Origin: Natrialba sp. SSL1
Lineage (GTDB): Archaea > Halobacteriota > Halobacteria > Halobacteriales > Natrialbaceae
Assembly: GCF_001861355.1 (NCBI RefSeq)
Contig: NZ_MASN01000018.1
Location: 310,001-374,000 of the forward strand
Reading direction: 5' to 3'
DNA: 64,000 nt
Every line of letters begins with the position of its first letter. The first letter of the stretch is position 1. The notes under the pieces are model-generated. The model had not been told where the DNA came from, ran no database searches, and saw only the letters and a program-made list of their open reading frames with translations. A program made the position numbers and the translations under genes. Below are positions 1-64,000 of the stretch, piece by piece.

Positions 1-77
1 CGTTCTTCGTTCCGATACTGATTGCCCCGTTGCAGTGGCTCTGGGTGCGGTACTATCGAGTCAACCGGTCCGATTGA
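1..77 (+). CDS. C-terminal end of a membrane protein (partial)
   Basis: Reading frame 3 is open from the window edge and ends with TGA at 75-77. The 24 visible residues are hydrophobic and aromatic (FFVPILIAPLQWLW), then a short basic tail (RYYRVNRSD). This looks like the last membrane helix and cytoplasmic tail of an integral membrane protein that starts left of the window. The fragment is too short to name a family. The 113 nt before the next gene show no clear signal. Confidence 0.5.
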   Translation, partial: FFVPILIAPLQWLWVRYYRVNRSD

Positions 78-190
78 GCGACCAGTTCGTGCGTCGACTA
101 GTTCGTCCGCCAACCGATTCTCTGCGTAGACACTCCCGCTAAAACGAACGTGTGACAATTGCTAAGTAACCACATGGCCTTGGAGTAGCT

Positions 191-490
191 ATGTGGCCAT
201 GGTCCTCCCGATCCCCGTCGGCGACGGTCACGTGTCTCGCCTGTGGCGATGGCATCTCACGGTCTGCTGCTCGAGAGTACGACAAGTACGGCAACCAGTG
301 GGACCGCCGCGATAAGGAGTTCGAACATCTCTGTCCGACCTGTCACAACGAACTCTGCCATCAGCCACGCGACGAACTCGAGGACATCCTCGTCGAACTC
401 CACGCCGGCGAGGAAGAGACCGAGACATTTCTGGCGAGCTATCTCGCGACAGTGGAGGACCGGTACGGGCGCGTCGAGGAAGAATCCTGA
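191..490 (+). CDS. Small zinc-ribbon protein, haloarchaeal hypothetical
   Basis: A 99-residue protein. Two Cys pairs are visible: CLAC at about residues 15-18 and CPTC at about 48-51, with another Cys soon after (NELC). That is the layout of a zinc ribbon of about 40 residues. An acidic helical tail follows (residues 60-99, many Glu). The ATG at 191 is used; the ribbon starts close behind it, so a later start is possible. No partner gene is evident: the next gene is on the opposite strand and the two stop codons face each other. Function is unknown; DNA, RNA or protein binding are all possible. Confidence 0.7.
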   Translation: MWPWSSRSPSATVTCLACGDGISRSAAREYDKYGNQWDRRDKEFEHLCPTCHNELCHQPRDELEDILVELHAGEEETETFLASYLATVEDRYGRVEEES

Positions 491-513
491 CTGCTGCGTT
501 GCGGTCCCCGAAC

Positions 514-1578
514 TCACCGGAACTGATCCAGTCCAGACTGCTGGCGGCGATGTCCGCTGGGTGACGCTCGCCAGGCGGTCCGTCGGTCCCGTTCCCCGTC
601 GAGGTCGACCTCGGGGGCGGCCGCCGACTCGTAGCCCGGGCAGTCGGGGCCGCAGTCTGCGTTCGCATCGACGAAGTCGCCCGCCCACGCGCAGTAGGGC
701 AGCGTCGCAGCCGCCTCGTCGGTCGGAACACAGGACGCACAGCCCGGAAAGTCGTACGTTCGCCAGCCCTTGCCGTAGGCTCGTTCGGCGAGTCGGCGGC
801 GTGCTCGGGCTTTTTCGGCGGCGGAAACGGGTTCGATTTCGGTCCGGCCGGGTTCGAATGCGAGCGGTTCGATGCCAGGGCCGGCGGTCGGCAACGGCGT
901 CGGTTCGCGGACGACCTCGATTTCGACGCCGACTCCAGCCTCGGTCTCAACCTTGCCCGAACTCTCACGTTCCGGTGCTGACGGATCGCCTCCGCTACGG
1001 TCACGGTCCCGATGCACCCGCCAGACGCCGACCGGATCAGGAAGTCGATGCAGGTGCGCCCGCGACACGTAGCTCTCCGTCGCCAGGATGACTTCGTCGA
1101 CCAGCGCCAGGCTCACGTCAGTCCGAAGTTGCATCTCGAGGTCGCCGGGCCGACCGAGGTCGGGTTTGTTTTCGATGGCGACGATGCGGTCGTACCAGTC
1201 AGGGTACCGCGCAACCTGCCGCACGTACTCGCGGCCGTTGCGCCGCTCGGACTCGAAAAAGCCGATCTCGCAGGCCCGTTCCATCGCTCGCCGGGCGTGG
1301 TTCGGATGGCAGTCGAAGGCGTCCTTCCAGTAGCGCGATCGCCCTGGACCGACAGCAGATTCGATAGCGGCGTCCGGAATCTCCGCGTCCGTAATCGCTG
1401 TTCGCGCGTCGAACTCGAGTCCCGGTTCGACACAGACGATATCGAGGATTCGACCGCCGGGATCGGCGACGCTTCCGCCGATCTGGCGAGCAACGAGCGG
1501 GTTGGAGTCCGCTATCGGCGGAGTGGAGGATCGCTCGAGGTGCGCACAGAGCGCGAGTTCGAACGCGAATTCGGACAC
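514..1578 (-). CDS. DUF5787-type protein, possible PD-(D/E)XK-like nuclease with Cys cluster
   Basis: About 354 residues. The GTG at 1578 is preferred because it gives the family-like start MSEFAFELALCAHLE; the TTG two codons earlier is less likely. From memory this matches the haloarchaeal DUF5787 family. Near residues 125-165 there is a PD, then the strand IVAIENK, then a helix with EMQLRTD, then the strand EVILATES. This order resembles the core of PD-(D/E)XK nucleases. The C-terminal quarter has CASC, then YCAW, then CGPDC, a cysteine cluster that could hold zinc or an Fe-S cluster, as in Cas4/AddB-like nucleases. Between them lies a low-complexity acidic linker. The nuclease idea is inference; the family is otherwise uncharacterised. 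Confidence 0.75.
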   Translation of the reverse strand: MSEFAFELALCAHLERSSTPPIADSNPLVARQIGGSVADPGGRILDIVCVEPGLEFDARTAITDAEIPDAAIESAVGPGRSRYWKDAFDCHPNHARRAMERACEIGFFESERRNGREYVRQVARYPDWYDRIVAIENKPDLGRPGDLEMQLRTDVSLALVDEVILATESYVSRAHLHRLPDPVGVWRVHRDRDRSGGDPSAPERESSGKVETEAGVGVEIEVVREPTPLPTAGPGIEPLAFEPGRTEIEPVSAAEKARARRRLAERAYGKGWRTYDFPGCASCVPTDEAAATLPYCAWAGDFVDANADCGPDCPGYESAAAPEVDLDGERDRRTAWRASPSGHRRQQSGLDQFR

Positions 1579-1658
1579 AGTCAAGCAAGGCGCGCGACCG
1601 AGAAAAGCGATCGGATTCGCAGGTGTTGCAGTCGGTCAGAAAGCCGGTGGTGGTACAC

Positions 1659-1916
1659 TCAAGCGACCCTCGTGACGACTCGCCGTCTGACCCGTCTCAC
1701 GACGAGTACGCTCGCAACGAACGAGAGGAGCCCACCGAGGAACACGGCGGCACCGATCACAACGGGGTAGCTCCCGACAGCGGTGATGATCGACAGCGTG
1801 ACCAGCGTTGCTCCAACGAGCAGGAACGACAGCCCGAACGCGACGACAGCGGCCGTGAGGAGACTGTCGTTCGGAAACGGATCGATCGGACGTGGAGCGA
1901 TTGGTGCGTGAGTCAT
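1659..1916 (-). CDS. Small two-helix membrane protein
   Basis: An 85-residue protein starting at ATG 1916 (MTHAPIAP). Two hydrophobic segments, about residues 20-43 and 50-72, are separated by a short loop. The tail is strongly basic (RRVRRRVVTRVA), which favours a cytoplasmic C-terminus. An upstream in-frame ATG at 1937 would add seven residues. The region just upstream carries two matching inverted repeats (1958-1973 and 1986-2001), so the gene may be controlled by the HTH protein encoded next to it. No family is recognised. Confidence 0.65.
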   Translation of the reverse strand: MTHAPIAPRPIDPFPNDSLLTAAVVAFGLSFLLVGATLVTLSIITAVGSYPVVIGAAVFLGGLLSFVASVLVVRRVRRRVVTRVA

Positions 1917-1957
1917 TGTTCGTTCGAGCAGAGGCACCGCTCGACAGTAAGTGTAAT

Positions 1958-2001
1958 CTGAAAATCATTTCAGTATGGCCGCTTACTGAATTTCGTTTCA
2001 G
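1958..2001. promoter_or_regulatory. Twin 16-bp inverted repeats, candidate operator
   Basis: The two elements are CTGAAAATCATTTCAG (1958-1973) and CTGAATTTCGTTTCAG (1986-2001). Each is a dyad with CTGAA/TTCAG arms, and their centres are 28 bp apart. They lie 40-85 nt upstream of the small membrane protein gene (start 1916). The second overlaps the stop codon of the HTH regulator gene (1998-2981). The placement suggests a regulator binding site for the 1659-1916 gene. Confidence 0.5.
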
Positions 2002-2981
2002 TCGCTGGACGGACTGGTTTCGTGGGTCTCGACTACCGCGAGTTCGTCGTCCATCGTCACACGAAGCTCGTCACCAGCGAGTGGGATCCGAACCTCGAGC
2101 CGGGAAGGGTCACGGTCGACGAGGCGCGTGAACTCGTCGGAGACGCACCACGGCAGCGTCCAGTAGGGGCGGTCGTCGAGCGAGACGCCGCGCTCGCGGT
2201 GGAAGGTGACGACCTCGGAGTGGTCGAGCAGACGCAGGCCGGCGGCCGAACAGAGCGTGTGGGCACACTGCCGACACTCGTGGTCGACGCGCAGACTGAC
2301 GCCGAGACAGCAGTCGTCTTCCTCGACGATTCGGGTTTCCATCCGGCCGCTACACTCCGGACAGACGCCGTCGGCGGCCAGACAGTGCAGATGTCGCACT
2401 CGCTGATCGAACGCGTCCGCGATTTCGGCTCGCGTCCGGTCGGCCAGGCCGCCTGGTGGAAACGCATACTCGCCGTGGCCCTGACCGCAGGCTCGGCAGT
2501 CGATAGCGAGTCGTTCGTCCTCGTACGTCGCCGCCAGTGGGCCGTCGCAGGCGAAACACGCGCCCGTAACGTCGAACGGTTCGATCGACGGGTGTTCGTT
2601 GAACGAGCCTGCGATCACCGACCGAACCACCTTCTCACCGGCGTGTTTGAACACGTATCCATCCCCCTGTTGGGTGACGAAATGGCCCACCAACTTCTGG
2701 AGGTGATAGTTGAACTGCGCCGAATCGCGCATCCCGACCTCACGGCGCAGTTCCGAGAACGATACCGGCGACTCCTCGGCAGCCCACAGCGCCTCGAGGA
2801 TCGACAGTCGTACCTCGTTCCCGACCAACGCGAACGCGTCGGCGGGGTCGAGACAGTCGGTGCACTCGAGTACCCCCTGGTCGCGTCGGTCGGACTCGTG
2901 ATCGGAGGCGTTGTCGGATGCGTGCTCGCGGTTGCGATCGGACTCCGAGTCACGGTCGATCGCACTGTTTGACTTGCTCAT
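1998..2981 (-). CDS. ArsR-like winged-helix regulator with two zinc ribbons
   Basis: A 327-residue protein starting at ATG 2981 (MSKSNSAIDRD). The first 45 residues are a disordered Asp/Ser/Arg-rich stretch. Residues about 45-135 form a winged-helix domain of ArsR type (ADAFALVGNEVRLSILEAL, then FSELRREVGM and FNYHLQKLV). The middle has CFAC...CRAC, and the later part has CPEC...CCLG...CRQC, so one or two metal ribbons. From memory this is a common haloarchaeal regulator architecture (DUF7347/DUF7351-type). The in-frame extension upstream of 2981 lacks coding character and was dropped. The ligand is unknown; the twin dyads beyond its 3' end are candidate targets. Confidence 0.85.
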   Translation of the reverse strand: MSKSNSAIDRDSESDRNREHASDNASDHESDRRDQGVLECTDCLDPADAFALVGNEVRLSILEALWAAEESPVSFSELRREVGMRDSAQFNYHLQKLVGHFVTQQGDGYVFKHAGEKVVRSVIAGSFNEHPSIEPFDVTGACFACDGPLAATYEDERLAIDCRACGQGHGEYAFPPGGLADRTRAEIADAFDQRVRHLHCLAADGVCPECSGRMETRIVEEDDCCLGVSLRVDHECRQCAHTLCSAAGLRLLDHSEVVTFHRERGVSLDDRPYWTLPWCVSDEFTRLVDRDPSRLEVRIPLAGDELRVTMDDELAVVETHETSPSSD

Positions 2982-3273
2982 GGTGAGGCATACGCCGACA
3001 GGGACCAAAGTGGTTCGCTCAAACGGTTTTTTGTAACTCGTCGGATGTGTTCTCGAGTTGTCGGGCCAGACGATCACACAGTTTCGGGCAGTGGTGGGGT
3101 CGAATCGTTCGCGTGACGTGCAGAAACGAGCGAGTTCGACAACACGACTCTCGAACCGATCGGACGCGGAGACTGCCAGACGGACGGAACGGTCCCAACA
3201 GCACAGGCGCCTGCAGAACAGTAGGTTTATCAATCGCACAAGGGAAGGCCTACCTAAGATTACTCATCGTCTT
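2982..3273. other. Divergent intergenic region between HTH regulator and aIF2 gamma
   Basis: 292 nt holding the two divergent promoters. On the + strand, TTTATC near 3227 and a CCTAAGAT stretch near 3253 are possible TATA elements for the translation-factor operon. Neither spacing is decisive, so a short 5' leader is possible. No gene is seen here: the open frame upstream of ATG 3274 does not look like protein. Confidence 0.4.
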
Positions 3274-4503
3274 ATGGCAGGAACTCAACAACCGGAGGTG
3301 AACATCGGACTCGTCGGCCACGTCGACCACGGCAAGACGACGCTGGTGCAGGCGCTCAGTGGGTCGTGGACGGACCAGCACTCGGAGGAGATGAAGCGCG
3401 GAATCTCCATCCGGCTGGGCTATGCGGACGCGACGTTCCGCGAGTGTCCCGATCTGGAGGAACCCGAGCGCTACACGGTCAAAGAAGAGTGTGAAGACGG
3501 CTCGGAGAGCGAACCGCTTCGAACCGTCTCGTTCGTCGACGCACCGGGCCACGAGACGCTGATGGCGACGATGCTCTCCGGCGCGTCGCTGATGGACGGC
3601 GCCGTGCTGGTCGTCAGCGCGAACGAACCCGTCCCACAGCCCCAGACCGAAGAGCACCTGATGGCGCTCGACATTATCGGGATCGAAAACATCGTCATCG
3701 CCCAGAACAAGGTCGACCTCGTCGACGGTGACCAGGCACGACGAAACTACGAGGAAATCCAGGAGTTCGTCGAGGGTACCGTCGCCGAAGACGCACCCGT
3801 CGTCCCCGTCTCCGCCGGCCAGGAGGTCAACCTCGACCTGCTGATCCAGGCGATCGAGGAAGAGATTCCAACGCCCGATCGCGATCCCGAGGCCGACGCC
3901 CGGATGCACGTCGCCCGCAGTTTCGACATCAACAAGCCGGGAACCAGCGCTGCTGATCTCACCGGCGGCGTCCTCGGCGGCAGTCTCGTTGAGGGTGAAC
4001 TGGAATCCGGTGACGAGATCGAGATCAAACCGGGCCGAGAGGTCGAAGAGGGCGGCCAGACCGAATACGTCCCGATCGAGACGACGATCCGCTCGCTGCA
4101 GGCGGGTGGCGAGACCGTCGACACCGTCACGCCGGGCGGACTCCTCGGCGTCGGAACGGGACTCGACCCGGCACTGACGAAGGGTGACGCCCTCGCCGGA
4201 CGCATCGCGGGTCCACCGGGGTCGCTGCCGCCAACCTGGCAGCAGTTCACGATGGACGTCGACCTGCTAGAGCGCGTCGTCGGTACCGACGGCGGCGAGG
4301 TCGACGATATCAGTACCGGTGAGCCGCTGATGATGACCGTCGGCACGGCCACCACCGTCGGTGCAGTGACGAGCGCACGCGAGGGCGAGTGTGAGGTCAA
4401 CCTCAAGCGACCCGTCACCGCCGAGCCAGGCGCGAAGATCGCGATCAACCGCCGCATCGGCGCTCGCTGGCGGCTGATTGGTCTCGGAACGCTACAGGAG
4501 TAG
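3274..4503 (+). CDS. eif2g: Translation initiation factor aIF2 subunit gamma
   Basis: 409 residues, the usual length for archaeal aIF2 gamma. This GTPase is the core of the aIF2 heterotrimer that brings Met-tRNAi to the small ribosomal subunit. G motifs are visible: GHVDHGKT at residues 15-22, DAPGHE and NKVD. The switch region [13 protein letters not shown] is typical of eIF2 gamma. Two beta-barrel domains follow. The zinc knuckle seen in many archaeal homologues is not intact: only two Cys (REC and EEC) remain in its region. ATG 3274 gives the standard N-terminus; a longer in-frame opening to 3058 is spurious. It is the first gene of an operon with a PIN protein, rpoE1, spt4 and a dephospho-CoA kinase. 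Confidence 0.97.
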
Positions 4504-4527
4504 CCGATACGAGAAACACGACACACG

Positions 4528-4914
4528 ATGAGCACCCGGGTCGCCCTCGATACGAGCGCGCTGATGATGCCAGTCGAACTCGACGTGCGGCTGTTCGACG
4601 AACTCGAGCGACTCCTCGATTCGTTCGAACCGACGGCACCGCAGGCCGTCATCGAAGAACTGCGCCGCCTCTCCGAGAAGGGTGGACGCGAAGGCACCGC
4701 CGCAAACGTCGGTCACGATCTGGCAACCGAACGCTGTCTCGTCGTCGATACCGAGGCATCCTACGCCGACGACGCACTCGTCGAACTCGCCCGCGAGGGC
4801 ACCGTCGACTACGTCGTCACCAACGACCGGCCGCTGCGCGACCGGGTACTCGAGGAGCACAGACCGGTAATTGCATTACGCGGGAGAAACAAGTTAGCGA
4901 TCACTCAACCATAA
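4528..4914 (+). CDS. PIN-domain protein (Fcf1/Utp24-like, putative rRNA-processing nuclease)
   Basis: 128 residues. The PIN fold is indicated by Asp8 in VALDTSALM, a conserved Glu in VIEELRRLSEKG and the late acidic patch TNDRPLRDRV. These residues would bind the catalytic metal. A single PIN protein between aIF2 gamma and RNA polymerase subunit E is a conserved archaeal arrangement, and homologues are usually annotated as Fcf1-like rRNA-processing nucleases. No antitoxin gene is present beside it, so a VapC toxin role is unlikely. It starts 24 nt after aIF2 gamma and ends 1 nt before rpoE1, so the genes are co-transcribed. Confidence 0.9.
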   Translation: MSTRVALDTSALMMPVELDVRLFDELERLLDSFEPTAPQAVIEELRRLSEKGGREGTAANVGHDLATERCLVVDTEASYADDALVELAREGTVDYVVTNDRPLRDRVLEEHRPVIALRGRNKLAITQP

Positions 4915-4915
4915 G

Positions 4916-5485
4916 ATGTACAAACGGGTTAGATTGAAGGATACAGTGGAGGTACCGCCGGAGGAGCTCGGCGACGTGTCGCCGACGCTCGTCAAGCGAC
5001 TGCTACAGGACAAACTCGAGGGACGCATGGACGAGGAGGTCGGAAGCATCGTCTCCGTCACCAAGGTACGCGATATCGGTGACGGAACGGTGTTGCCGAA
5101 TCGGCCAGGCGTCTACTACGAGGCCGATTTCGACGCCGTCACGTTCGACCCACAGATGCAGGAGGTCGTCGACGGCACCGTCGTCGAGGTCGTCGAGTTC
5201 GGCGCGTTCGTCGGCATCGGCCCCGTCGACGGACTGCTCCACGTCTCCCAGATCAGCAACGAGTATCTGGCGTTCGACGCCGAGAACCAGCAACTCGCCT
5301 CGAACGAGTCCAACCGCACGCTGGGTGTCGGCGATTCGATCCGCGCCCGCATCGTCACCAAGAGCATCGACGAGCGCAACCCGCGCGACTCGAAAATCGG
5401 GCTCACGGCGAAACAGCCCGGTCTCGGCAAGCACGATTGGCTCAAGAACGAACACGAGCAACAAGAAGCAACCGCAGGTGAATAA
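4916..5485 (+). CDS. rpoE1: DNA-directed RNA polymerase subunit Rpo7 (E')
   Basis: 189 residues, the normal size of archaeal Rpo7. With Rpo4 it forms the stalk of RNA polymerase, which binds emerging RNA and aids open complex formation. The N-terminal tip domain starts MYKRVRLKDTVEVPPEE. An S1-type OB fold follows from about residue 82 (VVDGTVVEVVEFGAFV, then GLLHVSQIS). The acidic tail is haloarchaeal. It lies 1 nt after the PIN gene and 2 nt before spt4. Confidence 0.97.
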   Translation: MYKRVRLKDTVEVPPEELGDVSPTLVKRLLQDKLEGRMDEEVGSIVSVTKVRDIGDGTVLPNRPGVYYEADFDAVTFDPQMQEVVDGTVVEVVEFGAFVGIGPVDGLLHVSQISNEYLAFDAENQQLASNESNRTLGVGDSIRARIVTKSIDERNPRDSKIGLTAKQPGLGKHDWLKNEHEQQEATAGE

Positions 5486-5487
5486 CG

Positions 5488-5685
5488 ATGGCAGCCGACC
5501 GCCTCGTCTGTCGTGAGTGTCACCGGGTCAACGACCCGGACAGCGAAACCTGTGATGCCTGTAACTCCTCGTCGCTGACCGAGGACTGGGCGGGCTACGT
5601 CGTTATCGCCCACCCCGAAGACAGCGAAATTGCAACCGAGATGCAGGTCACCGAACCCGGCGCATACGCGCTCAAGGTCCGGTAA
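5488..5685 (+). CDS. spt4: Transcription elongation factor Spt4 (RpoE'')
   Basis: 65 residues, typical of archaeal Spt4. It pairs with Spt5 and clamps RNA polymerase to aid processivity. A four-Cys zinc ribbon is visible: CREC near residue 9 and CDAC near residue 24. The C-terminal GYVVIAHPEDSEIA strand makes up the Spt5-binding half. It is tightly packed between rpoE1 and the next gene, whose likely GTG start is 14 nt downstream. Confidence 0.96.
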   Translation: MAADRLVCRECHRVNDPDSETCDACNSSSLTEDWAGYVVIAHPEDSEIATEMQVTEPGAYALKVR

Positions 5686-5698
5686 TCAGTCGATCGCT

Positions 5699-6319
5699 GT
5701 GACACCTGACGACACCAGTACGGGCGACGCAGACCGCAAGCGCGCTCAGAGCGACGACGCCCCCAACCGCGACTACGACCAGCTACTGGTTCTGCCCGAC
5801 GACCTCCGCCACGAACTCAAGGAGCCGATGGGCCCAATCGAAACGGACGCCGAACGGCTACTCGAGTCCGTCGACGGCCCGCTCATCGCTGTCGGTGACG
5901 TCGTCACCTACCATCTGCTGCAGGCCGGCCGCGTCCCCGACGTAGCGTTCGTCGACGAGCGAACCAAGCGCGACGCTGTCGACGAGGAGATCCGGGACAC
6001 CGTCGCGACGGAGCCGACCCACGAGGCCGTCAACCCGCCGGCCGAGCTCTCCGGCGACGTGATCCGCGCGCTCCGTGAGGGACTCGACGACGAGGAGCCG
6101 GCGACGGTGCTGGTCGACGGCGAGGAGGATCTGGTCGCCGTCCCGGCAATCGCCGCCGCGCCCGAGGGTGCGAGCGTGGTCTACGGCCAGCCCGACGAGG
6201 GGATGGTCCACGTGCGCGTAACGAGCGAGCACCGCGCTGAGATGCGCGACCTACTCGAGCGCTTCGACGGTGATGTCGAGCGGCTCTGGGCGTTGCTGTT
6301 ACTCGACCCGGATAGCTAA
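5699..6319 (+). CDS. GTP-dependent dephospho-CoA kinase (DUF359)
   Basis: 206 residues if it starts at GTG 5699 (VTPDDTSTG). It belongs to the DUF359 family, the archaeal GTP-dependent dephospho-CoA kinase that performs the last step of coenzyme A synthesis. Family landmarks are LIAVGDVVTYHLL, PDVAFVDERTKRD, VNPPAELS and VDGEEDLVAVPAI. An in-frame opening begins at 5630 inside spt4, but the GTG avoids that overlap and matches family length. It is the last gene of the aIF2 gamma-rpoE1-spt4 operon, so CoA supply is tied to core gene-expression genes, an arrangement I know from other archaea. Confidence 0.92.
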   Translation: MTPDDTSTGDADRKRAQSDDAPNRDYDQLLVLPDDLRHELKEPMGPIETDAERLLESVDGPLIAVGDVVTYHLLQAGRVPDVAFVDERTKRDAVDEEIRDTVATEPTHEAVNPPAELSGDVIRALREGLDDEEPATVLVDGEEDLVAVPAIAAAPEGASVVYGQPDEGMVHVRVTSEHRAEMRDLLERFDGDVERLWALLLLDPDS

Positions 6320-6357
6320 CCCGATTTTCTGACGGCAAACGAAGTCTTTCGAACCGC

Positions 6358-7359
6358 CTATTCCGATTCGACGACGGTGTGCTCGAGTACCCCGATCCCC
6401 TCGATCTCGAGTGCTACCGTATCGCCGTCCTCGAGCCACTGGCGGAGTTCGAGGCCACAGCCCTCGCCGACGGTGCCGCTACCGATGACGTCGCCGGGGT
6501 GGAGCGTCTCGGATTGTGAGACGTGTTCGATGATGTCGGCAAACGAGTGGTACATCTCGTCGACGGTGCCCTCCGACCAGACCTCGCCGTTGACGCGGGC
6601 GGTCATCGGGGCCTCGAGCACGTCGATATCGTCGGCGGGGACGAGGTAGGGGCCGAGCCCGTTCGCGAAGTCTTTCCCCTTCGCGGGGCCGAGTCGGGCC
6701 TCCATCTCCTCGCCCTGCGTGTCCCGGGCGCTAAAATCGTTGAAAACCGTGTAGCCCGCGATGTACTCCTCGGCTTCCTCGGCAGGGATATCCCGCCCGC
6801 GCGTGCCGATCACGGCGGCGATCTCGAGTTCGTAGTCCATAATCCGCGAGTAGTCGGGCCACTGGATGGTCTCGCCCGGCTGGACCACGCTGTCCGGATT
6901 GCCCTTGTAGTAGACCGGGAGCTCGTACCAGACGTCGGCGATCTCGCCGTCCATACTATTTTCGACGTGCTCTTCGATCGCCATGAAATCGCGCAGCGAG
7001 TTCGGCCGCGGCAGCGGCGCGAGCAGATCGTACTCCACGGGTTCGTACTCGATCTTCGCACCGGCGGGGCCGCGTTCGGCACTCGTCTCGGCGGCGTACT
7101 CGAGTGCCTCCCGAGCGTCCGCAATCGCGCGCTCGCCGCGTTCGAGGAAGGCGATCATCTCGGGTGGGACGTGGGCGTGTGCGAGGTCTGCAGGGGCGGG
7201 TTCGCCCTCGGACTCGAGTGCGGCACCGTAGGCGGCGGTGAGGTCGACGAGGGTGGCTTCGCCGGCTGCGTCGCTATCTGATTCACTCGCCTCGGCGACG
7301 GCACCGATGCGCTCGATGGGACCGACGGGAGTGTCGACTTCGAAGGTGGCGAGTTTCAT
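6358..7359 (-). CDS. Fumarylacetoacetate hydrolase (FAH) family protein
   Basis: 333 residues. FAH-family enzymes cleave or hydrate acylpyruvate-type substrates using a bound divalent metal. The C-terminal two thirds carry the fold: MDYELEIAAVIG (metal-binding Glu), TVFNDFSARD, GPAKGKDFANGLGPYL and the signature GSGTVGEGCGLE. The first 100 residues are a more variable cap. Its start overlaps the end of the upstream cyclase-family gene by 4 nt (ATGA), so the two are translated together. The substrate cannot be read from sequence; catabolism of an aromatic or tryptophan-related compound is possible. Confidence 0.9.
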   Translation of the reverse strand: MKLATFEVDTPVGPIERIGAVAEASESDSDAAGEATLVDLTAAYGAALESEGEPAPADLAHAHVPPEMIAFLERGERAIADAREALEYAAETSAERGPAGAKIEYEPVEYDLLAPLPRPNSLRDFMAIEEHVENSMDGEIADVWYELPVYYKGNPDSVVQPGETIQWPDYSRIMDYELEIAAVIGTRGRDIPAEEAEEYIAGYTVFNDFSARDTQGEEMEARLGPAKGKDFANGLGPYLVPADDIDVLEAPMTARVNGEVWSEGTVDEMYHSFADIIEHVSQSETLHPGDVIGSGTVGEGCGLELRQWLEDGDTVALEIEGIGVLEHTVVESE

Positions 7360-8180
7360 GCGTCCCTCCTCTCGGGGTCGTCCTCAAAAAGCGCAACGGG
7401 GCGCACCCAGCCCGCGCTGCCGTTCTCGATCGTGATGGGGAACGCCACGAGCGGAATCTCCGTCCGCCGCGGGAGGGCGTCGAGGTTCGCCATCTTCTCG
7501 ATCTGGCAGTACTCGACCTCCCGGCCCGCGAGGTGGGCGGGCCAGAGTTCGGCCTCGTCGCCGGTCTCCGCGTAGCGCTCGGCCATCGCCGTGAACGGCT
7601 TGTCGAAACCGTAGGCGTCCGTGCCGATCACGCGGACGCCCTGCTCGACGAGGAATTTCGTCCCCTCGGCGCTCATCCCGGGGAATTCCGTGAGGTACTC
7701 GGGGCTCCCCCAGTACTCGTCCGCACCAGTCTGGATGAGGACGATTTCGCCCGGCGAGAGCTCGTGGTTCAGGTCCGCGAGTTCGCTCTCAATGTCCGCG
7801 ACGGAAATCTCGCTGCCCGCCTCCTTCCACCGGAAGTCGAGAACGACCGCGTGACCGCGACACCACTCGAGTGGCACCTCCTCGATCGTCTTCGCCGGCT
7901 TCCCGTTAACCTCGGGGCCGTAGTGTGAGGGCGCGTCAAAGTGTGTACCGGCGTGAGGGATCACGTTGAGTTCCTCCCAGGCCAGCCCCTGTTGGTCTGG
8001 AAAGTCCTCTGCTTCGATATCGTACCCCTGTTCACGGAGCGTCGCGGCAAGTCGCTCGGCACCCGCCTCGTGATCGAAGGCGTCGATCCGGGGCGGCGTC
8101 GGTTCGCTCGGAACGCCGTCCTCGAGGCCGATACTGAGGTCGATCAGCGCCCCGCCGGTGGCCGTGATCGCATCGTGCAT
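7356..8180 (-). CDS. Cyclase family protein (kynurenine formamidase-like metal hydrolase)
   Basis: 274 residues. The family signature HAGTHFDAPSHYG is present at about residues 78-90, and its His and Asp side chains bind the metal. VIGTDAYGFDKPF and a C-terminal LVAFPITIEN strand also fit. Relatives include kynurenine formamidase and isatin hydrolase, which open amide or cyclic amide bonds. It is the first gene of a two-gene operon with the FAH-family gene (4-nt overlap). Together they could form two successive hydrolytic steps of one pathway. It is not a classical tryptophan operon: no kynureninase or dioxygenase is adjacent. Confidence 0.9.
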   Translation of the reverse strand: MHDAITATGGALIDLSIGLEDGVPSEPTPPRIDAFDHEAGAERLAATLREQGYDIEAEDFPDQQGLAWEELNVIPHAGTHFDAPSHYGPEVNGKPAKTIEEVPLEWCRGHAVVLDFRWKEAGSEISVADIESELADLNHELSPGEIVLIQTGADEYWGSPEYLTEFPGMSAEGTKFLVEQGVRVIGTDAYGFDKPFTAMAERYAETGDEAELWPAHLAGREVEYCQIEKMANLDALPRRTEIPLVAFPITIENGSAGWVRPVALFEDDPERRDA

Positions 8181-8324
8181 ACGGTGGGAGACTGTCCCAG
8201 GTCACATAGTATCCGGTGGTGCCCTCAGATATCCGTTCCAGAGTAATGATTAGAATACTACTATGTGCCAAGGGCTGCGCCAACGGCGAGAAACTCGCCC
8301 ATCGTGCGTCAGGCCCGACTGCAG

Positions 8325-8807
8325 TCACTCGCAGAGGCAGTCCTGCGTCCGAGTTAACTGAACAGTCTCGTCGTGAAGTTGCACTGCGAGGTCGTGAAGC
8401 GTCCGTGCCCGGTACTCGCCGGCGACGCCGGTTCGATAATAGGACTCCGACCGGTTCTCGATCCAGAGTGCTTCGAGCCGATCAGCGACGCCTCTCGAGA
8501 AGAGCCCCGCCCTCACACCCAGGTCGTACACTTCGGTGTGGCGCTGACCGGCGACATCGTATCCCTTCTCCTCGACGTAGAACTGGATCGACCGCTCGAT
8601 GGCGACAAAGGAACTCTCGATGATAACCGTGTAATGGCCGTTCCGTGCAAGCAGAAAGCTGGCAGCGTCGAGGAGCCGGCACGCCTTCCGCAACTGTAGA
8701 ACGGCCGGGTCGGTGACGTACTCGAGTCCAACCTCCGGCTGCTCGGGCTTTCGCTGGAACGCATCTTCTGCGTCTGCGAGTGCTGCTTCGAGGTCCGTCG
8801 ACGTCAT
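8325..8807 (-). CDS. HEPN-like protein, putative toxin partner of the adjacent nucleotidyltransferase
   Basis: 160 residues, predicted all-helical. The segment LRKACRLLDAASFLLARNGHYTVIIESSFVAIERSI resembles HEPN helices. RARTLH at residues 133-138 fits the RX4-6H motif of HEPN ribonuclease toxins. Its start overlaps the stop of the upstream wHTH-nucleotidyltransferase gene by 4 nt. HEPN-MNT pairs are known toxin-antitoxin modules in which the MNT protein can AMPylate the HEPN toxin. The assignment rests on motif and context; the HEPN fold is diverged here. Confidence 0.7.
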   Translation of the reverse strand: MTSTDLEAALADAEDAFQRKPEQPEVGLEYVTDPAVLQLRKACRLLDAASFLLARNGHYTVIIESSFVAIERSIQFYVEEKGYDVAGQRHTEVYDLGVRAGLFSRGVADRLEALWIENRSESYYRTGVAGEYRARTLHDLAVQLHDETVQLTRTQDCLCE

Positions 8808-9460
8808 CCGTCCACCCCGAAGACATCACGCTTCACCCGTCGGAGCGTCTCGCTCTCGACGAGGGGAATCCCCTCCTGCAGAATAGGACGCAAATCATCG
8901 CCGCGCTTGCGGGCGCTCTCGGGTGATTCGACGAAAACCTCGAACTCGTATCGATCACCGTCGATCGGTTCGGCTTCCAGATCGCGGACGACGTCCGAGA
9001 CGGTCCGTCGCGCAGAAACCGGGTCTTCGTTTTCGCCAACGAGGACAAAAACGTCGATATCGCTTGCGCGGTCAGCCTCGCCGCGCGCTACGCTACCGAA
9101 ACAGAGGACTCCCACGATTGACGGCACGTTGCCATCTACTCGCTCGACGAATCGTCTGAGCGGAGCGCGAAATTCTGTTTGCGGAATTTCGAGAAGCGGG
9201 TCGTCGGCGTCTCGGAGCCGACGTTCGTCGATGCGGTAGAGGGTCCGATTCCCGGCGTCGCGCCTCACGATGAGCCCCATCGCCTCGAGGAGCGCAAGCG
9301 CCTTCGAGACGCTGGGACCGCCGTATCCGGTCAATCGCTGAAGCTCCCGGTTCGAGAACTCCTCGGTCGGGTTGCGGGCGAGTATCTCGAGTGCCTCATC
9401 CATTGCCGCGTACCGAAAGACCTGCTCGTCCGGGAGCGGCAATCGTACTTCGACGTCCAT
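8804..9460 (-). CDS. wHTH-nucleotidyltransferase (MNT) fusion, putative antitoxin
   Basis: 218 residues. Residues 1-85 form a winged helix (FSNRELQRLTGYGGPSVSKALALLEAMGLI). Residues about 95-200 form a minimal nucleotidyltransferase with GSVARGEADRASDIDVFV; the key residues are Gly122, Ser123, Asp134 and Asp136. The winged helix would let it bind its own promoter, while the MNT domain could modify the HEPN partner. A TATA-like CATAATA (complement of 9481-9487) lies about 24 nt upstream of ATG 9460, so the mRNA is probably leaderless. A dyad, CGTTA-N9-TAACG at 9462-9480, lies between the two. Confidence 0.85.
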   Translation of the reverse strand: MDVEVRLPLPDEQVFRYAAMDEALEILARNPTEEFSNRELQRLTGYGGPSVSKALALLEAMGLIVRRDAGNRTLYRIDERRLRDADDPLLEIPQTEFRAPLRRFVERVDGNVPSIVGVLCFGSVARGEADRASDIDVFVLVGENEDPVSARRTVSDVVRDLEAEPIDGDRYEFEVFVESPESARKRGDDLRPILQEGIPLVESETLRRVKRDVFGVDG

Positions 9461-9461
9461 T

Positions 9462-9480
9462 CGTTATATTCTGTGTAACG
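9462..9480. promoter_or_regulatory. Dyad over the HEPN-MNT operon promoter
   Basis: CGTTA (9462-9466) and TAACG (9476-9480) form a 5-bp inverted repeat with a 9-nt spacer. It lies between the TATA-like element (9481-9487, read on the minus strand) and the start codon at 9460. A bound protein would cover the transcription start. Self-repression by the wHTH-MNT protein is the simple reading. Confidence 0.4.
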
Positions 9481-9588
9481 TATTATGCCACATATGACTA
9501 TCGTCTACTAGTCGGTGTGACAATCTGTTTGACCTCGAGATGGCAATGGAGAACGCACCCGACTGACCAAATCGAGACGTTCGACAGG

Positions 9589-9595
9589 ATATTTA
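9589..9595 (+). promoter_or_regulatory. TATA box of the 9620 flavoprotein gene
   Basis: ATATTTA sits about 28 nt before ATG 9620. The spacing puts the transcription start at or next to the ATG, that is a leaderless mRNA. This favours ATG 9620 over the in-frame GTG at 9605. Confidence 0.55.
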
Positions 9596-9619
9596 CCGAC
9601 CGCCGTGAACGTGACGGAC

Positions 9620-10705
9620 ATGTACGATTTCGTCGTGGTGGGCGTCGGCCCCGCCGGCGCGCGGTTCTCCCGACGGGCCGCCGAGAAGGGCTTCGACGTG
9701 CTCGCACTCGAGAAGGGCACCGTCGGCACGCCCCTGGCCTGTTCGGGACACGTCAGCACTGACATCTGGGAGTTCACCGGCCCGGGTGCGCGCGAGGAGC
9801 TCTTCCAGAACGAGATTTACGGTGCGCGATTTCACGTCGGCGGGCCGAACAGCGACGAGTATCCCTTCTACAAGCGCGAGGTGGCCTCGAACGTCATCGA
9901 CCGCGTCGGCTTGGATCGCCACCTCGCCGACCTCGCCCGAGAGGCCGGCGCGGACGTTCGCGAGGAACACACCGTCACAGATGTCCGCGAACACCACGAC
10001 CGCGTCGAGGTCGACGTGAGCGGCCCCGACGGCCCCGTTACGTTCGAGGCGAAGATGGTCGCCGGCTGCGACGGCCCGCGCTCTCGCGTCCGCGGCGAAC
10101 TTGGATTACCGGAGCCCGACGAGTTGCTCCACGGGGTACTCGCGTTTTCGGACGAGGCGGACGACCAGGACTTCGTCGACGTCCACCTCACCGCGCCGAC
10201 GTTCTTCGCGTGGCGCATCCCGCGGGGTGACGCTGGCGTCGAGTACGGCCTCGCCGCGCCGCCGGGTGTGCAGGTTACGAAGCACTTCGAGGAACTGATC
10301 GACGGCTACGAGATCGACGTCTCACACCGCTGCTCGGGTGCGATTCCGATCGGCCCGCCGGACCGCGTGACGAGTCGCCGTGGCTTCCTCCTCGGCGACG
10401 CGGCTGCCCAGACCAAACCGTTCACTGGCGGCGGCATCCTCTACGGGATGACGAGCGCCGACCACGCGGCCCGGGAGATTGATCCCGACCGGCCGACGAC
10501 GCTCGCCGCCTACGAGCGCGCCTGGCGCAACGATATCGAGCGCGATCAGGAACTCGGTCACTGGCTCCGCCGAGCGTACTCACTTCCCGAACCGGTCCAG
10601 CACCTCGGCCTCGGCGCGCTCTCGGGCGAAATCGGTGTCCACATGGACCGGCCAACATCGCTGGTGTCTGCGAAACACCTCAAGACGGTCTTCTCCTGGC
10701 GCTGA
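9620..10705 (+). CDS. Geranylgeranyl reductase family FAD-dependent oxidoreductase
   Basis: 361 residues from ATG 9620 (MYDFVVVGVGPAGARFSRRA), with a Rossmann GxGxxG motif at the N-terminus. CSGHVS near residue 39 and the FAD-contact stretch GDAAAQTKPFTGGGILYGM near residue 258 place it in the geranylgeranyl reductase family. Archaeal members saturate the isoprenoid chains of membrane lipids or quinones. A second, larger member lies at 35307-36794, so the two may act on different prenyl substrates. An in-frame GTG at 9605 is possible, but the TATA box spacing favours 9620. Confidence 0.88.
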   Translation: MYDFVVVGVGPAGARFSRRAAEKGFDVLALEKGTVGTPLACSGHVSTDIWEFTGPGAREELFQNEIYGARFHVGGPNSDEYPFYKREVASNVIDRVGLDRHLADLAREAGADVREEHTVTDVREHHDRVEVDVSGPDGPVTFEAKMVAGCDGPRSRVRGELGLPEPDELLHGVLAFSDEADDQDFVDVHLTAPTFFAWRIPRGDAGVEYGLAAPPGVQVTKHFEELIDGYEIDVSHRCSGAIPIGPPDRVTSRRGFLLGDAAAQTKPFTGGGILYGMTSADHAAREIDPDRPTTLAAYERAWRNDIERDQELGHWLRRAYSLPEPVQHLGLGALSGEIGVHMDRPTSLVSAKHLKTVFSWR

Positions 10706-10730
10706 GCCAGCGTTCCGGCGTCGATCGGCC

Positions 10731-10758
10731 CGTCGGTTGTGGATCGTCGGTTGTGGAC
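10731..10758. repeat. Two 14-bp tandem copies in an intergenic region
   Basis: CGTCGGTTGTGGAT occurs at 10731-10744 and again at 10745-10758 with one mismatch at the end. A further diverged GTAGGTCGTG follows. It lies between convergent genes and looks like slippage-derived sequence. Confidence 0.5.
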
Positions 10759-10821
10759 CGTAGGTCGTGAATGTCCGTTTTCCCGCTCAACTCCCAGTTT
10801 GTGCGCTCTGAACCGTTCCAG

Positions 10822-11022
10822 TCAGGACGACTCTGTCGAAGCCTGGTTCTTCCGGGGAGCAGGCGCTTCCGACGTTCCGATACCGACCAGGTCCATCGCA
10901 ATCGTGCCGACTCCAACGTGAACCACGACGAACGCGACCGCCGGCCCAACCGTGGGGACGAACGCGGTACCCGCTGCAGCGACGACCGCGAGGGGGAGAG
11001 CGACCGGTAAGGCGTCAGTCAC
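10822..11022 (-). CDS. Small membrane protein, second of a two-gene operon
   Basis: 66 residues with a GTG start at 11022 that overlaps the stop of the upstream gene by 4 nt. Residues about 5-48 are hydrophobic (two helices), and the tail is polar (SEAPAPRKNQASTESS). The overlap with 11019-11444 argues for translational coupling and that the two products work together, perhaps as a small membrane complex. No family is recognised. Confidence 0.6.
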   Translation of the reverse strand: MTDALPVALPLAVVAAAGTAFVPTVGPAVAFVVVHVGVGTIAMDLVGIGTSEAPAPRKNQASTESS

Positions 11023-11444
11023 GAGGCGACCGACGCGAGGAATCCCAGCGCGCTTCCCACGACTAGGGCGACGACGTAGAGTGCGAGGAGTGGAATCGAC
11101 GCCCAGCCAATGAGCGGCAGCGCGGCCATGTAGACGATTGCAACGGCGAGGACGATGCTAAGTAGACCGTGGAAGAGCGCAAAGCCCGGTCGTGCGAGTG
11201 CGAGGTCGGTCAGTGACTGCGTTGCGTCGGGCGCAAACGCGACCAATCCGCCGCCGACGAGTAGCGTCACGAGCGCGGGCCGGCTGTTCGCAGAGAAGAG
11301 CGAGGAGAAGACCGTCTCTGCGCCGACCTGTGCGGCGTCCGGCCCCTGTTGTGCGAGCCCCGGTGTCGTGGCGGCGACTGCACCGGTGATGGCGACGACA
11401 GCGACTGCGACGCCGGCTGCGAGACGCGAGGAGGGCGACTGCAT
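11019..11444 (-). CDS. Membrane protein with N-terminal signal-like helix
   Basis: 141 residues. Residues 1-31 look like a signal peptide or first helix (LAAGVAVAVVAITGAVAA, then TTPGLAQQ). Three further hydrophobic segments lie at about 55-70, 88-108 and 112-138. A TATA-like TTAATACC (reverse strand, near 11468-11475) lies about 27 nt upstream of ATG 11444, so it starts leaderless. It overlaps the downstream small membrane gene. The C-terminal helices recall the membrane part fused to some haloarchaeal polymer-forming proteins, but I cannot assign a family. Confidence 0.65.
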   Translation of the reverse strand: MQSPSSRLAAGVAVAVVAITGAVAATTPGLAQQGPDAAQVGAETVFSSLFSANSRPALVTLLVGGGLVAFAPDATQSLTDLALARPGFALFHGLLSIVLAVAIVYMAALPLIGWASIPLLALYVVALVVGSALGFLASVAS

Positions 11445-11625
11445 ACTGCGACAGTGCGACCGAACGGTATTAAATGTCTGTTTCGTTGGTACGTTCGAGC
11501 GGTTGCAGTTCGTCCTTCAGCGTTGTAGTTTGAACCCCGTGCCGACCCGCAGACAGAACGACCGCGAGCGGCAACCGAGACCGTAAACGACAGACCGAAG
11601 GGAGCAGTCCCGAAACCAGCAGTCG

Positions 11626-13065
11626 ATGGCAGGGCGATACGCCGGCGTTGTCGCGTTCGTTGCGAGCGTGCTCGAACGCCTCGGAATCATTAGCGCCGAG
11701 CGCTTTCGCCCGACGATGGACCTCGCGTGGCCCCGCATCGTCACCGGCTTCGCGATCATGTCGAAGCAGACGGCCGACCTGGCGATGGTCGGGTTGGCCG
11801 TCGGCGTCACCGGTACCGCGGGGATGGCCTACGCGCTCGCGTACTGGGAACTCGTGACGATGCTCGGCCTCGGACTCGCGGGCGGCACCGTTTCGCTCGT
11901 CTCCCAGAACTACGGCGGTGAAGAAACCGAGCGCGCCTCGCTCGTCGTCACGCAGAGCCTCCTGCTCACCGTCGTCTTCGCGCTGCCGATCATGGCCGTC
12001 TTTCTCCTCGCCGCCGCGCCCCTGATCGGACTGCTCGGCTCGAACCCTGAGGCTATCGGCCACGGCAGCACCTATCTCATCTTCGTCGCGCCCGCCGTCC
12101 TGTTCGAACTCTGTAACCTGATCGCCAGCCGAACCTACACCGGCGTCGGGGACACGTTCACCGAGATGGTCGCCCGCGCCGGCGGCGCGGTCCTCAACAT
12201 CCTCCTGAGCGGCCTGCTGATCTTCGGGTTCGGTCTCGGTGTCGCGGGCGCGGCGATTGGGACCAGCCTCTCGACCGGTTTCGTGACGCTCGTGCTCGCC
12301 TGGGGCATGACCGGCCGCTCGTACGGCCGACTCGGCATGGAGCCGAGTCCCGTTCCGATCAGCCTGCGCGGACCGTGGTTCGACCTCGGCGTCGTCCGCG
12401 AACTCATCGAAATCTCGACGCCCGAAATTGGCCGTCGACTTGCCGGCGGTGCAGTCGTCTTTCCGCTCCTCTGGATCGCCGGTACCTTCGGCCCCGTCAT
12501 CGTCACCGCACTCGAGGTCGGCCGCCGCGTTCGGAGTCTGATCAACAGCGTGAACTGGGGGCTTTCGTTGGCTGCGAGCTCGCTTGTCGGCCAGCACCTC
12601 GGTGCGGGTGACGAGGACGAGGCGGGTGCCTACGGCGCGTCGATCATTCGGCTCTCTACCGTGCTCTACGTCGCGATTGCGGTGCTCGTGATCGTGTTTG
12701 CAGAGCCGATCGCGAGCGTGTTCGTCGACGATGCGGGTGCAATCGAGGCTGCGGCGGTGTTCGTCGCCGTCGGCGCGGTGAGTTCGATCGGCTTCGGGAT
12801 CGACGGCGCGGCGGCGGGCGCGCTGCTCGGTGCGGGCGACACCCGCCTGCCGTTCGTCGCCTCGCTGGTCGGCCGCTACGTCTTCGCGCTGCCAGTCGCA
12901 CTGCTCGGCGTCGTTACGCCGCTCGACGTCGTGGCACTCTACCTCGCGCTGTTGCTCGAGACGTTCGTCCCGGGCGGGATCAACTACGCGCTGTTCAGGC
13001 GCGGGCGCTGGAAGGCAGTGAGCCGACGGTATCGGCCGTCGTCCTCGTCGGATCTCGATACATAG
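11626..13065 (+). CDS. MATE family multidrug/sodium antiporter
   Basis: 479 residues with about 12 hydrophobic helices in two MatE halves. MATE proteins export organic cations or drugs by Na+ or H+ antiport. Visible family landmarks are MVGLAVGVTGTAGMAYA, GLAGGTVSLVSQNYGG in the first half and SLVGQHLGAGDEDEAG in the second. The first 30 residues are a cytoplasmic lead. The gene stands alone; it faces the FAD oxidase gene tail to tail 30 nt downstream. Confidence 0.93.
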   Translation: MAGRYAGVVAFVASVLERLGIISAERFRPTMDLAWPRIVTGFAIMSKQTADLAMVGLAVGVTGTAGMAYALAYWELVTMLGLGLAGGTVSLVSQNYGGEETERASLVVTQSLLLTVVFALPIMAVFLLAAAPLIGLLGSNPEAIGHGSTYLIFVAPAVLFELCNLIASRTYTGVGDTFTEMVARAGGAVLNILLSGLLIFGFGLGVAGAAIGTSLSTGFVTLVLAWGMTGRSYGRLGMEPSPVPISLRGPWFDLGVVRELIEISTPEIGRRLAGGAVVFPLLWIAGTFGPVIVTALEVGRRVRSLINSVNWGLSLAASSLVGQHLGAGDEDEAGAYGASIIRLSTVLYVAIAVLVIVFAEPIASVFVDDAGAIEAAAVFVAVGAVSSIGFGIDGAAAGALLGAGDTRLPFVASLVGRYVFALPVALLGVVTPLDVVALYLALLLETFVPGGINYALFRRGRWKAVSRRYRPSSSSDLDT

Positions 13066-13095
13066 GAATATGGTGTCCGACGACGAGAGCTCTCG

Positions 13096-14526
13096 TCAGT
13101 CGGCGGCTCTCGGGACGATTGCTCCGTTTCCGCGGAACAGGTTTGCCGGGTCGTACGTCGACTTTACGTCCACGAGCCGGTCGTAGTTCTCTCCATAGAG
13201 CATGTTTCCGGGATCCTCGTTCAGTCCCGGGAAGTTCCCATAGCGGCCCGAGGCGACTGGCAGATCCTGCACGTCGCCGATTCCTTCGCGGGCCCAGGTC
13301 ACGTTCGCATCGTCGTCCGCTGGGTCCTCCCAGTTCGCCTCGAACGTGACCATGTACGGTTTGTCCCGGTGCCAGAACGCGGTTTCGTCCTGTGGTACGT
13401 CGCCAACTGCACCGTCGAGGTGCCAGATGTCGACCGTCGAGAGCGCCGACGGCGCGGACTCGTTACACTGCAGAACGGCGTCCACGAGGTCGTCGGTAAG
13501 CGCCGTGACGTAGATCGACTTCCAGTAGTACCGGAACCCATCCGGGTAGTCTTCGTCGAGCATCGACTGCAGATCGGTGAACGCCATCGGCCCGCTAAAG
13601 TCGGCGACCGGCGTCAGACCCGTCCGAAGCGACTCGAAAACGTGGTCGGCGTCCGCACGGTCGCCGCGAGAGGAGCCGAGGAGCGCGACTGCCGGTTCAC
13701 CCCACGCAGATTCGGGGAACTCCTCGAGTTCGGGGACGTGCGCGGCGACCATGAGGACGCCCGCATCTCGCGGTGCGGTCTCGACCCACTCGCGGTAGCG
13801 ATCCATCGCCGTTGCCGCGTCGTCATCGATGTACCAGATGAAGAGCGCGTCTACGTCGGGACCGACCTCGTGGAGCGTGAACTCGAACGACGTGACGACG
13901 CCGAACGCGCCGCCGCCACCGCGAAGCGCCCAGAACAGGTCTGCGTTTCGATCGGCGCTCGCCGTTCGAGCCTCGCCGTCCGCCGTGACGACGTCGACGC
14001 TGACCAGATTGTCCAGAGCCAACCCGTACTGGCGGCTGAGGTGGCCGTAGCCGCCGTTGAGCGTCAGCCCGGCAACGCCGGTCTCCGAAACGGCACCGAG
14101 TGCCGTCGCGAGACCGAACAGTTGCGTCTCGCGGTCGACGTCACCGAGGGTTGCCCCGCCTTCGACGCGAACCGTTTCCGCCTCACGATCGACCCGGACG
14201 CCGCGCATATTCGAGAGGTCGACGACGAGGCCGCCGTCCGTGACGGCCGTGCCCGCGACATTGTGGCCGCCACCCCGAACGACGACGGGCAACTCGTGCT
14301 CGCGAGCGAAATCCACCGCCGCGACGACGTCAGCGACGCCGGCACACTGGGCGATAATCGCGGGATACCTGTCGATCATGCCGTTCCAGATTCGCCTCGC
14401 CTCGTCGTACATCTCGTCGGACGGCAACCAAACGTCGCCCGAAAAATCAGCCGTGAACGATTCGACGGCGTTGCGCGAGAGACGAGCGAGCGATTCCTCA
14501 CCCGGAGACTTGCCAGTCATTGACAT
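13096..14526 (-). CDS. FAD-binding oxidoreductase, berberine-bridge type
   Basis: 476 residues. The N-terminal FAD_binding_4 domain shows RGGGHNVAGTAVTDGG at about 83-98; the His is the usual covalent flavin site. GGYGHLSRQYGLALDN follows near residue 158. The C-terminal BBE segment (YGENYDRLVDVKSTYDPANLFR) is intact. Such enzymes oxidise sugars, alkaloids or other small alcohols with oxygen as acceptor. There is no signal peptide, so it should act in the cytoplasm. The substrate is unknown. Two ATGs near the start (14526 and 14520) differ by two residues only. Confidence 0.9.
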   Translation of the reverse strand: MSMTGKSPGEESLARLSRNAVESFTADFSGDVWLPSDEMYDEARRIWNGMIDRYPAIIAQCAGVADVVAAVDFAREHELPVVVRGGGHNVAGTAVTDGGLVVDLSNMRGVRVDREAETVRVEGGATLGDVDRETQLFGLATALGAVSETGVAGLTLNGGYGHLSRQYGLALDNLVSVDVVTADGEARTASADRNADLFWALRGGGGAFGVVTSFEFTLHEVGPDVDALFIWYIDDDAATAMDRYREWVETAPRDAGVLMVAAHVPELEEFPESAWGEPAVALLGSSRGDRADADHVFESLRTGLTPVADFSGPMAFTDLQSMLDEDYPDGFRYYWKSIYVTALTDDLVDAVLQCNESAPSALSTVDIWHLDGAVGDVPQDETAFWHRDKPYMVTFEANWEDPADDDANVTWAREGIGDVQDLPVASGRYGNFPGLNEDPGNMLYGENYDRLVDVKSTYDPANLFRGNGAIVPRAAD

Positions 14527-14625
14527 GAATAAACGTACGCTGCCGAACGAGATAACCGAGTCGCCGTTCTCGCGCGTACCGGAATGTCTCGGTGGTTGAC
14601 GGTGGTCTCTGTACTGACGAGAGGC

Positions 14626-15006
14626 TTATTCCGTCCCCACGATACCACAGGTGATCGAAACTGGTTCGACCAATTCCGCACCGTCGACCGCGTCTGGCGT
14701 CAACAGGAGCACCGTGTCGTCCGGTAGTTCCTCCTCGACACGTACCGTTCGGCCGAGGGCGTCCTCGAGTTCATCCGGCGACGCGTCCGCCGCGAGATCG
14801 GTCGGCGGCTGGGGGAGAACGAACACGAGGTCGGCGGGTCGGTCGTGATCAGTTTCGGCCATCTCGAGAAGGTCGGCGAGCGCGTCAGTGTCGAGGGACT
14901 CGAGTGATCGGATAGTCACGCGTTCGGTGTCAGAACCAGGGGCGTCGGCCGACTGGGTACGAACGCGGTCTGCGAGTTCGGCGAAGTCAGTGCTCTCGAA
15001 GGTCAT
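14626..15006 (-). CDS. Haloarchaeal hypothetical protein
   Basis: 126 residues, strongly acidic, with no membrane segment. The N-terminal half is helical; two strands follow (LVFVLPQP and DTVLLLTPDAV), and it ends with VSITCGIVGTE. The codon pattern is coding-like (GC-rich third positions). It lies 107 nt downstream of the CAF17-like gene on the same strand and could be co-transcribed. No family recognised. Confidence 0.65.
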   Translation of the reverse strand: MTFESTDFAELADRVRTQSADAPGSDTERVTIRSLESLDTDALADLLEMAETDHDRPADLVFVLPQPPTDLAADASPDELEDALGRTVRVEEELPDDTVLLLTPDAVDGAELVEPVSITCGIVGTE

Positions 15007-15113
15007 GTGCGTGGCTCCAGTGGCGTCTTCCGTAAGCGTGTGCCCGGCCAGTTCTGGTCTGTCCTGACGAGACGACCGAGTGTGAGCCGCTCCAGCGGCA
15101 AAAACAGAGACAG

Positions 15114-16268
15114 TTACGAGTAGTCCGGCAACCGGTCCGACACGTCCGAGCCCTCGACGAACGGCAGTTCCGTCCGCGTCGCCGGTACCTCCTCACCGTC
15201 GACTCGAACCGTGAACGACTCGCCGTCGTGATCGTACTCGAGTAGCGCCAGCGCGATGGGCGTCTCGAGGAGTGGGCTCAGTCCGGCACGGGAGATTTCG
15301 CCGACGGAGGCGTCGCCGTCGAAGACGGCTGCGCCGGGGTCGGGGACGAGTTCGGCGGTGTCTGCGTCAGCGTGGGGTTCGGGTTCTGCCTCGGCGTCAG
15401 TTTCGGACCCAGCATCCGCATCGATCGTCAACCCAACCAGCCGCCGACTCGGCTGCCCCCGGTTCTCGACCCGTGAAACGACCTCCTGGCCGACATAACA
15501 CCCCTTCTCGAAATCGAGCGCTGTTGTGAGACCGAGCACGTTCGGCACGGTGCCCTCGAGTTCGGTCTCGAACAGCGCCGACCCGGACTCGAGTGCGAGG
15601 CTGTCGCGCGTCCGGTAGCCGAAGGGGGCGGCGTTGAGTCCCTGGTTGAGGAGGACGTCGTACACCGCTTCGGCGTCGTCGATTCCGCAGATGACCTCGT
15701 ACGTCTCCTCGCCGGTCAGCGCGTCGGTTCGGATGACGGAGACGCCCGCGTCGCCCATCGTTCCGCGGACGAAACTGTAGCGCTCGTCGGGCGATGCCGC
15801 GCCGTTGAGTACGGACGCGACCTTCTCCGTGGCCTGCGGGCCGTGGATGCCGAAGATGGCGAATTCGTCGGTCGCAACGTCGATCTCGACGTCCTGGATG
15901 AACACCTTCTCGGACCAGTCGGCTGCCAGTTCCTCGGCCTCGCCCGGCGGTGTGAACAGCAGGATCCGCTCGCCCGCGTTGTAGATGTAGAGTTCGACTT
16001 CGATGCGACCCTGCGGGCCGAGCACCAGCGCGTAACAGCCCTGTCCGTCGGTGTCGGGAACGTGGTTCGAGACCACGTTGTCGACGTAGTCCCGTCGGTC
16101 CTCACCCGTGACCGTGATCACGCCGTAGGCCAGTTCGATGAGCCCGACACCGTTGCGGACCGCGCGGTGGGTGCGCTCCGGCCGGCCGTAGTGCTCGACG
16201 ATGGTTCGGCCGCCGCGCTCGCCGAACGTCGCACCGTGGTCCTCGTGAATGGACGAGATAACGCTCAT
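15114..16268 (-). CDS. GcvT/YgfZ (CAF17-like) folate-binding protein
   Basis: 384 residues from ATG 16268 (MSVISSIHEDHGATF). The motif KGCYVGQE, diagnostic of the YgfZ/CAF17 family, is at about residue 242. YgfZ proteins bind tetrahydrofolate and support Fe-S enzymes such as MiaB. The N-terminal GcvT domain (YALVLGPQGRIEVELYIY) is clear. An acidic insertion (residues about 270-305, many Asp/Ala/Glu/Pro) interrupts the C-terminal barrel. It may be annotated as an aminomethyltransferase, but no glycine-cleavage genes are nearby, so a YgfZ-like role is preferred. The in-frame ATG at 16295 is less likely. Confidence 0.88.
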   Translation of the reverse strand: MSVISSIHEDHGATFGERGGRTIVEHYGRPERTHRAVRNGVGLIELAYGVITVTGEDRRDYVDNVVSNHVPDTDGQGCYALVLGPQGRIEVELYIYNAGERILLFTPPGEAEELAADWSEKVFIQDVEIDVATDEFAIFGIHGPQATEKVASVLNGAASPDERYSFVRGTMGDAGVSVIRTDALTGEETYEVICGIDDAEAVYDVLLNQGLNAAPFGYRTRDSLALESGSALFETELEGTVPNVLGLTTALDFEKGCYVGQEVVSRVENRGQPSRRLVGLTIDADAGSETDAEAEPEPHADADTAELVPDPGAAVFDGDASVGEISRAGLSPLLETPIALALLEYDHDGESFTVRVDGEEVPATRTELPFVEGSDVSDRLPDYS

Positions 16269-16304
16269 GACGCTGTGGAGGGGCCAGGGACCCACAGGCG
16301 TTTC

Positions 16305-16328
16305 GATTCGATGATTCGATGATTCGAT
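16305..16328. repeat. Three perfect 8-bp tandem repeats GATTCGAT
   Basis: GATTCGAT is repeated at 16305-16312, 16313-16320 and 16321-16328 in the intergenic space upstream of the CAF17-like gene. Each unit contains the dyad ATTCGAT. It could be a slippage tract or a small array of binding sites. Confidence 0.6.
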
Positions 16329-16347
16329 GGGAGCGCAGTGTCGGGAG

Positions 16348-16647
16348 TCAGAAGGGGAATCGCTCGCGGAGCCACTCGCCGATCGACTGCTCGTCGTCCT
16401 CTTCGGTGGGATTATCCGGAATCACGCGCTCGTCGGGTTTGATCAGCGTCTCGCTGCCGTCCGTTTCGACGACGATGAGCCGATCCGCTTTCAGCGTCGA
16501 GAGGGCCTCCTCGAGATCGTCAATCTCGGCTTCAACCGCGGCCCGGAGCTCGAGGACGGACATCCCGTCGTCGGCGCGGTCGACGAGTTCATCGAGAACC
16601 GCTACCTGGGTCCGTTCCCGGTTCCGATACTCCGGCTTTGCTTTCAT
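16348..16647 (-). CDS. DUF6432-type small HTH-like protein
   Basis: 99 residues from ATG 16647 (MKAKPEYRNRERTQVAVLDEL). Residues 10-75 look like a compact winged helix (VAVLDELVDRADDGMSVLELRAAV, then LEEALSTLKADRLIVVE). From memory it belongs to the haloarchaeal DUF6432 family, likely a DNA-binding protein. The longer in-frame opening upstream to 16938 has no coding character. The gene may be co-transcribed with the CAF17-like gene 79 nt downstream. Confidence 0.82.
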   Translation of the reverse strand: MKAKPEYRNRERTQVAVLDELVDRADDGMSVLELRAAVEAEIDDLEEALSTLKADRLIVVETDGSETLIKPDERVIPDNPTEEDDEQSIGEWLRERFPF

Positions 16648-16995
16648 CGATATGTCTCTTCGACGACCCGGGATTTGACGTTTGTCGTTCGCGAACCGGC
16701 CGTCGGTGGGTGGTAGTCGATGGTCGGTTACAGTCACCGATAGCTGAGAACCGGCCGACGACCAATATTCGGCGGTCGGCTGTCGGCAGTCGGCAGTCGG
16801 CGGTCGGCGGTCAGTGGCAAACCAGTCTCCGATCGTCTCACTATCGGCTGCAGACGATCCCGAGAGTGACGTTCCCGTGTGAGTGAGCGTCCACGCTCGA
16901 ACACAATCCGCGAAGACCCCAGACAGCACACATGACACAGGTCAGAACAGTCCAGGCGGTACGTTTTTTATGGCCTGGCTCGGTACGATGGGACA
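16648..16995. other. 348-nt intergenic region with GTCGGC repeats
   Basis: This region holds the divergent promoters of 16348-16647 and 16996-18195. A low-complexity tract at about 16769-16815 repeats GTCGGC and GTCGGCAGTCGGC units. A TTTTTTATGG TATA-like element at 16964-16973 serves the + strand gene. I see no gene inside. Confidence 0.5.
16964..16973 (+). promoter_or_regulatory. TATA box for the 16996 gene
   Basis: TTTTTTATGG centred about 28 nt before ATG 16996, consistent with leaderless transcription from that ATG. Confidence 0.55.
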
Positions 16996-18195
16996 ATGGT
17001 CCTGCGATGTTCGCTGCTCGGACACGACTACGGGGAATCCGACGTCGAACGCGAGCGCGAAGAACGGGGCAGTGAAGTCGTCGTCACCGTACAGGAGTAC
17101 GAAGAGTGTGTCCGCTGCGGTGACAGACACGTCATCAGTGAGAACACTGAGGTGACGAGTCTCTCGGCCGTCTCGGCGACCCAGACTGAGTCGGACACCG
17201 TCACGGACGCAACCGCACCCGACTCCGAGACGACTTCGACACCAGACCCCGACCCGTCCCACGACGAGGTATCGACACCCCCCACCGACGAACCGACCCA
17301 CGCTACGGCCGACTCGAGTACAACCGAGATCGACGAGGCGGATGGCGTCACCGACGATGGCATGATTATCGACGGCGAGCCGGACGCGGCGGCCGTCGAA
17401 TCCGGGACCGAACCGGAATATGGTGACGGCGATGTGGGTGGCGATAGCGGTGATGGTGGTAGTGAGTATAGTGAACCCGGTGAGCACGGAGAGCGCGGAG
17501 AACACCGAGAACACCGTAACCACAGCGAACACAGCGACGAGTTCGACATCCCAACCGACGAAGACGGCAATCCCGTCACCGACGACGGCGAAATACTCGA
17601 GGACGAGCCGGCAACCGACCACGCGGATCGCGAGAGCGACCGCGAACACGGCGAGTGGCCGGACTCCGACGATGTCGGCCCACCAGTCGACGACGCGGAA
17701 GGCGAACACGACGGGTGGCCCGACGCCGGCGAGCAAGCCGACGACGACGCAGTCGTTCTCGAGCACGACTCGACGGCGTACGAAGACGAGTCTGCGGTCG
17801 ACGCCAGAACGGCGACCGTCGATTCGGCCGAGCACACCCAGTTCGACGGGATGGCAGAACCGGACGACGAACAGCAACAGCCCACGGCTGCTGCTGGCGA
17901 GTCAGCTCCGAACTGGGCGTCCGGCTCCGATGCCAGTGCGAACTCGAGTAGCAGTGTGGATGCGGGAGCCGAGACCGCCTCCGAATCGGAGACAGCAGGG
18001 GCCGGGAGCGGTATCGAGCGTGTTAGTGACGCTCCGGTTCCGGGTGATGCCGACCATCCGGGCGATGACGTGCCGAGCGAGTTCTACTGTCCGCGCTGTG
18101 AGTTCGTTGCGACTAGCGACCGGGGTTCGCTCCGGGCGGGGGATATCTGTCCCGACTGTCGGAAGGGGTATTTAGGAGAACGGGCTCGACAGTAG
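16996..18195 (+). CDS. Acidic protein with zinc motifs at both ends (DUF7093-type)
   Basis: 399 residues. The first 45 residues contain CSLLGH and CVRCG. The last 40 contain YCPRCEF and CPDCRKG, a four-Cys zinc ribbon. The 300 residues in between are disordered and rich in Asp, Glu, Ser and Thr, with short acidic repeats (GEHGERGEHREHRNHSEHSD). From memory the N-terminus matches a haloarchaeal family named DUF7093. The long linker suggests a tether between two binding ends, perhaps nucleic acid and a protein partner. No enzymatic motif is seen. Confidence 0.8.
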   Translation: MVLRCSLLGHDYGESDVEREREERGSEVVVTVQEYEECVRCGDRHVISENTEVTSLSAVSATQTESDTVTDATAPDSETTSTPDPDPSHDEVSTPPTDEPTHATADSSTTEIDEADGVTDDGMIIDGEPDAAAVESGTEPEYGDGDVGGDSGDGGSEYSEPGEHGERGEHREHRNHSEHSDEFDIPTDEDGNPVTDDGEILEDEPATDHADRESDREHGEWPDSDDVGPPVDDAEGEHDGWPDAGEQADDDAVVLEHDSTAYEDESAVDARTATVDSAEHTQFDGMAEPDDEQQQPTAAAGESAPNWASGSDASANSSSSVDAGAETASESETAGAGSGIERVSDAPVPGDADHPGDDVPSEFYCPRCEFVATSDRGSLRAGDICPDCRKGYLGERARQ

Positions 18196-18382
18196 TCGAT
18201 AGTCCGCAGCCAGTCGCAGTCAAGACTGTAGTGCCGTGCCGGTGTCTGTCGATTTCTCTTCGCTCTTTCCGCCTAGCGCAGACGAACACGAGGGTGGTCC
18301 ATCGGCAATGTTACGGACCTGTTGGGTGCCCATACCGTCGGCTATGAAAAGAGGTAAACACTCCGCCGTGTATCTCCAAGCC

Positions 18383-18766
18383 ATGAAGGAGTACAAGATG
18401 CGCCGCGGTGAATATCTCGAGGAGCGAATCCCCGACATGGAGTCGACCGTCGTGGACTACTTCGGTCCGATTACCGAAACGCAGGAGTTCAAGGGCAGCG
18501 ACCTCTTCGTCATCGGTGAGCCTGACAACCCCGTCTTCGAGAAAATCGTCGTCGGTACCGTCGAATACTCCGGGAAGAAGGACAAACTCGCCGTCGAGTT
18601 CCACGAGCGCGACCCAACCGAACTCGAGCCGGACGAACTCGAGGCCGCCGCCGAGGCAGTCGATGCGAAGAACGACTTCCTGCTCGAGGCGACCGGCCGG
18701 GACGCCAAGGCTCGCCGCGATTCGCTGAAGCGCTCGGTCGAAGACGACCCGGACCACGACTTCTAA
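18383..18766 (+). CDS. DUF5611 family protein
   Basis: 127 residues from ATG 18383 (MKEYKMRRGEYLEERIPDME). It matches, from memory, the conserved haloarchaeal DUF5611 family; landmarks are YFGPITETQEFKGSDLFVI, then PDNPVFEKIVVG and YSGKKDKLAVEFHER. A helical acidic tail follows. It is soluble, probably a small alpha-beta protein of unknown function. The upstream in-frame ATG at 18344 and the longer opening to 18236 would extend it without family support. Confidence 0.85.
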   Translation: MKEYKMRRGEYLEERIPDMESTVVDYFGPITETQEFKGSDLFVIGEPDNPVFEKIVVGTVEYSGKKDKLAVEFHERDPTELEPDELEAAAEAVDAKNDFLLEATGRDAKARRDSLKRSVEDDPDHDF

Positions 18767-18961
18767 CGCCGTTTCTGGCGGCAAACGTTCCGACGAATAC
18801 GTGGGAAGCCTGCGATGAAACACAGTTCTCTGTTCTGACCGTCTCGAACGAGGAGCGGTCGCTCCGACTGGGAAACCAAGCACCGGGGACACGAGTCGAA
18901 AACCGGGCGTCGAGAAGCGAGGTCCGAAATCGCTATTTGGATCACGTCGAAGCAACACACA

Positions 18962-19144
18962 ATGGACATCGCTGCGTTCCTCCTCGCGACCGCGATCGCA
19001 CACGCCGGCTTCGCAGTCTTCGTTGCCGCACACGCTCGGCTGACAGGCCAACCGGCCGGAAACTGGCCGTACATCACGCTCGCACTCGGCCTGGCGGGAC
19101 TCGCCGGCTACTTCTTCTACGACGAGAGCGGCGGCTCGATATAA
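18962..19144 (+). CDS. Small membrane protein, 60 residues
   Basis: Two hydrophobic helices (residues about 2-24 and 37-53) joined by a short polar loop (ARLTGQPAGNWP), ending YFFYDESGGSI. Codon third positions are GC-rich throughout, as in real genes here. The stop lies 8 nt from the convergent end of the symporter gene. It resembles short haloarchaeal membrane proteins of unknown role. Confidence 0.65.
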   Translation: MDIAAFLLATAIAHAGFAVFVAAHARLTGQPAGNWPYITLALGLAGLAGYFFYDESGGSI

Positions 19145-19152
19145 CTGGTCGC

Positions 19153-20493
19153 TCAGTCGTCCGTTGTGACCGACTCCTGGCCGAGTTCCGACGCTGGTCT
19201 ATCGACCCACGTCCCCTCGGTGAAGTCGATCGCATCCGTCCACTTGCCGACCACCGACGAGACGGCAAGATCGCCGGTGACGTTGTTCGTCGTTGCGAGT
19301 CGACCGAGGATCGGATCGACGCCCGCGACGAAGCCGACGATCTCGAGTGGCAGTCCGAGCGCGCTCAGGATGACCGTAAGCATGATCAATCCGGCCCCGG
19401 GGACGCCGGCGGTACCGATGCTGATCAGGATTACGGTAAAGAGAACGAGGATCTGCTCGCCGAGACCAAGCGAGATACCGACCAGATTCGCGGCGAAGAC
19501 GGCCGTCACCGCCTGGCGAATCGCTGCGCCGTCCATGTTGATCGTCGCGCCGAGCGGAAGCCCGAAGCCGTATACCGACTCGTCGATCTTGAGGTTCTTC
19601 TCGGCGTTCGTCACCGTCACCGGGAGCGTGCCACTCGAGGAGCGGATGGCAAATGCGGTCACCATGGCGTCCTTCGCGCCGTTCAGAAAGGCGATCGGCG
19701 ACTGACCGAGGATCCCGATCGTCATCACGCCGAGATAGGTGACGGTCATGTGGATCACGATGCCGATCCCGATGACTGCCACGAGCGAACCGAGCTGGAC
19801 GATCGCACCGAGTCCCTCGGTACCGATCGAGGCAGCCATCAGCGCGAAGACGCCGATGACGCCGTACTCCATCACGCCCCAGACGATCTTGAACAGCGCC
19901 TGCGTGCCGGCCTCGATGAAGGCGAAGAAGCCGTCGATGGCGTCCGTGACCGACTCCTCGGTGGCCGCCTCGCGGACCATCGTCAGCGCGAGGCCGAAGA
20001 CGATGACGAAGAAGATCGTCGCGAGAATGTCGCCTTCGACCATCGCTGCCAGCGGGTTCTCGGGGACGATGCCGAGGAGCACTTCCGTAACCGTCGGCGG
20101 TTCGGCCTCCTGGGCTTCCCCGCCGGTGAACTCAACCGCGCTGCCGGGATCGAATAGGTTCGCGACTGCGAGCCCAATCGCGGCCGCAATCGTCGTGGTG
20201 ACGATGTAGAGGCCGACGGTCAGGCCGCCCACTTTGCCGAGCCGCGAGGGGGTGAGTTTGCGCATCCCGCCGAGCAGCGTGAAGACGATGATCGGGATGA
20301 TCAGCATCTCGAGGAGCCGTAAGAAGATATCGCCAAGTGGGCTGAGAACACCGGCCTGTTCGCCGAGAACGGCACCGAGTGCGGAGCCGAGGACGAACGC
20401 GGCAGCGATGCGATAGATGATCGGTACGGAGCGATACCGACGCCACGAACGATGTGCCAGTGAGTGAGTCTGCGACTGCGACGTCTCAGTCAT
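19153..20493 (-). CDS. Dicarboxylate/amino acid:cation symporter (DctA/GltP family)
   Basis: 446 residues from ATG 20493 (MTETSQSQTHSLAHRSW). The protein has about eight helices and two re-entrant hairpins. Family signatures are visible: RSSSGTLPVTVTNAE (the serine-rich hairpin HP1), NMDGAAIRQAV (the NMDGT-like motif in TM7) and GTAGVPGAGLIMLT (HP2). These form the substrate and Na+ site in GltPh. It imports glutamate/aspartate or C4-dicarboxylates with Na+ or H+. NMDGA in place of the common NMDGT is a small difference at a residue next to the Na+ site. No regulator is adjacent. Confidence 0.93.
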   Translation of the reverse strand: MTETSQSQTHSLAHRSWRRYRSVPIIYRIAAAFVLGSALGAVLGEQAGVLSPLGDIFLRLLEMLIIPIIVFTLLGGMRKLTPSRLGKVGGLTVGLYIVTTTIAAAIGLAVANLFDPGSAVEFTGGEAQEAEPPTVTEVLLGIVPENPLAAMVEGDILATIFFVIVFGLALTMVREAATEESVTDAIDGFFAFIEAGTQALFKIVWGVMEYGVIGVFALMAASIGTEGLGAIVQLGSLVAVIGIGIVIHMTVTYLGVMTIGILGQSPIAFLNGAKDAMVTAFAIRSSSGTLPVTVTNAEKNLKIDESVYGFGLPLGATINMDGAAIRQAVTAVFAANLVGISLGLGEQILVLFTVILISIGTAGVPGAGLIMLTVILSALGLPLEIVGFVAGVDPILGRLATTNNVTGDLAVSSVVGKWTDAIDFTEGTWVDRPASELGQESVTTDD

Positions 20494-20631
20494 CGCCCCC
20501 GCTTGGAACGGCACTTATCAACCGGTGGCGGTTCCGGAGAGACTAACCGTCACCTATGACAGGCTAACGGATCTGACGAGTGTGACGGGCGTGAGCACAC
20601 TGAAACGTCGGTCGAGAAAAGGCCGCGTCGC

Positions 20632-22203
20632 TCAGGCCAGGAAGACGTGTCGCGGTCGGTCGGCGAGTACGTCGCGACCGAACTCGACGGCCTCCGAGAA
20701 CTCCTCGCTGCGGAAGAACTGCATGGCATCCTCGCGGGAATCCCAGCGACTGGCGATGAACATGTCGTTCTCGTCCTCGCGGTTCGCGAGCAGGTCAGTT
20801 TTGCGGTGGCCGTCCATCTCCGCCAGAATCTCGGCCGCATCGTCGAAGACGCCGACGAAATCACCGCGGTGCTCGGGCTTGACCGTGTAGAACATCCCCA
20901 TCGTTCCCCAGGAGTCGTCCTCGTCGTCGCCAGCCTGGCGGACGATATCCGGCAGGTCGGCGAGGAAGCCGGCGGCTGTGTTCGCTGCGCGGTCCGTCTC
21001 CCAGAGGCTGACGACCGCGGTTTCCGCGTCGGAGTCGTCGGCTTGGGCCTCGTAGACGGCCGTCTTCACGTGGGTATCGTAGTGGTCGAAGTTCGTCCGT
21101 AGTCCCTCGACCTCCTCGAACAGTTCGTCGGCGTCGGCCGCGGAGTAGAGCACGACGGCGTGGACGTCCTCGCCGTGGGGCTGGCCCGCGTAGACGCCGA
21201 GCTCCTCGAGTTCGCTGCGGACGCTTTCGTCCTCCTCGCTGTCGTCGTCACCGTGGGGTCCGCCGGAGCCGTGAGCATGATCGTGACCGTGACCACCGTC
21301 GCTATCGCCGTGGTCGTGGCCGTGATGATGGCTACTCGAGTCGCTGCCGTGGTCGTGACTGTGACTGTGGCCCTGCCCACCCGAGCCGTGATGATTGCCG
21401 TGGCTGGACTCCTGGTCCTGCGGAACCTCCTCGCCCGCGAGGAACGCGCCCAGGTTCGCCGGCGGGAACCGCCGCGCCGAGAGGAACCGCCCGAACTCGG
21501 CGAACGCCGAACTCGAGGGATCGAAGCGCATCTCGGTGAGCAGTTCCTTCACGTCCGTCGGGTCGTCCGCGAAGAGGGTCACGCCCCACTCGAAGTCGTC
21601 CAAGCCGACGCTGCCCGAGATGATCTGGGTTACGCGCCCAGCGTAGTCCCGGCCGATATCGCCGTGACTCGAGAGGTGGTCCGCGCGCTCGTCGAACGGC
21701 AGGTCGTACCAGTTGTGCTCCGGGCCGCGGCGCTTGTCCATCGGGTAGAAGCTGGCGAACTCGCTGTCCGGAATCGTCGGCTTCAGGCGGGATTCGATGT
21801 AGCGCTTCGTGCCGGTGTCCTCGATCTCGCCGTCCTCCTCGAAGTACTCCTGGGACATGTAGCCCGAAACCTCAGTCACGGAGAGGTAGGAGTCCGCGCG
21901 CTCGGTGAACTCGGCGAGCGCGGTCTGTTCGAACCGGCGCTCGAGTGTGTCCAGCTCTGCGAGCGTCGGACGGAGGTGCAAGATGAGGAGGTCTGCCTTG
22001 TGGCCGAGCACGGAGAACACTGCAGAGTCGCCCGCGTCGGCGTCCGCGACATCGCTCGCGGCCGAGAGGTAGTCGATGCCCTCCCCGAGCGCCCGCGAGC
22101 GGCGGTGCTCGGGAGCGTTGCGCCAGGCGTCCCAGTCGATCGAGCGGAAATCGTGCAGGACGTACCAGCCTTCGTCGGTCTGTGGCGGTTGGCGTCGTTC
22201 CAT
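20632..22203 (-). CDS. pitA: PitA-type heme protein: chlorite-dismutase/HemQ domain fused to Abm domain
   Basis: 523 residues from ATG 22203 (MERRQPPQTDEGWYVLHDF). The N-terminal half is a Cld/HemQ fold: FYPMDKRRG, then HGDIGRDYAGRVTQ with the likely proximal heme His, then GLDDFEWGVTLF. The C-terminal part is an Abm-like (dimeric alpha-beta barrel) domain: WGTMGMFYTVKPEHRGDFV, then FIASRWDSREDAM. Between them is a His-rich linker of about 55 residues with 17 His. PitA fusions of this type are known from Haloferax. The HemQ signature suggests coproheme decarboxylation rather than chlorite breakdown; the Abm partner might degrade or hand over heme. This functional reading is inference. Confidence 0.92.
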   Translation of the reverse strand: MERRQPPQTDEGWYVLHDFRSIDWDAWRNAPEHRRSRALGEGIDYLSAASDVADADAGDSAVFSVLGHKADLLILHLRPTLAELDTLERRFEQTALAEFTERADSYLSVTEVSGYMSQEYFEEDGEIEDTGTKRYIESRLKPTIPDSEFASFYPMDKRRGPEHNWYDLPFDERADHLSSHGDIGRDYAGRVTQIISGSVGLDDFEWGVTLFADDPTDVKELLTEMRFDPSSSAFAEFGRFLSARRFPPANLGAFLAGEEVPQDQESSHGNHHGSGGQGHSHSHDHGSDSSSHHHGHDHGDSDGGHGHDHAHGSGGPHGDDDSEEDESVRSELEELGVYAGQPHGEDVHAVVLYSAADADELFEEVEGLRTNFDHYDTHVKTAVYEAQADDSDAETAVVSLWETDRAANTAAGFLADLPDIVRQAGDDEDDSWGTMGMFYTVKPEHRGDFVGVFDDAAEILAEMDGHRKTDLLANREDENDMFIASRWDSREDAMQFFRSEEFSEAVEFGRDVLADRPRHVFLA

Positions 22204-22267
22204 ACGCGCGAGTTGGGGCGGCGAAGTCAAGAAGGAACGGGTTTCGCTCGCGCGAGCGGAAGCGGGT

Positions 22268-22334
22268 GGGGAACGGAAACACGAACGGGGACGGGAACGG
22301 GAACGGAAACAGGAGTAGAAACATGAACGGAAGC
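22268..22334. repeat. Degenerate GGGAAC/GGAAAC hexamer repeats
   Basis: The intergenic region between pitA and the PadR gene contains a run of ACGGGAACGGGAACGGAAAC type hexamers, about ten imperfect units. It is probably slippage-derived. No hairpin or ORF of note. Confidence 0.5.
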
Positions 22335-22401
22335 GGAGCAACTGGCGATCTGAGACAAAACCGTCCGAGAAACCGGCGACCCAACCCGGCGACCGAAACC
22401 C

Positions 22402-22407
22402 TTTACG
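22402..22407 (+). promoter_or_regulatory. TATA-like element of the padR gene
   Basis: TTTACG about 28 nt before ATG 22433. A second AT-rich patch, TTTAAA, is nearer at 22416-22421. The first has the better spacing for a leaderless mRNA. Confidence 0.4.
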
Positions 22408-22432
22408 TACATCCGTTTAAATCTCGCGTCAT

Positions 22433-22960
22433 ATGCGGAAAAGTGGACCGCCGAAGGGACTCATCGCCTACCTCGTCCTCGAGTTACTCGAGGAGAAGCC
22501 TCGATACGGGTACGAAATTCTCAAAGAAATTCGCGACATCAGCGGCGGTCACTGGGAACCATCGTATGGCTCCGTCTACCCTATCCTCTACAAGTTCGAA
22601 GAGAAGGGGTGGGCCGAGCGCATCGAGCGCGAGGACGAACCCGACCGCAAGTACTTCGAACTCACCGAGTCGGGCTACGAGGAACTCGAGGAGCGACGCG
22701 AGAGCAGTACGGAGAAGGCGCGCGATTTCGCTGACGTAATCCTCGGCTTCTTCCACGTCTACGCGGCGTTTTCGACGGACGAGCGGTTCGAGATACCAGA
22801 CGTCGAGGGCGAGTGGCAGTTCAACGAGGACTTCAGCCGCTGGGTCGTCGAGCAGGTGGTTCGCCACCACGAGCACTACTTCGACACGGAGTTCGAGCGT
22901 ATCGAGGCGACGCCGGAGGAGTTCTACGAGAGTCACGGAATCGAGACGGACGACGAGTAG
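22433..22960 (+). CDS. PadR family transcriptional regulator
   Basis: 175 residues. The PadR winged helix is clear: LIAYLVLELLEEKPRYGYEILKEI, then EPSYGSVYPILYKFEEKGW and KYFELTESGYEEL. The C-terminal half is helical and acidic and would form the dimer arm. PadR proteins usually repress stress or efflux genes and often their own gene. The start ATG is placed at the end of a TATA-like TTTACG region, consistent with leaderless expression. The neighbour pitA is divergent, with 229 nt between, so regulation of pitA is possible but not shown. Confidence 0.93.
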   Translation: MRKSGPPKGLIAYLVLELLEEKPRYGYEILKEIRDISGGHWEPSYGSVYPILYKFEEKGWAERIEREDEPDRKYFELTESGYEELEERRESSTEKARDFADVILGFFHVYAAFSTDERFEIPDVEGEWQFNEDFSRWVVEQVVRHHEHYFDTEFERIEATPEEFYESHGIETDDE

Positions 22961-23055
22961 CGGACGGCAGAGAGCAGACAGCGAGTAGCAGGCGACGGAG
23001 AATAGGAGGGCTGTCTGTCGGCGCTCTTTTGAGACGGTGTCAGCCACACTCGAAA

Positions 23056-23079
23056 GAGCAGGAGCAGGAGCAGGAGCAG
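23056..23079. repeat. GAGCAG hexamer repeat, four copies
   Basis: Four perfect GAGCAG units in a row in the convergent intergenic region after the padR gene. No ORF uses it. Likely replication slippage. Confidence 0.6.
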
Positions 23080-23104
23080 CGTGAAAGAACAGGAACGGCG
23101 ACGA

Positions 23105-24943
23105 TTAACTCGCTAACCAGCCCTGCGCGAACAACATCGCGAGGAAGCTAATCAACATCGTGAGTCCCACGGAAGTCGTCACGACGCGGACCATCCCGCG
23201 GTTCGCCTCGATCGGCAACCGGGAGACGACCGCCTCCGTGCTGGTCCGAAGAATGTGCCCACCGTCGAGCGGGAACGCCGGAATGCAGTTGAAGAAGCCG
23301 AGCTGGACGTTGATCCACCCGGTCCAGAACAACAGGTTCGCGAGGACGAAGACCGTCCCGTCCCCCATCGCGGCGAGCGACCCCTGCACCTCGTAGAAGT
23401 TCTGCACACCGCCGGTAAAGCCAGCGAAGTTGAACGGGAGAATCCCGACGACACCGATCAACGGCAACAGGAGCGCGAGACCGATCTTCCCGAGGAACGT
23501 GTCAGTCACCGCCCCGTAGCTGCTCTCGCCGCCCCCACCGAGGACGGCGAGGTACTCCTCAGCCGGGTAGAGCTGCACGCCGAGATCGTTCAACTCGAGT
23601 CCGGACGTTCCCGGCGCACCCCGGATTCCCAGGAACGCGCTGCCGGGCTGTTGTGGGTGCTCGCCGAGGGTGACTGCCGCCTCATCGCGGTCGCCGTCGG
23701 CGTAGCTCACGATAGACAGTTCGTCTCCGGGGTCGGCGTCTGCGAGCTGGGACTCGAGTGCGGCGTAATCGTGGACGCGCTCGTCGCCGATGGCGGTGAT
23801 GATGACGACGGTACCGGCCTGGCCGGTTGCGTCGTCGAGCGGTTCGCCGTCGGCGACCTCGACGGCTGCACCGATCGGGACCTCGGTGTCGGTTTGCTCA
23901 CTGTCGTCCGCCGGCTGGACGGTGAGCGACGCGGTGTGGTCGTCACCGACGGCGTCGATGAAGGCCTGTTCCGTGCCGACATCGGTGCCGTCGACGGCGA
24001 CGATTCGGTCGCCGGTCGAGAGGTCGACTGGACCGCCGTCGATTGCGGCGGTGACGAGCAGTGAGCGATCGACTGTGGTCGTCCGTTCGCCGTCGAGTTC
24101 GACGGTGACCTCGTCGCTATCGGGGTCGAGAGACGCCAGGAGGTCGTCGTTGTCTTCCACTGCTTCGCCGTCGATGGCGGTGATGCGGTCGTTTGGCTCG
24201 ATACCGGCGTCTTCGGCGGGTGAACCCGGGGCGACGCCGCCGACGGCGGCACCGGGAGCGACGGCGATCGCGCCCGCGATCGGGCCGAAGAGGAGCGCGA
24301 AGGCGATGATCGTGACGGCGAAGTTGTTCGTCACGCCAGCGGCGAACATCCGCGTCTGGCCGCCGCGGGAGGCGTCCTTGCTGCTCTCCTGGTCGGGTTC
24401 GACGAACGCGCCGAAGGGGATGATCGCGAGCATCGCGATTCCCATCGAGTTGATGTCGATGTCCTCGACGCGACAGAGCAGTCCGTGGCCGCCCTCGTGG
24501 ACGACGAGACCGACGAGAAGGCCGACGACGATCCCCGGCGTCGCAGAGAGCGGCAGGAAGTCGTTGACGCCCGGGATAACGAGAACGTTCCGTGGCTGCT
24601 GGACGCCGCCGGTGGGCTGTGGCGTCGTCAGCGCGGCGATCGCCGCGAGCAACAGGAAGACGAACATCGTCGCCATGACGACGACGGCGATTCCGATCCC
24701 GATATTCGCCCACGCCCGCCAGAACCGTTTCGGCCCGGAGAGCCAGTCCAGAAAGTCGCGACCGCGTTTCGTATGGAAGGTGAGAATTGGACCCTGAGCC
24801 CCGACAAATTCGGGCAGGAGGTCCAGCTTCCGAAGTGCGATAATCCCGGCCCAGTAGAGCAGGAGACCCACGACGACCCACGTGAGCAGCTCCGACCCGA
24901 AGAGTTCGGGAACCGAGACGACAGCTGGCGTGCCGTAATCCAT
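23105..24943 (-). CDS. Site-2 protease (M50) with tandem PDZ-like domains
   Basis: 612 residues. A membrane zinc metalloprotease of RseP type, which cuts substrates inside the membrane. The zinc motif HEGGH is at residues 149-153, and the second signature NCIPAFPLDGGH is near residue 550. Between them are two PDZ-like modules (GVAPGSPAEDAGIEPNDRIT and a later one near residue 370-440), which would sense or hold substrate. Several hydrophobic helices flank both motifs. It lies 158 nt downstream of lysS on the same strand. A second site-2 protease of another subfamily is at 29629-30807. Confidence 0.92.
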   Translation of the reverse strand: MDYGTPAVVSVPELFGSELLTWVVVGLLLYWAGIIALRKLDLLPEFVGAQGPILTFHTKRGRDFLDWLSGPKRFWRAWANIGIGIAVVVMATMFVFLLLAAIAALTTPQPTGGVQQPRNVLVIPGVNDFLPLSATPGIVVGLLVGLVVHEGGHGLLCRVEDIDINSMGIAMLAIIPFGAFVEPDQESSKDASRGGQTRMFAAGVTNNFAVTIIAFALLFGPIAGAIAVAPGAAVGGVAPGSPAEDAGIEPNDRITAIDGEAVEDNDDLLASLDPDSDEVTVELDGERTTTVDRSLLVTAAIDGGPVDLSTGDRIVAVDGTDVGTEQAFIDAVGDDHTASLTVQPADDSEQTDTEVPIGAAVEVADGEPLDDATGQAGTVVIITAIGDERVHDYAALESQLADADPGDELSIVSYADGDRDEAAVTLGEHPQQPGSAFLGIRGAPGTSGLELNDLGVQLYPAEEYLAVLGGGGESSYGAVTDTFLGKIGLALLLPLIGVVGILPFNFAGFTGGVQNFYEVQGSLAAMGDGTVFVLANLLFWTGWINVQLGFFNCIPAFPLDGGHILRTSTEAVVSRLPIEANRGMVRVVTTSVGLTMLISFLAMLFAQGWLAS

Positions 24944-25101
24944 CGACAGTAATTCAGCGCGGTGTTCTCAAAGGGCTTTTGTCTGGCGTTGCCTCACCAC
25001 AGCTGATAGTTTTCACCGCGCTTGTGAAGAATCGAGCTGCCAGATCGGGTCGGCTCGTACTCGGATACCGGCGAGCGCTGTTGAGAACCGGCGAGCGCCG
25101 C

Positions 25102-26844
25102 CTAGCGCTCCCGGCGAAGGCGCGCGACGACGAACTCCTGATCGACCTTCGCCAGGAAGGGGCCGAGCTTCGGTCCCTGTTCCTCGTCGAAGAACAGCCG
25201 GTAGCCCGCGCCGAAGAACTCGCCGGTGTCGATGTCGTTTCGCTTTGCCGTTTCGTAGATTTCGCCCTGGATCTCCTCTGGGTCGTGACCCGCCTCGATG
25301 AAGTCCGCGAGTTCGGCGAGGGCGTCCTCGATCTCGGCGTCGAACTCGTGGTCGGGGATTTCGGTGCGCTTGAGCTCGTAGTCGAACTCGTTCTCGGTTC
25401 GGCGCGCCCAGTTGCGAGCCCGCTCGACTCGCGCGAGCGCCTGTTCGACGGCCCACTCGGGCGCGTCGTCCGGAATGTGTCCCTCGCGGCGGGCGATCTC
25501 CTCGCGCAGGTCCGGATCGTCCGTCATGCCGAGCACCGCGGCGAAGGTGTAGGGCAGGCGGATCCGCTCCTCGCGAGGATCCTCTACGACGAGCGGGTAG
25601 ACACGATCGGCGAAGTCCCGTTCGTCCTCGGTCGCCTCCTCGACCTCGCCGAAGTAGGTCGCCTCGAAGCGGTCGAACTCGTCGACCAACTGATCGAGGC
25701 GTTCGATGCTGAAGTCCCGCGCTCGCGAGGGATCCTTCGCGAAGAAGTACCGGAGGACCTCCGGCTCAAGCAGTTCGAGGACGTCCGAGACGAGAATTAC
25801 GTTCCCTTCGGAGGAGGAGAACGGCTCGCCGTCTAAGGTGAACCACTCGTAGACCATCGGGACGGGCGGCTCGATGTCGAGGACGTTGCGAGCGACGTCG
25901 TCGCCGCTCGGCCAGGAGCCTTCGGCGTGGTCCTTGCCGAAGGGTTCGAAGTCGACGCCGAGGACGCCCCACTGGCCGGGCCACTCGAAGCGCCAGGGCA
26001 TCTTACCCTCGCGGATGGTGGCGGTGCCCTCGTGGCCGCAGCCGTTGATGGTTTGGTCGCCGGCGTCCATATCGGTACAGCGGTAGTCGACGGTGGGGAG
26101 GTCGCTCTCTTCCGGCTCCAGCGTGACACCCGTCACCGTCTCCGTAACCTTGCCACACTCCTCGCAGATCGGGTTGAACGGGATGTACTCCTCGTCGACC
26201 TTGTCCTGATACTCGGAGAGCACTTCCCGTGCGCGATCGCGATTCGCCAGCGCGTGTCGGGTGACCTCGTCGAACTCGCCGTCCGTGTAGAGTTCGGTCG
26301 TCGAGACCATGTCGATCGGCACGTCGACGGCATCGGCGCTGTCCTGGATGATCGTCGAGAAGTGGTCGCCGTAGGAGTCACAGCAGCCGAAGGGGTCCGG
26401 AATGTCGGTGTACGGGTGGCCGAGGTTGCGTCCGAGCGCGCCCGCGTCGACATCACCGAGGTCGACGAGGTTTCCATCCAGATCACAGAGCGTGCGCGGA
26501 AGCTTTCGCAGCGGGTCGCGGTCGTCGGCGGTGAAGACCTGCCGAACGTCGTGCCCCCGCTCGCGCAGGACTTCAGCGACGAAGTAGCCCCGAAGGATCT
26601 CGTTGACGTTGCCGAGGTGGGGAACGCCAGAGGGCGAGATGCCGCCCTTGATGACGATTTCAGGGTCGTCCTCGCCGGAATCGGCGTCTGAATCGGAATT
26701 GGAATCTGACTGCTGCTCGCTGACACGCGCTTCGACCTGGTCCGCGACGGTGTCTGCCCAGAAGGCGTGGCGCGTCTCGTCGTCGTCCTGCTGGAGGGTG
26801 TACGGACTGCGCCCCTCCTCAGTGTCGAGTTCGTCCTCACTCAT
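25102..26844 (-). CDS. lysS: Lysyl-tRNA synthetase, class I
   Basis: 580 residues from ATG 26844 (MSEDELDTEEGR). It charges tRNA-Lys with lysine. Class I landmarks are HLGN at residues 76-79 (HIGH motif) and FSSSEGN in the position of KMSKS. The replacement of the usual Lys residues there should be noted but is family-like. A Ser/Asp-rich disordered insert (residues 43-60) precedes the first catalytic strand. The gene overlaps the end of pyrH by 8 nt, so pyrH and lysS form one transcript. Confidence 0.96.
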   Translation of the reverse strand: MSEDELDTEEGRSPYTLQQDDDETRHAFWADTVADQVEARVSEQQSDSNSDSDADSGEDDPEIVIKGGISPSGVPHLGNVNEILRGYFVAEVLRERGHDVRQVFTADDRDPLRKLPRTLCDLDGNLVDLGDVDAGALGRNLGHPYTDIPDPFGCCDSYGDHFSTIIQDSADAVDVPIDMVSTTELYTDGEFDEVTRHALANRDRAREVLSEYQDKVDEEYIPFNPICEECGKVTETVTGVTLEPEESDLPTVDYRCTDMDAGDQTINGCGHEGTATIREGKMPWRFEWPGQWGVLGVDFEPFGKDHAEGSWPSGDDVARNVLDIEPPVPMVYEWFTLDGEPFSSSEGNVILVSDVLELLEPEVLRYFFAKDPSRARDFSIERLDQLVDEFDRFEATYFGEVEEATEDERDFADRVYPLVVEDPREERIRLPYTFAAVLGMTDDPDLREEIARREGHIPDDAPEWAVEQALARVERARNWARRTENEFDYELKRTEIPDHEFDAEIEDALAELADFIEAGHDPEEIQGEIYETAKRNDIDTGEFFGAGYRLFFDEEQGPKLGPFLAKVDQEFVVARLRRER

Positions 26845-27565
26845 CGTCGTCCTGTGCCCAGTAGGTTGGTTCCTCGCCCGCACCCTCCGGAATCACGTCC
26901 GTCCCGTCGTGCTCGCCGTAGCGAACCGCCTTCGCGATCCGGTCCGGATCCGTCCCGTCGAGAACGATCGTGCGCATGCCAGAGCGCTCGATAATCTTCG
27001 CCGCGAGCAGGTCAACCGGTGCCGATGCACCGGCGTTCATCTCGAGTCCGGCGATGACGCCGACGAGTTCGTCCGCGCGAAGGTCGTCGTACTTCGTCGC
27101 GTCGTCGTCCTCGTTCGGATCGTCGCTGTAGACGCCAGGGACGCTGGTCGCGTAAACGAGCAAGTCCGCGTCGATGTACTCCGCGAGCGCGGCACCGACG
27201 GCGTCAGTCGTCTGTGCCGGTGCAACGCCGCCCATAACGGAGACGTCGCCACGCCGGAGCGCCTCGCCGGCCTCGTCGTAGTCCTCCGCGGGCGCGGTGA
27301 CGGCATCCTCACCGAGCGCGGCGATGAGCAGCCGCGCGTTGAGCCGCGTCACGTCGATACCTAGCTGGTCCAGTTCGATCTCGTTTGCCCCAAGTCCGCG
27401 AGCGGCACCGATGTACTCGCGTGCGACACCGCCGCCCCCGACGACGGTTCCGACGCGACAGCCGTCCGCGACGAGGTCCTCGACGACGGCCGCGTGTTCG
27501 GCCACCCGGTCGGTCCCGAGTTCCGGGACGAGCACGCTGCCGCCAATAGAAACGACCACTTTCAT
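26837..27565 (-). CDS. pyrH: UMP kinase (archaeal type)
   Basis: 242 residues from ATG 27565 (MKVVVSIGGSVL). It converts UMP to UDP in pyrimidine synthesis. The amino-acid-kinase fold shows VVVSIGGSVL, VVGGGGVAREYI, VYATSVPGVYSDDPN and the acidic tail. A TATA-like CCTTAAGA (complement of 27592-27599) is about 30 nt upstream, so the mRNA is near-leaderless. A perfect 7-bp inverted repeat lies between TATA and start. It is co-transcribed with lysS (8-nt overlap). Confidence 0.96.
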   Translation of the reverse strand: MKVVVSIGGSVLVPELGTDRVAEHAAVVEDLVADGCRVGTVVGGGGVAREYIGAARGLGANEIELDQLGIDVTRLNARLLIAALGEDAVTAPAEDYDEAGEALRRGDVSVMGGVAPAQTTDAVGAALAEYIDADLLVYATSVPGVYSDDPNEDDDATKYDDLRADELVGVIAGLEMNAGASAPVDLLAAKIIERSGMRTIVLDGTDPDRIAKAVRYGEHDGTDVIPEGAGEEPTYWAQDDDE

Positions 27566-27568
27566 GCT

Positions 27569-27587
27569 AACCCGGTGTAACCGGGTT
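27569..27587. promoter_or_regulatory. Perfect 7-bp inverted repeat over the pyrH promoter
   Basis: AACCCGG (27569-27575), TGTAA spacer (27576-27580), CCGGGTT (27581-27587). It fills the space between the TATA-like element (27592-27599) and the start codon at 27565. A repressor bound here would block transcription of pyrH-lysS. Alternatively it forms a hairpin if the transcript starts upstream of it. Confidence 0.5.
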
Positions 27588-27750
27588 GCTATCTTAAGGG
27601 TTGCCAACTCCGTGGCGACCGTGCGGTGCCAGCACCGCGAACGCGTCGGTATTCCGACGGTTTCCGCCCCGCCAGCGCCGACTGCGCTCCGGACCCGCCG
27701 GAAGTCGCCACGGCGACAGCTACAAAGTCTGACCGGACCATACGTCGACC

Positions 27751-28620
27751 ATGCACGTACTCGGGATTCTCGGTCGCGACGCCGACGAGGCGACGCTCGA
27801 CGCCGTCGTCGATCGAGCCGTCGACGAACTCGCACAGGACGGCCGTGTCGGCGTCATCCGCTACGACGCGACGATCGCGGACGGCACCCACGAAGCACTC
27901 ACCATTGGCGGCGATGTCACCTACGGCCTCGGTGCTGACGGCGACTGGACCGCAACCGGCACCGGCCTCTCCGTGCAGGACGCCATCGACCAACTCGCGA
28001 CCACCTGCGACTACGGCGTCGTCGTCGGCGTTCCGTCGCTCCAGCGGCGGTATCCAACGCTCATCGTTGGCGGTGACGTGGACACAGACAGCGCTGCGAG
28101 CGACGACAGGGCACGCAGCCTCGACCACACCCAAAACACTCTCGCAACCATCGACTCCCCTACCGACCTCGACACGCTCGCGCTCACCGGCGCATTCGAG
28201 TCCACCGAGCCACACCGGACGCTCGAGTCCCTCGTCAGCGAGGTCAAGCACTCACCCCAAGCGCCTCGCGCCGGCGCGATCGCGACGTTTACGGGACGCG
28301 TCCGGCAGAAGGACGCCGAAGACGACACGCCGACGGAGTACCTCGAGTTCGAGAAGTACGAGGGCGTAGCGGACGAGCGCATGGCTGCACTCGAGTCGGA
28401 ACTCGAGGCGCGCGAGGGTGTGTTCGCGGTCGAACTGTACCATCGAACGGGTGTCGTCGAAGATGGCGAGGATATCGTGTTCGTCGTCGTGCTCGCGGGA
28501 CACCGCGAGGAGGCGTTTCGAACGGTCGAGGACGGGATCAACCGGTTGAAAGACGAAGTACCGCTGTTCAAGAAGGAAGTGACGATCGAAGACGAGTTCT
28601 GGGTGCACGAGCAGTCGTAA
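27751..28620 (+). CDS. moaE: MobB-like/MoaE fusion (molybdopterin synthase catalytic subunit)
   Basis: 289 residues. The N-terminal 130 residues resemble MobB (MHVLGILGRDADEATLDAVVDRAVDEL), but the P-loop GKTT is missing, so that half probably no longer binds GTP. Residues about 140-289 are MoaE: FTGRVRQKD, LEFEKYEGVADERM, YHRTGVVEDGEDIVFVVV and VPLFKKEVTIEDEFW. The lysines used in sulfur transfer to precursor Z are conserved. MoaE with MoaD makes molybdopterin. A CTACAAAG TATA-like element lies about 28 nt before ATG 27751. No other molybdenum gene is nearby. Confidence 0.88.
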   Translation: MHVLGILGRDADEATLDAVVDRAVDELAQDGRVGVIRYDATIADGTHEALTIGGDVTYGLGADGDWTATGTGLSVQDAIDQLATTCDYGVVVGVPSLQRRYPTLIVGGDVDTDSAASDDRARSLDHTQNTLATIDSPTDLDTLALTGAFESTEPHRTLESLVSEVKHSPQAPRAGAIATFTGRVRQKDAEDDTPTEYLEFEKYEGVADERMAALESELEAREGVFAVELYHRTGVVEDGEDIVFVVVLAGHREEAFRTVEDGINRLKDEVPLFKKEVTIEDEFWVHEQS

Positions 28621-28913
28621 CCACATCGTGAGTAGTGGTGTCGTGTGCCACACACAGCAGCGAATTGAGTTCAGTCGGTGGTAGAATAGCGTTCTAAACT
28701 ATCAACTATCGTGACTGTTTTGGCAAGTCACCCCGGACAGAGATAACACGTTAGCTGCCGTTCTAAAATTTCTAATCGACTCTCAGGGCGTCTCTGTCCA
28801 GGTCGATGAACCGCGATAAAACGTTACAGCGGGGGGTGATGGCTGAACGCAATCGAAATTTCGCTAACCATCCACCCTTTATAACATGTTACCGGAAATA
28901 GTGGTTTCTGTCG
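28621..28913. other. Intergenic region with repeated CGTTCTAAA and a strong TATA
   Basis: 293 nt between moaE and the DUF7123-type gene. CGTTCTAAA occurs at 28690-28698 and 28759-28767, 69 bp apart. A TTTATAA box is at 28878-28884. Composition is clearly AT-richer than the flanking genes. No ORF with coding character is seen. Confidence 0.45.
28878..28884 (+). promoter_or_regulatory. TATA box of the DUF7123-type gene
   Basis: TTTATAA centred about 33 nt before ATG 28914, giving a short leader of about 5-8 nt. It is one of the strongest TATA matches in the window, suggesting high expression. Confidence 0.6.
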
Positions 28914-29153
28914 ATGAGCACGACAGCACACCCCTCCACGGAAAGCAAAGAACACCGCCTGAAGCGATACCTTCGCGAGCGCGCCGAAGACGGCGAGCTC
29001 TACTTCAAAGGGAAGTTCATCGCCGACGATGTCGGCATGTCCCCGAAGGAGATCGGCGCGCTCATGGTCAAGCTCTCGGACTCGGCGAACGACCTCGAGA
29101 TCGAAAAGTGGTCCTACACGAGCGCGACCACGTGGCGCGTCGAACCTGCCTAA
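28914..29153 (+). CDS. DUF7123-type small winged-helix-like protein
   Basis: 79 residues. The body (HRLKRYLRERAEDGELYFKG, then FIADDVGMSPKEIGALMVKL and WSYTSATTWRVE) looks like a compact winged helix. From memory it is a very conserved haloarchaeal protein named DUF7123. The helix-turn-helix style (ADDVGMSPKEIGALM) suggests DNA binding. A strong TATA box precedes it. It is monocistronic: the next gene starts 475 nt downstream. Confidence 0.88.
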   Translation: MSTTAHPSTESKEHRLKRYLRERAEDGELYFKGKFIADDVGMSPKEIGALMVKLSDSANDLEIEKWSYTSATTWRVEPA

Positions 29154-29628
29154 GTCGATCCCCGTCGACACAGCGGCCATCCAGTAGCGGATCGAGACGG
29201 GCTCGCTCGGAGTTCGGTCCCCGCCTCCGACGTATCCCCCCGCTTCACACCCGTCTGCCGTGACTCTCACGGCTCGATTCCGCCACTGGATAGCCAGATC
29301 GGGTAGCCACACCCGTTTGGGCTGCAGACACCCCACAGACACACCATCAATCCGTCGCGTGCCACTCCGACAGACGCACCCCAGACGCGAGCCAGATCGG
29401 GTCCGACGACCCAGGTCCGGGCTCCCGTCATTATTCTCGATTCTCGCGTGTAGCGCGTCCGAATACGAGTACAGCGACCATGTCCCAGAGAGCACCAGCG
29501 TCAACGTCCGCTCTAACGACCATGTCACGTCCAACACCAACACACGGTCACCGTCGAAGATGGGACACGGCTAACAGGAACTGACCAACTGCAGTCGATT
29601 TATACGAACCCATGATGAATCACTGGTG
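29154..29628. other. 475-nt region without a recognisable gene
   Basis: Open frames here (for example 29260-29574 on +) have skewed, non-protein-like composition (many Arg, Pro, Thr) and no promoter. The words CAGATCGGGT (29298 and 29391 areas) and CGACCATGTC (29477 and 29518 areas) each occur twice. It could include a non-coding RNA or a decayed gene, but nothing in it is diagnostic. Confidence 0.4.
29598..29605 (+). promoter_or_regulatory. TATA box of the second site-2 protease gene
   Basis: ATTTATAC centred about 27 nt before ATG 29629. It supports initiation at 29629 without a leader. Confidence 0.55.
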
Positions 29629-30807
29629 ATGGACGACCGCGCTTCGTCCGAGCCAAACTCCGGCCCTGACCCAACGCGCCAGGCGACCACCGCCACCGAG
29701 CAGACTGTCGACGGTCCTCCGATCGAGCGGATCGACTCCGCCTTCGCGGTCTACGACGTTCACGTCGACGGCGAGCAACTGGTATACTACGGCGACCCTC
29801 GCAAACCGCCTGAAGAGCTGCTTCAGGATCTGTGGCCTGTCTTCCGCTCACACGGCTACGAACCGCGCTTTTCGACGCGCTACGGCGAGTACGTGCTCGT
29901 TGCCGAGCCGACGAGCGTCGGCATCGACGGCATCCCGTGGACGAACATCCTGTTACTGCTCGCAACCGTCGTCTCGACCCTCTTCGCCGGCTCGATGTGG
30001 TACCACATCGACCCCATCTCGAATCCCACAGAGATGTGGCGCGCCTGGCCGTTCACCGTCGCGATTCTGGGCGTCCTCGGCGTTCACGAAATGGGCCACT
30101 ACGTGATGAGCCGCTACCACGAGGTCGACGCCTCGCTGCCGTACTTCATCCCCGTTCCGACACTCATCGGGACCATGGGCGCGGTCATCAAAATGAAAGG
30201 CCGAATGCCCGACCGCAAGGCGCTGTTCGACATCGGCGTCGCCGGCCCGCTCGCCGGCCTGATCGCCACCATCGGTGTCACCATCGTCGGTCTCCACCTC
30301 CCGCCGACGGTCGCCCCCGATAGCGTCGTCCAGGATCCCAACGCGATCCAGATCCAGCTCGGCTACCCGCCGCTACTCGAGTTACTCGCCGCTGCCTTCG
30401 ACCAGCCGTTGTACCGCGACGATCCGGCGATGGCGGTGAACCCGGTGGTTATCGGGGGCTGGGTCGGGATGTTCGTCACGTTCCTGAACCTGATTCCGGT
30501 GGGCCAACTCGACGGCGGGCACATTTTGCGCGCGATGACCGGCCGGTTCCAGGAGACGATCGCAGCGCTGGTTCCGGGCGTCCTGTTCGGCCTCGCGGCG
30601 TACCTCTACTACGTCAGCGGCTACAGCGGGAACTCGGTGCTCATCTGGGCCGTCTGGGGGCTGTTTACGGCGGTTCTGGCCTCCGTCGGGCCGGCCCATC
30701 CCGTGCGTGACGATTCGCTGGGGACCGGCCGATTCGTACTCGGCCTCATTACGTTCGTCCTCGGCGTGCTCTGTTTCATGCCGGTTCCGATCGAGATCAT
30801 CGAGTGA
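29629..30807 (+). CDS. Site-2 protease (M50), EGY1-like
   Basis: 392 residues. The zinc motif HEMGH is at residues 153-157, with the second motif NLIPVGQLDGGH near residue 290. A 100-residue soluble N-terminal domain precedes the first helix, and there are no PDZ domains. PTLIGTMGAVIKMKGRMPDRKALFDIG after the first motif is typical of the plant EGY1 and cyanobacterial/archaeal subfamily. It would cut membrane-bound substrates. The in-frame codon just before (29626) is a GTG; the TATA box spacing fits 29629. Confidence 0.93.
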   Translation: MDDRASSEPNSGPDPTRQATTATEQTVDGPPIERIDSAFAVYDVHVDGEQLVYYGDPRKPPEELLQDLWPVFRSHGYEPRFSTRYGEYVLVAEPTSVGIDGIPWTNILLLLATVVSTLFAGSMWYHIDPISNPTEMWRAWPFTVAILGVLGVHEMGHYVMSRYHEVDASLPYFIPVPTLIGTMGAVIKMKGRMPDRKALFDIGVAGPLAGLIATIGVTIVGLHLPPTVAPDSVVQDPNAIQIQLGYPPLLELLAAAFDQPLYRDDPAMAVNPVVIGGWVGMFVTFLNLIPVGQLDGGHILRAMTGRFQETIAALVPGVLFGLAAYLYYVSGYSGNSVLIWAVWGLFTAVLASVGPAHPVRDDSLGTGRFVLGLITFVLGVLCFMPVPIEIIE

Positions 30808-30868
30808 GGCGGCTGCTGTGGGCACTGTGTGGCAGTAGAAACGCAGTGTTCTATTATCTACTCCAGAA

Positions 30869-31792
30869 CTAGCCGGAGCCGTGCGTAAAGCCCCGATCCG
30901 GCATCTCCTCTCCGTCCATCGTGATTCCGTCCTCGCGCGGAACCACCGACCCAAGCACCGAAATCGGTACCGGCACCGCCTCGCGAACCGCCGCTACCAT
31001 CCCCTCTGGAATCGTCGCAACGAGTTCGAAGTCCTCACCGAACGTGGTCGCCCGCTCCAGCGCTTCGTCGTCAGTGTCGGTGACCTCGCGCAGCGACTCC
31101 GCGATCGGAACGCAGGACGCGTCGACTGTGAACCCGCAACCGCTCGCCTCTCCCAGTTGGTGTAGCGAGCGCGCGAGCCCGTCACTCGAGTCCATCATCG
31201 CTGTGGCGTGGGGTGCCAGCGCGCGCCCGGCGTCGATTCGCGGCTCGAACTGGAACAGTTCGTTCGCGCGTTCGGTGTTGTTCCCGTCTTCGCCTTCTTT
31301 TTCATCTTCATCTCGGGCGAGAGCGAAGTACTCGAGTGCGGCGGCGCTGCGGCCGAGGGTGCCGGTGACACAGAGGCGGTCGCCCGGGTTCGCGCCGCTT
31401 CGCGGGACTGGCTGCTCTTCACACCGGCCGATCGCGGTCGTCGTCACCGTAAACTCGTCGTGGCCGTCGAGGTCGCCGCCGACGTAGTCGGCACCGACGA
31501 GGTTACAGACGTCGCGCGCGCCGCGAACGAAATCGAGGAGGTCCTCCCCGTCGAACTCGGGAGCAGCGTAGGCGGCGACCGCGGCAACCGCCTCAGCGCC
31601 CATCGCAGCCACGTCCGAGAGCGACGCTCCGACGGCGCGCCAGCCGGCCGTGTAGCGGGTCGTCCCCGCCGGAAAGTCCGTCGTCTCGTGGAGCATGTCC
31701 GTCGTCACCACGAGGTCGTCGACCACGGCGGCGTCGTCGCCGGCGTACTCGAGTTCGTCCGCGAGTAGCGCCAGGGCGGCGCGTTCGTCCAT
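30869..31792 (-). CDS. thiL: Thiamine-monophosphate kinase
   Basis: 307 residues. ThiL phosphorylates thiamine monophosphate to thiamine diphosphate with ATP. Family motifs are GDDAAVV near residue 18, TTDMLHETTDF, VGASLSDVAAMGA, VGGDL, MMDSSDGLARSL and GEDFELVATI. There is an acidic insert (DEDEKEGEDGNN, about residues 160-172) with low complexity. The gene is transcribed away from rps19e, with a 102-nt shared promoter region. Confidence 0.94.
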   Translation of the reverse strand: MDERAALALLADELEYAGDDAAVVDDLVVTTDMLHETTDFPAGTTRYTAGWRAVGASLSDVAAMGAEAVAAVAAYAAPEFDGEDLLDFVRGARDVCNLVGADYVGGDLDGHDEFTVTTTAIGRCEEQPVPRSGANPGDRLCVTGTLGRSAAALEYFALARDEDEKEGEDGNNTERANELFQFEPRIDAGRALAPHATAMMDSSDGLARSLHQLGEASGCGFTVDASCVPIAESLREVTDTDDEALERATTFGEDFELVATIPEGMVAAVREAVPVPISVLGSVVPREDGITMDGEEMPDRGFTHGSG

Positions 31793-31864
31793 ACGCCTCG
31801 TTTCGACTCGAGTGCGAAAAACCGTCCGGGTTCCGGGTCCACGCTCGGATCGGATACGATGGTC

Positions 31865-31870
31865 TTAAAT
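31865..31870 (+). promoter_or_regulatory. TATA box of rps19e
   Basis: TTAAAT centred about 28 nt before ATG 31895. Leaderless start fits, and it sets the start codon over upstream in-frame alternatives. Confidence 0.55.
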
Positions 31871-31894
31871 GCCGCGACAGGGAACCAAACGGCA

Positions 31895-32350
31895 ATGGCT
31901 ACGATGTATGACGTTCCGGCGGACGACCTCATCGAGGCGCTCGCCGAGGACCTCGCGGACCGACTCGACGAACCGGACTGGGGAGAGTTTGCAAAGAGCG
32001 GCGTCGACCGAGAGCTGCCACCAGAACAGGAAGACTTCTGGGCAACCCGCGCTGCAAGTCTCCTGCGCAAGGTCGCAGACCGCGGCCCTGTCGGTGTCGA
32101 GCGACTCTCGACCGAGTACGGCGGCGGCAAGAACGGCTCGAACCGCTACCAGGTCGCACCGGACAAGCGCGTCGACGGCTCGAAGAACCTGATCCGAACG
32201 ATTCTCCAGCAGCTCGAAGAGGAGGACCTCGTCGAGACCGCAGAGGGTGAGGGTCGCCGAATCACCGCCGAGGGCCGCAGCCTGCTCGACGACACTGCCG
32301 GCTCCGTTCTCGAAGACCTCGACCGTCCGGAACTCGAGCGCTACGCGTAA
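31895..32350 (+). CDS. rps19e: 30S ribosomal protein S19e
   Basis: 151 residues. S19e, found in archaea and eukaryotes, sits in the head of the small subunit and is needed for its maturation. MATMYDVPADDLIEALAEDL, then FWATRAASLLRKVADRGPVG, GGKNGSNRY and NLIRTILQQLEEE are all family-like. It is followed by the PDCD5-like and PP-loop genes, the conserved archaeal order. An upstream in-frame start at 31859 is excluded by the TATA position. Confidence 0.97.
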   Translation: MATMYDVPADDLIEALAEDLADRLDEPDWGEFAKSGVDRELPPEQEDFWATRAASLLRKVADRGPVGVERLSTEYGGGKNGSNRYQVAPDKRVDGSKNLIRTILQQLEEEDLVETAEGEGRRITAEGRSLLDDTAGSVLEDLDRPELERYA

Positions 32351-32554
32351 GTACGGGTTTGCGCTGATCGAGATTTTTCACGTCCAGTGTTGGAGCGCCA
32401 GCCGTCGCTTCCGAATTGTGGCTGTTGCGTTCCGCTAGACGCGAGCAGAGAGGACGGCGAACCCCCTTCCTGGACCAACTCCCACGCAAACGCCGCGCCA
32501 GCGGCCGCGTCCGAAATCATTTTCCACCTTGCAGGACAAGCTGTTGGTATAGCT

Positions 32555-32905
32555 ATGAGCGGCTCACCAGACGAGGAGAAACTCGAGGAGCTTCGCCAGA
32601 AAAAGATGGAACAGCTCCAGGACCGCGCCGACTCCCAACAGGGGGGCGAAGAGCAGGAGGCAGCCCGCCAGCAGGCTGAAGCCCAGAAGAAGGCCGTCCT
32701 GCGCCAGCATCTGACCGACGACGCCCGCAAGCGACTCAACACGGTCAAGATGAGCAAACCCCAGTTCGGCGAACAGGTCGAACGTCAGGTCATCAGTCTC
32801 GCCCGCAGCGGCCGCATTCAGGGCAAGATCGACGACCAGAAGATGAAACAACTCCTGCAGGAACTCAAACCCGACTCGAAGAGTTTCGACATCCAGCGCC
32901 GCTAA
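32555..32905 (+). CDS. DNA-binding protein, PDCD5 family
   Basis: 116 residues from ATG 32555 ([18 protein letters not shown]). It is the archaeal homologue of the PDCD5/TFAR19 family: a helical bundle with a flexible charged N-terminus. Landmarks are [28 protein letters not shown] and [16 protein letters not shown]. Archaeal members bind DNA in vitro; the cell role is not settled. It is 204 nt after rps19e and 13 nt before the PP-loop gene, the same conserved cluster. Confidence 0.95.
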
Positions 32906-32918
32906 CCGTCGACCTGGA

Positions 32919-33509
32919 ATGGATCTCGGACTGCTTTACAGCGGAGGGAAAGACTCGACGCTCGCCGCGCTTCTCCTCGACGAGTTCTACGACGTCACCC
33001 TCACCACGGCATACTTCGGAATCAGCGACGACTGGAAACACGCCCGCGAAACCGCCCACGCAACCGGCTTCGAGTTCGAGCGCCTCGAACTCGACCCCGA
33101 TGTCGCGCACGAGGCCGTCGACCGGATTCGGGAGGACGGCTTCCCGCGCAACGGTATCCAGCACGTTCACCAGCACGCACTCGAGGCGCTCGCCGCAGGC
33201 GAGTTCGATGCAATCGCGGACGGAACCCGACGCGACGACCGCGTCCCAACTGTTTCGCGCGCACAGGCCCAGAGCCTCGAGGACCGCCACGGCGTCGACT
33301 ATATCGCGCCGCTGTCGGGCTTCGGCCGGACGGCCGTCGATCGACTCGTGGAGGATCGCCTCGACGTGACGGTGGGTCCGAGCGAGGAGATCGACCGCGC
33401 CGACTACGAGGCAGAACTTCGGGAACTCATCGCCGAGGAGGACGGCCCGGCGGCGGTTACGGACGTGTTTCCGGATCACGAACAGACGTACGTGACTGAT
33501 TTGCGGTAG
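32919..33509 (+). CDS. PP-loop ATPase (adenine nucleotide alpha hydrolase family)
   Basis: 196 residues. The PP-loop SGGKDST is at residues 8-14. The fold continues with TTAYFGISDDWKHARETA and ADGTRRDDRVPT. Such proteins adenylate a substrate, often tRNA or a small molecule, before sulfur or amine transfer. It always travels with rps19e and the PDCD5-like gene in archaea, hinting at a tRNA or ribosome-linked job. There is no thiolation Cys pair, so the reaction is unclear. Confidence 0.9.
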   Translation: MDLGLLYSGGKDSTLAALLLDEFYDVTLTTAYFGISDDWKHARETAHATGFEFERLELDPDVAHEAVDRIREDGFPRNGIQHVHQHALEALAAGEFDAIADGTRRDDRVPTVSRAQAQSLEDRHGVDYIAPLSGFGRTAVDRLVEDRLDVTVGPSEEIDRADYEAELRELIAEEDGPAAVTDVFPDHEQTYVTDLR

Positions 33510-33534
33510 CCCGTACCCGAGTACACCCCCCACA

Positions 33535-33717
33535 ATGGAACTCGCAAATCGAACGCTCCGTGATCGAGTCGTGCAGGCGCTCGTCGTCGGACTCGTCCTG
33601 CTGGCGTTTCAGTACTACCGCGGCTCGATCGACGTCGGATACGTTCTGTGGGTGTCTGTTCTGGTCGCGCTCATCGTGCTCGCTCTCGATTTCGCGAAAC
33701 AGCGCGTGAGCGGATGA
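33535..33717 (+). CDS. Small membrane protein, 60 residues
   Basis: Two hydrophobic segments (residues about 10-25 and 32-52) and a basic tail (DFAKQRVSG). It starts 25 nt after the PP-loop gene, so it is likely part of the same transcript. Homologues next to this cluster occur in other haloarchaea as far as I recall. Function unknown. Confidence 0.7.
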   Translation: MELANRTLRDRVVQALVVGLVLLAFQYYRGSIDVGYVLWVSVLVALIVLALDFAKQRVSG

Positions 33718-33859
33718 GGTGCGGAGTACGACGGACAAGAATAGCAGTTGCAGAGCGAGGGCACCGACCACAGTTCGGACCGGTATCGAGTGCCGACGAC
33801 GAGCGCAGAACCGTCCAGAAACGAAAGGATAGAAGTCCGCCCTCGGCGAACCACCAGTC

Positions 33860-35158
33860 ATGTACGACCGGATCAAGGGCTTTCGTGACTTCTATCCCGG
33901 TGAGATGGCCGCCAGACGGGCGACCATCGACACGCTGGAGGACACCGCCCGCGGCTACGGCTTCCGCGAGATCGGGACGCCCGCACTCGAGCGCGCCGAG
34001 ATGTGGACCGACAAGAGCGGCGACGACATCGTCGATGAACTCTACGCCTTCGAGGACCAGGGCGGCCGCCACGTTACCCTGACGCCCGAACTGACGCCGA
34101 CCGTCGCGCGGATGGTCGTCGCCAAGCAACAGGAACTCTCGAAACCCATCAAGTGGTTCTCGACGCGCCCATTCTGGCGCTACGAGCAGGTCCAGCAGGG
34201 CCGCCAGCGCGAATTTTACCAGACCAACGTCGACATCTTCGGCTCCTCGGAACCCGAAGCCGACGCCGAGATTCTCGCCTGGGCCGCAGACGCGATGACC
34301 AACCTCGGACTCACCGGCGAGCACTTCGAGTTCCGCATCTCCCACCGCGATATTCTGGGCGGCGTTCTGGAGAGCTACGACGCCGACGTCGACACCGAGG
34401 ACGCGATTCGCGCGGTCGACAAGTCGGACAAACTCTCGACCGTGGAGTACCACGACCTGCTGATCGGTGCGGGACTCACGGCCGATCAGGCCGTCGAATT
34501 CGACGACCTCATCGCCGGCGGCGACTTAGAGGAAGTCCGAGAGTTCGCGAACACCGAGCGCGTCGATGCCGCGGTCGACAACCTCCAGAACGTTCTCGCG
34601 GCCGCCGACGACTTCGGGGCGCGCGAGTTCTGTACGATCTCACTCGAGACGGCCCGCGGACTGGACTACTACACGGGCGTCGTCTTCGAGTGTTTCGACT
34701 CCGCGGGCGAGGTCTCGCGGTCGATCTTCGGCGGCGGGCGTTACGACGACCTCATCGAGAGCTTCGGTGGCCAGCCGACGCCCGCGGTCGGCGTCGCACC
34801 GGGACACGCGACGCTGCCGCTGCTTCTCCAGCGCGCGGGCGTTTGGCCCGCAGAAGAGGTTACGACGGACTACTACGTCCTCCAGATCGGCGACACCCGA
34901 ACGGAAGCGGCCCGAATCGCGCGCGACCTGCGCGAGCGTGGCCACGTCGTCGAGACGGACGTCGCCGGCCGCTCGTTCGGCTCGCAGCTGAACTACGCGG
35001 ACTCGATCAACGCCGAGACGGTCGTCATCGCGGGCGAGCAGGATCTCGCAAACGACGAGGTGACGATCAAAGATATGGCGTCGGGAGACCAGTTGCAGGT
35101 CCCAGTCGAGTCGTTCCCCGGCGAGCACGAGCGGCCGACGCTCGCTGACTTCGAATAG
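33860..35158 (+). CDS. hisS: Histidyl-tRNA synthetase
   Basis: 432 residues. A class II synthetase that charges tRNA-His. Motif 2 is around KWFSTRPFWRYEQVQQGRQREFYQTNVD. The HisS signature ETARGLDYYTGVVFE and motif 3 VGVAPGHATLPL are present. The C-terminal anticodon-binding domain starts near residue 340 (DYYVLQIGDTRTEA). It is a full-length, ordinary member. It is transcribed alone or as the last gene after the rps19e cluster. Confidence 0.97.
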   Translation: MYDRIKGFRDFYPGEMAARRATIDTLEDTARGYGFREIGTPALERAEMWTDKSGDDIVDELYAFEDQGGRHVTLTPELTPTVARMVVAKQQELSKPIKWFSTRPFWRYEQVQQGRQREFYQTNVDIFGSSEPEADAEILAWAADAMTNLGLTGEHFEFRISHRDILGGVLESYDADVDTEDAIRAVDKSDKLSTVEYHDLLIGAGLTADQAVEFDDLIAGGDLEEVREFANTERVDAAVDNLQNVLAAADDFGAREFCTISLETARGLDYYTGVVFECFDSAGEVSRSIFGGGRYDDLIESFGGQPTPAVGVAPGHATLPLLLQRAGVWPAEEVTTDYYVLQIGDTRTEAARIARDLRERGHVVETDVAGRSFGSQLNYADSINAETVVIAGEQDLANDEVTIKDMASGDQLQVPVESFPGEHERPTLADFE

Positions 35159-35306
35159 GGAGTCCAGTTCCAGGAGCGGCACAGCCGAGTTTCTGTGTGC
35201 AGCGGGTTGGCGGGCGAGTACGGGAGGATCGCTAGCAGTCCACCTGCCAGACCACCGCAAAAGCAAGAGTTACGTACCCAATTTCCGAAGGCAGGAACAG
35301 TACCCA

Positions 35307-36794
35307 ATGGTGCGCAACCAGTACGACGTGATCGTTGTCGGGGGCGGGATCGCGGGCTGTTTCGCGGCAGCAACTGCAGCCGCGGAGGGGATCGACGTGG
35401 TTCAGTTAGAGCGCAAACCCCGCGAGCAGGGCGGGTTCATCGCCTGTGGCGATGCGATCAAGAGCCCTCGCGATCCGAAGAATTACCCGGGGCCGATCGA
35501 TATGGACGCGATCGCCGACGACGAGGCCGTCCTCGTCGACAACAACATCGACCAGATCGAGTACTGGGACGAAGAACTCGACGTACGGAAGGTCTTACCC
35601 TACGAGGACAGCAGCAACGTCGTCGACCGCTACGAGTTCGGCCAGCGCCTGCTCGAGCAGGCAGCCGACTGCGGCGTCGAGCAACACTACGACACGGTGG
35701 TCAACGAGGTAACCCAGAACGGACAGATCACCGGCGTCAAAGCGGTCCGGGACGGGGAGCCAGTCAGCTACGAGTGTGACGTGCTGATCGACGCTGCAGG
35801 CGCACAGTCGATCCTGCAGGACATGGTCAGCTTCGAGGACCTCGATACCCCCAGCGAGCCGACGTTCGAGGTGCCCCACTACACCCACTTCGGGTCGGCC
35901 TACCGCGAAATCATCGAGACCGAACAGCCCGTCGAGTACCACAACGCCATCGTCGGCAAGCCTCTAGAGGAGATGGGCTACATCTGGTACTTCCCGCGGA
36001 CGCCAACCCAGATCAACGTCGGGCTGGGATTCCAGATGAACAAGGAGCCGATCCCGCTCGCCGACCGCCTGCGCCGCGATATCGAGCACCGCCACGAGTA
36101 CCAGGGCGCAACCGTCGCAGAGCGATTCGGGAACACGAACAAACTCGGCGCGGCGATTGCCCTCCGCCGACCGCTCGACTCGATGGTCGCCCCCGGCTAC
36201 CTGGCGACGGGCGGTGCAGCGGGGACGACCCACCCGATTACGGGCAAGGGCATCCGCGGTGCGGCCTACTCCGGCTACTCCGCCGGCCGTGCCGTCGCCC
36301 AGGCCATCGAGGACGGCGACACCTCGGAGGCCGGACTCTGGGAGCACAACCGCTGGCTCTACCGCGAGCACGGCGAGGCCGCAAAGCTCGCCTCGTGGGA
36401 CGCGTACAACGTCGCCGCGAGCATGCTCGACGTAAACACCCTGCGGGCCGTCGCTGCACTCCTCCCCGAGGCCGAAATTCGAGAGATCGTCGGCACCTCC
36501 ACGGAGGTTGACAGCCTCAAAAGCAAGTTCCTCGTCGGTACCGGGGTCCTGAAGAATTTCGTCTCCGAGTATCGCAAGGACTCCTTCGACACCCTCGGCG
36601 TGAGCAAACGCGACCTACTCGAGTCCATCCGTACCGTCAGGAAGACACGGAATCACGTCGCCAGGTACGAACAGCAGTACGAGGCCTATCCGACAGATCC
36701 GTCGACGTTCGACACGTGGCTCGCAGAACGGGACCGGATAGATCAGGCGTTCTACGACGATCTCGGGATTCCGCCGAGCGAGCAGAAGTACTGA
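35307..36794 (+). CDS. Geranylgeranyl reductase family flavoprotein, long form
   Basis: 495 residues. N-terminal FAD Rossmann motif VVGGGIAGCFAAATAAAEG, then CGDAIKSP (the Cys region of the family). A second FAD contact region is GYLATGGAAGTTHPITGKGIRGA near residue 298. It is a FixC/geranylgeranyl-reductase-type enzyme; archaeal members hydrogenate the prenyl chains of archaeol lipids. The C-terminal 150 residues are an additional helical domain. It is a distant paralogue of 9620-10705 and has the more lipid-reductase-like length. Confidence 0.9.
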   Translation: MVRNQYDVIVVGGGIAGCFAAATAAAEGIDVVQLERKPREQGGFIACGDAIKSPRDPKNYPGPIDMDAIADDEAVLVDNNIDQIEYWDEELDVRKVLPYEDSSNVVDRYEFGQRLLEQAADCGVEQHYDTVVNEVTQNGQITGVKAVRDGEPVSYECDVLIDAAGAQSILQDMVSFEDLDTPSEPTFEVPHYTHFGSAYREIIETEQPVEYHNAIVGKPLEEMGYIWYFPRTPTQINVGLGFQMNKEPIPLADRLRRDIEHRHEYQGATVAERFGNTNKLGAAIALRRPLDSMVAPGYLATGGAAGTTHPITGKGIRGAAYSGYSAGRAVAQAIEDGDTSEAGLWEHNRWLYREHGEAAKLASWDAYNVAASMLDVNTLRAVAALLPEAEIREIVGTSTEVDSLKSKFLVGTGVLKNFVSEYRKDSFDTLGVSKRDLLESIRTVRKTRNHVARYEQQYEAYPTDPSTFDTWLAERDRIDQAFYDDLGIPPSEQKY

Positions 36795-36916
36795 CTGCCC
36801 TGCGTCGGACAAGAATCGAATACGCAGACTGAGTTTCAGTCGGCAGTGATTGTTGCTCAGAAGAGCCGGCTGTGGCTACCCATCACCCGTCACCCGTTAC
36901 TCGTCACCGATAGCGG

Positions 36917-37195
36917 TTACTCGAGTTCAGTCTGCGCTTCTGCATCGGTTGTCGGAGCGGTCTCGCGCTGTTGCTTGTCCCCCTCGTCGTGCGCGCTCTC
37001 GAGTTTGATCTTGGTCGCGTTGCTCGCGTCGTCCGACCCACCGGCGGCCGAAATCGGCTCGACCAGATCGCCACGTTCGATCGGCGAATGGCCGGTGTCG
37101 ACGTGGTGGTCGATCATCGCGAGATCGAGGTCGGTCGTCTCCTCTGCCGTGACGGTGTGCGTCCACTCACACTCCCCACAGTATGCGGTTGGCAC
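36917..37195 (-). CDS. Small protein with N-terminal CxxC, haloarchaeal hypothetical
   Basis: 92 residues with a GTG start at 37195 (PTAYCGECEWTHTV). The CGEC pair and HHVDTGH later in the sequence resemble half a zinc finger: two Cys then two His. The tail is acidic and disordered. Similar short proteins are common in haloarchaea. Function unknown; nucleic acid binding is possible. Confidence 0.65.
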   Translation of the reverse strand: MPTAYCGECEWTHTVTAEETTDLDLAMIDHHVDTGHSPIERGDLVEPISAAGGSDDASNATKIKLESAHDEGDKQQRETAPTTDAEAQTELE

Positions 37196-37309
37196 GAGTG
37201 AGGACTGGAACTGCGTTCTAATGAGGGTGCGGGTTCATACGCAGCGCGTTTAAGATGGGGACCCCGTTCGTCCTTCGGTGGCCCCAGCGGCCCCCGGCGG
37301 TCCTCGGCG

Positions 37310-37337
37310 GGTGCCGGTGGGCACCGGTGGGTGCCGG
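37310..37337. repeat. GC-rich hairpin/repeat before the sulfatase gene
   Basis: GGTGCC (37310-37315), GGTG loop, GGCACC (37320-37325) form a 6-bp stem. GGTGCCGG recurs at 37330-37337. It lies 50-75 nt upstream of the sulfatase start. It could be an operator, leader hairpin or slippage tract. Confidence 0.4.
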
Positions 37338-37385
37338 CGAAAGGCAAGTCTCACAGTTAACTGTCCCAGCGATGTAGCACCCGCG

Positions 37386-38933
37386 ATGGTCGACGCCGAC
37401 ACCCGGCCGAACGTCCTGCTCGTGCTCACGGACCAGGAGCGCTACGACTGCAGCGCCCTCGATGGGCCGGTCGCCGACACGGTCGAAACGGAGACGATAG
37501 ACCACCTCTCGGCGACCGGCACGCACTTCGAGCGCGCGTTCACCCCGATCAGTATCTGCTCAAGCGCCCGCGCGTCGCTGCTGACCGGCCGGTTCCCCCA
37601 CGGCCACGGCATGCTGAACAACTGCCACGAGGACGACGCCCTCCAGCCCAACCTGCCGCCCGGAATCCCGACGTTCTCGGAGAAACTCGACGATGCCGGC
37701 TACCACCTGACCTACACCGGGAAGTGGCACGTCGGCCGCGATCAAACCCCCGAGAACTTCGGCTTCTCCTATCTCGGCGGCAGCGACACACACCACGACG
37801 ACATCGACGACGCGTTCCGCGAGTACCGCGCCGAACGCGGGACGCCCGTCGGTGAGGCTGATCTCGAAGACATCATCTATACCGGCACCGATCCCCGAGA
37901 CGACAGCAGCGGGACGTTCGTCGCCGCCACGACCTCGGTCGATGTCGAAGAGACACGCGTCTGGTTCCTGGCCGAGCGAACGATCGACGCGATCGAAGCA
38001 CACGCGAACGGTGACCGTGACGACCCCTTCTTCCACCGAGCGGACTTCTACGGCCCGCACCATCCCTACGTCGTCCCCGAACCCTACGCCTCGATGTACG
38101 ACCCCGAGAACGTCGATCTCCCCGGGAGCTACGCCGAAACCGACGCCGGAAAGCCGCAGGTCCACGCGAACTACCGCTCCTACCGCGGCGTCGAGCAGTT
38201 CGACCGAGAGATCTGGACGGAAGCCATCGCCAAGTACTGGGGTTTCGTCACCCTGATCGACGACCAACTTGGTCGGATTCTGGATGTACTCGAGTCCACC
38301 GGCCTCACGGACGAGACGGTGGTCGTCCATGCCTCGGATCATGGCGACTTCGCTGGAGGGCACCGTCAGTTCAACAAGGGGCCGCTGATGTACGACGATA
38401 CGTATCACATCCCGCTGCAGGTGCGCTGGCCGGGCGTTACGGAGCCGGGATCGGTGTGCAAGGAGCCGGTGCACCTTCACGATCTGGCGGCGACGTTTCT
38501 CGAGATGGGCGGCGTGGCGATCCCTCAGAGTTTTGCTTCGCGCAGTCTCGTGCCGTTGCTGGAAGCTGCTGACGCGGAGGAAAGAATGGGAGAGGGTGAG
38601 GGAAAGGGAGAGGGTGAAAGTGAGGGGAAGCGAACTGCGTCGCCGACGTGGTCAGATTCAGTCTTCGCCCAGTACCACGGCGACGAATTCGGCCTCTACA
38701 CTCAGCGGATGATCCGCACGGATCGGTACAAGTACGTCTACAACGCGCCGGACGTAGACGAGTTGTACGACCTCGAGGCAGATCCGGCGGAGTTGCAGAA
38801 CCTGATCGACCACCCCGACTACGCCGCTGTTCGCCAAGACCTCCGAACGGAACTGATCAACTGGATGGAGGAGACCGACGATCCGAATCGAAAGTGGGTG
38901 CCGGACGTGCTGCGGGCGACCGAGGAGCCGTAA
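37386..38933 (+). CDS. Sulfatase family hydrolase
   Basis: 515 residues from ATG 37386 (MVDADTRPNVLLVLTDQERYD). The alkaline-phosphatase-like fold is shown by TDQE near residue 16, CSSAR at 58-62, KWHVG and ASDHGD. The nucleophile Cys58 lies in CSSAR instead of the common CxPxR, so the formylglycine recognition site differs at its third position. No signal peptide is seen. A Glu/Gly-rich insert (residues 401-415) interrupts the C-terminal domain. Substrates may be sulfate or phosphonate esters; neither is provable here. Confidence 0.9.
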   Translation: MVDADTRPNVLLVLTDQERYDCSALDGPVADTVETETIDHLSATGTHFERAFTPISICSSARASLLTGRFPHGHGMLNNCHEDDALQPNLPPGIPTFSEKLDDAGYHLTYTGKWHVGRDQTPENFGFSYLGGSDTHHDDIDDAFREYRAERGTPVGEADLEDIIYTGTDPRDDSSGTFVAATTSVDVEETRVWFLAERTIDAIEAHANGDRDDPFFHRADFYGPHHPYVVPEPYASMYDPENVDLPGSYAETDAGKPQVHANYRSYRGVEQFDREIWTEAIAKYWGFVTLIDDQLGRILDVLESTGLTDETVVVHASDHGDFAGGHRQFNKGPLMYDDTYHIPLQVRWPGVTEPGSVCKEPVHLHDLAATFLEMGGVAIPQSFASRSLVPLLEAADAEERMGEGEGKGEGESEGKRTASPTWSDSVFAQYHGDEFGLYTQRMIRTDRYKYVYNAPDVDELYDLEADPAELQNLIDHPDYAAVRQDLRTELINWMEETDDPNRKWVPDVLRATEEP

Positions 38934-39098
38934 CAGGGAGTACGCGATGGGACGCAGACCACCCAGACGGACACAGTGTCAGCCGCAGGACACGGAGTTT
39001 ATACGCCGACCACGGCAATGTCCTCGTATGAGCGCGCCACTCCCGAATGGAACCGGAACTGGGATCAGAACCGGAACCAGAATGCGACGGGTGATGCG

Positions 39099-39509
39099 AT
39101 GACCGCCGCCAGCGGCAACGGCGACGACATGACCCCCGAGGAGTACGAGGAACTCGCCATCGCACTCGAGGACCTGATCAAAGAACTGCGCGACGAGCCG
39201 ATCAAGGACTCCCGACTCGAGGGACTGTTCGACGAGGCGACAACGAGCGATCCGCGCATCTGGAACACGGTGACGGCGTTCATCGATGTCGAAGACGGTG
39301 AGGCGGTCGTCACCGACGAGTCGAAGCTGGCACAGGGGAAGTGGGCCCCGGAGATCGTCGCGGGCTGTGATACGATGGTGACGATCGACATCCAGCGCGG
39401 GCTGATGCCGGACGATTTCAAGTATCTCGTCGGCAAGAAACTGAGCGAGCAGGCTGAGGAGTTCAGAGAGCAGGCAGCAGACGAAAGCGAGAGTTCGGAT
39501 TCACAGTAG
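39099..39509 (+). CDS. Haloarchaeal hypothetical protein
   Basis: 136 residues from ATG 39099 (MTAASGNGDDMTPEEYEEL). A TTTATAC box at 38998-39004 puts the transcription start downstream of an earlier in-frame ATG at 39018, so 39099 or the ATG at 39129 is used. The body contains LIKELRDEPIKDSRLEGLFDEA, then VTAFIDVEDGEAVVTD and MVTIDIQRGLMPDDFKYLVGKKL. It is soluble and acidic. No known family recognised. Confidence 0.72.
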   Translation: MTAASGNGDDMTPEEYEELAIALEDLIKELRDEPIKDSRLEGLFDEATTSDPRIWNTVTAFIDVEDGEAVVTDESKLAQGKWAPEIVAGCDTMVTIDIQRGLMPDDFKYLVGKKLSEQAEEFREQAADESESSDSQ

Positions 39510-39520
39510 TACCGGAGCAC

Positions 39521-39586
39521 CGTCGGTGCAGCGCTGGCGTAGCGTCGGTGCAGCGCTGGCGTAGCGTCGGTATAGCGCTGACATCG
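39521..39586. repeat. 22-bp tandem repeat, three copies
   Basis: Two identical units begin at 39521 and 39543 (CGTCGGTGCAGCGCTGGCGT plus AG). A third diverged copy begins at 39565 (CGTCGGTATAGCGCTGACAT). Each unit contains AGCGCT, a self-complementary core. It lies just after the stop codon of the previous gene (39509). Confidence 0.8.
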
Positions 39587-39693
39587 CAGGAACAACACTG
39601 CAAACCGACCACGTACTCGAATTCTCGAATTCGAAGATTTGGCGATCCCCGGCTAGTCAGTGTGACGTTCCGAATTTTCAGTGTCACCCTCAC

Positions 39694-39697
39694 TATA
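39694..39697 (+). promoter_or_regulatory. TATA box of the 46-residue gene
   Basis: ACTATAGC centred about 33 nt before ATG 39729, followed by a T-rich stretch. It supports a real promoter for the short ORF. Confidence 0.5.
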
Positions 39698-39728
39698 GCT
39701 TTTTCTGCAAGGCAACCGAAGCGAACCC

Positions 39729-39869
39729 ATGCGCCTCTCCACGAAAGTACTCATCGTCGGGCTACTCCTGATCGTGATCCCGATTCCGGTCCTCCCGCCG
39801 TTTGTTGGGGCGATCATCGGTTTCGGCGTCCTGCTTCTGGGGCTGTTCCTCCGGTTCATGGACCTGTGA
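39729..39869 (+). CDS. 46-residue membrane protein
   Basis: MRLSTKVLIVGLLLIVIPIP, then VLPPFVGAIIGFGVLLLGLF, ending LRFMDL. Two short hydrophobic helices fill most of the protein, broken by a Pro-rich turn. GC-rich third positions and a TATA-like element support it. Proteins of this kind are common in haloarchaea. Function is unknown; a helper subunit of a larger membrane complex is possible. Confidence 0.68.
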   Translation: MRLSTKVLIVGLLLIVIPIPVLPPFVGAIIGFGVLLLGLFLRFMDL

Positions 39870-39892
39870 GGGCGGTTGGAAACGAACCGTGC

Positions 39893-40387
39893 TCAGGAAA
39901 TTATTCGCTCGCGTTTGAACTGTCCGCCGGACTCACCGTCCACAGAATCGTCCGACCGCCACCGCCACGACCCCACCGCAAACGGCTCGAGTGAAACGAT
40001 CACGTAGGAACGATCCGGCCAGGTCGCCGCCTCGACGTCCGTTTCGCTCGGTCGCGCCGGCCCGTTCGGATGCGAGTGATAGAACCCGACGATTTCCTCG
40101 CCCGCCGCCTCGAGTCGCTCGAAGCACTCGAGTTGCTCCTCGGGATCGATCCGGTAGCGCGTCCGCGGGGTGTCGGCGACGTTGGTCGCGGGGTAGGCGG
40201 AGGCGACCTGACTTCGGTCTGCGTCGAACGTGCCGCCGAGGATCCCACAGATTTCTTCGGGTGTGCCGGTGCGAGCGCGCTCGCAGAGCTGTGTTCGGAT
40301 TTCGTCGGGGAGGACGAGCGTCGGGTCGTCCCCGTCGGTGGCTGCTTCGCTGAGAGGGCGAGCGTCGGTGTTCGACTCTCGGGTCAC
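39893..40387 (-). CDS. JAMM/MPN+ metalloprotease (desampylase-like)
   Basis: 164 residues. The complete JAMM zinc motif is present: Glu44/45 in EEICGILGG, His104 and His106 in HSHPNGPARPSETD, Ser114 and Asp117 (HxH-x7-S-x2-D). The archaeal family includes HvJAMM1, which removes ubiquitin-like SAMP proteins from targets and frees MoaD/ThiS-like sulfur carriers. Its start overlaps the stop of the BtuF-like gene by 4 nt. The last 30 residues (FAVGSWRWRSDDSVDGESG) form an acidic tail. Desampylation is by analogy. Confidence 0.93.
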   Translation of the reverse strand: MTRESNTDARPLSEAATDGDDPTLVLPDEIRTQLCERARTGTPEEICGILGGTFDADRSQVASAYPATNVADTPRTRYRIDPEEQLECFERLEAAGEEIVGFYHSHPNGPARPSETDVEAATWPDRSYVIVSLEPFAVGSWRWRSDDSVDGESGGQFKRERIIS

Positions 40388-41364
40388 GACTCCACCTGTA
40401 GTGCTGCTCGATCCGTCTCGAGTGCGTCGAGCGGGACGACGAACTCGTCTGCTGGCGCTGGGTCGGACGAATCACCGAACAGTTCCGGCCGAATGACCGG
40501 TGCGAGCGCCTCCAGCGTGTCGACCAGTCGCGGCCCAGGGCGGTTCAGATAGTGGTTCCCGTCCATCGCCCAGACGCGGTCGTTCTGAACCGCAGTCAAC
40601 TCGTCCCAGCCCTCGCGCTCGGAGAGGTCCCCGACGTTTGCTGCTGTCTGGTCCAGTCCGAAGCCACAGGGTGCCATGACGATGCACTCCGGATCGTACT
40701 CGCGTATTTCGTCCCACTCGCGCGGGCGGGAGCGCTCGCCGACGGCCGCCAGACCGTACTCGCCGCCAGCCCAGTCGACGAGTTCGGCGGTCCAGTGGCC
40801 GGCAACCATGACGGGGTCGGTCCAGTCGAAGATGGCGACTCGCGGGCGTTCCTGCGGGGTGCAGTCCCGGGTGCGCTCTCGAACGCGGTCGATCCGGGAC
40901 TCGAGTTCGGCTCGCACCTCGGCGGCGCGTTCCTCGCGGCCCACGGCGCGGCCAATGCGCTCGAGATCCGAGAACACGTCCGCCATGCTGTGCGGGTCAG
41001 TTGTCAGCAGGTCGGGGTTGGCCGGGATGGACTCGAGTGCGTCCGCGATGGCGATGTCGTCGATGGCGCAGACGTCGCACATCCCCTGCGTGATGACGAG
41101 ATTGGGGTCGAGAGCGGCGAGCGTGTCGGTGTCGATGTCGTAGACGCCGGTTCCGGTGGCGTCGCTCTCGTCGTTTCCAGCCGCGTCGAGCACCTGCTGG
41201 TCGATTTCGCCGCTGGAGCCGTCGGTGTCGATGCGTGACTGGGTTATCGACGGGACCGATTCGACCCGCGGCGGCCAGTCACACTCGTGGGAGACGCCGG
41301 CGGGCTCGAGTCCGAGCGCGACGACCAGTTCGGTCGCCGAGGGGAGCGTCGTGACGATTTGCAT
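40384..41364 (-). CDS. Cobalamin-binding protein (BtuF-like), no signal peptide
   Basis: 326 residues. It has the periplasmic-binding-protein fold of the helical-backbone class: QIVTTLPSATELVVALGLEPAGVSHECDWPP, then PNLVITQGMCDVCAIDD and APCGFGLDQT. Unlike a transported BtuF it starts directly with the mature-like sequence, with no signal peptide or lipobox. An intracellular B12-binding role or a missed upstream start are both possible. It is the first gene of a two-gene operon with the JAMM protease (4-nt overlap). No BtuC/BtuD genes are adjacent. Confidence 0.88.
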   Translation of the reverse strand: MQIVTTLPSATELVVALGLEPAGVSHECDWPPRVESVPSITQSRIDTDGSSGEIDQQVLDAAGNDESDATGTGVYDIDTDTLAALDPNLVITQGMCDVCAIDDIAIADALESIPANPDLLTTDPHSMADVFSDLERIGRAVGREERAAEVRAELESRIDRVRERTRDCTPQERPRVAIFDWTDPVMVAGHWTAELVDWAGGEYGLAAVGERSRPREWDEIREYDPECIVMAPCGFGLDQTAANVGDLSEREGWDELTAVQNDRVWAMDGNHYLNRPGPRLVDTLEALAPVIRPELFGDSSDPAPADEFVVPLDALETDRAALQVES

Positions 41365-41475
41365 GGCTGGTCGTACACAGCGCGTGAGTAAAAACAGCGG
41401 CCCCGGTGAGCAGGATAGCAGTCTGTGTTCCGAGACCGTGTTCCGTTCTCGGGGACAGAGGGAATCGGACAGCAG

Positions 41476-42153
41476 TTAGCGTTCGTTACCGGTGTCGTAC
41501 CTGTCAGTGTCGGGTTCGTCGTCTGAGCTGCCCGAGTCGTCAAACCCGTCAGATCCGTCGAAGCCATCGGACTCGCCATCGTCCGTTCCGAACTCCTCGT
41601 CCTCATCCTCGTCGAACTCGTCGAACTCCGTGTCCACGATCGAGTCGTCCGTCTCGAAATCAGCATCCGTCGTCCGGTCGTCGGTATCGAACTCGTCGCC
41701 AGTATCGGCCGCTCGGTCATCGACATCGAACTCGTCCGTCTCGAGTTCCTCCCCATCCGCGACGATGCTTCCATCCCGAATCTCGATCGTGACGCCGTCT
41801 TGGGTCTGTGTCTGGCCGAGCAGCGAACTCGTCGCGGACTCGACCTCCTGGTTCACCGACCACGCGAATCTGAGGACGGACTCGAGTTCGGTGCCAGCCT
41901 GACGGGCACGGCGGTCACTCGAGAGTTCGCCGAGACTGGTCGCGCTCTCGGGGTGGAGATACTGGATCGGGTGGTCGTTCGGGACTTCGTGGAGGTCGAC
42001 GTTGAACGACCAGAGGTACGGCAGCGCCTGAATCGCGTACCCCTTCGGCTTCGGTGCGCGGCGGCCGGCGGTGGACATGAGCGTTGCAATCGCCGTGGTC
42101 CCCGCGTCAGTGTCGTAGTAGACGCCGGGAAGGCCCGGAATGGAGAGTCGCAT
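41476..42153 (-). CDS. Haloarchaeal hypothetical protein with long acidic tail
   Basis: 225 residues from ATG 42153 (MRLSIPGLPGVYYDTDAG). The first 120 residues are a folded domain (GYAIQALPYLWSFNVDLHEV, then ELESVLRFAWSVNQEV). The last 90 residues are almost all Asp, Glu, Ser, Thr and Gly, with repeats such as DFDTDDR and EFDEDEDEE. A TATA-like TATAAAAG on the minus strand near 42210-42217 suggests a transcription start about 35 nt before the ATG, giving a short leader. Function unknown. Confidence 0.7.
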   Translation of the reverse strand: MRLSIPGLPGVYYDTDAGTTAIATLMSTAGRRAPKPKGYAIQALPYLWSFNVDLHEVPNDHPIQYLHPESATSLGELSSDRRARQAGTELESVLRFAWSVNQEVESATSSLLGQTQTQDGVTIEIRDGSIVADGEELETDEFDVDDRAADTGDEFDTDDRTTDADFETDDSIVDTEFDEFDEDEDEEFGTDDGESDGFDGSDGFDDSGSSDDEPDTDRYDTGNER

Positions 42154-42272
42154 ACCGGACCGTGGGGTTCGTCCGGGGTGAGTGTAGGCCTGGCAGTGCC
42201 AGCCCGCTTTTATATCCCCGCGCACGGCCAGCCACAACGGATCGGAACTCGAGCAGAGCCAGCGAACCGCTT

Positions 42273-42920
42273 TCAGGCGAACGCGTTCGAGAGCACCAGC
42301 CAGAGGATAACCATCCCGACCACGTACGGCGTTCGGTGGCCGAACACGGCGCGAGTTGGCAGGAGTTTACCCTTGTTGAGCCAGTTGACGGCCGTCTTGG
42401 CCATCATCACTGGTTTGAAGAGATCACGACGGCGAACGGGGTCACAGACCGCGAGCAGGTCGTCGATCCACGCTCGGAACGGTTCGATACGCCCATCCTG
42501 CATCGACTCACCCTCGACGTAGGCGCTCAGTTCGAGGTTCTGCTCGAAGGCGACCTGCGTCAGGTTCGCCGAGCCGACGATTGCAGCCGGGTTCTCGCCC
42601 TCTCGGAGGTAGAGCTTCGCGTGCAGGAAGCCGTCAGGGTACTTGTAGAGGCTGATCTGCTCGTTCTCGTCGAGTTCCCGCAGGTCGCGTGCGATCGTCG
42701 CGGAGAACTGGTCCGCGGCCGCGCCGACGACGATCACGAGTTCGTTCGTCTGCTCCCGCGAAAGGAACGCCTCGATATCGGGTCGCATCACGCGGTAGGC
42801 GTTGTACGTAAAGAAGCCAGTGACGAGGTAGATCGTCCCATCGTCCTCGAACAGCCGCGTTACCTGCTCCTCGACGTTCCGGTCACCCCAGCGGTTGTTG
42901 ACGAGTTCGATGTCGGTCAT
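42273..42920 (-). CDS. PLD-like protein with single HxK motif and C-terminal membrane anchor
   Basis: 215 residues from ATG 42920 (MTDIELVNNRWGDRNVEEQ). One PLD-type half-site is visible: HAKLYL at residues 100-105 and GSANLT at 116-121 (HxK then GSxN). The Asp of a classical HKD motif is not in place. Residues about 195-213 (YVVGMVILWLVLSNAF) form a tail helix. Single-HKD proteins must dimerise to act, for example BfiI and Nuc-type nucleases. A membrane-tethered nuclease or phospholipase is the best guess; inactive binding is possible. Confidence 0.78.
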   Translation of the reverse strand: MTDIELVNNRWGDRNVEEQVTRLFEDDGTIYLVTGFFTYNAYRVMRPDIEAFLSREQTNELVIVVGAAADQFSATIARDLRELDENEQISLYKYPDGFLHAKLYLREGENPAAIVGSANLTQVAFEQNLELSAYVEGESMQDGRIEPFRAWIDDLLAVCDPVRRRDLFKPVMMAKTAVNWLNKGKLLPTRAVFGHRTPYVVGMVILWLVLSNAFA

Positions 42921-43070
42921 TTTCGTTCCTCTTCGATCACTCACAGAATCGGACGAGTATCGGTATATGCTTTCCGTCATTCCCGGCGTTTCAGCTCCCA
43001 TGGGCGCTGTGTGCACACAACACGGTACCTGGAGAATCAGATCGCCAAGTCGCGAGCGCCGTCCGACTGC

Positions 43071-43676
43071 TCACCCAGTCACGTACCGCTCCGGAACGTA
43101 CCGACGGACCCGCGCCGGCAAGAATTGAACACCCCACCGCGCGACGCACTCGAGTCGCTTTCTGGCTAGCGTGTAGACGACCGACACGCCGAGCAGGGCG
43201 ACAGTCAGCAGTTGCCAGCGCCACTCGAGTATCGCCGCTGACGGAACGGCGAGACCGACAGCGAGTGCGAGGTCCTCGGGCGCGCCGTCGTACCGGATCC
43301 ATCGTCTGGGTGGAATCCATCGACCGCGATAGTGGTCGTAGACGGAGCGCTCGGAACGGTTGTGCCAGGGGCGAGCGCCGAGTCCGCAGCAGACGATGTC
43401 GCCGGCGTTGTGGAGGGCGGCAGCGAGGAGGAACGCGAGGGTGGCGAGCGTCGCAGGCGTCGGTACAGCGAGTGCGAGTACGAGCGCAACGCCGGCCGCA
43501 ACGGTGCCGTACGTCGGGAGGTGGAGGGTCTTCCGGTGTGTCGCGAACACGTCGAAGTCGGGGGCGATACCACCGACAACGCCCGCCGCGAGCACAGCCG
43601 TGGCGTGCTCGGGGGCGAGCACTGCCAGCGGGAGGGCAACGAGGAGACCGACGAGCGCGTGCGTCGTCACCATCAT
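43071..43676 (-). CDS. Membrane-bound metal-dependent hydrolase (YdjM/LexA-type)
   Basis: 201 residues from ATG 43676 (MMVTTHALVGLLVALPLAV). Residues HALVG, then APDFDVFATHRKTLHLPTYG and LHNAGDIVCCGLGARPWHNRSE give the His/Asp metal-site pattern of the YdjM (DUF457-like) family. About four membrane helices are present. The substrate of this family is not established. A TTTATC box about 30 nt upstream on the minus strand supports the start; the longer frame to 43943 lacks coding character. Confidence 0.85.
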   Translation of the reverse strand: MMVTTHALVGLLVALPLAVLAPEHATAVLAAGVVGGIAPDFDVFATHRKTLHLPTYGTVAAGVALVLALAVPTPATLATLAFLLAAALHNAGDIVCCGLGARPWHNRSERSVYDHYRGRWIPPRRWIRYDGAPEDLALAVGLAVPSAAILEWRWQLLTVALLGVSVVYTLARKRLECVARWGVQFLPARVRRYVPERYVTG

Positions 43677-43792
43677 CGGGGCACACTGGTAGGATAAGAA
43701 CGATGATAAAGTCGCGGCTGGCACGCGAGCGGGCTGGCAAGCGGGCGAGGCGACGGAAAAGCGGGCGAGACGGCGGGAAACGGTGGGCAGTC

Positions 43793-45322
43793 TCAATAGC
43801 CGTCCAGACCGTACAGTTCGCCGTACTTCGACTCGACATAGTCGAGGAAGTAGTCGGCGGTGAGCGGTTCGCCCGTCGCGACCTCGATCAGTTCTTCGGT
43901 CGGATAGCGCTGGCCGTAGCGGTGGATATGGTCGGTCATCCACTCCCAGAGGGGCTCGAACTCGCCCTCGCGGATCAGGCCATCGACATCCAGATCCTCC
44001 CGAATCGCGGCGTCGAGCTGGGCGGCCAGCACGCTGCCGACGGTGTAGCCCTGGAAGGCTGCGAAGCTAGCGGACCAGTGGGTATCCTGCAGACAGCCGT
44101 CGGTGTCGGTCTCGGGGACGACGCCGAGATAGTCGTCCATCTTCTCGTTCCAGACGCGCGGGATCTCGGAGACGTCGAGGTCGCCCTCGACGAACGCCCG
44201 GTCGATCTCACACCGGAGGATGATGTGGAGGTGGTAGGTGAGTTCGTCCGCCTCGACGCGGATCAGGTTCTCCGGGTAGATCCGGTTCACTGCGGCGTAG
44301 GCTTCGTCGACGGTGACGTCTTCGAGATGCGGGAAGTGTTCTTTCATCGTCGGCAGGAAGAACTCCCAGAACGGCTTCGTGCGGCCGACGTGGTTCTCCC
44401 AGAAGCGCGACTGCGACTCGTGGACGCCCGAGGAGAGCGACTCACCCAGCGGATTCCCGTACTCTCCCTTCGGCAGGCCGAGCTGGTAGGTCGCGTGGCC
44501 GAACTCGTGAATCGTCGCCATCAGCGCGTCGGTCGGATCGTGTTCCCGGAAGCGGGTCGTGATTCGGGCGTCGAACTGGTTGCCCGCCATGAACGGGTGT
44601 GGCGCAGTGTCGAGCCGGCCGTGCTCCTCGGGGTAGCCGAGCAGGTCCACGACCTCCTGCGAGAGCGCCATCTGGTCGTCCTCCTCGTAGGTGTGGCCCC
44701 TGAACACCGACGGCAGCTCGCGACCGTCGGTTTTGATCTCCTCGATTAGCGGGACGAGTCCCTCACGAAGTTCGTCGAAAATTCCCTCGACCGTCTCGAG
44801 TGGCAGGTACGGAAGCCGATCCTCGTAGAGCACCCGATAGGGATTCGCGTCGGGGTCGATGGCGGCTGCGCGCTCGCGGTGAAGGTCGATCAGTTCCTCG
44901 AGATTCGGTGCGAAGTGTGCGAAGTCGTCCTCGGCCTTGGCCTCCTGCCAGACCTGCTGGGTTTCGGCCTGGTGGGACGCAACTCGTTCGACCAGTTCGG
45001 CCGGCATGTCAGCAGCGCGGTCGTACTGGCGGCGAAGCTCGCGGACGACGGCAGCCTGCTCGTCAGTCAGTTCGGCGGACTCGAGTCCGCCCAGCCACGC
45101 CCCGACATCGTCGTCGACGAGCAGTTCGTGGCTGAGCCCCGAGAGAGTCGAGAGCTGGCCGGCTCGGGCGGGTGTCCCGCCCTCGGGCATCATCACGCGC
45201 TGGTCCCAGCCGAGCGCCATCGAGGCCATGTGGACGTTCGAGAGCTTTTCCGATCGCTCGAGGAGGTCGTGGTACGCCTCGGGTGCGTCCGCCGTATCGT
45301 GTGAATCGTCCGCAGTTGACAT
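43793..45322 (-). CDS. Carboxypeptidase M32 (Taq-type), copy 1
   Basis: 509 residues from ATG 45322 (MSTADDSHDTADAPEAYHDL). A cytoplasmic metal carboxypeptidase that removes residues from peptide C-termini. The zinc site HEFGH is at 272-276, with HESQSRFWENHVGR and the second-shell helix DELTYHLHIILRCEIDRAF following. It ends YGELYGLDGY. Its neighbour at 45445-47022 is a clear paralogue in the same orientation with 122 nt between, so they arose by tandem duplication. Confidence 0.95.
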   Translation of the reverse strand: MSTADDSHDTADAPEAYHDLLERSEKLSNVHMASMALGWDQRVMMPEGGTPARAGQLSTLSGLSHELLVDDDVGAWLGGLESAELTDEQAAVVRELRRQYDRAADMPAELVERVASHQAETQQVWQEAKAEDDFAHFAPNLEELIDLHRERAAAIDPDANPYRVLYEDRLPYLPLETVEGIFDELREGLVPLIEEIKTDGRELPSVFRGHTYEEDDQMALSQEVVDLLGYPEEHGRLDTAPHPFMAGNQFDARITTRFREHDPTDALMATIHEFGHATYQLGLPKGEYGNPLGESLSSGVHESQSRFWENHVGRTKPFWEFFLPTMKEHFPHLEDVTVDEAYAAVNRIYPENLIRVEADELTYHLHIILRCEIDRAFVEGDLDVSEIPRVWNEKMDDYLGVVPETDTDGCLQDTHWSASFAAFQGYTVGSVLAAQLDAAIREDLDVDGLIREGEFEPLWEWMTDHIHRYGQRYPTEELIEVATGEPLTADYFLDYVESKYGELYGLDGY

Positions 45323-45444
45323 GTTCCGTCTCGACGGACAGAGCAAGCGCTACTAAATCCTCGGGAAGGGGCGATCGAGACGACCGGCAGCTGTAGGCTG
45401 CTAAAATAGCAGCAAACGAATCTGTGGGCTCGAGACGGGCGGCC

Positions 45445-47022
45445 TCAGTAGTCGTCCAGGTCGTACAGTTCGCCGTACTTCGATTTAGCGTACTCGAGGA
45501 AGTAGTCCGCCGTGAACGCCTCGCCGGTGGCGTCCTCGATCAGATCGGGCGTCGTGTAGCGCTTGCCGTGCTGGTGAATGTTCTCCCGGAGCCAGCCGTT
45601 GAGCTCCTCGAACTCGCCCTCGCGGATCTGGTCGTCGAACGCGCCTCGCGGCTCGTCGCCGCTCGGCGCTTCCGAGGCGCTCGCCTCGCTCCCTAACTCG
45701 TCCTCGGCCGCAGCGTAGAGCTGCGCGGCGAGCACGGAACCGAGCGAGTACGTCGGGAAGTAGCCGAAGGAACCGTGCGACCAGTGGATGTCTTGCAGGC
45801 AGCCCTCCGCGTCCGTTTCGGGGCGGACGCCGAGGTACTCCTCGTACTTGTCGTTCCAGACTTCGGGGACGTCTTCGACCGCGAGGTCGCCCGAGATGAG
45901 TTCGCGCTCGATTTCGAACCGGATCACGATGTGGAGGTGGTAGGTGAGTTCGTCCGCCTCGACCCGGATCAGGTTGTCGTCGTACACCTGATTCGCAGCC
46001 TCGTAGGCCGCCTCGGGAGAGACATCCGCGAGTTCGTCGAAGCGCTCACGAGCGATCGGCAGGAAGTGCTCCCAGAACGGCCGCGAACGACCGACGTGGT
46101 TCTCCCACAGGCGGGACTGGGACTCGTGGACGGTGAGATCCCGCGACTCACCCAGCGGCGTCCCGTAGTGCTCGTCCGGCAGTCCCAGCGTGTAGTTCGC
46201 GTGCCCGAACTCGTGGATGACGGACGTGATCGAACCCAGCAGGTCATCCTCCTCGAATCGCGTCGTGACGCGCGCGTCGTACTGCGTCCCCGAGGAGAAC
46301 GGGTGCGGTGCCGTATCGAGACGGCCGCGCGACCAGTCGTACTCGAGTGAGTCGAGCACGTCGCGGGCGAGCGCTTCCTGGTCGTCGTCGTCGAATTCGC
46401 CCGCAAAGGCGTCAGTCTCGATGTCGGCGTCGCTCTCTTGAATCGCGTCGATCAGTGGAACGAGTTCGTCGCGCAAGCGTTCGAGCACGCGCTCTGCGGT
46501 TTCGAGGTCGAGGTACGGCTCGTAGTCCGCAAAGAGAACTTCGTAGGGGTCCGCGTCGGGATCGATGTGGTTCGCGTACTCGCGTTTGAGTTCGACCAGC
46601 TTCTCGAGTGTCGGCGCGAAGGCCTCGAAGTCGTCTTCTTCCTTGGCCTGCATCCACTTCGGGTGGGCGTTCGCGGTCGTCTCGGAGATTTCCTCGACGA
46701 GTTCCTGCGGGACGCTGGTTTCGCGGTCGTAACGCCGGCGAATCTCGCGGACGGCGGCGGCCTGCTGTCCGTCGAGGTCGCTGTCCTCGAGTTCCGCCAG
46801 TAGCTCACCGGTCTCGTCGGCGGTCAGCAGTTCGTGGCTGATCGACGAGAGCGTCGAGAGCTGCTTCGCTCGGGCTGGCGTCCCCTCCTCGGGCATGACG
46901 ACTTCCTGGTCCCACCGCAGGACGCCGCCGGCGTTCGCGACGTTCGCGATGCGTTCGATGCGCGTTTCGAACTCGTCGTAGGTCGATCCCTCCCCGTCGG
47001 GCTGGGTCTGATCGGCTGACAT
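45445..47022 (-). CDS. Carboxypeptidase M32 (Taq-type), copy 2
   Basis: 525 residues from ATG 47022 (MSADQTQPDGEGSTYDEFE). HEFGHANYTLGLP, HESQSRLWENHVGR and DELTYHLHIVIRFEIEREL are all conserved. It differs from copy 1 by an insert (about residues 435-460, SEASASEAPSGDEPRG) before the C-terminal helices and by a longer N-terminus. Both active sites look intact, so the two may prefer different peptides. The insert is exposed and haloarchaeal-like in composition. Confidence 0.95.
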   Translation of the reverse strand: MSADQTQPDGEGSTYDEFETRIERIANVANAGGVLRWDQEVVMPEEGTPARAKQLSTLSSISHELLTADETGELLAELEDSDLDGQQAAAVREIRRRYDRETSVPQELVEEISETTANAHPKWMQAKEEDDFEAFAPTLEKLVELKREYANHIDPDADPYEVLFADYEPYLDLETAERVLERLRDELVPLIDAIQESDADIETDAFAGEFDDDDQEALARDVLDSLEYDWSRGRLDTAPHPFSSGTQYDARVTTRFEEDDLLGSITSVIHEFGHANYTLGLPDEHYGTPLGESRDLTVHESQSRLWENHVGRSRPFWEHFLPIARERFDELADVSPEAAYEAANQVYDDNLIRVEADELTYHLHIVIRFEIERELISGDLAVEDVPEVWNDKYEEYLGVRPETDAEGCLQDIHWSHGSFGYFPTYSLGSVLAAQLYAAAEDELGSEASASEAPSGDEPRGAFDDQIREGEFEELNGWLRENIHQHGKRYTTPDLIEDATGEAFTADYFLEYAKSKYGELYDLDDY

Positions 47023-47344
47023 ATTAGCCGATAACGTGGGTACTGGTATCAACCTCGTGGTTCCGGAACCCGCTGTCGGCGAGCCACGATGGGCGTGATG
47101 GCCGACAGGTTATCAGCGATCCGTCAACGATCTGTCGGCAGTCCATCGGTAGTCCGTCAGTGATCCGCCTGCGGCCCGTCGGCGATTCACCAGCGACGCA
47201 GCCACGTCTGTCAGCATCGGTACTGATCGTGAATCCGCGCTGTCGGTCGAGAGAGTGCGTCCGGACGACGATACGTGGGACCGGTGATACACGGATGGAA
47301 CGTGCAAGCCGCAGGCTGTTCGCGTTCGCTGTTGTGTCACGGGT
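47023..47344. other. 322-nt divergent intergenic region
   Basis: It separates M32 copy 2 from the membrane gene at 47345. From 47101 to about 47190 the sequence is made of related words (GATCCGTC, CTGTCGGCAGTCC, TCGGTAGTCCGTCAG). These look like decayed short repeats. I see no ORF with coding character and no clear dyad. Confidence 0.4.
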
Positions 47345-47701
47345 ATGGTCGTCGCATCAGCCGTCGTCTTCGTCGTCAGCCTGCTCATCGGCGCACTGGG
47401 AATCTACGTCGGCGCGCGAATCATCGTCGGCGAGCGCAGCTTCGATCACGCGATCGTCACTGCCCTGTTCGGCGCGATAATATGGGCAGTCGTCGGCTAT
47501 CTGGTCGGCTGGATCCCGCTCGTCGGCCCACTCCTCGCATTGCTCGCGTACATCGCGGTGATCAACTTCCGGTATCCCGCCGACTGGACTGCCGCGGCAA
47601 TGATCGGCCTGGTCGCGTGGGTCACCGTCCTGATCGTGCTCTACGCCCTCGCCGCACTCGGCCTCACCGGCTTCGAGGCGGTTGGTGTGCCGGGCGTCTA
47701 A
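47345..47701 (+). CDS. Conserved haloarchaeal membrane protein
   Basis: 118 residues, nearly all membrane: helices at about 2-25, 38-58, 60-75 and 85-110. The loop GARIIVGERSFDHAIVT and the motif WAVVGYLVGWIPLVGPL are visible. It starts with ATG 47345 and ends 67 nt before the convergent M20 gene. Such four-helix proteins are common in haloarchaea; the role is unknown. Confidence 0.75.
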   Translation: MVVASAVVFVVSLLIGALGIYVGARIIVGERSFDHAIVTALFGAIIWAVVGYLVGWIPLVGPLLALLAYIAVINFRYPADWTAAAMIGLVAWVTVLIVLYALAALGLTGFEAVGVPGV

Positions 47702-47768
47702 CAGCGCTGGTCGCGGCACGTTTGCTGACTGTGGTCTCCTTCGTCAGGGACGCTGCTCAGCCACCCCA

Positions 47769-48968
47769 TCACTGCAGCCACGTCTCTGCAACACCACGAT
47801 ACGTCTCGTAACAACGCTCGAGTACCTCGACTGAGACGCTCTCGTCAGCAGTGTGGGCCTCACCGGGTTCGGACGCCCCGTAGATCACACACTCCGTTCC
47901 CGCCTCCGAGAGCCACCCCGCATCCGTCGCGTGCGGCTTCGTCACGAGTTCCGGTGAACCGGACTGCACGTCGTCAGCAACCGACTGGACCGTCCCCGCG
48001 AAGGACATGTCGTCACACCGCATCGGCGGGAGATCCTGGTCGACCGTCCACTCCACACCGACGAGTTCCTCGACCTGTCCGAGATCCGCGCGCTCGCCCG
48101 GCACCGTCCGCTCGTCGACCGTAATCGTACAACGGTCGGGGATCACGTTCATCGCCGTCCCGCCCTCGATTTCGGTGACCGCGATGGTACCCTCGAGTAC
48201 CTCCCCAGTCACGTCGACCGCGGGGAACTCGAGTGCCCGGACGCGAGCGACGGCATCGGTCGCGCGGTAGATGGCGTTCTCACCGGCGTCGATCTCGCTG
48301 GCGTGGGCGGCACTGCCGTGTGCCGTAATCGTGCTGCCGCGGCGGCCCTTGTGGGCGACGGCGACGTCGGTCACGTCGGGACCGGAGTAGTTGGTCGAGC
48401 CCTCGCCGACGATGGCGTACTCGGGAGAAAAGCCCTCGCTGATGGCGTGTCGAGCGCCTGTACCGCCGACTTCCTCGCCCACGAAACTCGCGAAGACGAG
48501 TTCGCCGGGGGCGTCTGTCTCACCGGACTGTGAAGGGGGCGGGCTACTCGAGTCGGGCGCGTTGATATCGCTGTCGCGGAACGCGAGCATGGCTGCTGCG
48601 ACGGCACCCTTCATGTCGGCTGTGCCGCGGCCGTAGAGGCGTCCGTTTCGCTCCTCGACGTGGGAGGAGCCGCCGGCCTCGAGTTGGGTGTCGTCCGGGG
48701 CGACGACGTCGTGGTGGCCGACGAGGGCGAGTGTGTCGCCATCCGGTGTGTCGCCCTCTGTTCGGTCACCTTTCCGCGCGATCACGTTCCCGACTGCGTC
48801 TCGCTCGACGTCCGCGTCCGTTTCGCGGCGGAGCCACGACTCGATGAACTCGCCAGCCTCGGCCTCACCCTCATCTGTGTGGCTCGGAATCGAGACGAGT
48901 TCACGGGTCAGCGTCGCAACTGTCATACGCTGAGTGTCGTCGGCCGAGGTGTTCAGTCCACCGGACAT
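47769..48968 (-). CDS. M20 family metallopeptidase (ArgE/DapE/ACY1-like)
   Basis: 399 residues. A two-zinc amidohydrolase. Motifs: GHHDVVAPDD (His, Asp), GRGTADMKGAVAAAML (bridging Asp), FVGEEVGGTGARH (catalytic Glu-Glu) and a C-terminal metal His in the VIYGASEPGEAHTADE stretch. It cleaves acyl groups from amino acids or a similar amide. No arginine or lysine synthesis genes surround it, so a specific ArgE or DapE role is not claimed. A second ATG at 48926 (MTVATL) could be the true start. Confidence 0.93.
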   Translation of the reverse strand: MSGGLNTSADDTQRMTVATLTRELVSIPSHTDEGEAEAGEFIESWLRRETDADVERDAVGNVIARKGDRTEGDTPDGDTLALVGHHDVVAPDDTQLEAGGSSHVEERNGRLYGRGTADMKGAVAAAMLAFRDSDINAPDSSSPPPSQSGETDAPGELVFASFVGEEVGGTGARHAISEGFSPEYAIVGEGSTNYSGPDVTDVAVAHKGRRGSTITAHGSAAHASEIDAGENAIYRATDAVARVRALEFPAVDVTGEVLEGTIAVTEIEGGTAMNVIPDRCTITVDERTVPGERADLGQVEELVGVEWTVDQDLPPMRCDDMSFAGTVQSVADDVQSGSPELVTKPHATDAGWLSEAGTECVIYGASEPGEAHTADESVSVEVLERCYETYRGVAETWLQ

Positions 48969-49013
48969 CGTGGATCACCCGCCGAGTCGTGCTCAAATCG
49001 CCGTTCACCGTGC

Positions 49014-50750
49014 TCAAACAGACCGGTCCGGCTGGCTGTCGTCGACCCCCGTCTCGACCTCATCAGTAAGCCGATCGACAGAGTCGCGGACAGTCCGAAG
49101 ACTCGCCGTCTGTTCCTCACTCGCCGCCGCAACCGATGCAGCCGAACTCGCAACCTCGTTGGCCGACTCCGAGAGATCGGCAAGCGTCTGTGCCGTCGAT
49201 TCGACGCCGGCGACCTGTTGATCGGCTGCGGCCGCAACCTCGTCCATTCGCGCGGTCGTCGTCTGTGCCGACTCGTGGATCTCCTCGAGTGAGTCGATCG
49301 TTCGACGGACGCGATCTGTGCCGGTATCGACGCGCTCGACCGTCTCCTCGGTGGTCTCGACTGCGGCGGCGGCATCCTCGCGGATCGCCTCCGCGGCGCG
49401 TGCAATGTCTGCGAGATCAGTCTTCGTCTGCTGGGCGAACGAGCGGACCTCGCTGGCGATGATGCCCATGGTTTCGCTGCTGTTTCCAGTGTCGGCACCA
49501 GCGCCACTGTCGCCCGTCGCTCGAGCGGATTCGATCTTCGCGTTCGCCGCCAGCACCGACGTTCGCTGTGTCAGGTCGTCGAGTCGGTCGACGAGATCGT
49601 CGATCGCTTCGATCCGGTCGGCGAGCGCGTCCATGTCCGCTGCGACGTGATCGGTCGCGTCCTCGATTGCACCGAGTTCGTCCAGCGCCTCGTCGGCCGC
49701 GTCGACGCCGTCGGCGGCGAGGCGCTCGGTTCGGGCACTCTCTGTGCGGGCCGCGTCGGCTGCGTATGCGATTTCGTCAGCCGCGTTGCTGACGTCGTCG
49801 AGTTCCCGGGCGGCACTTTCGATGTGAGTCGCCTGCGTTTCGGTCTGGTCACTGATCGATTCAGCCCGCTGGGCGACCGTCTCCCCCGCGGTGTGAAGGT
49901 CAGCAAGCGGTGCCTGAACGTCAGACTCGACCTCCCGAGCGAGAGCGGCCCGTCGCTCGATTTCGTCTTCGAGCCGCTGTGCGTCGGCGTCGACGTACGT
50001 GTCGACCGCGATTTGCATATCGAGGTTGAGCAGCCGCAACAGCGAGAGCACGTCCAGCATGCCGTCGTCGATCGCCTCGCGAACCGTCGTTTCGAACGAC
50101 TCCTCGAGTGCGGTTTGCGTTGCGTCGCCGTCGGCGTCACCGTTGTCCAACTCGGCTCCTGTCTCCGCTCCCGGTTCCGCATTGTGACGCCCGAATCCCA
50201 GCGCGTTTACGACCCGACCGAGTCCGCCGGCCGACTCTTCGGCCTCCGCCTCGCGTTCGTCCGCCCACTCGATGATTGCATCCACGACCTGTTGCTGGAC
50301 GCGCTCGTTCAATCGCGAGAGCAGTAGTTCGTAGTAGACGCCGTACTGTCCCACGTAGTGGTGCAGCGGCATGTCGAGCAGCTCGTGGAGCTTGCCGATC
50401 CGAGCACGATTCGCGAAAAAGTCCTGGTCGTACGAGCCGGTCGCCAGCGAGACCAGATACGCCTGCTGGGTCTGTTTCAGCGCGTCAGTCCCCTTGGGCG
50501 ATCGGTTGACGATTGCCTGCGTTCGGTCGTACTGCAGGACGTTGTCATAGAAGTCGTCGGCGATCGCTTCCCGGTTGTCACGCAACAGCGGCTCGAGATC
50601 GGCGAGTCGCCGCTCGTCAGCTGAGTCGAAGCCGATGAATGCTTTCCGCCAGGCGAGTTCACCGTCGTCGAGTCCGATGCGGTCGACGAGGTCGTCGACG
50701 TCGAACGTGCCGTTGAGTCCGCCGTTTCCGAACGTCTCCTCCGGTTGCAT
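49014..50750 (-). CDS. hemAT: Globin-coupled aerotaxis transducer (HemAT)
   Basis: 578 residues from ATG 50750 (MQPEETFGNGGLNGTFDVDD). Residues about 15-195 form a globin sensor domain; His122 in LHELLDMPLHHYVGQYG fits the proximal heme ligand of HemAT. Residues about 260-560 are a methyl-accepting coiled coil with the kinase-contact tip IIASEVRSFAQQTKTDLADIA. There is no membrane helix, so it is a cytoplasmic oxygen transducer. It would steer archaella through CheA/CheW, none of which are in this window. Confidence 0.95.
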   Translation of the reverse strand: MQPEETFGNGGLNGTFDVDDLVDRIGLDDGELAWRKAFIGFDSADERRLADLEPLLRDNREAIADDFYDNVLQYDRTQAIVNRSPKGTDALKQTQQAYLVSLATGSYDQDFFANRARIGKLHELLDMPLHHYVGQYGVYYELLLSRLNERVQQQVVDAIIEWADEREAEAEESAGGLGRVVNALGFGRHNAEPGAETGAELDNGDADGDATQTALEESFETTVREAIDDGMLDVLSLLRLLNLDMQIAVDTYVDADAQRLEDEIERRAALAREVESDVQAPLADLHTAGETVAQRAESISDQTETQATHIESAARELDDVSNAADEIAYAADAARTESARTERLAADGVDAADEALDELGAIEDATDHVAADMDALADRIEAIDDLVDRLDDLTQRTSVLAANAKIESARATGDSGAGADTGNSSETMGIIASEVRSFAQQTKTDLADIARAAEAIREDAAAAVETTEETVERVDTGTDRVRRTIDSLEEIHESAQTTTARMDEVAAAADQQVAGVESTAQTLADLSESANEVASSAASVAAASEEQTASLRTVRDSVDRLTDEVETGVDDSQPDRSV

Positions 50751-50960
50751 TGGTTGGAAGTCGATCGGGGGCGTATCATTGAACTTTCCGTGACTGTTCT
50801 CGCAGAATAAGAATGGGTACAGATCGTCATGTACAGCCGAGCGGTCGGTGAACTGCACACCAGCCACTGCAATGGACAAGCGGCCACCCAACGAACCAGA
50901 CCAGAACCAACCCCGCGGCCAAGCAGTGAAAGCGAAACCGTGGCCATGCGGTGAACACCC

Positions 50961-50967
50961 TTATAGG
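50961..50967 (+). promoter_or_regulatory. TATA box of the PIN-ATPase gene
   Basis: TTATAGG centred about 27 nt before ATG 50989, so the mRNA is nearly leaderless. It lies just upstream of an inverted repeat. Confidence 0.55.
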
Positions 50968-50973
50968 CGTACG

Positions 50974-50985
50974 TGAACCAGTTCA
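50974..50985. promoter_or_regulatory. TGAAC-CA-GTTCA inverted repeat before the PIN-ATPase start
   Basis: TGAAC (50974-50978) and GTTCA (50981-50985) separated by CA, 3 nt before ATG 50989. It lies between the TATA box and the start, where a repressor would act. Confidence 0.35.
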
Positions 50986-50988
50986 GGT

Positions 50989-52884
50989 ATGAACGTCGTG
51001 CCGGATACGAGCGTGGTCATCGACGGCCGCGTCTCGGCGACGATTGACGATGGGCAGTTCGAGGGAGCGACGATTTCCGTCCCCGAAGCGGTCGTCGCAG
51101 AACTCGAGGCGCAGGCCAACGACGGCATCGAGACCGGCTGGGACGGCCTGGAAGAACTCCAGCGGCTCGCCGACCGCGCCGACGAGGGCGCGATCGAACT
51201 CGAGTACGTCGGAGAGCGACCGAACGCGATCGAGCGCGGGCACGCCTCCGAGGGCGAGATCGACGCGCTGATCCGCGACATTGCGGAGGACCTCGAGGCG
51301 ACCTTCCTCACGAGCGACATCGTGCAGGCCGAGGTCGCCGAGGCGAAGGGCCTCGACGTCGAGCACGTTGCCCCGGACACCCGCGAGGTCGACGTAGGGA
51401 CGCTGACCGTCGAGACGTACTTCGACGAGGCGACGATGAGCGTCCACCTGAAGACGGACACCGTCCCGATGGCAAAGCGCGGCGAACTCGGCGAGATGCG
51501 CTACGAGGAAATAGCCGACGAGCCGTTGGACGAGGCGACAATGGACGAGTACGCCCGCGAGGTCATCGACGCCGCGAAGGAGTCCGCGGAGGGCTTCATC
51601 GAGCTCTCGGAGCCGGGCATGAAGATCGTCCAGTTCCGGGACTACCGGATCGCCATCGGTCGCCCGCCGTTTGCGGACGGGATCGAGATCACTGCGGTTC
51701 GGCCGATCGCACAGACGGACATCGAGGACTACGAGAACGCCGAGGAGCTGAAAGACCGCCTTCTGGAGCGCCAGCGCGGCGTCCTCATCTCCGGTGCGCC
51801 CGGGGCAGGGAAGTCGACCTTCGCCCAGGCGGTCGCCCGGTTCATCTCGAACCACGACTACGCGGTCAAGACGATGGAAAAGCCGCGGGACCTGCAGGTC
51901 GGTCCCGAGATCACCCAGTACACCGAACTCGGCGGCGAGATGGCGAAGACGGCGGACGCCCTGCTGATGGTCCGACCGGACTACACCATCTACGACGAGG
52001 TCCGAAAGACCGACGACTTCGAGGTCTTCGCGGACATGCGCCTCGCCGGCGTCGGCATGATCGGCGTCGTACACGCGACCCGTCCGATCGACGCCCTGCA
52101 GCGCCTCGTCGGCCGCGTCGAACTCGGGATGATTCCACAGGTCGTCGACACCGTCGTCTACATCGAGGCCGGGGAGGTCAACACCGTCTACGACGTGCGC
52201 ACGGAGGTCAAGGTGCCCGCAGGTCTTACCGAGGAGGACCTCGCACGCCCCGTCATCCAGGTCACGAACTTCGAAACCGGAGAGCCGGAGTACGAAATCT
52301 ACACCTTCAACCGGCAGGTCGTCACCGTCCCCCTCAAAGAGGACGAGGGCGGCCCCGGCAGCGAATCCGGCGTCGACCGCATCGCGAAGCAGGAGATCGA
52401 ACGCGAGATTCGCTCCGTCGCCCGCGGCTACGTCGACGTCCAGTTGAAGGGCCAGAACACCGCCACCGTCTACGTCGAAGATGACGACATCTCGAGTGTC
52501 ATCGGGAAAGGCGGCGGCCGAATTACGGATATCGAGAACCGGCTCGGGATCGATATCGACGTGCGGACGCACGACGAGAATCCGAACTACGGCGCAGGTG
52601 CGGGTGGTGCAAGCGCGAACGGCGGCGGTGGCGGTAGCAGTGGCGGCAGCGGCGGACAGGCCGCAGGCCAGATGGTCACGCCCGAAATCACCTCCCGCCA
52701 CATCGTCATTCCCGTCGACGGCAACCACGGCGAGACCGTCGAGGTCCAGGCTGGCGGCGACTACCTCTTCACCGCAACGGTGAGCCGCGGCGGCGAAATT
52801 CAGGTCTCGCGCGGCAGCGCGATCGCAGACGAGTTAGAGCAGGCGATCGACCGCAAGGATCCGGTTACGGTCGTTCCGTCGTAA
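50989..52884 (+). CDS. PIN-VirB11-like ATPase-KH protein (PINA type)
   Basis: 631 residues. PIN domain at residues 1-140 with Asp6 in VVPDTSVVIDG and a conserved acidic set. Walker A GAPGAGKST lies at about 269-277, followed by a PilT/VirB11-like hexameric ATPase core. A KH domain follows with VIGKGGGRI at about 504-512. A Gly/Ser-rich linker (about 540-565) joins a C-terminal strand-rich part. Archaeal PINA of this layout drives Holliday-junction branch migration in Sulfolobus, so a recombination or repair role is likely, though not proven for haloarchaea. Confidence 0.93.
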   Translation: MNVVPDTSVVIDGRVSATIDDGQFEGATISVPEAVVAELEAQANDGIETGWDGLEELQRLADRADEGAIELEYVGERPNAIERGHASEGEIDALIRDIAEDLEATFLTSDIVQAEVAEAKGLDVEHVAPDTREVDVGTLTVETYFDEATMSVHLKTDTVPMAKRGELGEMRYEEIADEPLDEATMDEYAREVIDAAKESAEGFIELSEPGMKIVQFRDYRIAIGRPPFADGIEITAVRPIAQTDIEDYENAEELKDRLLERQRGVLISGAPGAGKSTFAQAVARFISNHDYAVKTMEKPRDLQVGPEITQYTELGGEMAKTADALLMVRPDYTIYDEVRKTDDFEVFADMRLAGVGMIGVVHATRPIDALQRLVGRVELGMIPQVVDTVVYIEAGEVNTVYDVRTEVKVPAGLTEEDLARPVIQVTNFETGEPEYEIYTFNRQVVTVPLKEDEGGPGSESGVDRIAKQEIEREIRSVARGYVDVQLKGQNTATVYVEDDDISSVIGKGGGRITDIENRLGIDIDVRTHDENPNYGAGAGGASANGGGGGSSGGSGGQAAGQMVTPEITSRHIVIPVDGNHGETVEVQAGGDYLFTATVSRGGEIQVSRGSAIADELEQAIDRKDPVTVVPS

Positions 52885-52886
52885 CA

Positions 52887-52911
52887 CCGCGAACGGAGTG
52901 AGCGGCTTTTT
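52887..52911 (+). terminator. Hairpin plus T-run after the PIN-ATPase gene
   Basis: CCGC (52887-52890) pairs with GCGG (52902-52905) around a GAACGGAGTGA loop and is followed by CTTTTT (52906-52911). It starts 2 nt after the stop codon region. Haloarchaeal transcripts commonly end at T-runs, so this is a likely terminator. Confidence 0.6.
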
Positions 52912-52972
52912 GGAGCCTTCATGAACGGAGTGAGTGACGGGCCAGCGAGAGCGAATTCTCGCAGGGAAGGGG

Positions 52973-54376
52973 TCAAGAGACAAGCGTATACCGCCGCCCA
53001 GGTCCCTTGTAGAGTCCGTACAGTCCGTCGTCGGCAACCACTACCAGTCTGTCGTCGGCGAGCAGCAGGTCGTCTCGACACGAGACTTCCTCGAGTGGTC
53101 GTACACTCCACCAGGACTCACCCTCGGCAGTGATAGCCACGAGCCCACAACTATTCATTGATGGTCCAACTCCCCAGCCGTAGACGCCGTCTGCGTCGGC
53201 GACGAGCGTCCCACGGAACGCGTAGTCGTCGCGCCGCCAGGCGAGGTCACCTGACGCAGCGTCGACAGCCGTGAGTACGTCGCCAGCGCGACAGTACACC
53301 CGCGCCGTGTCGGAAGCTGACGCGGAAGCAGAAACGGGACGCAACGTCACTCCACCCATCTCGGCAGTCTCGGTGAGGGGTACCGTGAACTGCTGCTCGC
53401 CGTCCGGAGCGATCCCCCGTACTTCCGGAACGTGCTCGTCACTGCCGTCGAGAGCCACGAGAGCGGACTCCCCGACAGCGACGACATCCCTGAAACGAGG
53501 GTGGGTGCTGCTGGATTGGACGGTGCCGTCCGAATCGAGGCAGACCAGTGCTGGGTCGTAACCAGAATCTGGGTTGCTAGCGGTGAGAACCCAGAGATCG
53601 TCCGTCGTGATTGCGGTTGCGCTGAGCAGAACGTCGGTGTCGTCGTCAGTGGTGCTGTTGGTGCCGTCATCACCGGTTCGGCCGCCGAGATCGGCAAGTG
53701 TCTGCTCGAAGCGCAACTCGCCGGTGTCGGTGTCGAAGCAGACGAGTCCATCGGAATGCGTGCCGACGAGAAGCGACGAGTCGATTCCGGATCGTGCGGT
53801 CCGAAGCGCGAGTTCCGGGCCGTCCCAGGTGATCTCCCAGCGTATGGGGGTCTCGGTCGAGGACTCGGAACTACTATTATTACTATTACTATTACTATTA
53901 CTACTGTTGCTGGTGCCAGAACTCGAGCCGATGTCGGTGTTGGAACCAGTGCTTGACCCGTCTTCACCCCCATCCGTCTCGTACGCGATCGAAACGATGC
54001 GGTCGTCCTCCAACTGAAAGTACGCATCCCCATCGGAAACCGCTGGCACCCCGACGTACTGCGCCGGTGTACTCCCGCTCCAGACGCGGTCTCCACTCGA
54101 GTCCCGAAGCGTGAGAGCGGCGTCGTCGACCTCGCCAAACCCGTTTTGGGTGAACGTGCGTCCGCTGCGATTGCGAACGTGGGCGACGTGTGATCCATCG
54201 GAGAACCAGCGGTCGTCCGCCGTCCGCATCGGGCCAGGGACGTTCGAGCGACCGGTTGCATGGTGCCAGTCGAACTCGCCGCCACCGGGCTGGTAGCCAC
54301 AGCCGGCAACTGCGGTCGCCAGCCCGGTTCCGACAGCGGTGAGTACTCGCCGCCGAGTGAGTCGGCCCTCTGTCAT
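52973..54376 (-). CDS. PQQ-like beta-propeller lipoprotein (Tat signal)
   Basis: 467 residues. The N-terminus MTEGRLTRRRVLTAVGTGLA has a twin-Arg-like RRR followed by the lipobox AVAGC at about residue 26, so it is exported folded and lipid-anchored. Blade-like repeats follow: LVCFDTDTGELRFEQ, LVCLDSDGTVQSS and LTAVDAASGDLAWRR, typical of PQQ-like eight-bladed propellers. A disordered Asn/Ser stretch is encoded by a trinucleotide repeat at 53870-53905. It overlaps the HtpX-like gene by 4 nt. The ligand is unknown. Confidence 0.88.
   Translation of the reverse strand: MTEGRLTRRRVLTAVGTGLATAVAGCGYQPGGGEFDWHHATGRSNVPGPMRTADDRWFSDGSHVAHVRNRSGRTFTQNGFGEVDDAALTLRDSSGDRVWSGSTPAQYVGVPAVSDGDAYFQLEDDRIVSIAYETDGGEDGSSTGSNTDIGSSSGTSNSSNSNSNSNNSSSESSTETPIRWEITWDGPELALRTARSGIDSSLLVGTHSDGLVCFDTDTGELRFEQTLADLGGRTGDDGTNSTTDDDTDVLLSATAITTDDLWVLTASNPDSGYDPALVCLDSDGTVQSSSTHPRFRDVVAVGESALVALDGSDEHVPEVRGIAPDGEQQFTVPLTETAEMGGVTLRPVSASASASDTARVYCRAGDVLTAVDAASGDLAWRRDDYAFRGTLVADADGVYGWGVGPSMNSCGLVAITAEGESWWSVRPLEEVSCRDDLLLADDRLVVVADDGLYGLYKGPGRRYTLVS
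53870..53905. repeat. ACT/ATT trinucleotide microsatellite in a coding region
   Basis: Twelve in-frame triplets of ACT or ATT in a row (read on + strand). On the coding strand they give AGT/AAT, that is Ser/Asn. The tract is AT-rich in a GC-rich gene and can change length without a frameshift. Confidence 0.9.
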
Positions 54377-55464
54377 CCCAGATCACTCCCCGTACTCGCC
54401 GCAGCGGTCATCCCACCAGTCTCGCGTTCGAGTTCACGAAGGCGGTCGATTCGGGTCTCGGTCGGCGGATGCGTGTCTGGAAAGATGTCCGTGCTGATGA
54501 GCTCTTGCGAGCCGAACGCGCGGTCCTCGAGCGGCGCGAGGTACAGCGCCTCCACGCCACCGTCGAGCTTCCGAAGATCTTCGTCGGGCTGATTGGGCAG
54601 TTCTGAATCGAGCGTCTCGAGTGCACTCGCGAGCGCCGCCGGCGATCCGGTGATCGTGGCGGCGGCGCGGTCTGCGACGTACTCGCGTTCGCGCGAGAGA
54701 ACGCGGTAAAACAGGACGCTCGCGAGCCAGAACATCGCCGAGACGGTCAGCGTTACGACCGCACAGACGGTGATGACGACGATGGCGACGAGCAGTGCAC
54801 GACCGTCGCTGTCCCCGCCCGATCCGCCGGAGCTGAAGCCTGAGCCGAGCAGCCGATAGAAGCCGTAGAGGACGTAGAACGCGACGAAAGCGAGATAGTA
54901 CGTGATCGTCGGCAACAGCCACGCGACGGTCATCAGGTTGGCGTCACGGTTCGAAATATGCGCGAGTTCGTGTGCGAGGACGGCCTCGAGTTCCTCCTCG
55001 GAGAGCATCTCGAGTAAGCCGGTCGTGACCACGACGTACTCCTCGTCTGCCCGCCCGACACCGGCGACCGCGAACGCGTTCGGCACGGTGCTGTCGATCA
55101 CTGCGACGCCAGGGGTTGCGATGCCAATCTGTGACGACAGGCGCGTCACTGTTGCGTGCAGAGACGGGTACGCATCAGCGTCGACTGGCCGTGCGTCGAC
55201 CGACCGCAGGACAGCGCTCGGACCGTATCGGTACTGAACGAGGAGGCCACCGAGGACGACGACGGTCAGGAGCAACGGATCGACGTAGAACTCACCGTGG
55301 AACGGCCGTTCGTTCGCCCACTCGAGGAGCGCGATACCGACGGTGTTCGCGAGAAATACGAACGTGTAGACGAACGCGAACGGCAAGCAGACGACGAGTG
55401 TGAGGGCGACTCCCATTCGGAAGCGAAAGCCGCGTCCGGGAACGGGTGTCTGCGTTGACGGCAT
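54373..55464 (-). CDS. htpX: M48 family metalloprotease (HtpX-like)
   Basis: 363 residues from ATG 55464 (MPSTQTPVPGRGFRFRMGV). HELAH at residues 165-169 is the zinc site, with a downstream Glu in REREYVADRAAA. Four hydrophobic helices are visible. HtpX-like proteases degrade damaged membrane proteins. A TATA-like CTATACC (reverse strand of 55488-55494) lies about 27 nt upstream of 55464 and fixes this start over the in-frame ATG at 55563. It shares a 4-nt overlap with the propeller lipoprotein gene. Confidence 0.93.
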   Translation of the reverse strand: MPSTQTPVPGRGFRFRMGVALTLVVCLPFAFVYTFVFLANTVGIALLEWANERPFHGEFYVDPLLLTVVVLGGLLVQYRYGPSAVLRSVDARPVDADAYPSLHATVTRLSSQIGIATPGVAVIDSTVPNAFAVAGVGRADEEYVVVTTGLLEMLSEEELEAVLAHELAHISNRDANLMTVAWLLPTITYYLAFVAFYVLYGFYRLLGSGFSSGGSGGDSDGRALLVAIVVITVCAVVTLTVSAMFWLASVLFYRVLSREREYVADRAAATITGSPAALASALETLDSELPNQPDEDLRKLDGGVEALYLAPLEDRAFGSQELISTDIFPDTHPPTETRIDRLRELERETGGMTAAASTGSDLG

Positions 55465-55487
55465 TGACTCGGCATCGACCGCGGACC

Positions 55488-55494
55488 GGTATAG
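55488..55494 (-). promoter_or_regulatory. TATA box of htpX-like gene
   Basis: CTATACC on the minus strand about 27 nt before ATG 55464. Position gives a leaderless start. Confidence 0.55.
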
Positions 55495-55650
55495 TTGTTG
55501 TAGATTGATGTTTGGAGAGTTAGTGAGTGGTCGGGGTATTGGGTGTGAGTATTCAACCAACATCAGTAATGACCACTAGCTGTTTAAGGAGTAGTCACAT
55601 ATACGAGACGATCGTCCACTGAGTTAGCCATACAATGGTGTTTCACAACA

Positions 55651-56637
55651 ATGTCAACTGACGCCGAGACCGACGGTCGCTCGACCTGCACCGCACCCGA
55701 CGAACCGTTCATCGTAACGCGACCACGTCTCGAGGTCGTTCGCTCCCGGATTGTCGACTCGATTCAACAGCGCGTCGCCGATGCAGGTGCCCACGGCGTC
55801 GTCGTCGCGATGAGCGGCGGCCTCGATTCGACCGTCACGGCAACGCTGGCCGTCGAGGCACTCGGCCCCGAACGCGTCCTCGGCCTCGCACTCCCGTGTC
55901 ACAAAACCGAACAGCGCGACGCCCGCGACGCCCGCACAATTGCGGCAGGACTCGGCATGGCGTTCACCGAGATTCAACTGCGGCCGCTTCTCGAGTTGTT
56001 CGACGACACGGTGGCGAGTGTACTCGAGTGTCGGCTCGACGGAGACGGGAGGAGAGGCAGGGTCGAAATCGAAGATGACGACAGTGGCGGAGACGGCGAG
56101 AGCGGCAGTACCGACGACAGCGCCAGCAGTGCGCGACCCAACGAACGCAACTGCGAACTCGGGAACGTCGTTGCACGCCTTCGGATGAGTTGTGCCTACT
56201 ACGCGGCCAACCGCGAGCAGCGACTCGTCCTCGGCACGGCGAACCGCTCGGAGTTGTTACTCGGTTACTTCACCAAGTACGGCGACGGAGCGGCGGACAG
56301 CTATCCGATCGGCGACCTCTACAAGACCGAAGTGCGAGCGCTCGCACAACGAATCGGCGTTCCGCGGCGGATCATCAGCAAGTCGCCGACGGCTGGCTTC
56401 TGGGCCGACCAGACCGACGCCGACGAGCTCGGTGCCCCGTACGAGACGATCGATCCACTGCTGTTCCGGCTGGTCGAACAAGCGCAATCAGTCACCGAGG
56501 CTGCTGCCGATCTCGATCTCGACTCGGAGACGGCGCGAGCGATTGCGTGGCTGTGTGCCGAAACCGAGCACAAACGATGTCGACCGCCGATACCGGATGT
56601 CGATCGGCTCAAGCGCGGCGGTACCGACGCGAACTGA
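55651..56637 (+). CDS. nadE: NAD+ synthetase
   Basis: 328 residues. It amidates nicotinate adenine dinucleotide to NAD+ with ammonia. The PP-loop SGGLDSTV is at about residues 55-62, and later motifs are LGTANRSELLLGYFTKYGDGAAD and KSPTAGFWADQTDADELG. An acidic insert (about 142-162, DDDSGGDGESGSTDD) lengthens the loop between the two halves. There is no glutaminase domain, so the enzyme uses free ammonia. It is transcribed alone. Confidence 0.95.
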   Translation: MSTDAETDGRSTCTAPDEPFIVTRPRLEVVRSRIVDSIQQRVADAGAHGVVVAMSGGLDSTVTATLAVEALGPERVLGLALPCHKTEQRDARDARTIAAGLGMAFTEIQLRPLLELFDDTVASVLECRLDGDGRRGRVEIEDDDSGGDGESGSTDDSASSARPNERNCELGNVVARLRMSCAYYAANREQRLVLGTANRSELLLGYFTKYGDGAADSYPIGDLYKTEVRALAQRIGVPRRIISKSPTAGFWADQTDADELGAPYETIDPLLFRLVEQAQSVTEAAADLDLDSETARAIAWLCAETEHKRCRPPIPDVDRLKRGGTDAN

Positions 56638-56679
56638 GTGACAGCGGCCGCTGGCTACTAAACTATTCGGTCCAGTCGT

Positions 56680-57090
56680 CTACTCTGCTTCGTACCGGTA
56701 CAGGTTCGGATTCCGCCACCAGAACAGCCCCCAGGAGAGCATGAACCCGGCACCCATCGCGATAATGTCCTGCAGGATCTGCCAGAGGCCAAATCCGACG
56801 ATCGCGACCAGCGCGAGCGCCGAGCCGAGTGCGGCACCGACGATGACGAACAACACGTCACCGATGATGTGCTCGCGCGGCTGCTCCCAGTAGTGTTGGC
56901 GGTCCTCGTCGTACCAGACGCCGACGTAGATCAACACCGGCGACATCGCCGTAATAATCGTGACGACCTGAAAGTCCGGCCCCAACCCTGCTGGTCCGAG
57001 GACCGTGAAGTTGAGCAAATTCGCGATCATCGCCGTCGCGAACAATCCGACCAACAGCCAGCCCCACCGTGGTAACGCCTCCTTGTCCAT
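56680..57090 (-). CDS. Conserved haloarchaeal membrane protein
   Basis: 136 residues with four hydrophobic segments (about 12-32, 42-58, 78-100 and 104-122). The loop VGVWYDEDRQHYWEQPREH is polar and probably cytoplasmic. It ends WWRNPNLYRYEAE. No transport or enzyme motif is seen. It lies 93 nt downstream of the small wHTH gene on the same strand, so the two could be one transcript. Confidence 0.78.
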   Translation of the reverse strand: MDKEALPRWGWLLVGLFATAMIANLLNFTVLGPAGLGPDFQVVTIITAMSPVLIYVGVWYDEDRQHYWEQPREHIIGDVLFVIVGAALGSALALVAIVGFGLWQILQDIIAMGAGFMLSWGLFWWRNPNLYRYEAE

Positions 57091-57183
57091 ATCTGGGGAG
57101 CGTCACTGTATCAAAATAATCCTGCCGTTCTTGGTGTCATCGTCGATTCGGACAACAAGAAAGAGAGTGGCAGCGGGAGACGG

Positions 57184-57477
57184 TTATTCCGCGCAGCAGG
57201 CGTCTTTCTTCGGGGCCTCTTCCACACCGCTTCCATCCGCCGCTACTGGCTCCTCCAGCCGATACAAGCTCTGGCGCGCATCAGCAAAGTAGATATCCTC
57301 GTCGACGATTCCGATCTCCTCGAGACGCTCGAGTGCGTACCGAACCGTTCGCGCCGAGAGCATCGACTCCTCGACGATCTGCTTCTGGGTGAGCGGCCCG
57401 TCGTACTCGAGAACCTTGAAAACGAGTTTGGCGCTCGGAGGCAAGTCTTCGATCTCCTCCCCGTCGGTCTCTACCAT
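57184..57477 (-). CDS. Small winged-helix regulator with C-terminal CC
   Basis: 97 residues. A winged helix covers about residues 12-75: PSAKLVFKVLEYDGPLTQKQ, then EESMLSARTVRYALERLEEIGIV and YFADARQSLYRLEE. The tail ends with KKDACCAE, a Cys pair that could sense redox state or metal. From memory such small MarR/TrmB-like regulators are frequent in haloarchaea. A TTTTATA box (reverse strand of 57503-57509) is about 29 nt upstream, so it is leaderless. The large pilin-like gene is divergent from it, with 261 nt between. Confidence 0.88.
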   Translation of the reverse strand: MVETDGEEIEDLPPSAKLVFKVLEYDGPLTQKQIVEESMLSARTVRYALERLEEIGIVDEDIYFADARQSLYRLEEPVAADGSGVEEAPKKDACCAE

Positions 57478-57502
57478 GTTACGAATCGAAAGCGTGCAGC
57501 AG

Positions 57503-57509
57503 TATAAAA
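57503..57509 (-). promoter_or_regulatory. TATA box of the small wHTH gene
   Basis: TTTTATA on the minus strand about 29 nt before the start codon at 57477, giving a leaderless mRNA. Confidence 0.6.
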
Positions 57510-57510
57510 G

Positions 57511-57723
57511 TTGAGCCTTTCACCGACAGACTTACAGAAAATTCCACCCGCTGAATCAAGTAAAGTGGACCCACTGCATCTGCAAGTGCCGATATCGGCC
57601 ATTGACCAGGTGGTCAGCCGCTTCTTGCAATGGGTCGTCGATGACGATTCGGCCGTTCGAGTCGTCTTCAACCCGGTAACATTGTTAGGTATACATATTT
57701 TTATAGTAGGTATTAGTTACTGA
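57511..57723 (+). pseudogene. Possible decayed HalOD1-like fragment
   Basis: The open frame has no ATG or GTG; its first possible start is TTG 57511. Residues from KVDPLHLQVPISAIDQVV to SAVRVVFNPVTLLG recall the HalOD1 domain core (xDPxxL...xIDxDALD then a VxFxYxG strand). The C-terminus runs into an AT-rich promoter-like region. The N-terminal part of a HalOD1 protein is missing. Similarity is weak and from memory, so this may be chance. Confidence 0.25.
57698..57706 (+). promoter_or_regulatory. TATA box of the pilin-like gene
   Basis: TTTTTATAG about 36 nt before ATG 57739, inside a 50-nt AT-rich stretch (57681-57738). A short leader of about 10 nt is expected. Confidence 0.5.
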
Positions 57724-57738
57724 CTCATAAGACTAGAA

Positions 57739-60700
57739 ATGGACGGGGATTTTAGGGTGTTCGGTGGGGACCGGGCCGCAAGTCCAGTACTAGGTATCGT
57801 TCTTCTCTTTGCGATGGTGGGGATCGGTGCGGTCCTGCTGTTCGCGGCTGGTTCCGTGATGCTCGATGGAATCGGCTCCGAGGTGGATCGCGAAAAAGCC
57901 CACTTGTGCATGGACGAGACCGACCACCGACTCGGGACTGTCGCCTCAACGGGATACGACCAGTCGATGGCGCTTGACGACCCAGATTGTCAACCAGCAG
58001 TCGTCAACGACGGCTCAATTTCAATCACCTGGTATAACAGTTCAGATGGAGACCGTCCACCATGGGGCAACTCGAGTCGGACGGTCACTGAAGAACTTGG
58101 TGCCCTTGAATTCAACCTCGATGATCGGACACTCGCACACCAAGGTGGTGCCATCTGGGAGGTCACAGACTCCGGTGTGCGAACCGAAAAGTCACCGCCG
58201 ATCGGCTTCACCGAGAACGGGGTATTGGGACTGGAATTCATGCAGGTCCACCAATCCGAGACTGTTGGTTCGGAAGGAGTCCTCCGACACGACTACGAAG
58301 GCGAGTCCGAAGCGGCAGCAAACCTCACTTCAGCAGTTGCGCGGGCGGAGGAAGACGTTGCAATTAAAATCGAGAGCGAGTATGCCGAGGGGTGGAAGAA
58401 CCACCTCGAAAGCGAAAAAGAGTATGCTGAACAATTCTCCGAGTTCGATGTCAATGTCGAGTCAACTTCGAATCCCAACGAGGTCGTGTTGACAATTGAG
58501 GAGATTGATGCAGCCCCAGAAGAGCCGTATTTCTTGGTTGAAGAGGACCACGGACTATGGCATCAAGGTGGGAACGAGCCACTTCCTAGTCATATTTTGG
58601 AGCACGAGGAGTCTTTCCATATCAATACGAAACTAACCAATTACGGAAACGAATCAGGGCAGGTCAACGCTACGCTCATGATTCGGGACGAATCCGGTAC
58701 TGGCGTCGAAAGCCGAGAGATCACGTCGAAGCAAGAAATTGAACCGGGAGAATCAATCTCGACCGCCGACCAGGAAGATTGGGAATGGGGCTCGCACAGC
58801 GCAAACCACTATTTCAAAACCGATAACACAACCGGTAACGCAAACGTCGATCGCACGATCGATGTCGAACCGGGGGAAGAGTACGAGTACAACGTCAAAA
58901 CAGATCCAGGAGGGGACACCCTCGACGAGCCAGGCCACTTCATTATCGAGGAAGATCCGCCGGAAGTCACTATCACTAACGTCGAGGATCCAGTCGGCCA
59001 GGGAGAGACGTTAACGGTCCACGCAAATGTCGAAAAGCGAGGGTATGGAGACGATCAACTCGTTTGGCTCAGTGGATTCGACGGCAATATCGTTGACACC
59101 GCCGAAGTCGATTCCGATGGGAGCGGAGAGGAATCCGTCGAACTCGAGTGGGGGAGCGTCGATCTGCCGACGGACTCCACTGATACCGAAATCGCAGTCG
59201 GAACAGAATCGAACAGCACCACCAAAGCGGTCGAAGTCAATCCCTCGCTCAACATAACGGATGTCGATGTGCTTGATGATCCGGTTGAGGAAGACGGGTC
59301 GGTAACCGTTGAGGCAGTCGTCGAGGCTATGGGTGATACAGCCGACACGGACGTGATACTGGAGGACTTCGATGGAAACGAAGCTGATAGCCAGTCCGTT
59401 CCGGTTCCAGGTGCAGGTACAGAGACTGTCGAACTCGAGTACGATAACGTTGGAGAGCGAACTGATCGCATCACGGTCAGGACGGATAGTTTCGAAGCAG
59501 AAGACGACGAGATGGAGGAAGTTGTCGTCGTCAAGCGGGATGGGCCAGAATGTGACGCCGTCGATTATGAGGGCAGTGGGTCAGAACATGACCCGTATCA
59601 AATAAGCAACGTCGATCAGCTTCAGTGTATCAACGACCAAGGTCTCGATGATCACTACGAACTCGTCGACGACATCGATGCTCATGGGACCGAGTACTGG
59701 AATCCAGATGTGGTCGACACGGATAGCCACTCAGAGACCGTCACTGCCGAAAACGGCGAATTTGGAGCAGGAGATCAGATCGAACTCTCGGAAACACCAG
59801 TGGTGGAAGGAAGCGTCGAAGTGGATGCAGGATTTTGGGATAGTAACCCAGACTTCGAACTCGTTGATGACGAAGCAGGGATCGTAGAGATACAAGATAA
59901 TCCTGGATGGGGTGACGACTGGGCACAACTGGATGTCTCCTATGAAACTCCAGCAGAGTCCGGCGAACCACGTGGATTCGAACCAATTGGGAACGGTGGA
60001 CACGACTGGCTGGAAGGTTCATCTCGATGTGATCGACCGTGTAGCTGGGAAGGTCAACTGTTCAGCGGGACGTTTGACGGGAACGGAAGCGTCATCGAAG
60101 GGCTGCACATTGACCGGCCGGACGAACGCTTCGTAGGCCTATTCGGTTCAACGAGCCTTCCCCACGTTGAAGACGAGAACGGTTTCGAAACCGTGGACGT
60201 AGGTGAGGGCTCAGAAATACGTCATGTCCGGCTGGAAGACGTTTATATACATGGACAGCGGTACGTCGGTGCACTTGCAGGTCAAGCCGGTGGAACGATT
60301 GATCAATCCAGTAGTGACGGTGTGGTGAAAGCAGAAGAACAACTGGTTGGAGGATTAGTCGGAGCTGGTGCACACGCCGAGCTAGACAACGAACTCGTCG
60401 CTCAGGGAACAGTAATCGGTGGCGATAACAGAGATGGATTCCTTGGGGAGGGGATCGGAGGATTAGTTGGTCGGACTCACTGGGGGTCGACCTTGTCCGT
60501 CGGTTACACACAGAACATTGATGTTGAGTTTACGGGATCCGGACACTCGAACGCTGGCGGTGTCCTCGGTGCCACATCGTACGTCGATTCAGAGTTTGAT
60601 CAGATGTACACTAACGTGAGTGTTTCCGGCACCAGCGGCGGTGCGCTCGTCGGATCGATCCTCCAGCAGTCTGGGGAGAGCGGTGACGTATTCACCAATG

Positions 60701-61335
60701 CGGTCTACTGGGATCGGACCGAACACGAGGATGGCTACGGACGCCAAGAGGGATCTGGTACAACTCCGACTCCAACGCTGAACTGGAACGATCGTGCTAC
60801 GGAGGAGATGACTGGACTCAACGTCATCGAAGATGGCCGGATGGGGAATCTCAACTTTGAGGAAGAGGGTGGCCCATGGGCCGCCGTCCCCGACGATTAC
60901 CCACGGTTCGGCTGGGAACTCGAGGCCGAGGGGATCTTCGAGGTCGACATTAACAACGTCGAGAACGTAAATGCCAGTGAATCCGCCACAATCGAGGCTA
61001 CGGTCACAAGTCGTGATCCGGATCTGGATGAGGAAGATGTCCCACAGATAATTACGCTCACCAACCCCGACGGCCAGGTCGTCGATACAAAAGAAGTGGT
61101 AGAAAGTGATCTAAACGAAGACGGTGAGACGGAGATTGAACTCGAGTGGCAGACAAGTCTCAATGACGATGGCAGCGGCGAGGTTACTGTTCGAAGCGAG
61201 GATCGAGAGGATTCAGCACCGATCGAGATCGAACCCGGCGAAGAAATCGACTGGACTGGGGACGCAGATGGATCATTGGACGACATCGGCGATTCCACGA
61301 TTGATATTGATGTCGACGCCATCACAGTTGGCTGA
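57739..61335 (+). CDS. Giant pilin-like surface adhesin with Ig-like domains and GLUG-type region
   Basis: 1198 residues. Residues about 10-38 form a type IV pilin class III signal (DRAASPVLGIVLLFAMVGIG) that PibD-like peptidase could cut, placing the rest outside the cell. A domain like haloarchaeal DUF7289 (my recollection) covers about 40-270. Two Ig/CARDB-like repeats lie at about 410-500 and 504-600, and a third at about 1067-1170. A GLUG-like beta-helix region (FSGTFDGNG at 775; GGLVG repeats up to about 1060) lies between. The gene is clearly AT-richer than its neighbours, so it may be transferred. Function as an adhesin is inference. Confidence 0.85.
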   Translation: MDGDFRVFGGDRAASPVLGIVLLFAMVGIGAVLLFAAGSVMLDGIGSEVDREKAHLCMDETDHRLGTVASTGYDQSMALDDPDCQPAVVNDGSISITWYNSSDGDRPPWGNSSRTVTEELGALEFNLDDRTLAHQGGAIWEVTDSGVRTEKSPPIGFTENGVLGLEFMQVHQSETVGSEGVLRHDYEGESEAAANLTSAVARAEEDVAIKIESEYAEGWKNHLESEKEYAEQFSEFDVNVESTSNPNEVVLTIEEIDAAPEEPYFLVEEDHGLWHQGGNEPLPSHILEHEESFHINTKLTNYGNESGQVNATLMIRDESGTGVESREITSKQEIEPGESISTADQEDWEWGSHSANHYFKTDNTTGNANVDRTIDVEPGEEYEYNVKTDPGGDTLDEPGHFIIEEDPPEVTITNVEDPVGQGETLTVHANVEKRGYGDDQLVWLSGFDGNIVDTAEVDSDGSGEESVELEWGSVDLPTDSTDTEIAVGTESNSTTKAVEVNPSLNITDVDVLDDPVEEDGSVTVEAVVEAMGDTADTDVILEDFDGNEADSQSVPVPGAGTETVELEYDNVGERTDRITVRTDSFEAEDDEMEEVVVVKRDGPECDAVDYEGSGSEHDPYQISNVDQLQCINDQGLDDHYELVDDIDAHGTEYWNPDVVDTDSHSETVTAENGEFGAGDQIELSETPVVEGSVEVDAGFWDSNPDFELVDDEAGIVEIQDNPGWGDDWAQLDVSYETPAESGEPRGFEPIGNGGHDWLEGSSRCDRPCSWEGQLFSGTFDGNGSVIEGLHIDRPDERFVGLFGSTSLPHVEDENGFETVDVGEGSEIRHVRLEDVYIHGQRYVGALAGQAGGTIDQSSSDGVVKAEEQLVGGLVGAGAHAELDNELVAQGTVIGGDNRDGFLGEGIGGLVGRTHWGSTLSVGYTQNIDVEFTGSGHSNAGGVLGATSYVDSEFDQMYTNVSVSGTSGGALVGSILQQSGESGDVFTNAVYWDRTEHEDGYGRQEGSGTTPTPTLNWNDRATEEMTGLNVIEDGRMGNLNFEEEGGPWAAVPDDYPRFGWELEAEGIFEVDINNVENVNASESATIEATVTSRDPDLDEEDVPQIITLTNPDGQVVDTKEVVESDLNEDGETEIELEWQTSLNDDGSGEVTVRSEDREDSAPIEIEPGEEIDWTGDADGSLDDIGDSTIDIDVDAITVG

Positions 61336-61389
61336 CTGAGCCGCCACCAACCCGAACCCCTTTTCACCACCGACGATAGAGTCACAGAC

Positions 61390-61713
61390 ATGTCGACCGA
61401 ATCGATTAGCGACCGGCGCGAGCATATCCGCTCGATCAGCGTCACCGCGCTGGCCGCGCTGCTCGGCGTCGGGACGGCGCTCGCCTCCATGGCGCTCACC
61501 GGTGATGTCTCACCGGGTGAGGCCGCAGGCGATACGCGAGCGCTCTTGCTCGTCCTCACCGCGATCGTCGCACAGATCGTGCTCTTTGACGCCACGAGCA
61601 TCTACAGCGACGACGAGTTCGGGATCAAACACTACCTGTTCATCACGTTCATGACCTTCTCTATGTGGTTCGTGACGTGGGGAATCCTGCTCACCGCGGA
61701 GCTTAACGCATAA
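61390..61713 (+). CDS. EMC6-like membrane protein
   Basis: 107 residues with three hydrophobic helices (about 17-38, 50-67 and 80-103). The overall layout, with FGIKHYLFITFMTFSMWFVTW in the last helix, resembles archaeal EMC6-like proteins. The eukaryotic EMC inserts membrane proteins, so a membrane-biogenesis role is possible. It ends 2 nt before abce1. TATA-like CCCTTTTC near 61358 precedes it. Confidence 0.82.
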   Translation: MSTESISDRREHIRSISVTALAALLGVGTALASMALTGDVSPGEAAGDTRALLLVLTAIVAQIVLFDATSIYSDDEFGIKHYLFITFMTFSMWFVTWGILLTAELNA

Positions 61714-61715
61714 CC

Positions 61716-63530
61716 ATGGCGGACGACAGCATCGCCGTCGTAGACCTGGATCGGTGCCAGCCCGACCGCTGTAGCTACGAGTGCAAGAACTACTGTCCAC
61801 CGAATCGGACCGGCAAGGAGTGCATCACGCTCCGGGGCGAAGAAACCCCAGAGGGACAGCCCGAGCAGGTTCGCATCTCCGAAGAGATCTGTCTCGGCGA
61901 AACCTGCGGTATCTGCGTCGAAAAGTGCCCCTTCGACGCAATCGAGATCATCAACCTACCACAGGAGTTGCAGGAAGAACCCGCACACCGCTACGGCGAG
62001 AACGCCTTCTCGCTGTACGGTCTCCCGGCCCCACAGGAGGGGAATGTCACCGGGATTCTCGGTCCGAACGGAATCGGGAAGACCACGGCCGTTCGCATTC
62101 TGGCCGGTGAACTCGAGCCGAACCTCGGCCGCTACGAGGAGTCGCCAGACTGGGACGATGTACTCGAGGCCTATCGTGGCACGGAGCTTCAGGACTACAT
62201 CGCAGACGTCCGCGACGGCGACATTACCATCGCCCGAAAGCCACAGTACGTCGACCAGATTCCGAAACAGTTCGACGGCAACACCCGCCAACTGTTGGAG
62301 CAGACGGACGAACGCGACGCCCTCGACTCGCTCGTCGAGCGGCTGTCGATCGGCCCCGTCATGGACCAGGCGATCGAGGATCTCTCCGGCGGCGAACTCC
62401 AGCGCGTTGCGCTCGCAGCGACGCTGGCGCGAGATACGGACTTCTACTTCCTGGACGAGATTACGCCGTACCTCGACATCGGACAGCGCGTTACCGCAGC
62501 GCGACTGATTCGCGAACTCGCCGAGGACGAGGGGAAATCGATGCTCGTCGTCGAGCACGACCTGGCGATTCTCGACCTACTCGCGGACACGCTGCACGTC
62601 GCCTACGGTGAACCCGGTGCCTACGGTGTGATTACCTCGCCGAAGTCGGTTCGGAACGGGATCAACGAGTACCTCTCGGGCTACCTCGACAACGAGAACA
62701 TGCGGATTCGCCAGAATCCGATCGAGTTCGAGGAGCATGCCCCACGAACCGCGACCCACGGCGACGTGCTCGTCGACTACCCCGACCTCTCCAAGAGCTA
62801 CGGTGATGGCGAGTTCAGCCTCGAGGTCGAAGGTGGCGAGATCCACCGCAACGAGGTCCTTGGCATCGTCGGCCCGAACGGGATCGGGAAGTCGACGTTC
62901 GCGAAGCTGCTGACGGGGAACCTCGAGACGGACGAAGGCGACGCTGATCTCGATCTGGAGATCTCCTACAAGCCCCAGTACGTGACGATCGACCAGCACA
63001 TGCGGGTCGACGCGTTCCTCTCCTCAATTACGGACCAGTTCGGCTCCTCGTACTGGAACACCGAGATCGCCCAGCCGCTCCAACTCGAGCGGATCATGGA
63101 ACAGAATCTTTCCGACCTCTCGGGCGGTGAGCGCCAGCGAGTTGCTATCGCTGCCTGTCTGTCCGATTCGGCAGATCTCTACCTGCTCGACGAGCCGTCG
63201 GCACACCTGGACGTCGAACAGCGCGTCCAGGCAACTAGCGCGATCCGACGCTACGCCGAACAGCAGGACGCGACCGTGATGGTCATCGATCACGACATCT
63301 ACATGATCGACCTGCTCGCGGACCGCCTGATGGTCTTCGACGGTGAACCCGCAATGCACGGTCACGCCGGCCAACCGCAGGCGATGCGCGACGGCATGAA
63401 CGAGTTCCTCGCTAATCTCGAGGTGACGTTCCGCCGTGACGAGCGTACGTCGCGTCCGCGGATCAACAAGCCTGAGTCGCAGCTAGACCGCGAGCAAAAG
63501 CGCGAAGGCGAGTACTACTACTCTCCCTGA
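61716..63530 (+). CDS. abce1: Ribosome-recycling ATPase ABCE1 (Rli1)
   Basis: 604 residues. Splits ribosomes after termination. Two N-terminal 4Fe-4S clusters are marked by CQPDRCSYECKNYC and CLGETCGICVEKCPF. Two ABC ATPase domains follow, with Walker A GPNGIGKTT near residue 115, LSGGELQR, then GPNGIGKST near 386 and LSGGERQR. DEITPYLD and DEPSAHLD are the Walker B/H-loop regions. This is a full-length typical ABCE1, translated together with the EMC6-like gene (2-nt gap). Confidence 0.97.
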   Translation: MADDSIAVVDLDRCQPDRCSYECKNYCPPNRTGKECITLRGEETPEGQPEQVRISEEICLGETCGICVEKCPFDAIEIINLPQELQEEPAHRYGENAFSLYGLPAPQEGNVTGILGPNGIGKTTAVRILAGELEPNLGRYEESPDWDDVLEAYRGTELQDYIADVRDGDITIARKPQYVDQIPKQFDGNTRQLLEQTDERDALDSLVERLSIGPVMDQAIEDLSGGELQRVALAATLARDTDFYFLDEITPYLDIGQRVTAARLIRELAEDEGKSMLVVEHDLAILDLLADTLHVAYGEPGAYGVITSPKSVRNGINEYLSGYLDNENMRIRQNPIEFEEHAPRTATHGDVLVDYPDLSKSYGDGEFSLEVEGGEIHRNEVLGIVGPNGIGKSTFAKLLTGNLETDEGDADLDLEISYKPQYVTIDQHMRVDAFLSSITDQFGSSYWNTEIAQPLQLERIMEQNLSDLSGGERQRVAIAACLSDSADLYLLDEPSAHLDVEQRVQATSAIRRYAEQQDATVMVIDHDIYMIDLLADRLMVFDGEPAMHGHAGQPQAMRDGMNEFLANLEVTFRRDERTSRPRINKPESQLDREQKREGEYYYSP

Positions 63531-63592
63531 GACCGTTCTCCGCGTCTTCCAAACTTCCGGTATTCTGGCCTTCCCGTCATCGCGTCTTCGGG

Positions 63593-63625
63593 TTTTCAGT
63601 TTTCAGTTTACAGTTTACAGTTTTC
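63593..63625 (+). terminator. T-rich tract after abce1 (TTTTCAG/TTTACAG repeats)
   Basis: TTTTCAG at 63593 and 63600, then TTTACAG at 63607 and 63614, then TTTTC: four 7-bp units in a row. Repeated T-runs soon after the abce1 stop (63530) fit a haloarchaeal terminator. Confidence 0.55.
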
Positions 63626-63640
63626 GACGACCCCCGTTAC

Positions 63641-63659
63641 GCTCGTTCATTACACGAGC
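63641..63659. terminator. Hairpin GCTCGT/ACGAGC between convergent genes
   Basis: GCTCGT (63641-63646) and ACGAGC (63654-63659) around a 7-nt loop. It follows the minus-strand gene stop and precedes, for that strand, an A/T tract. Confidence 0.4.
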
Positions 63660-63661
63660 AT

Positions 63662-63682
63662 ACGGACCGCTCAAAGGTCCGT
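63662..63682. terminator. Hairpin ACGGACC/GGTCCGT spanning a stop codon
   Basis: ACGGACC (63662-63668) and GGTCCGT (63676-63682), a perfect 7-bp stem with a 7-nt loop. The stop codon of the minus-strand gene (63671-63673) lies in the loop. It may end transcription or protect the 3' end. Confidence 0.45.
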
Positions 63683-64000
63683 AACGTCTCTATCGAGCAG
63701 TACGACAATTCCCGTCAACACCATCAGCACGCCAAGCAGCGCGTAGGCGAGGACTGCACTCGAGACGACCAGCGTGCCGGTCGCCCCGAAGACCGCGCCG
63801 GCGGCGGCGACGAGCGTCCCGAAGAGAATCAGTCCGATACCGACGAGTTCGGTCGTTACGCCGTCGTCCTCGGTGTCTGGCATTGCATCGGGGCGCTCGA
63901 GTGGGTCCACCAGTCGCCACTCGGGTTCGTCGGCGCGTTCGAGTCGGTATCGGCCGCGAGAGAGCGAGGAGAGGACGGCGTCGCTCGCGGCGTGGACGGT
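63671..64000 (-). CDS. Membrane protein, C-terminal part, running off the window
   Basis: The frame is open from the stop at 63671-63673 to the window edge. The visible 109 residues begin TVHAASDAVLSSLSRGRYRL and then ERADEPEWRLVDPLERPDAM. The second half has two hydrophobic helices (VGIGLILFGTLVAAAGAVFG and AVLAYALLGVLMVLTGIVVL). Codon use is coding-like up to the edge, so the GTG at 63910 is not the true start. No family can be named from this part. Confidence 0.72.
   Translation of the reverse strand, partial: TVHAASDAVLSSLSRGRYRLERADEPEWRLVDPLERPDAMPDTEDDGVTTELVGIGLILFGTLVAAAGAVFGATGTLVVSSAVLAYALLGVLMVLTGIVVLLDRDVTDL

Follow-up and report, generated by a model that had tools for sequence, protein, structure and literature searches.

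The stretch of DNA analysed here, referred to below as the window, comprises 64,000 nucleotides from Natrialba sp. SSL1. An open reading frame at 57739-61335 on the plus strand, running from an ATG to a TGA, encodes a protein of 1198 residues, exactly as the original prediction had it. We regard it as a real gene because full-length orthologues of 1175 and 1181 residues, with 77-78% identity, occupy the same position in two genomes of the same genus, one of them Natrialba chahannaoensis JCM 10990 and the other genome G002. The orthologues and a Pfam match to DUF7289 identify the product as a modular pilin-like protein, whose ectodomain belongs to the type termed class A below. Its neighbours are a gene for a 97-residue winged-helix regulator on the left (57184-57477, minus strand; Pfam HTH_24), an EMC6_arch gene on the right (61390-61713, plus strand; Pfam PF19094) and, adjoining the latter, an ABCE1/RLI-type gene (61716-63530, plus strand) that is kept in 41 of the 41 genomes searched. 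Synteny marks the regulator and EMC6 genes as the borders of a variable slot, and the seven Natrialba genomes, like most others of the family Natrialbaceae, all have the order winged-helix gene, slot, EMC6, ABCE1.

The contents of the slot differ between genera. A large DUF7289 gene occupies it in seven of seven genomes of the genus, and such a gene is alone there in Natrialba, Halobiforma nitratireducens and genome G023. The slot is empty in genome G008 and in several more distant haloarchaea, where the gap measures about 110-540 bp. In many Natrialbaceae it holds a gene cluster, accompanied or not by the big DUF7289 gene, that encodes a SipW-like signal peptidase, proteins of the DUF5305, CARDB and TasA-like types, and a DUF7344 regulator; TasA-like is our reading of short secreted proteins of the cluster that have no Pfam match. 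A TAG that lies in frame in the SipW gene of four Natrialba genomes proved to be the stop codon of that gene. To the left of the slot, PQQ-repeat, HtpX-like and NAD-synthetase-like genes (52973-56637) are variable too: the first two have no match in the G002 and G003 loci, and the NAD synthetase has none in the G006 locus. An antisense frame of 234 residues (60897-61601, minus strand) lies over the 3′ end of the DUF7289 gene and is also open in G002 and G006; it is probably a by-product of codon bias. Large DUF7289 genes have a second conserved home adjoining coxA (cytochrome oxidase subunit I), where both class A and class B ectodomains are found (loci L079, L080, L081, L083, L087, L088, L101, L107, L109, L110 and L115), together with members of ~500 residues and sometimes two or three copies.

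Two features upstream of the gene may bear on its regulation. The palindrome TTGACCAGGTGGTCAG (57602-57617, plus strand) is present at all seven Natrialba loci, has one exact copy in the genome, and is kept between two unrelated allele classes despite the divergence of the surrounding DNA. It may be an operator of the neighbouring winged-helix regulator. A TATA-like box, ATATTTTTATAG (57695-57706, plus strand), lies about 40 nt 5′ of the start codon, and similar boxes are found upstream of most relatives.

The N-terminus of the protein carries the class III pilin signal that had been predicted (GGDR-A/ASPVLGIVLLFAMVGIGAVLLF), in which R12-A13/A14-S15 and P16 are followed by a hydrophobic H-domain. 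Residues 1-13 (57739-57777, on the plus strand like all protein segments below) would constitute the leader peptide, with a predicted PibD cut between A13 and A14 (RA/AS); the signal resembles the RAVS processing sites listed for PilA4-6 of Haloferax volcanii (PMC4371748), and a PibD gene is present in the genome. AF2 models place a pilin-type helix of 56 residues at 16-71 (57784-57951). The DUF7289-like domain of the original prediction is recovered as a match to PF23960 at residues 12-242 (57772-58464), with 48.3 bits against a curated cut-off of 27, and residues 1-269 modelled alone reach a pLDDT of 83.6 and a pTM of 0.74. The DUF7289 profile matches the solved archaeal pilins 8fj5, 8gi2 (Natrinema PilA2) and 9myg at modest E values of 0.001-0.004, and the N-terminus of one relative passes the Pfam Pilin_N cut-off (25.9 bits versus 25.2). 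A Foldseek search with the well-predicted domain found no PDB fold match for the DUF7289 head at E<=0.001. In a Pfam scan DUF7289 was the sole family above cut-off in the window protein, and the bacterial pilin N-domain IPR012902 is not present. The signal, the 56-residue helix and the DUF7289 match together support a pilin-like anchor.

Structure prediction also recovers Ig-type beta domains and a beta-helix beyond the stem, in a full-length AF2 model that is weak (mean pLDDT 66, pTM 0.34) and whose inter-domain arrangement is not reliable. The model bounds are a mixed alpha/beta region to ~254, beta domains at ~265-403, 409-497 and 503-596, a small beta domain at 661-738, the beta-helix at ~780-990 and a terminal strand at 1188-1197. 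The first of the beta domains (Ig-like 1, residues 261-405, 58519-58953) is seen in the model only. The three Ig-like repeats foreseen earlier are homologous by sequence: two of them form residues 406-602 (58954-59544), where segments ~408-492 and ~502-585 are 41% identical (E 2e-11), and the third follows the beta-helix at residues 1059-1172 (60913-61254), where segment ~1067-1138 is 41% identical to the first repeat (E 2e-8). Between these repeats lie a conserved cap (residues 603-656, 59545-59706), which is 65-96% identical in all class A proteins and retains the spacing of its cysteine pair C605/C630; a small beta domain (residues 657-740, 59707-59958; AF2 pLDDT about 85), which in the alignment is absent from relative L060; and the beta-helix head (residues 741-1050, 59959-60888). 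The protein ends in a short beta strand of alternating hydrophobic residues (1188-1198, 61300-61332); by the model and by sequence comparison, DUF7289 proteins of every module class close with this pattern. We considered whether this could be the final strand of the DUF7289 domain, the module being an insertion ahead of it, and rejected the idea, since single-domain members end with a strand of their own that aligns with residues ~248-257.

The head had been described as a GLUG-type beta-helix. The beta-helix is borne out by the model, whereas the GLUG assignment comes through relatives: the window protein itself has no match to Pfam Glug (PF07581) at E<=1, the homologous segment of relative L094 matches it with 35.7 bits against a cut-off of 20.5, and plasmid proteins annotated as ‘GLUG motif-containing’ align to residues 745-1164 and 746-868. 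Fold matches of the full model to complement, alpha-2-macroglobulin and Bap reflect generic multi-Ig proteins and have no specific value, and similarities to MG2 and ribosomal L25 were taken as generic beta-sandwich noise. Aspartate and glutamate make up 23% of the 1198-residue protein, which has 11 N-glycosylation sequons. The stalk of Ig domains is supported, and a surface adhesin is the best functional guess.

Comparison of relatives shows that the outer part of these proteins changes while the rest is kept. Their ectodomains fall into three classes that have no mutual similarity at the threshold used: a beta-helix (class A, n=11), a CARDB-like module (class B, n=13) and a DUF7305 plus vWA module (class C, n=4), the last with a Pfam VWA match and a DxSxS motif. 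The DNA of a sister genome, G003, is 88.7% identical to the window up to 57546 and 93.3% identical from 61353, with nothing alignable between, and it carries class C rather than class A; its ABCE1 gene is the closest to that of the window (dS 0.26, versus 0.35-0.38 for G006 and G002). Similarly, the proteins of Natronorubrum bangense (class A) and N. thiooxidans (class B) are 84% identical over the first 100 residues, then 43% and about 28%. In a tree built from residues 1-125, several forks of which are weak, the class labels require six changes against a minimum of two.

Within class A the beta-helix has a history of its own. The head of the G002 protein is 80-82% identical to the heads of N. 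bangense and Natronolimnohabitans, with stems at 37-41% (37% for N. bangense), whereas it is only 57-62% identical to the head of the window protein, with stems at 83%. Between class A species, most comparisons of the beta-helix give a dS that is saturated or exceeds 2, and one gives 1.1; the stem and Ig parts, when compared with the window, have values of 0.14-0.67, and ABCE1 has 0.26-0.48. The class A trees of stem and head also disagree. For this combination of mismatched identities, contrasting dS and conflicting trees, we found no reading other than that the head has recombined. The whole ectodomain or the beta-helix alone has therefore been replaced between species, while the stem and C-terminus were kept. 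No second copy of the head was detected in the genome itself at E<=0.1, which led us to reject intragenomic cassette switching and points to other cells as the source of the heads.

Our preferred reading, to which we assign a probability of about 0.6, is that the gene encodes an archaeal modular pilin-like adhesin, in which a PibD-processed stem presents an exchangeable adhesive head. The genome has a PibD gene, two PilC-type proteins and five DUF7289 genes; large members are found across the Natrialbaceae. Of the five, the most typical (228 bits) encodes a single-domain paralogue of 257 residues and lies in a compact row with DUF7266, DUF7261, DUF7288, DUF7287 and a T2SSF/PilC gene (contig G000:C35; L131, 926-6274). 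This arrangement is the strongest indication that DUF7289 belongs to a pilin system. The paralogue shares the N-terminal domain and class III signal with the window protein and has no Ig stalk or head. The five uncharacterised DUF families of the row probably make up the pilin complement of a single haloarchaeal pilus system.

The protein could instead be a membrane-anchored stalk adhesin that has only borrowed a pilin-type signal and helix and never enters a filament, whether or not PibD processes it, with stalk and head acting as in the preferred reading. The window locus has no pilus assembly genes, its neighbours being EMC6 and ABCE1; the head of the stem domain lacks a solved pilin-like fold; and PibD in archaea has substrates outside pili as well, bindosome subunits among them (PMC4371748). 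On the other hand, the single-domain paralogue lies in a PilC operon and the helix profile matches archaeal pilins that do assemble. Some pilins of archaea are known to be encoded away from the assembly genes (PMC4858521), so that a locus of this kind is compatible with a pilin. We consider the membrane-anchored stalk possible, if doubtful.

The company that the gene keeps in other genera suggests another scenario, in which it would be an accessory that anchors or caps the fibres of a SipW/TasA-like matrix system. In five genera, namely Natronorubrum, Natrinema, Halopiger, Natronolimnohabitans and Natribaculum, it does lie within the cluster of SipW, DUF5305, TasA-like and DUF7344 genes that uses the same slot. 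In Natrialba, Halobiforma and G023, however, it stands alone. The cluster is located elsewhere in the genome in Natrialba sp. SSL1 itself (L125, G000:C4:1-16000) and in G002, G003 and G006 (L126-L128), the G002 copy being on a separate contig of 378 kb, while G001, G004 and G005 keep the gene with no good SipW match in their genomes. Several loci, conversely, have the cluster and no DUF7289 gene. An accessory role in such fibres is thus improbable.

Base composition had suggested a different history altogether, namely that of a foreign AT-rich gene acquired by transfer. The gene is the most AT-rich in the window (GC 0.544), with a GC3 of 0.565 against a window-gene mean of about 0.76, and its codon-usage z of -17.4 is the strongest outlier relative to a baseline of window genes only, the gene calls being mechanical. 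Its composition therefore does differ from that of its neighbours, as stated in the original prediction. The orthologues at the same locus, however, have the same low GC (0.544, 0.552), and the DUF7289 gene falls below the GC of its surroundings in 20 of 21 named Natrialbaceae relatives (L091-L110 and L115; L101 is the exception). AT-richness is thus a trait of the family and provides no evidence of recent transfer. Recent foreign acquisition is very improbable and largely refuted by synteny, by this family-wide low GC and by dS values of the stem and Ig parts that lie in the region of those for ABCE1; an origin from phage or plasmid was also rejected, since nothing matched in phages and the plasmid matches were partial, weak and below 60% identity. 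A search with PADLOC gave no match that would make it an anti-phage defence gene. Transfer does happen at this fixed locus, as whole alleles and head modules passing among haloarchaea, and composition alone would not reveal it. The 1198-residue protein belongs to a large family of Archaea, is resident in the genome and diversifies fast; it is no recently acquired oddity.

The modular pilin-like adhesin is best compared with the modular pilins described from bacteria, in which vWA or lectin modules are grafted onto a pilin and mediate adhesion, such as PilB (vWA) and PilC (lectin-like module) of Streptococcus sanguinis; the survey that described them was limited to the bacterial pilin N-domain (PMC8179133). 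The two have in common a class III signal, a pilin helix, a bulky module that is not pilus-specific, vWA among the modules, and many architectures on one type of stem. A pilin module is joined to a non-pilus-specific domain in both, here to Ig domains and a beta-helix and in sister alleles to vWA. The haloarchaeal proteins differ in being archaeal, in having a DUF7289 stem rather than IPR012902, in being far larger (1198 residues here), and in that close species can be seen to exchange heads at a single fixed locus. By analogy, then, the window protein may work like bacterial modular pilins while standing outside the set defined by their N-domain.

Other known systems are similar in part. The PilA-type pilins of Haloferax and Natrinema share the RA/xS processing motif, the hydrophobic helix and, through solved structures, a weak profile similarity, but they are small subunits (145-165 residues in solved chains) and the DUF7289 head has no PDB match. 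The original prediction had stressed the unusual length of the protein for a pilin. That is borne out, and yet it is less exceptional than supposed, since DUF7289 proteins of ~800-1340 residues occur at the ABCE1 and coxA loci across the Natrialbaceae. The PilY1/DUF2341 tip adhesins predicted in archaeal pili (PMC4858521) are likewise large adhesin candidates linked to type IV pili; they are not pilins themselves, and their domains differ from those of the window protein. A haloarchaeal precedent for the evolutionary pattern exists in the variable cell-wall genomic island of Haloquadratum walsbyi, where surface genes are diversified by homologous recombination, which has been attributed to virus pressure (PMC4535781). 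That island contains many glycoprotein genes, whereas here a single gene slot exchanges heads on a pilin-like stem that is kept.

How might such a protein function? The class III signal would target the chain for export, and PibD would cut after A13. The hydrophobic helix could then pack into a type IV pilus or remain in the membrane; if in a pilus, the protein would most likely be a rare tip-type subunit assembled by the PilB/PilC machinery of the cell. The DUF7289 domain would act as a stem and the Ig repeats as a stalk that raises the head above the S-layer, so that the beta-helix could be the contact surface for another cell, for a surface or, unintentionally, for a virus. A changing outer part on a kept anchor, stem and C-terminus leads us to expect that the head meets something variable, such as a partner cell, a surface polymer or a virus. 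From these considerations we infer that PibD processes the protein, that it is assembled into a pilus and binds a ligand, and that selection favours a head that changes, whether for partner specificity or for virus escape.

Finally, a broader proposal, which we advance tentatively and at slightly below even odds, is that the EMC6-ABCE1 locus of the Natrialbaceae is a fixed slot for a pilin-like presenter whose heads pass from one species or genus to another by recombination, with the conserved stem, Ig, cap and C-terminal sequences as its guides. Such a presenter would be the equivalent, in Archaea, of the modular pilins of bacteria and would evolve like a variable receptor under selection by viruses or partners. 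No paper naming DUF7289 was found in the literature searched, and the proposal would give the family its first functional setting. If the proposal is true, a family of archaeal stems without a solved counterpart carries beta-helix, CARDB-like or vWA heads at one locus, with exchange visible between sister species, and the principle of the modular pilin would extend to the Archaea.
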